Both the position numbers and the translations under genes were made by a program. 39,946 nucleotides of DNA from Acidobacteriota bacterium (GTDB taxonomy: Bacteria; Acidobacteriota; Blastocatellia; RBC074). Under the pieces are notes generated by a model. It ran no database searches, had not been told where the DNA came from, and worked only from the letters and a program-made list of their open reading frames with translations. This document shows, piece after piece, positions 1 to 39,946 of this stretch. The stretch covers positions 1 to 39,946 of the forward strand of contig JACPYM010000119.1 in assembly GCA_016196035.1 (NCBI GenBank), read 5' to 3'. Each line of letters begins with the position of its first letter. Position 1 is the stretch's first letter.

Positions 1-179
1 GCGGTTTGCAATGGCGTTTATGGGAGTCAGTTGACGCTGGGACAATACCGCGCGCGTGCGCAGCAAGCGGCGTGTCAAGCTGGCACCATTGGCTAAATTG
101 CCAAGGCTCCGCTTGCTGACGCGCGCGGTACTGTCCCGCTACGCGATTTTCCCGTACATCGTAGTGAAAACCGATCTAA
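1..179. repeat. Truncated copy of a 181-bp dispersed inverted-repeat element (copy 1)
   Basis: This stretch is clearly similar over its whole length to 13179-13359, and the window starts inside it, so the first few bases are missing. It has long imperfect terminal inverted repeats. An inner pair of arms (about 35-70 and 108-145) carries the shared core CCGCGCGCGT and AGCAAGCGG. It contains no open reading frame of note. The structure is like a MITE or REP/BIME-type element: non-coding and palindromic. Its arms match each other less well than those of copy 2, so this copy may be older. Confidence 0.75.
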
Positions 180-522
180 ATAACACTTGACCTTGTACTG
201 TTGTATAAGGTGCATACTCGCGTTGATGCGGAAGGAGAAACAAGTTGGTGTTGGAACGGCGTCATACGCCGCCGCAACGTGACAAACGGCAGTTCATGTG
301 CACAATGCCTGACAGGAAGGAATGCTTTCCCCAGCATGCGCTTCCGCTCTCCCACGATCTTCTGATGCCCTAATCTGAGTACCTCACGAAGCTCAACTGA
401 CGACTGGTTCTTTCACCCCAAAATTAATAACCCGGTGTGGTGTGGAAATTGGCTGATACCCAATGGTGCCCTGACTCTCCCCTGATTTCCTGTCCCCGCT
501 TTCAGTTCAAGGAGAATGACTG
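180..522. other. Intergenic region upstream of the GH44 gene
   Basis: About 340 bases without a convincing gene. It must contain the promoter and leader of the GH44 gene. A possible ribosome-binding site (AAGGAG, about 510-515) lies a few bases before the ATG at 523. A small hairpin GGCGT-CAT-ACGCC is visible near 258-270. A TTGACC at 187-192 has no -10 box at a normal distance, so no promoter is called. Confidence 0.5.
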
Positions 523-2601
523 ATGTTACACCGCAAGCTAGCGCTCTCGCTGTGCGCCGTCCTCTGTCTGAACCTCTGTCTGCAACGCTTCAACACGTCG
601 CAGGCGCAAAACGCGGCCATCACGATCAACGTGGACGCCGCCGCCAATCGGCACGCGATCAATCCGCTGATCTATGGCATGGCCTTCGCTGACACCGCGA
701 CGCTGAATGATCTGAACGTGCCGTCCAATCGCAATGGCGGTAATTCGACTTCGCGCTACAACTGGCAACTCAACGCCGACAACCGCGCGCAGGACTGGTA
801 CTTTCAAAGCATCGGTTATGCCAGCAGCACGGCAGGCGAAGTCGGCGACACTTTCATCGCCAACACGAAGGCCGCCAATGCGCAACCCATGCTGACGATT
901 CCGATGGTCGGCTACGTCGCCAAACTCGGCGCGAACCGCGCGAAGCTGTCGAGCTATTCGATTGCCAAATACGGCGCGCAAACCGACCGCGATTGGCAAT
1001 GGTTCCCCGACGCGGGCAACGGCATCCGCAGCAGCGACGGCGCGCGCATCACCTGGAATGATGTGAATGACGCCAATGTGCCCGCCGACCATGTCTTTCA
1101 ACGCGGTTGGATGACGCATCTGGTCAGCCGTTGGGGCACGACGGCGAATGGCGGGTTGCGCTATTACGTTTTGGATAACGAATACAGCCTCTGGCACGAC
1201 ACGCACCGCGATGTGCACAACACCGGCGCGACGATGGACGAAGTGCGCGACAAAATGTTCGCCTACGCCGAACAGGTGAAAGCGGCTGATCCAACGGCGC
1301 TTGTCGTCGGCCCCGAAGAATGGGGGTGGAGTGGCTACTTGCTGAGCGGCAAAGATCAACAGGTCGGCCCTTCGGTTGGTTGGAATTGGAGCCTGTTGCC
1401 GGATCGCAGCGCGCATGGTGGCTGGGATTATCTGCCTTGGCTGCTCAATCAATTCAAGCAGCGGCAGACCGCGACGGGCCAGCGGTTGCTGAATGTCTTC
1501 ACCGTGCATTTCTATCCGCAGGGCGGCGAATTCAGCAACGATACTTCGACCACGATGCAACAGCGGCGTAACCGTTCGACGCGCGCGCTGTGGGACGTGA
1601 ATTACATCGATGAAACCTGGATCAACGACAAGGTGAAACTGGTACCGCGCTTGAAAACTTGGGTGAGCACGTATTATCCCGGCACGCCGGTTGGCATTAC
1701 CGAATACAATTGGGGCGCGGAAAGCCACATCAACGGCGCGACCACGCAGGCCGACATCCTGGGCATTTTCGGACGCGAAGGACTGGACGTCGCCAATCGC
1801 TGGACGACGCCCGCTAACACGACGCCGACCTACAAGGCGATGAAAATGTATCGCAACTACGATGGTAACAAGTCTGCATTTGGGGATACGAGCGTCGCGG
1901 CAAGCGTGCCCAATCCGGATAACGTCGCGGCCTTTGCGGCGCAGCGCAGCAGTGATGGCGCACTGACGGTGATGGTGATCGGCAAAATGCTGTCGGGCAA
2001 TACGCCCGTGACGATCAATTTGGCGAACTTCGCGCACAACGGCGTCGCACAAGTCTGGCAATTGACGGCGAGCAATACAATCACGCGGTTGGCGGATACG
2101 GGCATCGCGGGCAATGCGTTGAACATCACGCTTCCGGCCCAGAGCATCACGTTGTTTGTGATTCCGGCTGGGGCGGGGAATCCAACGCCAACGCCAACGC
2201 CTGTTCCCTCACCGTCACCGTCACCGTCGCCAAGTCCCTCACCGTCACCCTCGCCCTCACCCAGCCCGACGCCCAGCGGTGCGAAGTGCACGGTCAAATA
2301 CGTCATCACGAATGATTGGGGGAACGGCTTCCTGGCGGATTTGACGATCACGAATCAATCAGGCGCGGCAATGAATGGCTGGACGTTGGCGTGGTCATTC
2401 GCGGGCAATCAGCGCATCACGAATCTGTGGAACGGCCTCGTGACGCAGACCAAGAAAGCAGTGAAGGTCAGGAATGAAAGCTGGAATGCGAGCATTTCGA
2501 ATGGCGGTTCGACAGCCATTGGCTTCACCGCCAATTACACCGGCAGCAATGCCATCCCGGCCAGCTTCACGCTGAACGGCTTGGCGTGCGCGCGGCAGTA
2601 G
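523..2601 (+). CDS. Secreted GH44 endoglucanase/xyloglucanase with C-terminal CBM2
   Basis: The 692-residue protein has a signal peptide (residues 1-29, ending near SQAQN), a glycoside hydrolase family 44 catalytic region (about 33-550), a Pro/Ser/Thr linker (554-585) and a family 2 carbohydrate-binding module (588-690). GH44 signatures include RNGGNSTSRYNWQ near 70-82. By family comparison the acid/base is E220 (in LDNEYSLW) and the nucleophile E394 (in GITEYNW). GH44 enzymes cleave internal beta-1,4 links in glucans such as carboxymethylcellulose and xyloglucan. The CBM2 has the expected aromatic residues W620, W636 and W654, suggesting binding to crystalline cellulose outside the cell. The start is supported by AAGGAG upstream. 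The gene stands alone, convergent with ispG. Substrate preference is inferred from the family. Confidence 0.93.
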   Translation: MLHRKLALSLCAVLCLNLCLQRFNTSQAQNAAITINVDAAANRHAINPLIYGMAFADTATLNDLNVPSNRNGGNSTSRYNWQLNADNRAQDWYFQSIGYASSTAGEVGDTFIANTKAANAQPMLTIPMVGYVAKLGANRAKLSSYSIAKYGAQTDRDWQWFPDAGNGIRSSDGARITWNDVNDANVPADHVFQRGWMTHLVSRWGTTANGGLRYYVLDNEYSLWHDTHRDVHNTGATMDEVRDKMFAYAEQVKAADPTALVVGPEEWGWSGYLLSGKDQQVGPSVGWNWSLLPDRSAHGGWDYLPWLLNQFKQRQTATGQRLLNVFTVHFYPQGGEFSNDTSTTMQQRRNRSTRALWDVNYIDETWINDKVKLVPRLKTWVSTYYPGTPVGITEYNWGAESHINGATTQADILGIFGREGLDVANRWTTPANTTPTYKAMKMYRNYDGNKSAFGDTSVAASVPNPDNVAAFAAQRSSDGALTVMVIGKMLSGNTPVTINLANFAHNGVAQVWQLTASNTITRLADTGIAGNALNITLPAQSITLFVIPAGAGNPTPTPTPVPSPSPSPSPSPSPSPSPSPSPTPSGAKCTVKYVITNDWGNGFLADLTITNQSGAAMNGWTLAWSFAGNQRITNLWNGLVTQTKKAVKVRNESWNASISNGGSTAIGFTANYTGSNAIPASFTLNGLACARQ
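2185..2277 (+). repeat. Pro-Ser/Thr linker coding repeat inside the GH44 gene
   Basis: Short tandem repeats of the type CCGTCACCGTCACC encode the alternating Pro-Thr and Pro-Ser linker between the catalytic domain and the CBM2. Such linkers are flexible tethers, and the DNA is a likely site of slippage and length variation. Confidence 0.85.
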
Positions 2602-2676
2602 CGGCTGCGTCTCCGCAACTGCATAAAATGCGCGCGGCTGAGAAGCCTGGTTCTCAGCGCTGTCGCTGCCAGATTG

Positions 2677-2772
2677 TTTTCACCACGAAGAAACGAAGGG
2701 CACGAAGAGGAGGGAAGTTTCTCAATCAAACTTCTTCTTCTCTTCGTGCCCTTCGTTTCTTCGTGGTGAAAA
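2677..2772. terminator. Long near-perfect palindrome, likely bidirectional terminator or REP-like hairpin
   Basis: A perfect 33-nt inverted repeat (2677-2709 and 2740-2772) encloses a further perfect 7-bp stem (2714-2720 and 2728-2734) with a 7-nt loop, so about 96 bases can fold into one long hairpin. The outer arms begin with TTTT and end with AAAA, giving a T-tract in both directions. It sits between the convergent GH44 and ispG genes and touches the ispG stop codon. The arm is itself built of repeated CGAAG-type words (ACGAAG, ACGAAGG, CACGAAG). Confidence 0.8.
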
Positions 2773-2773
2773 A

Positions 2774-4009
<1,236 letters not shown>

Positions 4010-4189
4010 AAGAATTTAGCCCGTAAGAGTTGGATAAGCTGCGCAAGAAGCTGGATTTTAGGCGAGCCATCCAGGATTGGCAAAGCGTCGAATTTGCGCC
4101 GCAAGCATTGCACTCTGCGGCATTTCGTTTTACGTATTGCACCTTGAATCGTCCTGCAATCCGTCCATTCACCGAAAAGGAGAAACCTT

Positions 4190-5278
4190 ATGATGCAATT
4201 TCGCCGCGCTTTCCTGAGCGTACTGCTGCTGTCGGTTTGTTCGATTCTGGGGCTGGCGCAACAACGCGCCGGGCTGGCCGAAAGGCTGCAACGTATCGAG
4301 CAAATGATTCAGGAAGAGTTGCAAAAGAGCGGCGCGCCCGGCGCCGCCGTAGCTATCGAACAGGATGGCAAAATCGTTTTTGCCAAAGGCTTCGGTTACG
4401 CCGATGTCGAAAACAAAGTGCCATTCACGGCACAAACCGTTTCGCGCATCGGTTCGATCTCGAAGACGTTTACCGCGCTGGCGCTGATGCAATTGGTTGA
4501 ACAGGGCAAGGTGAAACTGGATGATGAAGTGCAGGTGTACGTGCCGAGCTTTCCTAAAAAATCCGCGCCGATCACGATTCGTCAATTGCTCGGCCACCAA
4601 GGCGGCATACGGCATTACAACGGCGACGAGATGCTCAGCGCCAAACACTACGACACGGTTGAAGCGGCGCTGGCGATTTTCAAAGACGATCCGCTGGTGG
4701 CGGAACCGGGCACGAAGTACAGCTACACGACATACGGCTTCAATCTGCTCAGCCGTGTGGTCGAGGCGGCCTCTGGCATGAGCTTTGGCGAATACTTGCA
4801 ACAGCGCATTTTCACGCCGCTGGGTTTGAAACAAACCTACCTGGATGACCCCGCGCAACTGATCGCGCAACGTGCCCGCTCTTACACCAAGCGGCAAAAC
4901 GGCCCGCTCCAAAACGCGCCCGCCGTTGACCAAAGCAACAAATGGGGCGGCGGCGGCCTGGTGTCCACTGTCGAAGATTTGCTGCGTTATGCGGCGTCGT
5001 ATGACAAGCAAACCTTGCTCAAGGCGGACACGATCAAGCTGATGTTCACGCCGCAAAATACCCGCGACGGCAAGCCGACCACTTACGGCATGGGCTGGAC
5101 GAGCGCGCTCGAAGACGGACGGCGGCGCATCGAGCATACGGGCGGTTCGGTGGGCGCGACTTCAGCGCTGGCGCTGTACCCAGAACAGCGGACAAAGATC
5201 GCCGTGCTGGTGAACAACGACTTTTTCACGGGGCCTGCCATTCGAGCGCGAGTGACAAAGATTTTGTTCGAGCCGTAA
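4190..5278 (+). CDS. Secreted serine hydrolase, beta-lactamase/penicillin-binding (class C, LACTB-like) family
   Basis: The 362-residue protein has a signal peptide (1-23, cleavage near GLAQ) and one serine beta-lactamase-type domain (about 30-355). The catalytic motif S89-I-S-K92 is present. YSYTTYGF near 177-184 matches the YST-type second motif of LACTB-like hydrolases, and H316-T-G-G is the third motif in place of KTG. Members of this family (PF00144) are peptidases, esterases or D-aminopeptidases acting in the periplasm; true antibiotic resistance is not implied. AAAGGAG lies just before the ATG. The gene heads a same-strand run leading to the ECF sigma factor, but whether it is co-transcribed is an inference. 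Confidence 0.93.
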   Translation: MMQFRRAFLSVLLLSVCSILGLAQQRAGLAERLQRIEQMIQEELQKSGAPGAAVAIEQDGKIVFAKGFGYADVENKVPFTAQTVSRIGSISKTFTALALMQLVEQGKVKLDDEVQVYVPSFPKKSAPITIRQLLGHQGGIRHYNGDEMLSAKHYDTVEAALAIFKDDPLVAEPGTKYSYTTYGFNLLSRVVEAASGMSFGEYLQQRIFTPLGLKQTYLDDPAQLIAQRARSYTKRQNGPLQNAPAVDQSNKWGGGGLVSTVEDLLRYAASYDKQTLLKADTIKLMFTPQNTRDGKPTTYGMGWTSALEDGRRRIEHTGGSVGATSALALYPEQRTKIAVLVNNDFFTGPAIRARVTKILFEP

Positions 5279-5286
5279 AGTGACAA

Positions 5287-5496
5287 ATGGCTCAGGCTGC
5301 AACTGAACCGCTCAGTTTATTGGAATTGCAGGAGCGTGACCTCGCTTCCCCCTTCTCGTTGGCTATATTCGCCATTGGCCGCGAGGCGGATTCAAAGGGC
5401 CGGATTTTTCTGGAACTTCTCGGCGCCGGGGCGGGAATTACCAGCGTCAACCGTGAACAACTGCTGCACGCAGTCGCCGTGAGCTTGCACGGCTAA
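5287..5496 (+). CDS. Small hypothetical protein between serine hydrolase and sigma factor
   Basis: An open frame of 69 residues begins 8 bases after the serine hydrolase stop and ends 20 bases before the sigma factor start. The tight spacing on both sides fits a coding gene in the same operon. I see no clear ribosome-binding site, signal peptide, cysteine motif or known domain. The sequence is soluble-looking, with Leu/Ala-rich segments. It could equally be non-coding spacer, and no function is proposed. Confidence 0.35.
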   Translation: MAQAATEPLSLLELQERDLASPFSLAIFAIGREADSKGRIFLELLGAGAGITSVNREQLLHAVAVSLHG

Positions 5497-5516
5497 CAAC
5501 GAAACAAACGAAACAA

Positions 5517-6188
5517 ATGATGCTAAGCGCAACCGACCTGACACAATTGTCTGATGGCGAGCTTTGGCAGTGTGCGAGTCAGGGTGACGAAACCGCTTTC
5601 GTCACGCTCTATCGCCGCCGCCAGAGTGGTGTCTATCGGTTTGCGCTGCGCCTGAGCGGCTCCACGGCAATTGCCGAAGATGTGACACAAGAAGTTTTTT
5701 TGGCGCTCCTGCACGAGCGGCAACGCGCGGTGAGCCGTTATGATGCCGCGCGCAGTTCGTTGGCAAGTTATTTGTATGGCATCGCGCGCAACCAGGTGCT
5801 GCGCCGCTTTGAACGCGAGCGCAACCTGACGTCCTGGCCCAATGGATCGTGTCCGGACGATGACGACGATGATTTTCTGCTGGTTGACGAAGGCAATCCA
5901 TTAGGCGAGCTGACGCGGCAGGAAACAATTGAGTCGGTGCGGCAAGCCGTGCTGGCGCTGCCGCCGCATTACCGCGAAGTCGTGGTGTTATGCGATCTGC
6001 ACGAGTTGAGTTATTTGGAAACCGCCGCCGCGCTGGATTGCGCCGTCGGCACGGTGCGCTCGCGCTTGCATCGCGCGCGGGCGTTGCTGGTCGAGAAATT
6101 GCGCGCTTTGCAAGTGTTGGAAAAAGGGACGGCGACGGTCGCCGTCAAACATGAATTCGGTGTGTTATATGAAATGCGAGGAGTTTGA
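5517..6188 (+). CDS. ECF-type RNA polymerase sigma factor
   Basis: The 223-residue protein has a region 2 (about 27-95, with AEDVTQEVFLALL for core binding and -10 recognition) and a region 4 (about 141-195, with LPPHYREVVVLCDLHELSY and the GTVRSRLHRAR helix-turn-helix). There is no region 1 or 3, which is the extracytoplasmic function layout. The linker between the two regions contains six consecutive Asp residues (114-119). It overlaps the anti-sigma gene downstream, so the pair is very probably translationally coupled. There are two adjacent ATGs (5517, 5520) and no good Shine-Dalgarno, so the exact start is uncertain by one codon. The target promoters are unknown. Confidence 0.95.
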   Translation: MMLSATDLTQLSDGELWQCASQGDETAFVTLYRRRQSGVYRFALRLSGSTAIAEDVTQEVFLALLHERQRAVSRYDAARSSLASYLYGIARNQVLRRFERERNLTSWPNGSCPDDDDDDFLLVDEGNPLGELTRQETIESVRQAVLALPPHYREVVVLCDLHELSYLETAAALDCAVGTVRSRLHRARALLVEKLRALQVLEKGTATVAVKHEFGVLYEMRGV

Positions 6189-7038
6189 ACTTTCAGTCCG
6201 TGAGTTGGCGCGGCATCAACAGGTTGGCGAGTTGATGGACGCCGGACTGCGCGCGCAGATGAATGAGCACGCGCTCGGTTGCGCCGCGTGTGCGGCGCGT
6301 TTGGCGAATGCGTGTTGTTTGACGGAAGGCTTGCGCGCGTTGGCGCTCAGCACGGCATCCGGCAGTGCGCCCGCACACGTCGAAGCCGCGCTTTTGGCCG
6401 CTTTTCGGCAACCTGCATCGGCGACGATTGTGCCACTGGCAGCCGTGCGCGCACGCCGACAGTGGCCGCGTTGGGCGCTGGCGGCGGCGGCAATGTTGCT
6501 GATTGGCTTATTGGCCGTCGCCCTGCGCGCCACCTTGCGCAATACGCAGGCCCCGTCCGTAACCCCAAATGCATTGGCGGGCAAGGATCGTGCGCCTGCA
6601 TCTGTGAATCCGCCAGCCACTGGCATTCAGATTGTCGCTACGCCAGGCAGCCTTGCAAAAGTGGAGCAAACGCTGGCATCTATTCACTCAACCACGCCAA
6701 TGACCGTGGGCAAGACTGTGCAGGTCAAAGCGAAACACTTGCAGCCGCAGTACCGCATTGAGCGGTATCTGGTGGAAAGCGAAATCGCCACTGATTTTCT
6801 GCCTTTGACTGAAAATGCCGAACTGCCGAAAAGTGCGGAGATGCGAACCATTCGCGTGGAAGTCCCACGCGTGATGTTGTCGCGTTTCGGCTTGCCGATG
6901 AGTTTTGAGCGTGCGGCTGAACCGGTAAAAGCCGATCTGTTGATTGGCCCTGACGGACAGACACGCGCGATCCGTTTCATCCAAACTGGATTCGAACAAC
7001 CGCAGATTATTTCTGCTAATACTTCCAAAGACCGCTAG
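6169..7038 (+). CDS. Membrane anti-sigma factor with zinc-finger (ZAS) motif
   Basis: The 289-residue protein starting at 6169 begins MKCEEFE and carries C3 plus H34-x3-C38-x2-C41, the classic zinc-binding anti-sigma (zf-HC2) arrangement. A single transmembrane helix follows around 100-121 (ALAAAAMLLIGLLAVAL). The remaining 165 or so residues would be periplasmic and end in a segment rich in short beta strands that may sense an envelope signal. It overlaps the sigma gene by 20 bases. An ATG six codons earlier (6151) is possible, but MKCEEFE matches usual family starts. The expected role is to hold the ECF sigma factor inactive at the inner membrane until a signal arrives. Confidence 0.87.
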   Translation: MKCEEFELSVRELARHQQVGELMDAGLRAQMNEHALGCAACAARLANACCLTEGLRALALSTASGSAPAHVEAALLAAFRQPASATIVPLAAVRARRQWPRWALAAAAMLLIGLLAVALRATLRNTQAPSVTPNALAGKDRAPASVNPPATGIQIVATPGSLAKVEQTLASIHSTTPMTVGKTVQVKAKHLQPQYRIERYLVESEIATDFLPLTENAELPKSAEMRTIRVEVPRVMLSRFGLPMSFERAAEPVKADLLIGPDGQTRAIRFIQTGFEQPQIISANTSKDR

Positions 7039-7050
7039 AAAGAGAGCCTT

Positions 7051-8442
7051 ATGAGCAAACGCAAACAAGCCTTCGTCTCCACGGCTTGCGCCTGCGCGTT
7101 AGTCGCCCAAAGCGTCAGCGTCACCGCGCAAGACAAACCTAAACCCAAGCCCGCCGAACAAACTTTTGAGCGGGTCGTGGTGGAACCGAGCGGCAACGGT
7201 GCGGCAACGTTCACCGTGCGCACGGCTGATCCGGCAGGGTTGCCGGGCGGCACTGCTTACGCCTACACCCAAAACTCAAGCGGCGTTTTCATCACGGGCC
7301 AGGGCGGCAGCGGCGGCGGCACCTTTGGCTTTATGGCTGCCGAAAGCTTTGACAGCAAGGTCGTCAAAGGCGCGCCGTATTCCGCTGAGAGCGTGACCGA
7401 ATTCGCGCAAACGCTGGCCGATGGCAATCGCCTGACGCGGCGTTCGTCGAGCATGGTCTATCGCGACAGCCAGGGACGCATGCGGCGCGAGCAAAACGCG
7501 ATGCCCGTCGGCCTGTCCGAATGGATCAACACGGAGAATATGCCGAGCACCACAATCATCAGCGACCCGGTCGAGGGCGCGACCTATGTGCTCGATCAGA
7601 AACAGCGCCTCGCGCGCCGCAGCCGTCTGCTCGCCGCCACCGTTACGAATGTGAGCGCCGGGGGGACGTTAATGCGCACAGCGATTGCCGCGCCTGAAGC
7701 CGGTGTCGCCGTTGCGGGCGCACCGCCACAACAAATGCCGCAACAAATCAAAGTGTCCGGCGGCGTCTTGCAGGGCAGTGCGCTGCGCAAAGTTCAGCCG
7801 CCCTATCCGCCCGCCGCCAAAACCGCCCGTGCGGAAGGCGCTGTGCAAGTGCAAGTCACGATCAGTGAAAAAGGAGAGGTCATTGATGCTTCGGTCGTCA
7901 GCGGCCATCCGTTGTTGCGCGAGGCTACCCTAAGTGCGGCGCGCCAATGGCAGTTCAAACCGACCGAACTCGGCGGCGTGCCGGTCAAGGTGCAGGGCGT
8001 GCTGACGTTCAACTTCACGCTTGAGGATGGCGGCGCGAAACCGACTGAAGCGGCCAATCGCGGGCAAACTGAGGCTGTGTTGAAGACCGGGACAGCCGGG
8101 ATGCGCATGAATTTCAATCGCGAGTCGCTCGGCAAACAAATGATCGAAGGGATTGAATGCGAAGGCACGCGCATGGTTTCGACCATTCCCGCCGGCCAAA
8201 TCGGTAATGAGCGGCCCCTCGAAATCATCAACGAACGTTGGTATTCGCCGGAACTGCAACTCACCGTGATGACCAAACAGTCCGATCCGCGCTACGGCGA
8301 AACGGTCTTCCGGCTGGCCAATCTCACACGGGCTGAACCCGATGAATATCTGTTCAAAGTCCCCAGCGAATACACCATCAAGGACGAGAACTTCGGCTTC
8401 CGTGTGATGGAAGATAAAGTGCGCCGTCCGGAAGAGCGTTAA
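7051..8442 (+). CDS. Secreted protein with an internal TonB C-terminal domain
   Basis: The 463-residue protein has a signal peptide (about 1-26) but no membrane anchor or long proline-rich spacer, so it is not a usual TonB energy transducer. A TonB-C domain lies at about 237-328 (VQPPYPPAAKTARAEGAVQVQVTISEKG, abbreviated here to its key YPPAA and EGAV motifs, then ARQWQFKP). It is flanked by an N-terminal part (about 95-215; GAPYSAESVTE, YRDSQGRMRREQ) and a C-terminal part (about 345-460; GIECEGTRMVSTIPAGQIG, ERWYSPELQLTVMTK). From memory, these two parts are contiguous in other acidobacterial secreted proteins. It lies 12 bases after the anti-sigma gene with GAGAG upstream, so it is the likely effector of the sigma cassette. 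Confidence 0.87.
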   Translation: MSKRKQAFVSTACACALVAQSVSVTAQDKPKPKPAEQTFERVVVEPSGNGAATFTVRTADPAGLPGGTAYAYTQNSSGVFITGQGGSGGGTFGFMAAESFDSKVVKGAPYSAESVTEFAQTLADGNRLTRRSSSMVYRDSQGRMRREQNAMPVGLSEWINTENMPSTTIISDPVEGATYVLDQKQRLARRSRLLAATVTNVSAGGTLMRTAIAAPEAGVAVAGAPPQQMPQQIKVSGGVLQGSALRKVQPPYPPAAKTARAEGAVQVQVTISEKGEVIDASVVSGHPLLREATLSAARQWQFKPTELGGVPVKVQGVLTFNFTLEDGGAKPTEAANRGQTEAVLKTGTAGMRMNFNRESLGKQMIEGIECEGTRMVSTIPAGQIGNERPLEIINERWYSPELQLTVMTKQSDPRYGETVFRLANLTRAEPDEYLFKVPSEYTIKDENFGFRVMEDKVRRPEER

Positions 8443-8475
8443 ACAAGCTACCTGACAACGGCAAAAACTGATCTT

Positions 8476-8505
8476 GGCGAAGCGAGCAATCGCTTCGCCT
8501 TTTTT
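8476..8505 (+). terminator. Rho-independent terminator of the sigma operon
   Basis: A perfect 10-bp stem, GGCGAAGCGA with TCGCTTCGCC, closes a GCAA tetraloop and is followed directly by six T residues. It lies 33 bases after the stop of the TonB-C gene and closes the operon. Confidence 0.93.
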
Positions 8506-8592
8506 GGCTTTAGCGAAGTAACATCAGGTTGTGTGACCATCGAACCTGTACCGCGATAAGAACTGCTGTTCTGCCCCAAGAGTTTTCTGGCT

Positions 8593-11500
8593 ATGAAACT
8601 CTCTTTTCCCAAACTCTTCCTCGTGCTTCTGGCCTGCGCAATTTCCCCAACCGCACAACAACCAGCCAACAACGCCGCAGACGACGCGGCCATCCGCGCA
8701 GTTGTTTCGCGCTACTTTGAAACCTGGGCCAGCGAAGACCTGGACGGGCACATGGCGCTCTGGACGGGATTGGAACAGGATCGCCAAACACGCCGCGAAG
8801 CCATGCAACGCCGCTTTGCCGAGGCTGATTTCAGTTTCTCGCCGCTCACCATTTTGCGCGTCAAACAGCAAGGCGGCACGGCCAGCCTTTACGCCAAGAC
8901 CGAACGCCGCACGGTCACACCGGCAACGCCAACCCTCGCAGTGACTCCAGTGCTGATCGCGTTCTCGCTGGTCAAAGAAGAGGTGTGGCGCATTATGCGC
9001 GAGCAACCGCTGGGCACGGCGTTGATGTTTGAATTTCTCGGCGCTTCAGAAGCCGAGTTGCCGTCTTTGCTCGAAACCGCGCAGGCCTTGGCGTCGCCCG
9101 ATCTGGCGCAATTGTTGGCCAGCCAGAGCGACCGGCAATTCGCCAGCGGCCAGTACAAAACGGCGCTCAAAACTTTGCAGTTGGTGCTCGCCATCGCGGA
9201 AACACTCAACGACAAAAAGACGCAGGCCGATGTCTGGCACAACACCGGCACCGGTTATTTCTTTTTGCGGGATTACCAGCAGGCGCTGGCCGCCCACCAA
9301 AAGGCGCTAGTGCTAGAGCGGCAATTGGGCCGCAAAGCCGAAACCGCCAAGGTGTTTGCCAGCCTGGGGCTGACGCATCTGTTGTTGCAACAACCGCGCG
9401 TGGCGCTGGCGGAATATCAGCAGGCGCTGGCGCTGTATGAAACGCTGAATGAGCGCGGCGAGGTCTCGCAAACGCTCGAAGCCATCGGCAATGTGCATTA
9501 TGACCAGGGCGATTATGTCAAAGCGCTGGCGCAATACCGCAAAAGCCTCGATTACCTGACGTCCACGACGACGGCCACCTATGCCAACCGTCTGGTCAAG
9601 ATTGCGCGCGTGGCTTATGAATTGGGCGATGACGCGCTGGCGCTCGAACATTACCGGCGCGCGCTCGAAAGTTTCGACCAGGCCGGGAACCGCAGCAGCC
9701 GGGGTTTCGTGCTGCACAGCATCGCCAACATCTATTACAACCAGGGCGATCTGACGCAGGCCTTGCAGCATTACCAACTCAGCCAGCAGGCCGAAGAGCG
9801 CGCGGGCAGTCCCAATGGCAGCGCCAGCGCCTTGCAAGGCATTGGGCTGGTGCACGTGCTCAATGGCGATTACGCGCTCGCCTTACCGGCTTACGAACGC
9901 AATCTGAGCATCGCGAAGCTGCTGCGTGACAAAGGGCAGGAAGCCTTCGCCGTGCAGAAAGTCGCGGGCACGTGTTTCGCGCTGGGCGATTACGCGCGCG
10001 CCTTGCAGCTTTACGAAGAAGCCTTGAAGCTGCGCGAGGACCTGGGCGACCGGCGCGAAGTCGCCAGCGCCTTGCTTGATCTGGGCATTACGCACCAGGC
10101 CCTGGGCAATTACGCCGCAGCGTTGCGCCTGGATGAAAAGAGCCGCGCCGCATACGCCACGCTCAACCTGCCCGCCGGCGTGGCGAACGCATTGCTCAAC
10201 GCCGCCATCGTGCATTACGTGCAAAACAATTTCACCCAGGCGCTGGCAGTGGCCGACGAAGCCGCGACATTCGCCAAACTCGCTGAGGAAGACGAATTGC
10301 TCTGGCGCGCGCGTTATCGCGCGGGCAAGTGCCAGCAGCAATTGCAGCAACTCCCGCTCGCGCGCCAAGCCTTGAGTGAAGCCATCACCCTGATCGAAAA
10401 GCAACGCCCCGCGCCCGGTAGCACGCCAGCGAGCCGTTCCAACGAAAACAAAAGTGGGCCGTATCTGGCAATGGTGGACGTCTTACTGGCCTTGAATCAG
10501 GGCGCCGAAGCGTTCCAATTCGCCGAACGCGCCAAGCAACGCGGGTTGTTGACGATGCTGCGCGGCGGGCGCGGCTGGATCACCAACGCGATGACGAAAG
10601 CGGAGCAGGAACGCGAAGGTCAACTGGTCAACGACCTGGCGCTGCTCAATGCGCAACTCGCGCGCGAAAACGAAAAACAACAACCAAACACGGTGCGCGT
10701 GCAGGCATTGACCAAACAATGGCAGCAAACGCGGCTGGCTTACGATGCATTTTTGCAGCGTCTCTATCGCCTGCATCCGCAATTGAAAACGCTGCGCGGC
10801 GAAGGCCCCGCCGTGACCGCGCTGCAAGCCGGGCAACTCGTGATGGATGAACGCCGCGCCTTGCTGGCGTATAGCGAAACTGAAGACCGCATCGTGCTGT
10901 TCCTGTTCAGTAAAGAGCACGCAGCCAAAACACCCGCGCTGAAAATCTTTGCGCTTGGCAGCAATCGCGGCGAGTTGTACCAGCGACTGACACAACTGCA
11001 AACGGCGCTGGTCGCGCGTAATGCCGCCGCAGACGCACAATTGCGCGAGCTTTACGACGAACTTCTGGAACCCGCGCGGGCGCAGTTAGAGGGCAAAACA
11101 CAACTCATCATTGCGCCCGATGGCTTGCTCTGGAATTTACCCTTTGCCGCGTTGCAACCACGCGCCGCGCATTACCTGATCGAAGATTTCGCGCTTACCT
11201 ACACGCCTTCAGCGACGGCCTGGCAAGCCATGTCGCAAGCGGGTGGCGCAACCATTGCCGTCCGCACGCGAACAGGCGCGCGCGTCGCCGCAAAGCCGAA
11301 CGCGCCGCCAGAAACGCTGCTGACCTTTGCCAACCCTACCTTGAGCGATGAAATGCTCACGCGGTTGAAAGCGCGCTTGCAACACGAGGCCTTTGCTGTG
11401 AACGCCGAAACGGAAAACGAAGCAGCGGCAATCAGCCAGGCTTTTGCGGCGGCCCAGCAACAACGTTTCAGCGGTGCTGAAGCGACCGCACAACGCGCCA

Positions 11501-11964
11501 AAACTGCTGCGTCCCAAGCGCGTTGGCTGCATTTCGCCGCGCCCGCCGTGCTGGATGAAATGAACCCCTTGCAATCCGGTGTGGCCCTGGCCGTCGCCGC
11601 GAACGAGACGAACGAGGACGGAATGCTGACTTGGCGCGAGGCGCTGCAACTGAAACTGCCGGCCCGGTTGGTGAGCTTCACGGCGGCGGAAACAGCGCCT
11701 GCGCGCTTGGGCAATGGGCGCGCGCAGGTGGCGACGAGTTGGGCATTTTTCATTGCCGGATGTTCGAACCTGCTCTTGAATCAATGGCCGGTTGCAGGCA
11801 GCGGCACGACCGCGTTGATGCAAGAGTTTTACCGGCAAGCGCGTCTGCAACCGTTCCCCTCGCGTGCGGAGGCCTGGCAACAGGCTGTGCTTGCGCTGTT
11901 ACAAACGGCTGAATATCGCCATCCATATTATTGGGCTGGCTTCAAGTTGTTTGGCGTGAATTGA
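8593..11964 (+). CDS. Secreted NTF2-like/TPR/CHAT-domain protein with apparently dead CHAT catalytic site
   Basis: The 1123-residue protein has a signal peptide (about 1-22), an NTF2/SnoaL-like domain (about 28-145), a long series of tetratricopeptide repeats (about 160-620, many with the WHNTGTGYF and YNQGDLTQALQHY pattern) and a C-terminal CHAT domain (about 830-1123, ending in the typical HPYYWAGFKLFG). CHAT is a caspase/separase-like cysteine protease fold. Active members have a His in LHFATHG and a Cys in LSACET. Here the equivalent segments are LHFAAPA (980-ish, His replaced by P984) and FTAAET (Cys replaced by A1032). Protease activity is therefore unlikely, and the protein probably works as a scaffold or receptor. 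No ribosome-binding site is obvious. It follows the terminator at 8476, so it has its own promoter. Confidence 0.9.
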   Translation: MKLSFPKLFLVLLACAISPTAQQPANNAADDAAIRAVVSRYFETWASEDLDGHMALWTGLEQDRQTRREAMQRRFAEADFSFSPLTILRVKQQGGTASLYAKTERRTVTPATPTLAVTPVLIAFSLVKEEVWRIMREQPLGTALMFEFLGASEAELPSLLETAQALASPDLAQLLASQSDRQFASGQYKTALKTLQLVLAIAETLNDKKTQADVWHNTGTGYFFLRDYQQALAAHQKALVLERQLGRKAETAKVFASLGLTHLLLQQPRVALAEYQQALALYETLNERGEVSQTLEAIGNVHYDQGDYVKALAQYRKSLDYLTSTTTATYANRLVKIARVAYELGDDALALEHYRRALESFDQAGNRSSRGFVLHSIANIYYNQGDLTQALQHYQLSQQAEERAGSPNGSASALQGIGLVHVLNGDYALALPAYERNLSIAKLLRDKGQEAFAVQKVAGTCFALGDYARALQLYEEALKLREDLGDRREVASALLDLGITHQALGNYAAALRLDEKSRAAYATLNLPAGVANALLNAAIVHYVQNNFTQALAVADEAATFAKLAEEDELLWRARYRAGKCQQQLQQLPLARQALSEAITLIEKQRPAPGSTPASRSNENKSGPYLAMVDVLLALNQGAEAFQFAERAKQRGLLTMLRGGRGWITNAMTKAEQEREGQLVNDLALLNAQLARENEKQQPNTVRVQALTKQWQQTRLAYDAFLQRLYRLHPQLKTLRGEGPAVTALQAGQLVMDERRALLAYSETEDRIVLFLFSKEHAAKTPALKIFALGSNRGELYQRLTQLQTALVARNAAADAQLRELYDELLEPARAQLEGKTQLIIAPDGLLWNLPFAALQPRAAHYLIEDFALTYTPSATAWQAMSQAGGATIAVRTRTGARVAAKPNAPPETLLTFANPTLSDEMLTRLKARLQHEAFAVNAETENEAAAISQAFAAAQQQRFSGAEATAQRAKTAASQARWLHFAAPAVLDEMNPLQSGVALAVAANETNEDGMLTWREALQLKLPARLVSFTAAETAPARLGNGRAQVATSWAFFIAGCSNLLLNQWPVAGSGTTALMQEFYRQARLQPFPSRAEAWQQAVLALLQTAEYRHPYYWAGFKLFGVN

Positions 11965-11980
11965 AGTTAGAGAGCCAGCG

Positions 11981-12084
11981 GTACGGAACCGGGAGCGATA
12001 CGGAACCGGGAGCGATAGCGACCGGGCGCTCCCGAATAGGTCTAACACAGAGTCACCTGGTTGCTATCGCTTCCGGTTCCGTAC
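11981..12084. repeat. Direct and inverted repeat cluster between convergent genes
   Basis: The 18-nt unit TACGGAACCGGGAGCGAT occurs twice in tandem (11982-12018 area). Its near-exact reverse complement is at 12063-12084, which differs by a single base from the second copy with its flanks. The RNA could form a 21-bp hairpin in either direction, so it may end transcription of both the CHAT gene and the EamA gene. The tandem copy and regular composition suggest a REP-like dispersed element. Confidence 0.7.
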
Positions 12085-12119
12085 CAACGCATTCCGTGCT
12101 TCCTATACAAGGAGCAGTT

Positions 12120-13091
12120 TCACCGGCTGTTATTACTCCGAAAAGCCAAGCGCAGCCTGCTTTCTATTTGCAACAACACAACGCCCGTTAGCACCGCCGC
12201 ACCGCCCAGCATTTGCCAGCCGCCCATCGTTTCGCCCAACCAAACCCAGGCCAACGCCGCCGCAATGACCGGTTCCAGCGCCGAAGTCAGATTGGCACGG
12301 CTCGGTTCCAGATGGCGCAGGCTCGCCAGATACAGGCCAAATGGCGCGACCGTTGCGAAGGCCGATAAATACGCCACAAACCCCCACGCGCGGCTGTCGA
12401 ATTGTTGCCATTCGATCAACCAGGGCGGACGCGCCAGCAGCCACGCCAAACCGGCAAAGGTGAAGGCATAGGTCATCGCCGTGCGTGAATCATGCCGCCG
12501 CAAAATTCGTTGGCCATACGCGCTGTAAAACGCAAAGGCCATTGCCGATCCCAACGCGGCCAAAGTGCCTTGCCAGGAAAGGTTCATACGCCCGCCCGCG
12601 TGGCCCAGCATCATCAGCGCGCAGCCGCACAAGCTGAGCAGGCCAGCCAGAAATTTGGCTGCCGTCATGCGCTCGGTTTTGGCAAGCACCCCGTATCCCA
12701 TCAGCAGAAACGGCGCGGTGTACTGAAACAACAGCGCATAGCCGACGCTGGTCAGTTTCAACGCGATGTAATAACAGCCCTGGTTAATGGCTAAGCCGAT
12801 CAAGCCGAATAAAGCCAGGCGCGGCAATTCGCGCCGTTCGACCCGCAACAGATGGCGCGCCGTCAAGCCCAGCCACAGCCAATGCAAGAGCGCCGCGCTG
12901 ACCGTGCGAATCATCAACAAGTCAAACGGGCGGATGTCGTGATTGAACAGAAACCGCGCGGTGACGCCCGAGGTTCCCCACAGCAGCGCCGCCGTGGCCG
13001 CCAATAGATAGCCGTGGTTGGCGGATGGAATTTGCGTTGCCGTCGCAGGGTTGATTGCGGTGGTGGTGATTGGTGTTGGTGCTGAATTCAA
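12120..13091 (-). CDS. EamA/DMT-family inner-membrane transporter
   Basis: The 323-residue protein has ten predicted hydrophobic helices arranged as two EamA repeats (about 27-160 and 175-310), the usual layout of drug/metabolite transporters. Recognisable motifs are LLWGTSGVTARFLF in helix 1, the LFQYTAPFLLMGYGVL segment, and SALEPVIAAALAWVWLGE with GGAAVLTGVVLLQ at the end of the second repeat. The first 25 residues are a Thr/Ala/Pro-rich extension with no homology that I recognise, so a later start is possible. Substrate cannot be told from sequence; family members export amino acids, purines or other small metabolites. It is convergent with the CHAT gene. Confidence 0.95.
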   Translation of the reverse strand: MNSAPTPITTTAINPATATQIPSANHGYLLAATAALLWGTSGVTARFLFNHDIRPFDLLMIRTVSAALLHWLWLGLTARHLLRVERRELPRLALFGLIGLAINQGCYYIALKLTSVGYALLFQYTAPFLLMGYGVLAKTERMTAAKFLAGLLSLCGCALMMLGHAGGRMNLSWQGTLAALGSAMAFAFYSAYGQRILRRHDSRTAMTYAFTFAGLAWLLARPPWLIEWQQFDSRAWGFVAYLSAFATVAPFGLYLASLRHLEPSRANLTSALEPVIAAALAWVWLGETMGGWQMLGGAAVLTGVVLLQIESRLRLAFRSNNSR

Positions 13092-13178
13092 CGAGTGCTC
13101 CTGCCACGAAAAATTGCGGGCTGCCGTAATGCCTGGCTTTTGCCCACTGAAAAGTAGACCACCTTGTTTGGCCGGATA

Positions 13179-13359
13179 TTAGACCGGTTTGCAGTTGCGT
13201 TTACGGGAGTCAGTTGACATTGGGACAGTACCGCGCGCGTGAGCAAGCGACGCGTCAAGCTTGCCCCCTGGGCTGAATTGCCAAAGCGCCGCTTGCTCAC
13301 GCGCGCGGTACTGTCCCAATGTGCGGTTTTCCCGTACACCGTAGTGAAAACCGCTCTAA
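13179..13359. repeat. Complete 181-bp dispersed inverted-repeat element (copy 2)
   Basis: The ends TTAGACCGGTTT and (reverse complement) TTAGAGCGGTTT form imperfect terminal inverted repeats of about 28 bases. Inside them a perfect 33-nt inverted repeat (13217-13249 and 13290-13322) flanks a 40-bp spacer, so most of the element folds on itself. It matches 1-179 along its length. No clear target-site duplication is visible and there is no coding capacity. It is likely a MITE-like or REP-like mobile element moved by a transposase located elsewhere. Confidence 0.8.
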
Positions 13360-13549
13360 AGTGCCGGCGCCGAAAATTTCAGGCAACCCATCCTTAGTGA
13401 CAGCACATCGTTGCTGGCGCACACATTGAAAATCTCTCCACCAGGTTTTGTTGAACCCTTACGCCTCCAGCGCTGCCCCTTTCCCCGATCTTTCAACCAG
13501 CCTGGCTCATTCATAACCCATTCTCAGATCACCCAGCGGGTATTGCACT

Positions 13550-14749
13550 ATGAAAATCAAAAAATGTTTGTTTGGCTCGACGCTGTTGCTGTGTTTAACC
13601 GTTGCAGGCAGCGTTTCTAGTTGGGCGCAAACCAATACGGCGTTGCTGCCAAACGTCCTGGTGCGTGATGCGTCGGGCTTGCGCTTGCCGGGCGCGCGCT
13701 GGCCTGAAGCGGGCATCTATGACGGCATTGATTGCAACAGCCCTTTGCATTGGGATGCGCAAGGTCGCTTGCACGCCTTTGCCTCGGCGCTGTTCCCTTA
13801 TCACAGCACAGGGCCTGATCTTTACCGGCTCGGCAATCCGGTGACGGGCGCGGTGCGCGTCAGCATCACACCCAATGCGCGCGCGCCCATCAACGGCCAC
13901 ATCTGGCTCGAAGCGACGCATCGCGATACCAATGGATTGCTTTATGGCTGGTATCACAATGAACGCGGCGCGGGTTGTACGAATACGTTTTTGACCAAGC
14001 CCTATATCGGCGCGATGGTCTCGCGCGATGAGGGCCAAACCTGGCAAGATCTGGGCATCATTATGCAGGCGGCTGACTCGATGACCAATTGCGCGACGGG
14101 CAATTTCTTCTTTGCCGGCGGCGAAGGCGATTTCACCGTCATCCTCGACCAGGCCAAGCAGTATTTTTATATTTTCTTTGGCTCTTATCACGCCGACATT
14201 GCGGAGCAGGGCGTTTGTGTCGCGCGTTTGGCCTACGCCGACCGCAACGATCCGGTAGGCAAGGTGTGGAAGTGGTACAGCGGCCAATGGCGCGAGCCGG
14301 GGTTGGGTGGCCATACGTCGCCGCTGCTGCCGGTGTTGACGAATTGGCACCGCGCCGACGCCAACGCCCTGTGGGGGCCGTCGGTGCATTACAACACCTA
14401 TCTGGAATGTTATGTAATGGTGCTGAACCACGCGATCAACGGCCAGTGGAATCAGGAAGGCGTCTATATCAGCTACAACAAATACGCCAGCAATCCGTTT
14501 GGCTGGAGCACGCCCGTGCGCTTGCCGATTGATCCGCAAGGACGCGCCTATCCGCAAGTCGTCGGCATTCAAAAGGGCGAGACCGATAAGCTGGTGGGCC
14601 AGGCGGGCAAGCTCTTCCTGCAAGGCGAGTCGCATTATGAATTGGTGTTTTTGCGGCCTGGGGAAGGCACGGGGCTGACGTTTTACAACAGCCGTCCACT
14701 GCGGCCGGCCAGCAGCACACGCGTCAACATGCCGCGACGGATTCGCTGA
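13550..14749 (+). CDS. Secreted beta-propeller-like protein, possibly a glycosidase relative
   Basis: The 399-residue protein has a clear signal peptide (1-26, SSWA|Q). The rest looks like a five-bladed propeller of the sialidase or GH43/GH93 type. It has an Asp-box-like motif SRDEGQTWQDLG (about 161-172), blades beginning with phrases such as SPLHWDAQGRLHAF, and aromatic-rich segments (YFYIFFGSYH, YISYNKYASNPFGWSTP). Four or more Cys residues may form disulfides. I do not recognise a named family, so enzymatic activity is an inference from fold and secretion only. The ribosome-binding site is weak. The element at 13179-13359 lies about 190 bases upstream. Confidence 0.82.
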   Translation: MKIKKCLFGSTLLLCLTVAGSVSSWAQTNTALLPNVLVRDASGLRLPGARWPEAGIYDGIDCNSPLHWDAQGRLHAFASALFPYHSTGPDLYRLGNPVTGAVRVSITPNARAPINGHIWLEATHRDTNGLLYGWYHNERGAGCTNTFLTKPYIGAMVSRDEGQTWQDLGIIMQAADSMTNCATGNFFFAGGEGDFTVILDQAKQYFYIFFGSYHADIAEQGVCVARLAYADRNDPVGKVWKWYSGQWREPGLGGHTSPLLPVLTNWHRADANALWGPSVHYNTYLECYVMVLNHAINGQWNQEGVYISYNKYASNPFGWSTPVRLPIDPQGRAYPQVVGIQKGETDKLVGQAGKLFLQGESHYELVFLRPGEGTGLTFYNSRPLRPASSTRVNMPRRIR

Positions 14750-14824
14750 TGTTTGTGCAAGCAAAGCCGTGGCTGGCCTGTCGGGGCACTTTGCATAACT
14801 GCTCGCTTGGCAGCCGTGAGATGC

Positions 14825-14921
14825 TCGGCGCGAGTGGCGCAACCTGCCGAGGTTGCGCCGCTTCACCAGTACAATAATGAGGAAGCCGCGCAACCTCGGC
14901 AGGTTGCGCTACTCGCGCTGA
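14825..14921. repeat. Nested palindrome pair (REP/BIME-like)
   Basis: Two 34-nt arms (14825-14858 and 14888-14921) are inverted relative to each other with two mismatches. Each arm contains its own near-palindrome, GCGCAACCT-GCCG-AGGTTGCGC. The DNA can therefore fold either as one long hairpin or as two short ones. It lies between convergent genes and does not code for protein. Confidence 0.75.
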
Positions 14922-14971
14922 AATGCATTTCGTTTTCGGCATAATCTTTCGCCAAAGTGCCCTGACATCAA

Positions 14972-15019
14972 AACCGCGACCGGTGAAGTGCGTATGAAAG
15001 CGCTCTGCCGGTCGCGGTT
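14972..15019. terminator. Hairpin between convergent genes
   Basis: A perfect 12-bp stem, AACCGCGACCGG (14972-14983) with CCGGTCGCGGTT (15008-15019), closes a 24-nt loop. It is followed on the plus strand by CTATTTTTA and lies 22 bases beyond the stop of the C25 gene on the minus strand. It probably terminates transcription from one or both sides. Confidence 0.6.
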
Positions 15020-15041
15020 CTATTTTTACAGCCTGGCTCTT

Positions 15042-18000
15042 TTACTTGTTCTTAACCGGGAACAACTGCATCGTTGGATCGCCGAACAGCACATAGCTAT
15101 TGCGCACATCGCGGTCAATGGCAGCGACGCGGGCGGCGGTCATGGCCTGGCCCAGCGTCAGCCCGGAATTGAAAAGCGAGCGATAGAACGTTTGTGCAAA
15201 AACCAGTTGCGCCGCTGGTTGGTTGAGCGCGCTCGACGAGACGACGGCGAAGGCCCCGCCGGATGCATTGGTCAACACCGCTTCGCCCAGACTGGTTTGT
15301 TGCGGGTCTATGAAATAGCCGTTCAGACAGGTCGCCATGACAAACAAACCCGCCGCGTTGTTGGTCAGGGTCGCGGCATCCTGCGTGCGCAACAGGCCGT
15401 CGCCTGTCCACACTTGGGTCGAACCATGCCCGAACCAATTGACCACCAGCGGCGTCTGGTTATTGATGAATTGCACGATGCCTTGACGCACGGCGTCCGG
15501 CGTGCCGTCAGTACGATTGACCTGCTGTTTCGTCCAGCTTGCGGGTAATAAGGCGGCCAGTTGATTGCTCAATCTCTTGTAGTCATAGCCATCCACCGTG
15601 CGATCTGAAACCAGCAAGGCGTTGCGGGGCGCGGTGCTGGATTTGAAGGCCAGGATTTTATTGATGACAGCTTCAGCCTGTGCGGCAGTGCGCACCGGCA
15701 AACGTCCCAGCGCCAATTCAGGCACGCCGTCGTTATTGAAATCGGCCAGCCAGTTGTCGAGTCCCGTTTCAAAATAAGTCGTTGCGCCCAACCAGGTCGG
15801 CACGAAATCGGCATTGCCCAAGCCCAGATAGTCGCGCGGATCGCTGGACGCATCGCCCAATAGCAAAGCATAGGCGGGTTTGCGCGCCCAGTTTTTACCG
15901 GCGCAGGTCAGCAGGTCTTTGAGGGCTTGGGGCGTGTGCGCGCCATAGGCGAATTCATCGTAAACGTCTTCAACGTCTATGACGGCGACGCGCAGGCCAT
16001 TCTGGCGGCGCGCATTGGCGAGTTTGTTGGCACTGTTCCAGAATTCGCGCGAAGTGATGATGATGAAATCCGCCGCATTGCTGGCGGCGCGCCAATTGGA
16101 AGGTTGATTGCGCGTGAGGGCCGCGACACGTTCCGGGCGATTATCGCCTAACGCCAGATAGGTCGCGCCTTCGCCCAGCAAGGCAAAGCCATAACTGCCA
16201 TTGACGAGTTGCGCTTTGACCGTGATCTCGCGCTCAGCGCCGTTGCCGTTCAATTTCAACAGGCGCAGGCTGGGCGTGCTGAAGCCACTGATAAAGGCGC
16301 TTTGCCCGGCGCTCAAGCTGAAGCTCAAGGCATCGTTGTCGGCTCGATAGGCGCGCGCGTAGGTCAGCCGCACGGCGTCCACCAAATTGACGTCGCTCGC
16401 GCCCGCCGCCGACAGCAGTTTGATTTCATTCTCACCCTCCAGCAGCCACGCGCCCGGCACGTCAAAACGCTGGACAGGATGGGCTTTGCCTGTGAAGTTC
16501 ATGGTGGCGAGATAGCGGCCATTGACTTCGATGTTGACGGCGTGCGTTTGATCGGTGACGCCTTGCAAGGCGAGTTCGAGCGTCGCGCTGGCGTTGCGCT
16601 CGACAAAGCGCGTGGTCAATGTTTGCAATGCGCCGGTGGCACTGATGACGGGGCCGAACCAGTTTTCGGCCTCGCCATTGAGCAGACCGGAAAAGTAGAT
16701 GATGCGGTCTTTGCGTTCAACCGTTGAGCGAAAACTGCTGCTGGTGAATTGGTCGGGAATCCTGCTTGTGACAGTCTCAAGCCGCAGCCCCGGCCCATTC
16801 CCGAACGTCAGCCAATAGATGCGCGTATCCGTCGCGGGCAGTTCCAGCCCGCGTCCGAAAAACTCCAACGACTCAAAACCGAATGCGCCTTTGCCGAACA
16901 CTCTCATGGGGACTTCGACGCCATCGGCATAGAGTTGCAGCAGCAGCGGGTTGCCGTTGGTGTTGAACCCGGCGGCGGTCAACTCGGCTTGCGTCACGCG
17001 GTACCAACCGGTTTTGCGCACGGCCAGCTTCATGGCCGTTTGATTGGGCAACGTCCAGGGCGTGCTTTTGGGATCACTCGCCGCCATCAACGCGGACAAG
17101 GGCAAAGATTCGGCGCCGCCTTGGTTCGCATATTCTGCTGGCGTCTCGGCCCATTCGGATTGTTGCGTGGGATTGGTTGCGTCACTCAACTCAGAGAGTA
17201 GTTTGGTTCGGAGCTGCGACGGATAGGTTTCAGGATTGGCAACGTTGCCGGTTGCGATGACTGGCCCGTGCCAGGTGCTGTTGCCGCGCAGATCAATCTC
17301 TTCCAGCCAGTACGCCACACTCGCCGCACCGCGCGCATCCGTCCAGGTGTAGGAATTGCCGGCGGTCAAAGGCGTGCGCTCACCGGCTAGCAGCGCCGAA
17401 CCGGCAATCAACGTCGGATTGATTTTGAGGCGTTGGCCGCCGTCTTCACGATAAACATTGAAGCCCAGATGATCCGCTTCAAAGCCTGTCTGCCAGGCGA
17501 CAGTCACGCCGCTGCTGGCTTTAGAAAAAGACTTGTTGGCGTAAGCATTGAGCGCGGCCAGGTGCACGGCTAACGGCGCGTCGGGTTGACCGGCGCTCCA
17601 ATTGGAAAAGCTGGTGACATTGCTGATTGCGGCAATGTGGGTTGTTTCGTCCACGTTATCGGTGCTGCCGCCGGGCAGCGTGATGGGCGCGCTGCCGTTG
17701 GTGTCTTTGAGAATGCGGAACAGACTCTCAGTGGCGGTGACGGGTATGTCGCTCGCCAGATAGGTGAAGCCCAGATTGAGATCGGGGCTGACCAACGTGC
17801 TGGTCAAATTCCAATACCGATTGAGCGCCAATGTTGGCGCGGCCAAACCGGGCATGGATGTCTGAAAGGCCGTGATCGTGAGGTCGCCCGTGCCGCCGTT
17901 GATGGTCACTGCCACGGGCGAGTAACCGTTGGCCGTACCGGTGTGATAGGTGAAGCTGCCCGTGCCGGCAATGGTTTTTTTGACGCTGCCGATGAGGTGG

Positions 18001-20660
18001 CCCGAAGTGCGGCTGGCGTTCGCGCCACTGCCGAACGCAATCAGGCTGCCGGTTGCGGCAGTGAGGTTGCCGCCCGTGAGCGTGAGCGTGCCGTTGATGG
18101 TCAGCGTGTGATTGTTGGTGAGATTGAGCGTGCGGCCGGTGTTGAGCGTCAGGTTGTTTACCGTCACATCGCCGGTGCTGATGCTGACTTCGTTGGTGAC
18201 ACCGCTGGCGGGCAGAGTGACATCCGCGCCGGAAGCTGGGACAGCGTTGTTGCTCCAATTCCCGGCGGTGTGCCAATCGCTCGAAACCGCGCCCGTCCAG
18301 GTCGGCCCGTTGATGGTCACGCTGTAGGCGCGCGAACCTACGCAATCGCTGGCCGTGTCTGTCGCGCTGATCGTGAAATTGAACGTGTTGATGGCCGTGG
18401 GGGTGCCGCTGAGCAAGCCGGTGTTGGCGTTGAGCATCAAGCCATTGGGCAACGAACCGGCACTAACGCTGAATGCATACGTGCCGCCGCCGCCACTGGC
18501 CGTGATGGTTTGCGAATACGCCGTGCCGACCGAGCCATTTGGCAGCGAAGTCGGACTAACCGTGATGGCAGGACAGGTGCTCAGGAATTTGTAGACGTAG
18601 GCCGAGCCTTGATCGGTATCCGTGACATCGTCATACAAACTGCCGACGAGCAGCGTCTCGCCTTGGAAGGCCACGGCGTAACCGAATTGATCGCCGACAT
18701 CGCCGTCACTGGCGACTACCTTTTTGAATTGGCCCCAGTTATTCGTGAGCGGCGTGCCCGGATTGTTCGGATCGTAATCGCGCATGAAGGCATACGCCGA
18801 GCCTTGGTCGGTGTTGAGGCCGACGTTATCGGCATAGGCTCCGATGATGGCGATGTCGCCATCCACGGCCACCGCGAACCCGAACTGATCGTTGAGCGCG
18901 GCATCTCCGGCGGTGAGCTTTTTGATTTGCCCCCAATTATTCGCGCCGCCCTGATTGCGCAAGAACACATAGGCCGAGCCGCTGCTGTTGCCGCCGTCGT
19001 CATCATCCGGCGCGCCGACGACGGCGGTGTCGTTGTGTAACGCGACTGCCGCGCCGAAATGATCGTTGAGCGCGCCATCGCTGGCGGCAATCCGTTTGAC
19101 TTCGCCCCAATTGTCCGCGCCGCCCTGGTTGCGTTGGTAAAGATAGGCCGCGCCTTTGTTGTCGGTGAAGGTCGCCGCGTCACCCAGGTAAGCGCCGACG
19201 ATGAGCGTTTCGTTGCTGAGCGCGACGGCATAGCCGAACTGGTCATTGTTGGCCGCATTGCCGGCAGTCAGTATTTTGCGTTCGCCCCAGTTGTTCGTCA
19301 GTGGTGTGCCGGGATTGCTGGGATCGTAATCCTGTTCAAACAGATAAACGGCCCCGCGACTTGAATTGATGAAATTCGCGCCGACGGCCAGCCGGTTGCC
19401 GCTGAGCGCGACAGACCAGCCGAAACTGTCGCCACTCGACCCATTACTAGCGCTGACTTTCTTGATCAGGCCCCAATTGTCTGTGCCGCCTTGATTGCGT
19501 CCGTAAAGGTAAACCGCGCCTTCGTTGTCGGCGTTGGCGACCGAATCGCCGCTCAAGGCGCCGACGGCCACGATGTCGCCGCTGATGGCGACCGCCGCGC
19601 CGAAATTGTCATCGGCCTGCCCGGCGGGGTCTTCCAGCTTGATGACTTCGCCCCAGTTGTTCGCGCCACCCACATCCCGTTGAAAAATGTAGGCTGCGCC
19701 TTGAAAGGAATTCCCGCCCACCGTGGCATAGATCGCACCGACGACGGCTGTGTCGCCATTGACGGCGACGGCTGCGCCGAAAGTATCATCGGCCGCGCCA
19801 TCACTGGCCGAAAGCTGTTTGACCTGGGTAAAAGTCGGGTCAATCGTAATCGGATAAACGGCCTGTGCATCGTCAACGACCAAAGATAACTCTTGCCCGC
19901 GAACCTCCATGCGCGAGGGCAAGGCGCGTCCCGTGGCATCAACGCTGGCGAGTTTGTCATAGCGCAAAACTTCGCTGCCGTTATTCGCCGCAAACGATAC
20001 GGCCTGCGCACCAGCGGTCAACATGGGCTGCAAGTCACCGCCGACTGCCAACACCAGGCGCACTGGAGCCGCCGTGTTTGGCACCGGCCGCACCTGCAAC
20101 GTGAAGCCTTGCTCCAAGCCGGCAGGCGCATTGACATACCATTCGATGAGCGGGGTTTGATTACTCGTGCCAACGGTCTTCTGAATTTCAACGCGATTGT
20201 TTTGTGCGGTGGGCTGGGCCGCTGTCACCGGCAACCAAGCGCCGCCAACCTGAACACCGCGCAGTTGCAGGCCCATACGCCAGCTTGCGTCCTGCGCAGG
20301 CAGTAGCTGCATCGCGCCGCCTGCGGTGAAATAGGCGCGGAGAGCTTGTGCCGGGTTTTGTACCGCAAACGCGCCCAGCGGAGCATGGTCGAATAGCGGC
20401 AGGGGAGTATGCGGCAGTGGGGTAGCGCGATAGCGCGCATCCAGCAGGGATTTGCGCAGGGAGTCATACGCGCCAGCCTGTTTTAACTGTGCCAAGGCCG
20501 CCGCTCCGCGCAAAGGCGTTTGATTATTCGCGGCGGCGGAATGAACTTGCTGCGGTAGCGGGCGCAGGCAAAGCGCGGCCACCACCAGCAGCGCGAACGG
20601 CAACAGCAAGCGCTGGTCGAATTTTGGATAGCAGAAACGCAGTAGTAGGAACAAAAGCAT
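15042..20660 (-). CDS. Giant secreted C25 (gingipain-like) cysteine peptidase with FG-GAP repeats
   Basis: The 1872-residue protein starts at 20660, where AGGAG lies 9 bases upstream; an ATG at 20702 has weaker support. After a hydrophobic signal (about 15-38) come a propeptide-like region, seven FG-GAP repeats (about 270-690, each with DxFGxAVAxxGDxxxVGA), an Ig-like putative sugar-binding/adhesion domain (about 690-790), a beta-rich segment starting with [16 protein letters not shown], and a C-terminal peptidase C25 domain (about 1500-1865). The catalytic His is H1745 in WFGHGS and the Cys is C1778 in MATCLNGYF, 33 residues apart as in gingipain R. The usual ending [12 protein letters not shown] is present. 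No type IX sorting domain is seen. It is probably an extracellular or surface peptidase of unknown specificity. Confidence 0.92.
18590..19850 (-). repeat. Seven FG-GAP tandem repeats in the C25 peptidase gene
   Basis: Seven repeats of roughly 55-62 codons each encode the integrin-like FG-GAP pattern and would together form one beta-propeller. The repeats are similar at DNA level too (for example the recurring words for NWGE/NWGQ and DQFGYAVA), so this stretch is prone to recombination and assembly error. Confidence 0.85.
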
Positions 20661-20698
20661 GTCGTGGAACTCCTGAAAGAATCTGGGGATGAGCAATA

Positions 20699-20728
20699 GC
20701 AAAAGGGCTGGCCTGAACAGCCAGCCCT
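20699..20728 (-). terminator. Rho-independent terminator after the BNR-propeller gene
   Basis: On the minus strand AGGGCTGGC and GCCAGCCCT form a perfect 9-bp stem (20704-20712 with 20720-20728) with a 7-nt loop, followed by TTTTG. It begins 21 bases after the stop of the 20750-24196 gene and separates it from the C25 gene. Confidence 0.8.
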
Positions 20729-20749
20729 GAAAGTTGATTTTTCAATACG

Positions 20750-23700
20750 TCACTTGAAATTGACGCGCACGGTGTTGGCCTGTCGGCCATCTGCATTGAA
20801 GCCGAGATTCACTTCGCCGCGCCCGGCCAACGTTGTGGGCACGCGCACGTTCAATTGATCCAGCCCCACCAATGCGCCCTGTTTCCCGGCGAAGCTGACA
20901 CTGCCGGTGACTGGCGTGAAGGCGTTGCCACTGACGGGCGAGAATGTGACGCTGACCGCCGAGAGCGCGCTGCGATAGCGGAAGCCTGAGCCGAACAAGA
21001 CCAAATAGACCTGCTCGTTTGCATTGCTCACGTCAATCGGCGTGGGCACATAGGACGTGCCTGACAATTGCGCCAGCGGTTCAAGCGTCGTTGTGCCATC
21101 CGCGCGCAGGCGATAGACCGCTCCGGTGGGCGCGCCGCTGCCGTTGGCATTGGCGGTGAACAAGCCGGGCGAAACGTAATTCAAATTGACGTAGCCCACC
21201 GAGGGTTTGCCATCGCTGTCCAAAATCGTCACGGTCGCCAAACCCGGCACGCCGCCGATGGGAACCTGGAAGTTGACCTGATTGGGCGAGACGAAAAACA
21301 GCGGGGCGGGGCGTTCCGTTCCGAACGCGTCGCGCACGAAGACGCGCGTGCCCGCCAACGTGGTGGGCAAGGGCACTTTGCTGGCCGACTCTGACTTGGT
21401 CGCCAGGTCTACGCCAAACGAAGTGACGATGGCTTCGTTCGCCAAGCCAGGGCCGCCGAAGCTGGCCGCCGAGACGGTCGAAAGCGGACGCGGGTTGAGC
21501 GTCAACCGATAGATGCCGCGTCCGTGGGTGGCGGCGATCAGGCTGCCGCTGGGCTGGTGATAGCGCATTTGCAGCACCGACACGTTGGGAAAATTATTGC
21601 CGAGCCGAACCCAAGTTTGGCCGCTATCCACGCTCTGAAAAACACCAATATCGGTGCCAATGAAAATCGTCGCCGGGCGTGTCGGATCGAGCACCGCTGC
21701 ATTGACGGGCACGTCGGGCAAATTGCCGCTGATGTCCGCCCAAGTCGCGCCGAAGTTTTCCGTCAAAAAAACGTGGCCGGGCGTGCTGGATGTCGCCCGA
21801 TTGAAGCCGGAGTAGGTGACCACCGCGCGTTGCACGTTGCGCACGTCCAGCGCGATGTCGGTGATGAAACGGTTTGGCAACGGCGAGCGGGTGGCATTGC
21901 GGAAGCGCGTCTTCGCGATTTCGTGCGCGTTCTGCGTGATGTAAACCATGCCATCGCTTGAACCAGTCCAGACCACTTCGCCAACGGCATCAATGCCGCC
22001 GCGCGAAGGGTAGGCTGCCAAGGCAGTGATGACGCCTTGGCCCTTGGTAAGATCAGCGCCATATCCATCCACGCCGCCACCGAGGCCCATCCAATTGCGC
22101 CCGTGATCAATCGAACGATAAAGGCGATAGGTGCCGAAATAGAGCGCGTTGCCATCCGCACCGCTATAACCGGTGTTCAACGTCATCGGCGCATAAAACG
22201 CGACGCGATCATTCGGATTCAGATTGCCGGATTTCGGCAACACACAACCGAAACAACCGCGCTCCGTCCAGGTGAGTCCGCCATCCAGCGAAATCACGGG
22301 GCCGATGACTGCGCCGGTTCCCTGACTCTTGATGTTGTAAAAGGTGTGATAGAGGACGGAAGGGTCGGATTGATCAATCAACACCGCGCCGCCATCGCCA
22401 TCATCAATGTGCGTCCAGGCGGGCGCGCCAGCATACAGATTGGTGCCGTTGTCCTGTGTGCCGCCAATCACCAGATTGGGATCGTAAGGATGCACCGCCA
22501 CGGATTGAAACTGCGTAATGCTCAGATTCGTGTTGAGGTTGTTCCAGCGCCAGGTATTCGTTTTCGCGCCGTCGGTGCGCCAGATGCCGCCGTCATTGCC
22601 GGTGAACAGGATATTGGAATTGGCCGGACTAACGGCGATGCAATGCGTGTCCGGGTGCAGCCCGATGATGGGCGGGAGGGAATTGGTATTGTCGCGAATA
22701 TCAACGTCCACACTCAGGTCATCCCAACTGCGCCCGGCGTCCAGGCTGCGAAAGAGCGTGCCGCCTACGTAGGCAGCATTGGCCTGCGTGCCGTAATAAA
22801 GAATGTTGCCGTTGTTGGGATCGGCCTGTAGCGCCAGATTGTAGTTGGCTTGGCCGGCTTGTTGCGGGCGCGTCACCGCCGTCCACGTTTCGCCATTGTC
22901 GGTAGAGCGGTAAATGCCCAGCAGGAGATCATCTACACCCGCGAAAGCCGCATAGACAGTTGAATTGGGCGACGAACCAATCGGCGGGCCGATGGTCAAG
23001 ACGATGCGTTCATAAACATCATTACCCTTGTCGTCGGTGCGTGCAGGCAAGCCTTTGTTCAAATACTTCCACGACAGCAGGTCGCCGCCAATGTCAGAGC
23101 GGTAAACGCCCTCGGAGGTAATGCCGGCGTAAACGATTTTTGGGTTGCGCGGATCAATCACGACATCGGATGCCAGCCGGTCAAGCCGACTGACGGTGGG
23201 GTTGACGTTGATCCAGGTCAAGCCGCCATCGGTGGTTTTCCACAAACCGCGATTGCCCAAGGGCGCTTGGCCGGGCGTCGTAGTTGCCGATAAAAAGAAG
23301 CCGGTATTGGTGGCGGCAAACACGGTGCTCGGATTCGAGGGATCAATAGCGATGCGGCTGAAGGTGCAATTGAGGAAGACCGGTAATTTCGGATCGGTGG
23401 TTGAAGTCGGCCCGACGATTTGCGTCCACGTTTGGCCGCCGTTGGTGGTCTTGAAAAGGCCCGCGCCGTAATAGCTATCGCCTGAGCGGTTCGGTTCCCC
23501 CGTGCCCAGATAGATCACATCGGGATTGATCGGATCAATCGCCACTGCGCCCACGGCGAGCGAAGGCAAATCGTCGGTCAAGGGCGTCCAGTTTTTCCCA
23601 TTATCGAGCGAGCGCCACAGCCCGCCCTGCGCGCCGCCGACATACACGGTTTGATTGGTCGTGCCGTTATAGCGCGGATCAAGCGCGATGGCTGTCACGC

Positions 23701-24196
23701 GCCCTGACACGGCGGTGCGCACGGCCAGATTGGTGTCCAGCCGCGTGCGCGTACCAAACACCTGTCCATTCAAAATGGGACGCGGCCCCAGCGCTGTCCA
23801 GGCAATGTCTTGTTCGGGCGCGGCGGCCAACTTGCCGCGCTGGCGCAATTCCTGCTGCGCGCGTTCCGTCTTCGCCCATTGCTCTATCCCCGCGAGCCGC
23901 GCATTTTGGGGAATCTCGGCAAGCGGATACGCGCGTTGCTGATAAAACCATTCCTGGCGTTTTTCCCCTTCATTGAATTCCGTGCCCGTCTCTTTTCCCT
24001 CACGCTCACGTTCGGCGCGCAGCCATTGGCTGGAACCGTGGCGCTCCGAATCTGCTGCGAAACTGCCATCCGCCGAGAAGTAGGTCAGCGTGAACAAACT
24101 TGTCATCAACGCCAGCCCCAAAATTACGGATTGGGCAAAGGCGGAGCGGCGTAAAGAGGGAAATAAAGCTTTCGCGAGCGGCAGGAGTCTCAACAT
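20750..24196 (-). CDS. Secreted BNR/sortilin-type beta-propeller protein with Solibacter C-terminal domain
   Basis: The 1148-residue protein has an N-terminal signal or membrane segment (about 17-40), a charged region (50-125), and a large propeller region (about 130-895) with many BNR/Asp-box motifs such as SLDNGKNWTPL, TTNGGQTWTQI, STDNGETWTAV and SVDSGQTWVRLG. This is the pattern of VPS10/sortilin-like and xyloglucanase-type propellers. Residues about 905-1148 are the Solibacter-type C-terminal domain (SAASFG, PLFFVSPNQVNFQVP, PGLFTANANGSG, VYLVLFGSGFRYR). AGGAAGG precedes the ATG. The protein is exported and probably binds or degrades a polymer, but no catalytic residues can be assigned. 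Alternative: a purely structural surface protein. Confidence 0.93.
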   Translation of the reverse strand: MLRLLPLAKALFPSLRRSAFAQSVILGLALMTSLFTLTYFSADGSFAADSERHGSSQWLRAEREREGKETGTEFNEGEKRQEWFYQQRAYPLAEIPQNARLAGIEQWAKTERAQQELRQRGKLAAAPEQDIAWTALGPRPILNGQVFGTRTRLDTNLAVRTAVSGRVTAIALDPRYNGTTNQTVYVGGAQGGLWRSLDNGKNWTPLTDDLPSLAVGAVAIDPINPDVIYLGTGEPNRSGDSYYGAGLFKTTNGGQTWTQIVGPTSTTDPKLPVFLNCTFSRIAIDPSNPSTVFAATNTGFFLSATTTPGQAPLGNRGLWKTTDGGLTWINVNPTVSRLDRLASDVVIDPRNPKIVYAGITSEGVYRSDIGGDLLSWKYLNKGLPARTDDKGNDVYERIVLTIGPPIGSSPNSTVYAAFAGVDDLLLGIYRSTDNGETWTAVTRPQQAGQANYNLALQADPNNGNILYYGTQANAAYVGGTLFRSLDAGRSWDDLSVDVDIRDNTNSLPPIIGLHPDTHCIAVSPANSNILFTGNDGGIWRTDGAKTNTWRWNNLNTNLSITQFQSVAVHPYDPNLVIGGTQDNGTNLYAGAPAWTHIDDGDGGAVLIDQSDPSVLYHTFYNIKSQGTGAVIGPVISLDGGLTWTERGCFGCVLPKSGNLNPNDRVAFYAPMTLNTGYSGADGNALYFGTYRLYRSIDHGRNWMGLGGGVDGYGADLTKGQGVITALAAYPSRGGIDAVGEVVWTGSSDGMVYITQNAHEIAKTRFRNATRSPLPNRFITDIALDVRNVQRAVVTYSGFNRATSSTPGHVFLTENFGATWADISGNLPDVPVNAAVLDPTRPATIFIGTDIGVFQSVDSGQTWVRLGNNFPNVSVLQMRYHQPSGSLIAATHGRGIYRLTLNPRPLSTVSAASFGGPGLANEAIVTSFGVDLATKSESASKVPLPTTLAGTRVFVRDAFGTERPAPLFFVSPNQVNFQVPIGGVPGLATVTILDSDGKPSVGYVNLNYVSPGLFTANANGSGAPTGAVYRLRADGTTTLEPLAQLSGTSYVPTPIDVSNANEQVYLVLFGSGFRYRSALSAVSVTFSPVSGNAFTPVTGSVSFAGKQGALVGLDQLNVRVPTTLAGRGEVNLGFNADGRQANTVRVNFK

Positions 24197-24496
24197 ACGA
24201 CCTTCCTATTTTTGATGGAGATTGTGGGTGACTACCGTGTGCAGGGGCGAACACGGCGCAATGAACATGATGATTTGCCAAATCCTGCCGGGTGGCACGC
24301 CGACGAGGTAAATTGGAACGGTACAGGAAGCGAGCTGTGAAAGGTGAGCCAGGGATGAGACTCGATTCGTAGGTTAGCTCGGGGTACGGACGCGGGCGGA
24401 TACTAGCACAGGAGTGTCAAAATTGTATCCCGGAAATTTTGCAGGGTGGCTCGCCGACGGCTGGCTACGGTGAAAATTGATGCGTTCGATAGGCGT
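24197..24496. other. Intergenic region with a degenerate direct repeat
   Basis: About 300 bases without a gene. It holds the promoter of the 24196 gene. Two related 26-nt segments lie at 24280-24305 and 24434-24459 (22 of 26 positions identical, sharing GGGTGGC and CGCCGACG). No function is evident. Confidence 0.5.
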
Positions 24497-25186
24497 TTAC
24501 TTGGTCTTCTGAATCAATTGAATCAGGCGTTCGGCGTGGTTGCGCGCGATGAGCGGAACACCTTCGTCCTTAATCACATCTTTGAGTAAGGGGATCAGTT
24601 GGTACGGATCGGCCAGGTGTTTGCCGCGCAATTCGCTCTCAAGCATGCGCATTTGCGCGGGCGTGGAAATCGGGTCGGTCTGGCGCGTGTTTTCGATCTC
24701 GAAGACGCGCATCTCCTGCGTGGCAATACCGCGAAAGAGTTCGGCCAAACGCGCCAGTGCCGCATTGTCGGTGTAGTTGAATCTGGTCGTGCGTTCTTTG
24801 CCGTTATGGGCATACCGGATGGTCATCGTGCCCAGATGCGAGAAGTCTTTTTTATGCTGATACTCTTCGGTGCTGTCCAGGAAATTCAGTGCGCTGAACA
24901 AGGCTTGCATCTGGTTGATCAAAGAGGCCGAGACGGTCAGCTTGTTGACGATCTCATCCGCGTCTTTGCGTTTGAAGAGATACTGCCCCGCACCCGTTCC
25001 ATCGAATTCGACTTCGATGCGCGGGATGGTGAAGCGCTCATTGACGAAGGTGTATTGAAACTGCGTCAGATTGGCATTCGGGTCTGGTTTGGCTTCAAGC
25101 GTTCCCGTTTGCAGCCGCTGTTGCGCAAGGGCGCTGCCACCGAGCAGCAGCGCCGAATAAAAGATCGCCATGAACAGTTTTTTCAT
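24497..25186 (-). CDS. Secreted protein of unknown function
   Basis: The 229-residue protein has a signal peptide (1-21, SALA|QQ). The mature part is mixed alpha/beta and contains FQYTFVNERFTIPRIEVEFDGTGAG and GTMTIRYAHNGKERTTRFNYTDN, followed by a helical C-terminus. No family is recognised with confidence. It begins 50 bases after the end of the M1-like gene on the same strand, so the two may form an operon and the product could act with that protein in the periplasm. Confidence 0.82.
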   Translation of the reverse strand: MKKLFMAIFYSALLLGGSALAQQRLQTGTLEAKPDPNANLTQFQYTFVNERFTIPRIEVEFDGTGAGQYLFKRKDADEIVNKLTVSASLINQMQALFSALNFLDSTEEYQHKKDFSHLGTMTIRYAHNGKERTTRFNYTDNAALARLAELFRGIATQEMRVFEIENTRQTDPISTPAQMRMLESELRGKHLADPYQLIPLLKDVIKDEGVPLIARNHAERLIQLIQKTK

Positions 25187-25236
25187 ACGTGGTAAGTCAG
25201 CAGCTTGCCAGCCAACCCAAAGCCTGCAAGGCCTGG

Positions 25237-27522
25237 TTAGTTTTCACGCGCGGCGCTCGCAGCACTGCCTTTCTTCGTGTCGAAAGGCGTTTGCAGGTAT
25301 TGCTGGGCAACGGCTTGCGCCTTCTCGTAATCGTTCCCGTTGCTCAGCGCTTTGTTGTATTCGGCCACGGCGCGTTCGCGTTGACCCAGCGCATCCCAGG
25401 CGTTGCCGCGATAGATGTAAGCCCAAACTTCAATCCAATCGGGGCGCAAGTTGCCGTTGAGCCCTTGATCGAAAGCGTCGAGCGCCTTGGAGTAGTTGCG
25501 CTGGGTCATATACAACAAGCCCAGGTTGTACCAGGCCCATGAATGGCCGCGATTGAGTTTGATGGCGGCTTGGAATTGTTGTTCTGCTTCGGTGTATTCC
25601 TGCTCGCGGAAATGCTCAATGCCGCGCCGCACGATCACGCCCTGGCGCAACTCTTCGGAACTCTTGATGACCTTGTTATCGGGGTCGACGACGACATCCA
25701 GCGGTTTGCTCTTGGTTTGTACGTCGAAATCTACCGAGGTGCCCTTAAGATATAAATCCTGCCGTTCATTCCCGGCTTCAGTTTTCAGTAAGACAGTAAT
25801 GGGCATTTCAAACGTATCAAGTTCCTGCTTAACCGTGCCGGGCACACGGAAGCCGTCTTTGGTGCGCAACACGCGCCAATCGGAATGGAACTCCGGCACG
25901 CCGGTCGAATCCACCCACTGACCGAAGAAGAAGCGCATATTGCGTTTGGCCGCCGTGCTGACGAATTGCTCGAAGTCATCCAGCGTGACGTTCTTGCCGT
26001 CGTATTTCTTGTAGTAGTCCTGCAACATCTGGTCGAACGGTTTGTCGCCCAGCAACTGGCGCAGCATATTGAAGACCAGCGCGCCTTTATAAAAGATGAC
26101 CGAGCGATATGCCGGTGTTTGATCGTCCAGTTGCTTGGGCGCGTTACGAATCGAAGACGCCTGCTCAAACGCCAGCGCCTTTTCCAATTCGGCCTGCACC
26201 GCCTGCTGGAATTGCGTCTCGTTGGCGTTTTCCTTGATCGCCATCAACATGCTGAATTCGGCCAACCCTTGCGACAGCCAGATGTCGTCAAAGGAGCGCA
26301 GCCCCACCGCCTGGCCCCACCATTGATAGGCGACTTCGCGGCCCAGTTTCTCTTCGTTGGCGGTCGTCATCACGCGCGGCGAAAGGAAAATGACGCCGGC
26401 GCCGCTATACGTTTCCAGCGTTTCATCATCGGTTTCCGCCACGATCAGTTTGTTGCCGAAAGGGAAGTTGCCGAACTTGGACGTGTAGTATTCCAAGTGC
26501 TGGCCGATCACTTTGGCGACGTTATCAGCCAGCCGGTCATCGCCGACCTTGACGTAAATATCCAAATCGAAGCCGGACTGTTTGACGTTGCGGACGATGT
26601 ATTTGGCCGCCGCGATGTTGCCGGGCAATACGGGTTTGGTGCTGACAAAGGAATAGGTCACCCATTCGGTCGGGGCGGCGGTTGGAACAACCGTTTGGCC
26701 GTTGGGCAACAGCACCGGTGACATATCCTGCTTCTTGGTTTTGTCTGTTTTGGCCGCATCCGTGACGGCAGGCACGACGGGCGTTTCGACCACCGGTTGT
26801 TCGCTGTAACCCGTCACGACGATGCCTTTGGGCACTTTGATTTTGATGTCGTAAGTCGCCCGGTCTGCGGCATATTCGTGAAACGGAAACCAGCGCGCCG
26901 CATAGCAAAGATAAGAGCCTTGCTCACCGACATACGCCAGCCGCGCGTTGGCAATCGGGCCACCTTGTGCCGATTCAAGCGCACCTTCGTACTCGAACAG
27001 CAAGGTCACCGGCTGATTCGCGGGCACCACGCCACCCAGATCAATGCGCACATCGTTTTTCTCGCGGTTGTCCTGGATGAATTGCAATTCAACCGTGCTG
27101 GGTGTGGGCGCTGTGACCGGAGCCTTGTTTGCACCGTTAGCGGCTGGTGTTTTGGCGGCAGGCGTCGGCGTTGGTTTCGCCGCTTTTTGATTTTGACGGG
27201 TCAAAGCGGGAGCGCCCGACGCCACCGGCACCGTCTGCACTGCGGGAGTCGGCGTCGGCATCACATCCAAACGGGCGATACGTTTTACCGCCAAAGAGCC
27301 ATTGAGTTCAAAGACGACGGAGCGTGTGTCAGAAACAGGAGTGAATTTGACTTCAGTGCGCGCCCGCAAGTATTGCTGGCCGGGCGTTAACTCGGCCTCG
27401 ATCTTGTAGCTCTGTACATCCAAGTCGGCCACGCCCTTTTGCGCCGCCGCCGGGCCTGCCCACCAAATGACGGCCGCGCCCAGCAATCCAGCGATAACAA
27501 CCTTTGAGAAAGTGTTCTTCAT
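25237..27522 (-). CDS. M1-peptidase-like protein with TPR tail, zinc site lost (probable pseudoenzyme)
   Basis: The 761-residue protein has a signal peptide (about 1-27), a beta-rich N-terminal domain interrupted by a Pro/Ala/Thr-rich insert (about 95-140), a region like the M1 aminopeptidase catalytic domain (about 330-560) and a C-terminal TPR pair (about 640-740). The active M1 signature HExxH-x18-E is replaced by R395-E-V-A-Y399 with Q418 in WLSQGLAEF, so all three zinc ligands are changed while the surrounding QWWG and DDIWL residues are kept. No GAMEN exopeptidase motif is seen; [13 protein letters not shown] stands in that area. It is probably a non-catalytic binding or chaperone-like protein in the envelope. 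AGGAAGAA precedes the ATG. Confidence 0.92.
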
Positions 27523-27615
27523 AGTTCTTCTTCCTGCTTTCTATTCCTTGCTAGCTCGTTCTGAATGTCATGATCCGCGTAACCTGCCGGGGATTATAAC
27601 ACCCTGCTTCTGTTT

Positions 27616-27765
27616 TTGAAGTTGTCGCCCGGCTTTCGCATAAATCAGGCATTGAACGGAATTTCCGGACTGTCTTGCGGTTCGGTTAGCGTGTATGCCG
27701 CCTTTGCAGCGATGGACGAGTACCGCAAAATAGCGCAAACGCGGCGCGATGGGACGAATCTATGA
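27616..27765 (+). CDS. Possible small ORF overlapping the lasso-B2-like gene by ATGA
   Basis: A frame open from about 27590 ends with TGA at 27763-27765, overlapping the ATG of the next gene (27762) in the ATGA arrangement typical of translational coupling. There is no early ATG. A TTG at 27616 would give 49 residues (beginning MKLSPGFRINQ, ending RRDGTNL), a TTG at 27652 would give 37, and an ATG at 27712 only 17. No Shine-Dalgarno is obvious. The context suggests a peptide partner for the B2-like protein, but the peptide has no convincing lasso core (no Gly start with Asp/Glu at ring position 7-9). Confidence 0.28.
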   Translation: MKLSPGFRINQALNGISGLSCGSVSVYAAFAAMDEYRKIAQTRRDGTNL

Positions 27766-28253
27766 GCCTTGTGCAAAAACGAATACGACAGGTTTTTGAG
27801 TATGGCGCAGCCGGGCAAAACTATTTGTTGCTGGCGCGCACGCTGCATACTGCCTGGCTGGTGCGGCGGCAGTTGGCGGCGCGCCAATCCTCACCGCAAC
27901 TCGCGACAACGATTGCTGCTGTTGAAAAGCTATACCTGCCGCCCCAACCCGGCTGGACGGGAATACCTGCGGAAACAATTCTGCGCTTTGCCGGGTTTAT
28001 CGTCGGTGTGCCCTTAACCTGGGGACGTTGTGTGCAGAAGTCTCTGATTGCATATCGCCTGCTCAATGGCTACGGGATTCCGGCGCGCTTTTGTTGCGGC
28101 GTCAACCGGCAGCAACAAACTCTGGATGGGCACGCTTGGGTAGAGAAATTGAGCGAGCCTGGATGTGCTTTAAGCGAAAGCCGCGATCCTTATCGGTTTT
28201 ATTTGCCGGTTTATACCTCACCAATGCCGGCAGCAGTTGAAGATAGGCTTTGA
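27762..28253 (+). CDS. Transglutaminase-like (lasso peptide B2/McjB-type) protein
   Basis: The 163-residue protein matches the Transglut_core3 fold used by lasso peptide B2 leader peptidases. C90 is in WGRCVQKSLIAYRLL, followed by GIPARFCCGV, and H124 is in DGHAWVE; the Cys-His spacing of 34 is close to that of McjB. The third catalytic residue may be D142. Homologues cut the leader from a ribosomal peptide. No lasso cyclase (asparagine-synthetase-like) or PqqD-like B1 partner is present on either side. It may therefore be an orphan protease of other function. It is divergent from the M1-like gene. The start is supported by the absence of other in-frame starts after an upstream stop. Confidence 0.82.
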   Translation: MSLVQKRIRQVFEYGAAGQNYLLLARTLHTAWLVRRQLAARQSSPQLATTIAAVEKLYLPPQPGWTGIPAETILRFAGFIVGVPLTWGRCVQKSLIAYRLLNGYGIPARFCCGVNRQQQTLDGHAWVEKLSEPGCALSESRDPYRFYLPVYTSPMPAAVEDRL

Positions 28254-28260
28254 TAAAACA

Positions 28261-28300
28261 AACGCTCATGCTGCCAAGCCAGCTTGGCAGCATGAGCGTT
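28261..28300. terminator. 40-bp palindrome between convergent genes
   Basis: Perfect 19-nt arms (28261-28279 and 28282-28300; AACGCTCATGCTGCCAAGC and its complement) are separated by 2 bases. It begins 8 bases after the stop of the B2-like gene. There is no T-run, so it may be an intergenic repeat or an intrinsic stop for transcription that lacks the canonical tail. Confidence 0.6.
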
Positions 28301-28356
28301 CAATATCCAGTCCATAGGCGGCCGTTAGCTTACTGCGGCAACAGGCCAAATGCTGG

Positions 28357-29382
28357 TTACTTGGCAGGTTTTTTGTACTTATTGATCAACTCTTGTACAC
28401 CGTCCGTTTTGCCGTCATGGCGGAAACCATAAAACTGTTTCAATTGCTCCATGATCTGCTGCGACATGGCTTGTAACTGCGGATTGCCTTCTGCTGCGGC
28501 GACGCCACGCGCATACCAGTCAATGACTTCATCCATGGCAGCGAGCGCTTTGTCGAGGATTTCAGATTTGCGCTCGGTTTGATAGCGTTTGGCTAATTCG
28601 TTGTACTCATCGTTGGCGATATTGCCAAGCATCGCCAGGGTTGAAACGTCGTATTGATCAAGCCCCGCCGATTTTTCCAAACTGTCTTTGGCTTTCGCGC
28701 GGTCGTTCATAAAGAACGCGATGAAGCCATTCGCTTGGTAGATGCGCGCCAGGGATGTATTGCGGAAGTCCGCCCAGAACTTGGCATCCGTCTTCGCCGG
28801 TTTCTTGTCGGCTTCCATCAGTTCGACTGCCTTGCTGGCGCTTTCCGCCGCTGCCTTCGCGTACTTCCAGGTTGGCCCGTTGTTTTGAAGTTGCTGCGCC
28901 CCGGCGTAACCGAGTTGTGCGTGCACGAAAACATCGTCCGGTTGGGTGGCTAAATACTTCGCGCCTTCACTGAAGGCTTCGTCGAATTTCCCCTGTTGCA
29001 CATAAGCGTCAATGAGGGCCGGTTTGACGAGATCCGCTTCACCCGGTTGATCAAAGGTGGCAATGAATTGCTGCGCAGTTTGCAATTTAACGTTGGCGTC
29101 CTTCTCCAGCATGATTTGATTGGAAAGGAATTCCGCCAGCTTTGTGCGTTGCGTCGTCTTCTTAAATTTCTTGATGAATTCGACCGTCTGCTTGGTCTTT
29201 TCCGTCGTGTTGGGTGCGGCGTTGATCTTCTGCAACGCCTTGGCCTCATCCTCAGAAATCTTCGGTTGCTCTTTTGGCTTGTCTTGCGTGGCTAAATTGG
29301 CGCCAGCCGTTATTTGGACGCACAGCAAGAGCGCCAGGGCACACACGGACAACGTCCGCGAAATTATCAGCAATCGCATCAT
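28357..29382 (-). CDS. Secreted TPR-repeat protein
   Basis: Translated from 29382 (MMRLLIISRTLS), the 341-residue protein has a signal peptide (about 1-27) and a helical repeat body typical of tetratricopeptide scaffolds, including YVQQGKFDEAFSEGAKYLA and FFMNDRAKAKDSLEKSAGLDQYD. A longer frame reaching to 29448 would add a charged N-terminus before the signal, which is unlikely; GAGG lies upstream of 29382. No catalytic motif is seen. It probably organises protein complexes in the periplasm. It is convergent with the B2-like gene and divergent from 29798. Confidence 0.87.
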   Translation of the reverse strand: MMRLLIISRTLSVCALALLLCVQITAGANLATQDKPKEQPKISEDEAKALQKINAAPNTTEKTKQTVEFIKKFKKTTQRTKLAEFLSNQIMLEKDANVKLQTAQQFIATFDQPGEADLVKPALIDAYVQQGKFDEAFSEGAKYLATQPDDVFVHAQLGYAGAQQLQNNGPTWKYAKAAAESASKAVELMEADKKPAKTDAKFWADFRNTSLARIYQANGFIAFFMNDRAKAKDSLEKSAGLDQYDVSTLAMLGNIANDEYNELAKRYQTERKSEILDKALAAMDEVIDWYARGVAAAEGNPQLQAMSQQIMEQLKQFYGFRHDGKTDGVQELINKYKKPAK

Positions 29383-29797
29383 GTCTTCTTTGACCTCGTG
29401 TGAATAAATTTGGGAAAGTTTGCGGCGCGTCTTGCGCTTGGCGGGCATTATAGCGGGCTAGCGGGCATCTGGCTAACGGTAGACGCCCTTCGCTGGATTT
29501 TGACGTCCGCCGGTTCAGCTTTTACCACAAGTCGGCCTGCGTCATTGACGGAGAAGAAAAATAACGTCACGCGAACTATACTTTGCGCTAGGACTTATTG
29601 TTCACCACCGCGCCGCGAAAATTTCATGATTGACGCACCATAGCTATTCAAGCTATTTTTACGCCGCATCCCAGCAACTTGTAGAACTTCACTTTCCCCA
29701 TTTCGCTGAGCATATTTCAGCACCACCCACGAATTGCTCTCCCATAATCATTGAAACGTTAGTTCTGCGTTTGTATTCGAAGGAGCTTACGAATCGT
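29383..29797. other. Divergent promoter region
   Basis: About 415 bases between two divergent genes. A reading frame from 29630 runs into the next gene but has no ribosome-binding site or signal peptide at its start, so I regard it as leader sequence. No repeat or RNA gene is recognised. Confidence 0.5.
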
Positions 29798-30391
29798 ATG
29801 TTCAGAGCAAACTTGCTTTGCCGTCCGAGGCTTTGCTTGCAGGTCGTGCTGTGCAGCCTCTTATTGACCGGTCTGTCTGTAAATACCCACGCCACCATCA
29901 TGCGTTACCTGGAGGTTGAGGAACTGGCTCGACTTTCAACCGATGTCATTCACGGCCAGGTGCTCTCGACCCGCACTTATTGGGATGAGGGGCACGCGCG
30001 CATTTACACGGCTGTCCGCGTACAGGTTGATGAGGCGCTCAAGGGCACGACCAAACGCGGCGGGATTGTGACGATCACACAACTTGGCGGCGAGTTGGAT
30101 GGGATGCGGCTTGATTATAGTGGCCGTCCAAAATTCAGCTCGGGCGAAGCCGTCGTGCTTTTCACCAAAACAGGTCGCAAGCAGGATTTCATTGTGGTCG
30201 GGATGCAACAGGGAAAGCTGCGTGTGGTGGGCGATGAAGTCGTGCGCGATTTCAGCGGGATTACTTTATTGGAAGAAACTCCCCCCAACACCTCAGGCCT
30301 TGCCGGGCGAATCATTGCACCGAGCAAACCTCAGCGCATTCAAACCAGGATGTCGTTAAGCGAATTACGTCAGCGGCTAGCGAAATTGTAG
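29798..30391 (+). CDS. Secreted protein of unknown function preceding a matrixin-type protease
   Basis: Starting at ATG 29798 (AAGGAG about 12 bases upstream), the 197-residue protein has a signal peptide (about 1-31, VNTHA|T). The mature part is a compact beta-rich domain with MRYLEVEELARLSTDVIHGQV, TYWDEGHARIYTAVRVQVDEALKG and VLFTKTGRKQDFIVVGMQQGKLRV. From memory, short proteins of this type are often found next to secreted matrixin-like metalloproteases in Acidobacteriota and Myxococcota. It lies 28 bases before the next gene, so the two are probably co-transcribed. Function unknown. Confidence 0.8.
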   Translation: MFRANLLCRPRLCLQVVLCSLLLTGLSVNTHATIMRYLEVEELARLSTDVIHGQVLSTRTYWDEGHARIYTAVRVQVDEALKGTTKRGGIVTITQLGGELDGMRLDYSGRPKFSSGEAVVLFTKTGRKQDFIVVGMQQGKLRVVGDEVVRDFSGITLLEETPPNTSGLAGRIIAPSKPQRIQTRMSLSELRQRLAKL

Positions 30392-30419
30392 GCAAAGATT
30401 TTCTGAGGCGCGAAAAAAA

Positions 30420-30569
30420 ATGAGAAAGTTGTATTCGTTCATGCTGATCGCGGCATTGCTCGCCATCCGTACTGGCAAAACTGAATCTTATGTGCTCAGC
30501 ACTGCCGCAAACGGTGCTCCCATTCATTGGAATTTAACCAACCCGGCCTCGCCCATCGTCCACCATTGA
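30420..30569 (+). CDS. N-terminal fragment of matrixin-type metalloprotease, cut by a frameshift
   Basis: Forty-nine codons from ATG 30420 (GAGG upstream) encode a signal peptide and the start of the mature protein (APIHWNLTNPASPIV), then end at TGA 30567-30569. The downstream frame continues naturally (TIDDGLDISG) if one C is removed from GTCCACC near 30559-30563. This is therefore the 5' end of the gene described next. Confidence 0.6.
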   Translation: MRKLYSFMLIAALLAIRTGKTESYVLSTAANGAPIHWNLTNPASPIVHH

Positions 30570-30594
30570 TGACGGGCTGGATATTTCAGGCGCT

Positions 30595-32277
30595 TTGGCC
30601 GTGACGCGGCTTTTCACCTTTGTCGGCGGCGGGCGCGATGGTGAGATTGCCGACGTGAGTCTGACGTTTAATGGCAATTCCGTTACCTGGGGAACGGACG
30701 GCAATGCCAGTCGCGTGGATATTGCGGAAGTCGCCACCCATGAAATCGGACATTCTTTTGGATTGGATCATTCGCCGGTGGGCGCTTCCACGATGTTTCC
30801 ACGCACCGGCAATGGCTCACTGCGGAATCGCTCGCTCTCTCCCGATGATCAGCTTGCCGCTGCCACTTTGTATCCCAGCAGCGCGTTTGCCAGCCAAACG
30901 GGAATCTTACGTGGCAGTGTGCGCGACAGCGCGGGCGGGGCGCTGTTCGGGGCCATCGTGGCGGTGAACGATGCCAACGGCAATGTGATCGCCTCGGCGC
31001 TTTCGCAACGCGACGGAACCTATCGTATTCAAGGCTTGCCCCCTGGCGAATATAGCGCCTGCGTTCAACCCCTCAATCCACCAGGCGGTTTGTTTTTTAG
31101 CCGGGATGATCTGAACGCTTTTTACAGCCAAAGCAATACCGATTTTCTGACCTCCAATGACAGTGCGGTTTCGATTCGTGCGGGGAGTGAAACCGCACAG
31201 AATTTTTCGGTCACACGTGGCACGCCCGCAATGCAAACTTACTTGATTCACAATCCAGCGACGCACAGTTTCTCGAATATCGCCGTGGCCGTTGAACGCG
31301 GCCAAACCGTCACCATCGGAGTTGGCGGGCCTGGACTGCCTGCGAGCGGTACCCCGCTGAGTGTGAGCGGCACGGGTGTCAGTCTGTCCAATTTTCGCTT
31401 TGGGACGTTCAGCGGTGGTTCGGGGACAGCGGTGCTGGCGGATGCCGTCATTAGCTCTACGGCAGCGCCTGGTGCGCGCAATCTGATCGTTACAGCCAAC
31501 GGGCAGCGCACTATTGCCCTGGGCGCATTTGAGATAACCGGGTCAGCCCAGCCGCCGCCTGCGCCCGTGAGCGTTGTTTCAGCCGCCAATTTCTCCGCTA
31601 AAGTTGCGGCGGAATCTATCGTCTCTGCGTTCGGAACCGTGCTGGCGACGAGTCGTGTGACGGCTACGTCAGCGCCCTTGCCGACCTCGCTCGGCGGCAC
31701 AACGGTGCGCTTGCGGGATAACACAGGCGTGATGCGTGATGCGCCGCTCTTTTTCGTATCGCCGACGCAGCTCAACTTTCAAATGCCGCCCGGGTTGCAA
31801 TACGGAAATGTGACGATCACGATTACGAACGGTTCCGGTCAAACTTCCGCTGGCAGCCTTGTCCTGGAGCGGATTGCGCCCGGCTTGTTCACGGCGAATG
31901 GCAACGGCGCTGGGCCTGGCGCGGCGGCGGTGTTGCGGGTCAAAGCGAATGGCGCACAAAGTTATGAACCCGTCGTGCGCTTTGACGCGGCTTCAAGCAA
32001 ATTGGTCACCGTGCCCATTGATATGAGTAACCCAGGCGATCAGGTCTTCTTGCTGCTGTTCGGCACAGGCATCCGCTTTCGCACGGCGCTCAACGCAGTA
32101 TCGGTCACGGTCGGCGGGGCACCGCAACAGGTTTCTTTTGCGGATAAACAAGGCGGCCAGGTTGGCCTTGATCAAATTAACGTGCGCCTGAGCGGACTGA
32201 CACAACATGGCGAAGTGGATGTCGTCGCCATCGTTGAAGGACAAAGGTCGAATGTCGTGCGCGTCAACGTTAAGTAA
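30595..32277 (+). CDS. Secreted matrixin-type zinc metalloprotease, main part, with Solibacter C-terminal domain
   Basis: The frame from TTG 30595 has 560 residues and is open back to about 30538. It includes the zinc-binding motif H49-E-I-G-H53-S-F-G-L-D-H59 with a Met-turn (M67), as in matrixin/metzincin proteases. A carboxypeptidase-regulatory-like domain follows (about 103-165), then a beta-rich segment (about 210-315) and the Solibacter-type C-terminal domain (about 324-560; PLFFVSPTQLNFQMPP, PGLFTANGNGAG). The true start is at 30420, separated by a +1 frameshift. The segment between the N-terminus and the zinc motif also looks shorter than in relatives known to me, so the gene may be decaying. 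It could be a recent pseudogene, a sequence error or a programmed shift. Confidence 0.85.
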   Translation: MAVTRLFTFVGGGRDGEIADVSLTFNGNSVTWGTDGNASRVDIAEVATHEIGHSFGLDHSPVGASTMFPRTGNGSLRNRSLSPDDQLAAATLYPSSAFASQTGILRGSVRDSAGGALFGAIVAVNDANGNVIASALSQRDGTYRIQGLPPGEYSACVQPLNPPGGLFFSRDDLNAFYSQSNTDFLTSNDSAVSIRAGSETAQNFSVTRGTPAMQTYLIHNPATHSFSNIAVAVERGQTVTIGVGGPGLPASGTPLSVSGTGVSLSNFRFGTFSGGSGTAVLADAVISSTAAPGARNLIVTANGQRTIALGAFEITGSAQPPPAPVSVVSAANFSAKVAAESIVSAFGTVLATSRVTATSAPLPTSLGGTTVRLRDNTGVMRDAPLFFVSPTQLNFQMPPGLQYGNVTITITNGSGQTSAGSLVLERIAPGLFTANGNGAGPGAAAVLRVKANGAQSYEPVVRFDAASSKLVTVPIDMSNPGDQVFLLLFGTGIRFRTALNAVSVTVGGAPQQVSFADKQGGQVGLDQINVRLSGLTQHGEVDVVAIVEGQRSNVVRVNVK

Positions 32278-32311
32278 GGCGCGCTGCGATAACGACTGCG
32301 AACTGGAATTG

Positions 32312-32345
32312 AAAAGGGCGTGAGAAATTTTCTCACGCCCTTTTG
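32312..32345. terminator. Bidirectional rho-independent terminator
   Basis: GGGCGTGAGA (32316-32325) and TCTCACGCCC (32331-32340) form a perfect 10-bp stem with a 5-nt loop, flanked by AAAA and TTTTG. It is shared by the plus-strand protease gene ending at 32277 and the minus-strand gene ending at 32347. Confidence 0.93.
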
Positions 32346-32346
32346 T

Positions 32347-33441
32347 TTACCAACTGGTCAGCCCCAGGCGTTTCAACGCATGGGCCGAAGGATACCCCGT
32401 CGCCGGCAAACCATAATCCTTTTGAAATTCCCACATCGCCAGAATCGTCGCCTCATCGTAGACGCCATTGGGTTCAGCTTTATAAAACCCGCGCTTAACC
32501 AGTTCATACTGAATTTCCAAGACGCGCTCCTGCGGAATGACCAGATCGTTGCGTTTGGCTGGCGGCGTATTCGTCTTGCTCACAAGCGCGCCAAAGGGCG
32601 TCAGCGGACGCGCCTCAGGCAAGGTTAGCAGTTTGGCGACGGAGGGTGACAACGAGCCGTATTCAACCACTTCGATTTTATCCGGTAACTGAATTTGATA
32701 GGCAGGCGTGTCGGTCGCAGTGTTGGCTTCTCTGGGACGCCGCGCCGAAGCCGTTTCACTGGGCTCGGTATTTCGACCAGCCGGGCGTTCCGGCTCAGAC
32801 TCGCGCAGGTTGTTTTTCTCGGTTCGGTGGTTGGGCGTTACGGTAGCGGTGTTGGTTTCTTCAGCACGAGTTGTGCGGCGACGCGTCGCGGGCAAAGGGT
32901 CGTTGACTTGCTTGCCGAATTTACCGTGCCGCTCAGTTTCCGTCTGGAGTTTTGCCGGGGCGATTGGTGTGAATGTCGCGCGCGTCAGGCGCGAGGTCAG
33001 CGGTTGCTCTGCCAAGCGGTTTGGTTTCAGCGCAGTCGCAAGCTTGCCGCTGCTTTTATTGACGGCTTTCGCCAGTAAGGGCGTTTCTGCTTTGGCGCGC
33101 GCGCCACGGAGTTGCGGTTTGAGCTTGGCTTCTTGTTCTCGGAGCTTGCTTGTGGCGGCGTTCAGCCCAAGTTTGCCAGCTTTCTTGCTCAAGGGCGCAG
33201 GCTCTGGTTTGGCGGCCAACCCTTTTTTGGTTTTACGCTCGGCTTCGAGCCTGCCAGGGGCGGGGCGGGCAGCCAGCGTTTTAGGAAGGGTTTTGGTTTG
33301 CGGACGCGCCTTCTCAAGTTTGGCTTTGTTAGCGAATACCGGCGTCACCAACAATACTTGTGCGAGCAAAAGGCAAAACAGACCAAGCCATGATGTTAAG
33401 CCGCTTTTTTGCCCCGCAGAAAACTGTTTGAGCGTTTGCAT
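32347..33441 (-). CDS. Exported Lys/Ala-rich protein with C-terminal peptidoglycan-binding domain
   Basis: The 364-residue protein has an N-terminal hydrophobic segment (about 13-36, signal peptide or anchor), a long low-complexity region rich in Lys, Ala, Pro and Thr (about 38-260), and a C-terminal PG_binding_1-type domain (about 300-364; VLEIQYELVKRGFYKAEPNGVYDEATILAMWEFQ in part, then KRLGL). The domain binds cell wall glycan or peptide. The disordered region probably spans the periplasm or interacts with acidic polymers. It lies 69 bases downstream of the HtrA gene on the same strand and may be co-transcribed with it. Confidence 0.87.
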   Translation of the reverse strand: MQTLKQFSAGQKSGLTSWLGLFCLLLAQVLLVTPVFANKAKLEKARPQTKTLPKTLAARPAPGRLEAERKTKKGLAAKPEPAPLSKKAGKLGLNAATSKLREQEAKLKPQLRGARAKAETPLLAKAVNKSSGKLATALKPNRLAEQPLTSRLTRATFTPIAPAKLQTETERHGKFGKQVNDPLPATRRRTTRAEETNTATVTPNHRTEKNNLRESEPERPAGRNTEPSETASARRPREANTATDTPAYQIQLPDKIEVVEYGSLSPSVAKLLTLPEARPLTPFGALVSKTNTPPAKRNDLVIPQERVLEIQYELVKRGFYKAEPNGVYDEATILAMWEFQKDYGLPATGYPSAHALKRLGLTSW

Positions 33442-33510
33442 GAAGCACCACCAATCCGGTTACACTGCGATTACTGGCTAGCCTCATTATTCATCTGAGG
33501 CCACTTGATC

Positions 33511-35055
33511 CTAAGGTTTTGTGAAAGAGATATAAAAGCGCGGATTCGGCTCTTCGCGATCTCGGTAAATTTGCAAGACCACCGCCTCGCCCGCGCGCAG
33601 CCGGTCGAAAATCTTTGCGTACTCGGCCTTTGATTTGATCGGTTCGCGATTGAACATTTCGATGACATCGCCACTCTTCAGCCCCGCATCGTCCGCCAAA
33701 CTGCCGGGCGCGACATTGCCGACAAATACGCCTTTGACCTCGCTCGTCAGCTTGCCAATCCCCATCTGGTTGCGTAGATCGCTGACCGTGATACCCAACG
33801 ATTGCGGGCGCAACAATTCAATGCGGGCCGCTTTCAGTTGGTCAACGATCGGTTCGGCATCCGGGCGGCGGCCTATGGTGATATTCAAAATTTGCTCGCG
33901 GCCGTTGCGATAGATTTTAACGGGGGCGGTGGTACCGACCGGCGTCGTGCCGATGCGGCGCATCAGGTCCTTGTCGTCGCGGATGCGTTCGCCACGGAAT
34001 TCCCAGATCACGTCATTGACCAGCAACCCGGCTTTGGCGGCAGGGCTGACCACCGGTTGCCGATCTACAAAAACTGTGTCGCCGATATTGCTGACGATGG
34101 CGCCGCGTGTTGCGGGCAAGTTGAAGACCTTGGCGATCTGGGGGGTGACAGGTTCTGTATTCACGCCCAGAAACCCACGCACGACATGCCCGTTTTTGAT
34201 CAATTGATGATAGATGAGCAACGCCTCGCTCATCGGCAGCGCAAAGCCGATACCGTTGTAATCGCCCGTCGTTGTGGCAATCGCGGTGTTGATGCCGATG
34301 ACTTCGCCCATCAAATTGATCAATGGCCCACCCGAATTGCCCGGATTGATCGCCGCATCGGTTTGCAGAAAGTATTGAAAACCGCGTCCGGCACGTTTGT
34401 TGAGTTCGGTGGCTTCACGATCTTTGGCGCTGATGATGCCGGCAGTAACGGTCTGACTCAGATTGAAGGGCGAGCCAATAGCCATCACCCAATCACCGAC
34501 ACGCGCCCGCTCTGAATCGCCGGTGCGCGCCGCTTGCAATTCTTTGGCCGGCTCGACCTTGATCACTGCCAAATCTGTTTCCATATCACTGCCAATGACG
34601 CGCGCGGGCAATTCATTGCCGTCAAAAAATTTGACAATGATACGGTCGGCATCGGCGATGACGTGTTGATTGGTCAGAATGTAACCTGCGGCGTCCACGA
34701 TCACACCCGAACCGTTCCCGCGCCGGGCACGTTCCCGCGCGGAAAAAGGTTCCAGGGAAGGGCGTTCTTCGATGATGATTTCGCGGCGGCTACGCAGGGC
34801 GGGTTGCGAGACGGTGCTGATGTTGACGACCGATGGTTCAACGCGCCGGGCGATCTCGACGAAGGCGGAGGACATCTCGACGCTTACTTCACCGAGGCTC
34901 GCAATAGCCGGACGCTTGGTCGCCGAGAAAATCACCCCAATGATGATGCCGAACGCCAGGGTGCAAGCCGCAATCGCCACCAGGATAGCGCGGTCACGCG
35001 CACGACGCTGTTGGGCGAGCATGCTTTCCCATTGTTTAGGCGACGTGTCTTGCAT
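33511..35055 (-). CDS. HtrA/Deg-family periplasmic serine protease with two PDZ domains
   Basis: Read from ATG 35055 the protein has 514 residues: an N-terminal membrane anchor (about 24-44), a trypsin-like protease domain (about 60-275) and two PDZ domains (about 290-400 and 415-510). The catalytic triad is H131 (TNQHVI), D161 (ETDLAVIK) and S241 (NPGNSGGP). It degrades or refolds damaged envelope proteins in the periplasm. A TTG start at 35100 would add 15 residues, but the ATG is more likely. Between the anchor and the protease domain there is a short charged linker rich in Arg and Glu (about 90-112). The gene precedes the peptidoglycan-binding protein gene, which suggests a joint role in envelope maintenance. 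Confidence 0.97.
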   Translation of the reverse strand: MQDTSPKQWESMLAQQRRARDRAILVAIAACTLAFGIIIGVIFSATKRPAIASLGEVSVEMSSAFVEIARRVEPSVVNISTVSQPALRSRREIIIEERPSLEPFSARERARRGNGSGVIVDAAGYILTNQHVIADADRIIVKFFDGNELPARVIGSDMETDLAVIKVEPAKELQAARTGDSERARVGDWVMAIGSPFNLSQTVTAGIISAKDREATELNKRAGRGFQYFLQTDAAINPGNSGGPLINLMGEVIGINTAIATTTGDYNGIGFALPMSEALLIYHQLIKNGHVVRGFLGVNTEPVTPQIAKVFNLPATRGAIVSNIGDTVFVDRQPVVSPAAKAGLLVNDVIWEFRGERIRDDKDLMRRIGTTPVGTTAPVKIYRNGREQILNITIGRRPDAEPIVDQLKAARIELLRPQSLGITVSDLRNQMGIGKLTSEVKGVFVGNVAPGSLADDAGLKSGDVIEMFNREPIKSKAEYAKIFDRLRAGEAVVLQIYRDREEPNPRFYISFTKP

Positions 35056-35269
35056 CACGACTTCAAAATCTACGGCGAGCCTTCGCTCCGCCAGCGTCAA
35101 ATTGCTTCAAGTAAGAACGTCAGAAGGGGGATGGACAACGGAACGTGTCGTAAAAGGTAGGCGGAGTATAGCAAATGGCTTCCGGTGCGAACAGCCTGAA
35201 ACATGCCTGACACGAGAAAGTTTTTAGCGCAGAAAATTCCGGCGAGCGCTAACAGTAAGGTTCAGATAA

Positions 35270-35312
35270 ACCAAACGCCAACCGGTCAGAACTCTGACGG
35301 CTGGCGTTTGGT
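35270..35312 (-). terminator. Terminator-like hairpin after the TPR gene
   Basis: ACCAAACGCCA (35270-35280) pairs with TGGCGTTTGGT (35302-35312), and the inner part pairs imperfectly through GGTCAGA and TCTGACG. It starts about 20 bases beyond the stop of the minus-strand gene 35332-36588. The following T-tract is short, so the call is moderate. Confidence 0.65.
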
Positions 35313-35331
35313 AATCACGTAAGCGAAAAAA

Positions 35332-36588
35332 TTAAGGTTTTTTCTTTGCCGGAGCGGCTTTCTTGGCAGGCTCGGATTTCGGCGGTTGCAGGTTGTTGCC
35401 CACAACCAGGTCTTTCAATACGGTTTTGACTTCGGCGACACGTCCGTCTGTGGCTGGTGCGGTGTCCAGGAATTTCTGGAACGTATTCGCGGACTCCTGA
35501 AATTTCGCTACGCTGGCGTAGGCCAAACCGAGCTTGTACATCGCGTCAATGTTATCCGGATTGGCTTCCAGGATTTTCTGATAGGCCGCAACGGATTCTT
35601 CCGCTTTGCCGGACTCGAAGTAAACCTCTGCCGCTGCCAATTGATATTTGATCTTGTCCGCCGGAAGTTCGGAAAGATCAGCCGCCTCGGCATACGCTTT
35701 CACCGATGGATCAACCATTTCCATCACACCCAACCGCTTGGCCATCAGACCTTGCGCGTCGGCTTTGATCTTCAGCGTCGTCGCCTTGCGCTTCTTGGCG
35801 TCTACAGCTTTGGCCGGATCACCCAAATCTTTTTCAACCAGGGCTAACGCTTTGTCTGCCGCGCCTGCCGCATCCGTGAAATCCTGCTTGGCGGCATCGC
35901 GTTTGGACATGTCGCCCTTGAGGCTTTCGTTCAGGTTCGTGACGCCCCGGTTGTAAAGCGCCAGTCCAAGATTGGCCCAGATCGCATATTGCTCGGCGTC
36001 CAGCTTGGCGGCCTCGTTGAAATCGGCGATTGCGCCCGCGTAATCCTTGGCGTTGGATTTGGCGATGCCGCTCTCGAAGACTTTCTTCATCGTTTCGTGA
36101 TCGGATTTGGCTTTCTCATTGGAGGCTTTGGCCTTCTCGTATTCTTCCTGCTGTTTTTTGATTTCAGCCGCACTCAGTTGTTTAGGCGCTGGCGCGCCCG
36201 GGGCTGCGGCTGCGCCGCCACCCGCGCGCTTCAAATCCTCCATTGTGATTTTGTGACCGTCGCCAGGATCGAGTTCGACCTTGAGACCTTCGCCTTGTGC
36301 CGGTTTGATGCCGCTCAAATACGACGGCGTAAAACCAGGCGCCGAAATCAAAAGCGTGTAGGTGCCGACATAGGGCACGCCCGCGTGCAGGAAGTGGCCT
36401 TTCTTATCGGCCTTAACATCGTAATTGCCTTTGATGTCGGTGCGGACGATGGCGACTTCCGCGCCGGGAATACCTTCGGTCGTACCGCGTTTGACAACGT
36501 CGCCTTCGAGGCGGCCAACCTGTGCCGTTGCGTTGATCGTAATCAGCGCCAAGGCCGCCACCGTTAACCACAGGGTCTTGAGTTTCAT
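35332..36588 (-). CDS. Secreted carboxypeptidase-regulatory-like/TPR protein
   Basis: Starting at ATG 36588, with a strong GGAGG just upstream, the 418-residue protein has a signal peptide (1-22, INATA|Q), a carboxypeptidase regulatory-like beta sandwich (about 25-108; LEGDVVKRGTTEGIPGAEVAI), an Ala/Pro linker, a Lys/Glu-rich coiled-coil-like segment (about 135-175) and tetratricopeptide repeats (about 165-395), ending in a Lys/Pro/Ala-rich tail. It is likely a periplasmic or surface scaffold. Both ends of the gene have hairpins. A frame reaching 36714 has no ribosome-binding site or signal at its start and is rejected. Confidence 0.92.
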   Translation of the reverse strand: MKLKTLWLTVAALALITINATAQVGRLEGDVVKRGTTEGIPGAEVAIVRTDIKGNYDVKADKKGHFLHAGVPYVGTYTLLISAPGFTPSYLSGIKPAQGEGLKVELDPGDGHKITMEDLKRAGGGAAAAPGAPAPKQLSAAEIKKQQEEYEKAKASNEKAKSDHETMKKVFESGIAKSNAKDYAGAIADFNEAAKLDAEQYAIWANLGLALYNRGVTNLNESLKGDMSKRDAAKQDFTDAAGAADKALALVEKDLGDPAKAVDAKKRKATTLKIKADAQGLMAKRLGVMEMVDPSVKAYAEAADLSELPADKIKYQLAAAEVYFESGKAEESVAAYQKILEANPDNIDAMYKLGLAYASVAKFQESANTFQKFLDTAPATDGRVAEVKTVLKDLVVGNNLQPPKSEPAKKAAPAKKKP

Positions 36589-36902
36589 TTTGTTCCTCCG
36601 TGTGATGCTCAACGTACTTGCTACTCGTGCCGGCAAGGCTTGTGCGCCAGCTTGCGGCGGGCGTTCGATGCGGCGTTGAACCGCGCGTTGTCCGCGCGGT
36701 TCTAACCGCCGCAAATCACGTATTTCTACGTAAACGTTGCTTGCCAGCGACTACCTCTCTAAAAACGTTCGGGAAATGATTTGATGTATTGTGATTTCAG
36801 AACGCGCGGATTGTAGCGTAGGAGTAAGGTTGATTCAATCGGTGGGCGATAAAGAAGGAGGGAACGTTGGCGCGCAACGCTCCCCCTATGCTGAATCCAG
36901 CT
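36589..36902. other. Intergenic region with hairpin 36678-36702
   Basis: About 314 bases between two minus-strand genes. It includes a perfect 10-bp stem GAACCGCGCG (36678-36687) with CGCGCGGTTC (36693-36702) and a 5-nt loop. The hairpin lies about 90 bases upstream of the 36588 start, so it is either in that gene's leader or ends the transcript of the DinB gene. No T-run follows. No gene is seen here. Confidence 0.55.
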
Positions 36903-37490
36903 TTAGAACAGTTTCTCCTGCGGCGGCTTCGCGCCTTTCAGCCGCAGGTAGATGGTTGTCTGGCCGCGATGATGCGTTTGATGTTCGAAGCATTTCTCGA
37001 ATGCGATCGCGCGCGTGGTCTCGAGCGAGCCGAAGAGTTTGATCTTCTCATCGGCTTTGGACATATCCAGTTTTTGCACGGCGGTGATGACGTAGTCGTA
37101 GCTTTCCATGACGATTTTCGCCAACGCCTCTTTGCTTTGCTTGTACTCGGCCATCTTTTCCAGGTCTTTCCCCTGATATGGATTAGCGATGCCTGCCGCC
37201 GCCGAGGCAAAGCTGAAGTTGGCCGCGCTCAGATGCAACATTTGCTCAGCAAAGCTGCGAATGTCCGGCGTCGGTTTGAAGCCAAGCCCGTCAGCAGGCA
37301 TGGCATCCAGATATTCTTTGGTGTAATCACGGGCGCGCGTCCAATTGGCGACCATATGCGCGGTGTGCGGATTGGCGGCTTTCATCATCGTGCCGCCTTG
37401 CGTTTGTTGGGCGAAACAGACCAAGCCGAAGGCCAGGTTGAGGGCGAATACGCCGCTCAGGTAACGCAGGGCGATCAATCGTTGCTTCAT
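36903..37490 (-). CDS. Exported DinB-family protein
   Basis: From ATG 37490 (AAGGAG upstream) the 195-residue protein has a signal peptide (about 1-27, CFAQQ) and a DinB four-helix bundle. The metal-binding His triad is visible as H86 (QMLHLSAAN) and H170 and H174 (HQTHHRGQ). DinB proteins are metal-dependent enzymes, often thiol transferases, or damage-inducible proteins of unknown activity. Export is unusual for the fold but common in Acidobacteriota as far as I recall. It is divergent from the helicase gene. The substrate is unknown. Confidence 0.92.
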   Translation of the reverse strand: MKQRLIALRYLSGVFALNLAFGLVCFAQQTQGGTMMKAANPHTAHMVANWTRARDYTKEYLDAMPADGLGFKPTPDIRSFAEQMLHLSAANFSFASAAAGIANPYQGKDLEKMAEYKQSKEALAKIVMESYDYVITAVQKLDMSKADEKIKLFGSLETTRAIAFEKCFEHQTHHRGQTTIYLRLKGAKPPQEKLF

Positions 37491-37752
37491 AGATTCTCCT
37501 TGTGCAGATGAGTTGGTTTGATGCAGATCACGGCTTAAAGCAGCCACACAGGCATTCGCCAAATTTTTCGTCTATCTCAACCTGAGCTAGATACCGAAAT
37601 TCATCAGTGAGATTCCTGTTGCCTGCTTGAAACAGCACGGTGCGACTATGATAGACTGCCGCTTCCGTAACCTGACAGACACAGCAACGACTGGCAAGCG
37701 ACTGAGCCGCGCGCCTCACCCGCACACCAGCTTCACATCCCTGAACCAACCT
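37491..37752. other. Divergent promoter region between DinB-like and helicase genes
   Basis: About 260 bases. A reading frame joined to the helicase begins with TTG at 37627 or ATG at 37648, but the residues before 37753 do not resemble the family N-terminus. No repeat or RNA gene was recognised. Confidence 0.45.
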
Positions 37753-39711
37753 ATGATGGAAACGATTTTCGGTCCGCGTGGCCTTATTGCAAAACATCAC
37801 CCTGAATATGAATTCCGCCCCGGCCAATTGGCGATGGCCAATGCTGTGGCGGAAGCCCTGGAAAAGCGCCACCATTTACTGGTCGAAGCGGGCACCGGGA
37901 CGGGGAAAACTATGGCGTATCTGGTGCCGGCGATTGGGCTGGGGCGGCGTGTGATCATTTCGACGGGCACCAAGAATCTGCAGGAACAGCTTTTTTTCAA
38001 GGACATCCCCTTTCTACAAAAGGTGCTGCCTCGTAAGTTCAAAGCGACCTATCTGAAAGGCCGTAACAATTACGTTTGCCTGCAACGCTTGAAACGCGCC
38101 GAAACTGCACCGGTGTTGCAGGGCATGGAAGAGGTGGATCACTTCGATCTGGTACGACGCTGGGCTTTTGAAACGAAGACCGGTGATCGCGCGGAATTAA
38201 CCGAGTTGCCGGAGCAGGTTCCTTTCTGGCGTCACGTAGATGCGCGGTCGGATATTTGTATCGGTCAGAAATGCCCCAGCTTCGACGAATGTTTCATCAC
38301 GCGCGCCCGGCAAAGCGCGCTTGAGGCCGACATCGTCATCGTCAACCACCATCTTTTCTTTGCCGACTTGGCGTTGCGCGACAAGGAATGGGGCCAGGTC
38401 TTGCCGGACTACAGCGCGGTGATTTTTGACGAAGCACATCAGATTGAAGACGTCGCCGCGCAGTATTTCGGGGCGGCGGTTTCCAGCTACCAGATCGAAG
38501 ATTTGATCGGCGACATTACCCGGCTACAGATTACGGATGTCGAGGCGGCGCGCGAATTGACCAAGGTTTGCGCGCGCGTCAGCAAGTTTGCCGATCACTG
38601 GTGGATGACGTTCACCGGCGCTTCATCGCTGGTCATGGTGAATGATGAAGGGCGCTTTGTGCTCAAACAGAGCATGTTCGTGCGCAAACGGCGCGACGGC
38701 GAATACGAAGCGACAGCGGCGGGCGAGCGTTATATGGCGCTGAAAGCAGCCATTGATCGGCTGGTCGCCAGTTTGAACGGCGTCAAGAATCCGCCGCCGG
38801 AGATGGAAGCCATTCAACGGCGCGCCGAGCAATTGCGCTTTGATCTGGAATTCATCGTGCTGGGTGACGATGCAGGTTTTGTTTATTGGTGCGAACGGCG
38901 CGGGCGCGGCTTTTTTATGCAAGCCACACCCATTGATTCATCCGGGATTTTGAATGAGCGGCTTTTCAGTTCGATTGAATCGGTGGTGATGACTTCGGCC
39001 ACCCTGACCAGCGCGGGGAATTTCAATTTTATCCGCGAGCGTTTGGGCGTCGGTGAAGTGTCGGAGTTAATCGCTGACTCAAATTTCGATTACGGAAGTC
39101 AGGCGCTCCTTTACTTGCCGCCCCGCATGCCTGACCCGCGCAGTTCCGGGTTTGCCGAAGCCGCTGCGGATGAGATCGTTCGTCTGCTCAAAGCCAGCGC
39201 GGGACGTGCCTTCGTGCTCTCGACCAGCTACACCCAAATGCAATTGTTAAGGGAATTGGTCGAGCCGGAAATAGATTTCCCAATTCTGATGCAAGGTGAA
39301 AGCTCGCGTTCGGGCCTGCTGGAAAAGTTTCGCGCTACGCCAAACTCGGTGCTCTTCGCCACTTCCAGTTTTTGGCAGGGCGTGGACGTGCGCGGCGAAG
39401 CGTTGTCGTGCGTGATTATTGATAAGCTACCCTTCGCAGTGCCCTCCGATCCGGTCGTGGCAGCCCGGCAGCGCTTCATTGATAACAATGGCGGCAGCAG
39501 TTTTAACGAGTATTCCGTGCCTTCCGCGATTATCGCGTTGAAACAGGGCGTGGGACGCCTGATCCGCAGCGCCTCTGATCGTGGCGTGATTGCCATTCTT
39601 GACCCGCGCTTGCTGACCAAAAATTATGGACGCCAATTTCTGGATAGCTTGCCGCAATGTCCGACGACACAGGAAATCGAAGAGGTCGAAGCGTTTTTTG
39701 CCCGCCGCTGA
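37753..39711 (+). CDS. DinG/YoaA-type ATP-dependent DNA helicase with iron-sulfur cluster
   Basis: Read from ATG 37753 the protein has 652 residues and belongs to the XPD/DinG superfamily 2 helicases, which unwind DNA 5'-to-3' during repair and removal of R-loops or stalled forks. Motifs in order: the RPGQLAMANAV Q-motif-like start, Walker A G-T-G-T-G-K-T (47-53), four Cys C109, C169, C174 and C180 matching the [4Fe-4S] site, DEAH (226-229), VVMTSATLTS, the motif V-like FWQGVDVRGE, and motif VI QGVGRLIRS. There is no N-terminal exonuclease domain. No clear Shine-Dalgarno precedes the start; an earlier TTG or ATG is less likely. Cytoplasmic. Confidence 0.95.
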   Translation: MMETIFGPRGLIAKHHPEYEFRPGQLAMANAVAEALEKRHHLLVEAGTGTGKTMAYLVPAIGLGRRVIISTGTKNLQEQLFFKDIPFLQKVLPRKFKATYLKGRNNYVCLQRLKRAETAPVLQGMEEVDHFDLVRRWAFETKTGDRAELTELPEQVPFWRHVDARSDICIGQKCPSFDECFITRARQSALEADIVIVNHHLFFADLALRDKEWGQVLPDYSAVIFDEAHQIEDVAAQYFGAAVSSYQIEDLIGDITRLQITDVEAARELTKVCARVSKFADHWWMTFTGASSLVMVNDEGRFVLKQSMFVRKRRDGEYEATAAGERYMALKAAIDRLVASLNGVKNPPPEMEAIQRRAEQLRFDLEFIVLGDDAGFVYWCERRGRGFFMQATPIDSSGILNERLFSSIESVVMTSATLTSAGNFNFIRERLGVGEVSELIADSNFDYGSQALLYLPPRMPDPRSSGFAEAAADEIVRLLKASAGRAFVLSTSYTQMQLLRELVEPEIDFPILMQGESSRSGLLEKFRATPNSVLFATSSFWQGVDVRGEALSCVIIDKLPFAVPSDPVVAARQRFIDNNGGSSFNEYSVPSAIIALKQGVGRLIRSASDRGVIAILDPRLLTKNYGRQFLDSLPQCPTTQEIEEVEAFFARR

Positions 39712-39719
39712 AAACTCGA

Positions 39720-39749
39720 AGAGCGCGAAACTGGCAGGTTCCGCGCTCT
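39720..39749 (+). terminator. Weak terminator-like hairpin after the helicase
   Basis: AGAGCGCG (39720-39727) pairs with CGCGCTCT (39742-39749) around a 14-nt loop, 8 bases after the helicase stop codon. No T-run follows, so termination is only suggested. Confidence 0.45.
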
Positions 39750-39871
39750 CGGTTCTGGTATTCCAGGTTTTCGAATGACGCTTAATTATCACGAGTGACG
39801 TTGGGGGTAGCACCTCAAACAACCGTGGAATCATCCCCATTGTTTGATTAACTCCTTGGTCGCTGCCGAAA

Positions 39872-39898
39872 GGCGTCCGCGCCGTGAGGGCGGACGCC
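39872..39898. repeat. GC-rich hairpin at the right edge of the window
   Basis: GGCGTCCGC and GCGGACGCC form a perfect 9-bp stem with a 9-nt loop. The next bases (to 39946) are GC-rich and have a repetitive look. A minus-strand frame crosses this area, but most of it is the helicase antisense, and no gene is called. Confidence 0.5.
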
Positions 39899-39946
39899 AG
39901 CGCGGGGGCGGTACGCGGTAGCGCAAGAGTTCTTTGACACTCCAAC

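Follow-up and report, generated by a model that had tools for sequence, protein, structure and literature searches.

The TPR-CHAT protein encoded in the window (the whole stretch of DNA that was analysed, 39,946 nucleotides from an acidobacterial contig) lacks both catalytic residues of its CHAT domain. This double loss is shared by a clade spread over two families, in which core residues of the domain are kept, and purifying selection acts on the domain in relatives of the window gene. The gene probably encodes an exported pseudoprotease that works by binding. Export is suggested by signal-peptide-like starts; proteolysis would be absent, and binding would be the remaining function. In the proposed explanation, an ancestor with a working His-Cys protease would have lost both catalytic residues together with the catalytic loops, and the core of the domain would have been kept for binding proteins, at the C-terminal end of a TPR scaffold that is probably periplasmic. 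In the window and in one orthologue (G003), a likely partner would be the product of the second gene upstream, a putative membrane anti-sigma factor, which may be bound and let go again without being cut.

The CHAT domain and its catalytic positions

The gene and its parts are located as follows.

8593..11964, + strand: gene of the probable TPR-CHAT pseudoprotease, 1123 aa (open frame; Pfam TPR and CHAT matches)
8593..8655, + strand: signal-peptide-like N-terminus, aa 1-21 (read by eye; hydrophobicity)
8686..9042, + strand: possible NTF2/SnoaL-like domain, weak, bounds approximate (matches in relatives, none in the window protein)
9145..10452, + strand: TPR array, about aa 185-620, bounds approximate (PF13424, E 4.2e-40, four stretches; further TPR models)
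11038..11955, + strand: CHAT domain without the catalytic dyad, aa 816-1121 (PF12770, E 3.9e-48)
11542..11544, + strand: codon of Pro984, at the catalytic His position (several CHAT alignments)
11686..11688, + strand: codon of Ala1032, at the catalytic Cys position (several CHAT alignments)

The CHAT domain matched PF12770 with 164.8 bits against a cut-off of 24, over positions 3-288 of the 289 in the profile, and scored 169 bits in a PF12770 search of the whole genome. An earlier note, made from the sequence alone, had described an NTF2-TPR-CHAT layout. The TPR and CHAT parts were recovered with Pfam. The NTF2-like part was weak: the window protein had no Pfam match there, DUF4440, SnoaL_4 and SnoaL_3 were matched in four of the five members of alignment A6 (best E 1e-4), and one member from the second family (G053) lacks this N-terminal part. 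With PADLOC the window CHAT protein matched a TPR model only, and four other proteins matched nothing. Peptidase C14 (p20) was absent from the 16 Pfam families listed.

The catalytic His and Cys of an active peptidase are both missing from the window domain, with Pro984 and Ala1032 in their places. The segments concerned are LHFAAPA (aa 979-985, nt 11527-11547) and FTAAET (aa 1029-1034). In an alignment with 31 other CHAT domains (29 from the same genome and the dead orthologues of G003 and G006), these two columns held His and Cys in all 29 domains of the window genome. A profile of the 32 domains matched Csx29 chains (best E 1.7e-6) and separase (1.2e-5). This broader profile was needed to reach solved structures: a PDB search with a five-row alignment of dead CHAT domains gave no match, and the best 60 of 304 matches obtained with a full-length alignment all fell in the TPR part. 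The Pro984 and Ala1032 columns fall on the CHGEA and ACET segments of the solved Csx29 chains, and counting residues along chain 7x8a_D places them at His585 and Cys627. These two residues are given as the catalytic pair of Csx29 in its description (PMC9729208). The dyad assignment thus goes beyond motif resemblance, and the changes first noted, His to P984 and Cys to A1032, were found at the same residues and within the same interval. The HPYYWAGFKLFG end, reported as kept, was found at aa 1110-1121, beyond the interval then given and within the same open reading frame. A structure model of the window CHAT domain and one Bacteroidia relative was built from these two sequences only and was unusable (mean pLDDT 37.2), so what is said of its fold is based on sequence.

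Signal peptides were judged by eye and by hydrophobicity. The window protein starts with Lys, a hydrophobic stretch and then TA-QQ, and an LLAC resembling a lipobox is also present. Similar starts were seen in orthologues (FA-QQ in G003, HA-QT in G006, FG-QS in G008). All four begin with a charged residue, followed by a hydrophobic stretch that ends in small residues, a form typical of exported proteins. The window protein is probably exported to the periplasm, and the signal-peptide-like start suggests this location rather than that of a cytosolic receptor.

Of the 35 PF12770 hits in the window genome, 34 have both His and Cys, as called by one alignment (29), by another (3) or by eye (2), and the single exception is the window gene; some of the weaker hits are other caspase-like types. 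With so many intact relatives in the same cell, several of them with hydrophobic N-termini of their own (L078 and L163, for example), the window protein might be a decoy or regulator of intact TPR-CHAT proteases, pairing with them or holding their substrates. Control of active cousins is a role ascribed to pseudoenzymes (PMC11266112). However, the window's contig has a single CHAT hit, that of the dead domain, and thus encodes no intact partner, and the decoy role is considered possible while somewhat unlikely.

The dead clade and selection on its domain

The search for further cases yielded 116 distinct CHAT stretches with E 1e-15 or better, at loci drawn with PF12770, the window protein or an alignment of dead domains. 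In this sample of hits, which is neither random nor a census, 99 stretches have both residues, 11 have neither, one has lost the His only, and five stop short of the Cys column (two of these keep the His). At the His and Cys positions the 11 dead rows have Pro/Ala (six), Pro/Thr (two), Gln/Ser (two) or Thr/Ser (one). The idea that Pro and Ala themselves are conserved among orthologues therefore holds in part, Pro being present in eight of the 11 rows and Ala in six, with other residues in the remaining rows. Six dead rows come from family f1 (the window genome, G003, G006, G007, G008 and G010) and five from a single genus of family f3 (G053, G132, G139, G143 and G145). The stretch that lost the His only (L057, genome G014) has Pro at that position with the Cys kept, and sits on a long branch away from the dead clade.

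The dead rows were also grouped in trees. In a quick tree of 108 of the 116 stretches (the five not reaching the Cys, and L048, L146 and L147, were left out), all 11 group together (94), with L057 placed elsewhere. A more careful tree was made from 55 of the 108 rows after removal of the dyad columns and two columns on either side. In this tree 10 of the 11 dead rows form one clade with a support of 98/90, the eleventh (G007) joins it at 88/59, and all 11 were grouped in 86% of 200 bootstrap trees, in a bootstrap that had not settled. The dead rows likely share a single origin, and this is less certain for G007. Two further accounts of the missing residues were rejected: an assembly or sequencing error, as the same losses occur in independent relatives, and the loss of a single residue, as 11 rows lack both and the row without the His alone lies elsewhere in the tree.

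Searches of further genomes were used to describe how the family is distributed. Within the class, 89 of 162 genomes had a match at 1e-40 (best 11 candidates per genome), and within the phylum 17 of 396 had one at 1e-60, seven of them outside the class (best four per genome). The top six matches of the class search, at 587-651 bits, were the five profile rows and a sister. Other dead rows scored about 305-421 bits and the best match outside the class 337; these ranges overlap, so score alone cannot pick out dead rows and the residues were read instead. They were read in 12 of the 24 listed matches, all nine outside the class and three inside it, and all 12 have His and Cys; with only the best few candidates scored in each genome, dead members elsewhere may have escaped. 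In the 11 f1 genomes, searching at full length recovered dead members from the window genome, G003, G006, G008 and G010, that of G010 as two pieces at contig ends, together with the shorter G007 protein (842 aa). At 1e-150 no dead member was found among the best 68 candidates per genome in G002, G004, G005 and G009 (the last 83% complete). A scan of genome contigs gave five loci, from which L065 was used, and a scan of viral contigs gave no relative.

A rival reading is that the window copy, unlike its relatives, is decaying and will be lost. Its branch (1.13, against a median of 0.48) is the longest in its five-row subclade. In addition, the two matches of the same-genus genome G001 (L041 and L125) keep the dyad, and no dead member was found there. 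However, G001 is only 73% complete. The frame of the window gene is open over 1123 codons, its core columns are kept, its CHAT domain is 37-42% identical to those of the other four rows of alignment A2, and the upstream gene order is kept with G003. Decay of the window copy is thus regarded as highly unlikely. The gene is not a lone decayed one, as the double loss occurs in 11 rows and no member of the dead group has the dyad.

Columns of the domain were compared between the 11 dead and the 99 intact rows. Strong conservation, defined as one residue in at least 85% of the intact rows, was found in 53 columns. Nineteen of these are unchanged in every dead row (820, 827, 851, 854, 873, 915, 964, 992, 995, 1010, 1012, 1055, 1056, 1065, 1111, 1114, 1115, 1117 and 1121), and the kept residues include F851, P915, P992, S995, G1010, G1056, W1065, P1111 and W1114. 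In another 14 the usual residue is missing from more than half of the dead rows (937, 938, 984, 1022, 1029-1032, 1034, 1037, 1043, 1044, 1072 and 1095). Most of the latter are the two catalytic positions and their loops, centred on 984, 1029-1034, 1037, 1043-1044 and 937-938; the window copy itself retains the usual residue at 1022, 1031, 1034 and 1072. The statement that the rest of the domain is kept is accordingly right for the 19 columns and too broad for the 14. As the losses are centred on the catalytic loops and the core is kept, the pattern fits a pseudoenzyme more than general decay.

Could the domain still be catalytic through a rearranged site, with a Ser or Thr nucleophile or with the upstream His980? 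The Cys position is occupied by Ser in three of the 11 dead rows and by Thr in two, and His980 is kept in 91% of them. Ser918 is present in 82% of dead rows, whereas the leading residue of the intact rows is Gly (40%). It is one of eight positions at which at least 80% of dead rows have one other residue (R721, K732, L783, E819, S918, R1015, A1044 and W1052; the window itself has Phe at 1052). However, the Cys position is Ala in six of the 11 rows, and His980 is equally common in intact rows (93%) and so cannot count as a substitute. Ser918 is far in sequence from the catalytic segments, 66 residues N-terminal to the His position, and is missing from some dead rows. The nucleophile loop is scrambled, and the column comparison revealed no new conserved His, Cys or Thr in the dead rows. 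A rearranged active site is therefore given very little credence. The same comparison disposes of a shifted alignment masking a conserved His or Cys; a conserved His or Cys elsewhere in the site, which would have refuted the earlier note, did not appear.

Selection was measured on relatives of the window gene, which itself has no close relative. For the pair G006/G010, dN/dS was 0.15 in the dead CHAT domain, 0.11 in the part just before it and 0.14 in the N-terminal part. The dead domains of G139/G143, G139/G145 and G143/G145 gave 0.13, 0.20 and 0.16. Over the last 300 residues of four intact pairs the values were 0.13, 0.09, 0.10 and 0.18. All of these values are approximate, since synonymous sites have diverged strongly (0.8-1.3 for the dead pairs; of the four intact pairs, three have 1.5-1.6 and one 0.3). 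Pairs involving G132 or G053 were left out because their synonymous sites are at or near saturation. By these ratios the inactive CHAT domain is under purifying selection in the relatives. Together with the double loss shared by 11 rows and the kept core columns, this supports the original proposal that catalysis was lost and the domain retained; the sensor or decoy role suggested along with it is conjectural.

Gene neighbourhood and a candidate partner

Three genes precede the CHAT gene on the same strand.

5517..6188, + strand: ECF sigma factor, 223 aa (Sigma70_r4_2, E 3.7e-17; Sigma70_r2, E 7e-15)
6151..7038, + strand: putative membrane anti-sigma factor, 295 aa, in a frame that overlaps the sigma gene (HALGCAAC motif; hydrophobic segment from aa 109)
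7051..8442, + strand: TonB_C protein, 463 aa (PF03544, E 7.9e-19)

Sigma regions 2 and 4 were both matched in the first of these genes. The 295-aa protein had no significant match to a Pfam family; it has an HxxxCxxC motif, which we take to be the sign of a zinc-binding anti-sigma factor (ZAS), and one hydrophobic segment. The order of sigma factor, putative anti-sigma factor, TonB_C protein and CHAT protein is common to the window and G003, with identities of 61, 37, 44 and 41%, respectively. Sigma and anti-sigma neighbours were not seen beside the gene in G006, G007, G008, G010 and the f3 members, though G010, G132, G143 and G145 offer only short contigs here. The window, G003 and G008 all have a beta-lactamase-family gene and an EamA transporter gene close to the CHAT gene. 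A BON-domain gene lies directly 3' of the CHAT gene in G003, G008 and G010 and not in the window; in G003 (L066, 13468-14070) its product has a signal-peptide-like start.

Other genes of the window also deserve mention. The 1886-aa protein encoded at 15042-20702 (- strand) combines FG-GAP repeats with a Peptidase_C25 domain at its C-terminus (E 6.7e-74). C25 is another caspase-fold family, and in this protein GHG and ATC segments are present, so that His and Cys are seemingly kept. Besides the sigma and putative anti-sigma genes, the window also contains a gene at 33511-35100 (- strand) for a protein with Trypsin_2 and PDZ domains in an HtrA/DegS-like layout. The gene at 523-2601 (+ strand) encodes a family 44 glycoside hydrolase that carries a CBM_2 domain.

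Of 28 CHAT genes examined in the window genome (the window's included), eight have a sigma-like gene among the four listed upstream neighbours, and in five of the eight a membrane protein is encoded between the two. These calls differ in their basis. Pfam matches to sigma families were above the cut-off for the window and L180 and only below it for L176 and L174; L163 and L182 were called by phmmer, and L170 and L175 by a profile alone (4e-6 and 4e-11), one built partly from genes that it then detected. In the protein adjoining the sigma-like one, zf-HC2 was matched above the cut-off in L163 and just below it in L159, a region of genome G161. This region holds L108, the intact row nearest the dead clade (87/76), whose CHAT gene sits behind a sigma-like gene and a gene for a membrane protein with an HxxxCxxC motif. 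A sigma-like gene, a membrane protein and an intact TPR-CHAT protein were seen in L163, L174, L176, L180 and L159, possibly a recurring cassette.

The CHAT domain of the window protein may regulate the co-encoded putative anti-sigma factor without cutting it. The gene order shared with G003 and the setting of the nearest intact row (its zf-HC2 match lying just under the cut-off) argue for this role, and Csx29 is reported to cut an inhibitor of an ECF-like sigma factor (PMC10028731). However, the order was not seen in the other f1 genomes compared or in the f3 members (some of these contigs being short), and sigma-like genes were found for only the eight of 28 CHAT genes mentioned above. Such a role is put forward tentatively and is judged unlikely at present. 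A wider proposal is that a clade of exported TPR-CHAT proteins has switched the control of ECF sigma factors to anti-sigma binding, while intact sisters behind similar genes cut. This is rated as unlikely; if true, a single signalling design would exist side by side in a form that cuts and a form that does not.

Comparison with known systems

The preferred reading, an exported pseudoprotease that works by binding, can be set beside two groups of known proteins. Csx29, the TPR-CHAT protein of type III-E CRISPR, resembles the window protein in that a TPR array is followed by a CHAT domain, and the catalytic columns align. Unlike Csx29, the window protein is without the dyad and is probably exported. 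Csx29 cleaves Csx30, the inhibitor of an ECF-like sigma factor, within an RNA-guided complex (PMC10028731). In contrast, no such complex was seen at the window, where no Cas family was matched among the 19 Pfam-scanned frames besides the CHAT gene. Csx29 also has an inactive caspase-like domain of its own, the pseudo-caspase half CHAT1, which shares in contacts with Cas7-11 according to the same source (PMC10028731). An inactive domain in a TPR-CHAT protein is therefore common to both, but the second half of Csx29 (CHAT2) is active, whereas in the window protein the catalytic half is the dead one.

The pseudo-orthocaspases of cyanobacteria and Alphaproteobacteria are likewise conserved caspase-fold proteins in which the His-Cys dyad is lost, as in the dead clade (PMC6426788; PMC7889975). 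They have Tyr and Ser at the two positions, in a p20 domain. In the dead clade the His position is Pro, Gln or Thr and the Cys position Ala, Ser or Thr, and the domain is a CHAT domain that follows TPRs. Deletion of a pseudo-orthocaspase was described as raising the tolerance to oxidative stress (PMC6426788; PMC7889975). A conserved TPR-CHAT clade with a dead catalytic half was not found among the titles and abstract openings listed in searches of open-licence papers. Inactive bacterial caspase-fold proteins are thus already known, and a dead catalytic CHAT half behind TPRs in a conserved clade is new as far as these searches go. With this clade, dead and intact versions can be compared as they occur in nature. 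The gene order suggests that some exported TPR-CHAT proteins may act on anti-sigma factors, for which Csx29 provides a precedent.
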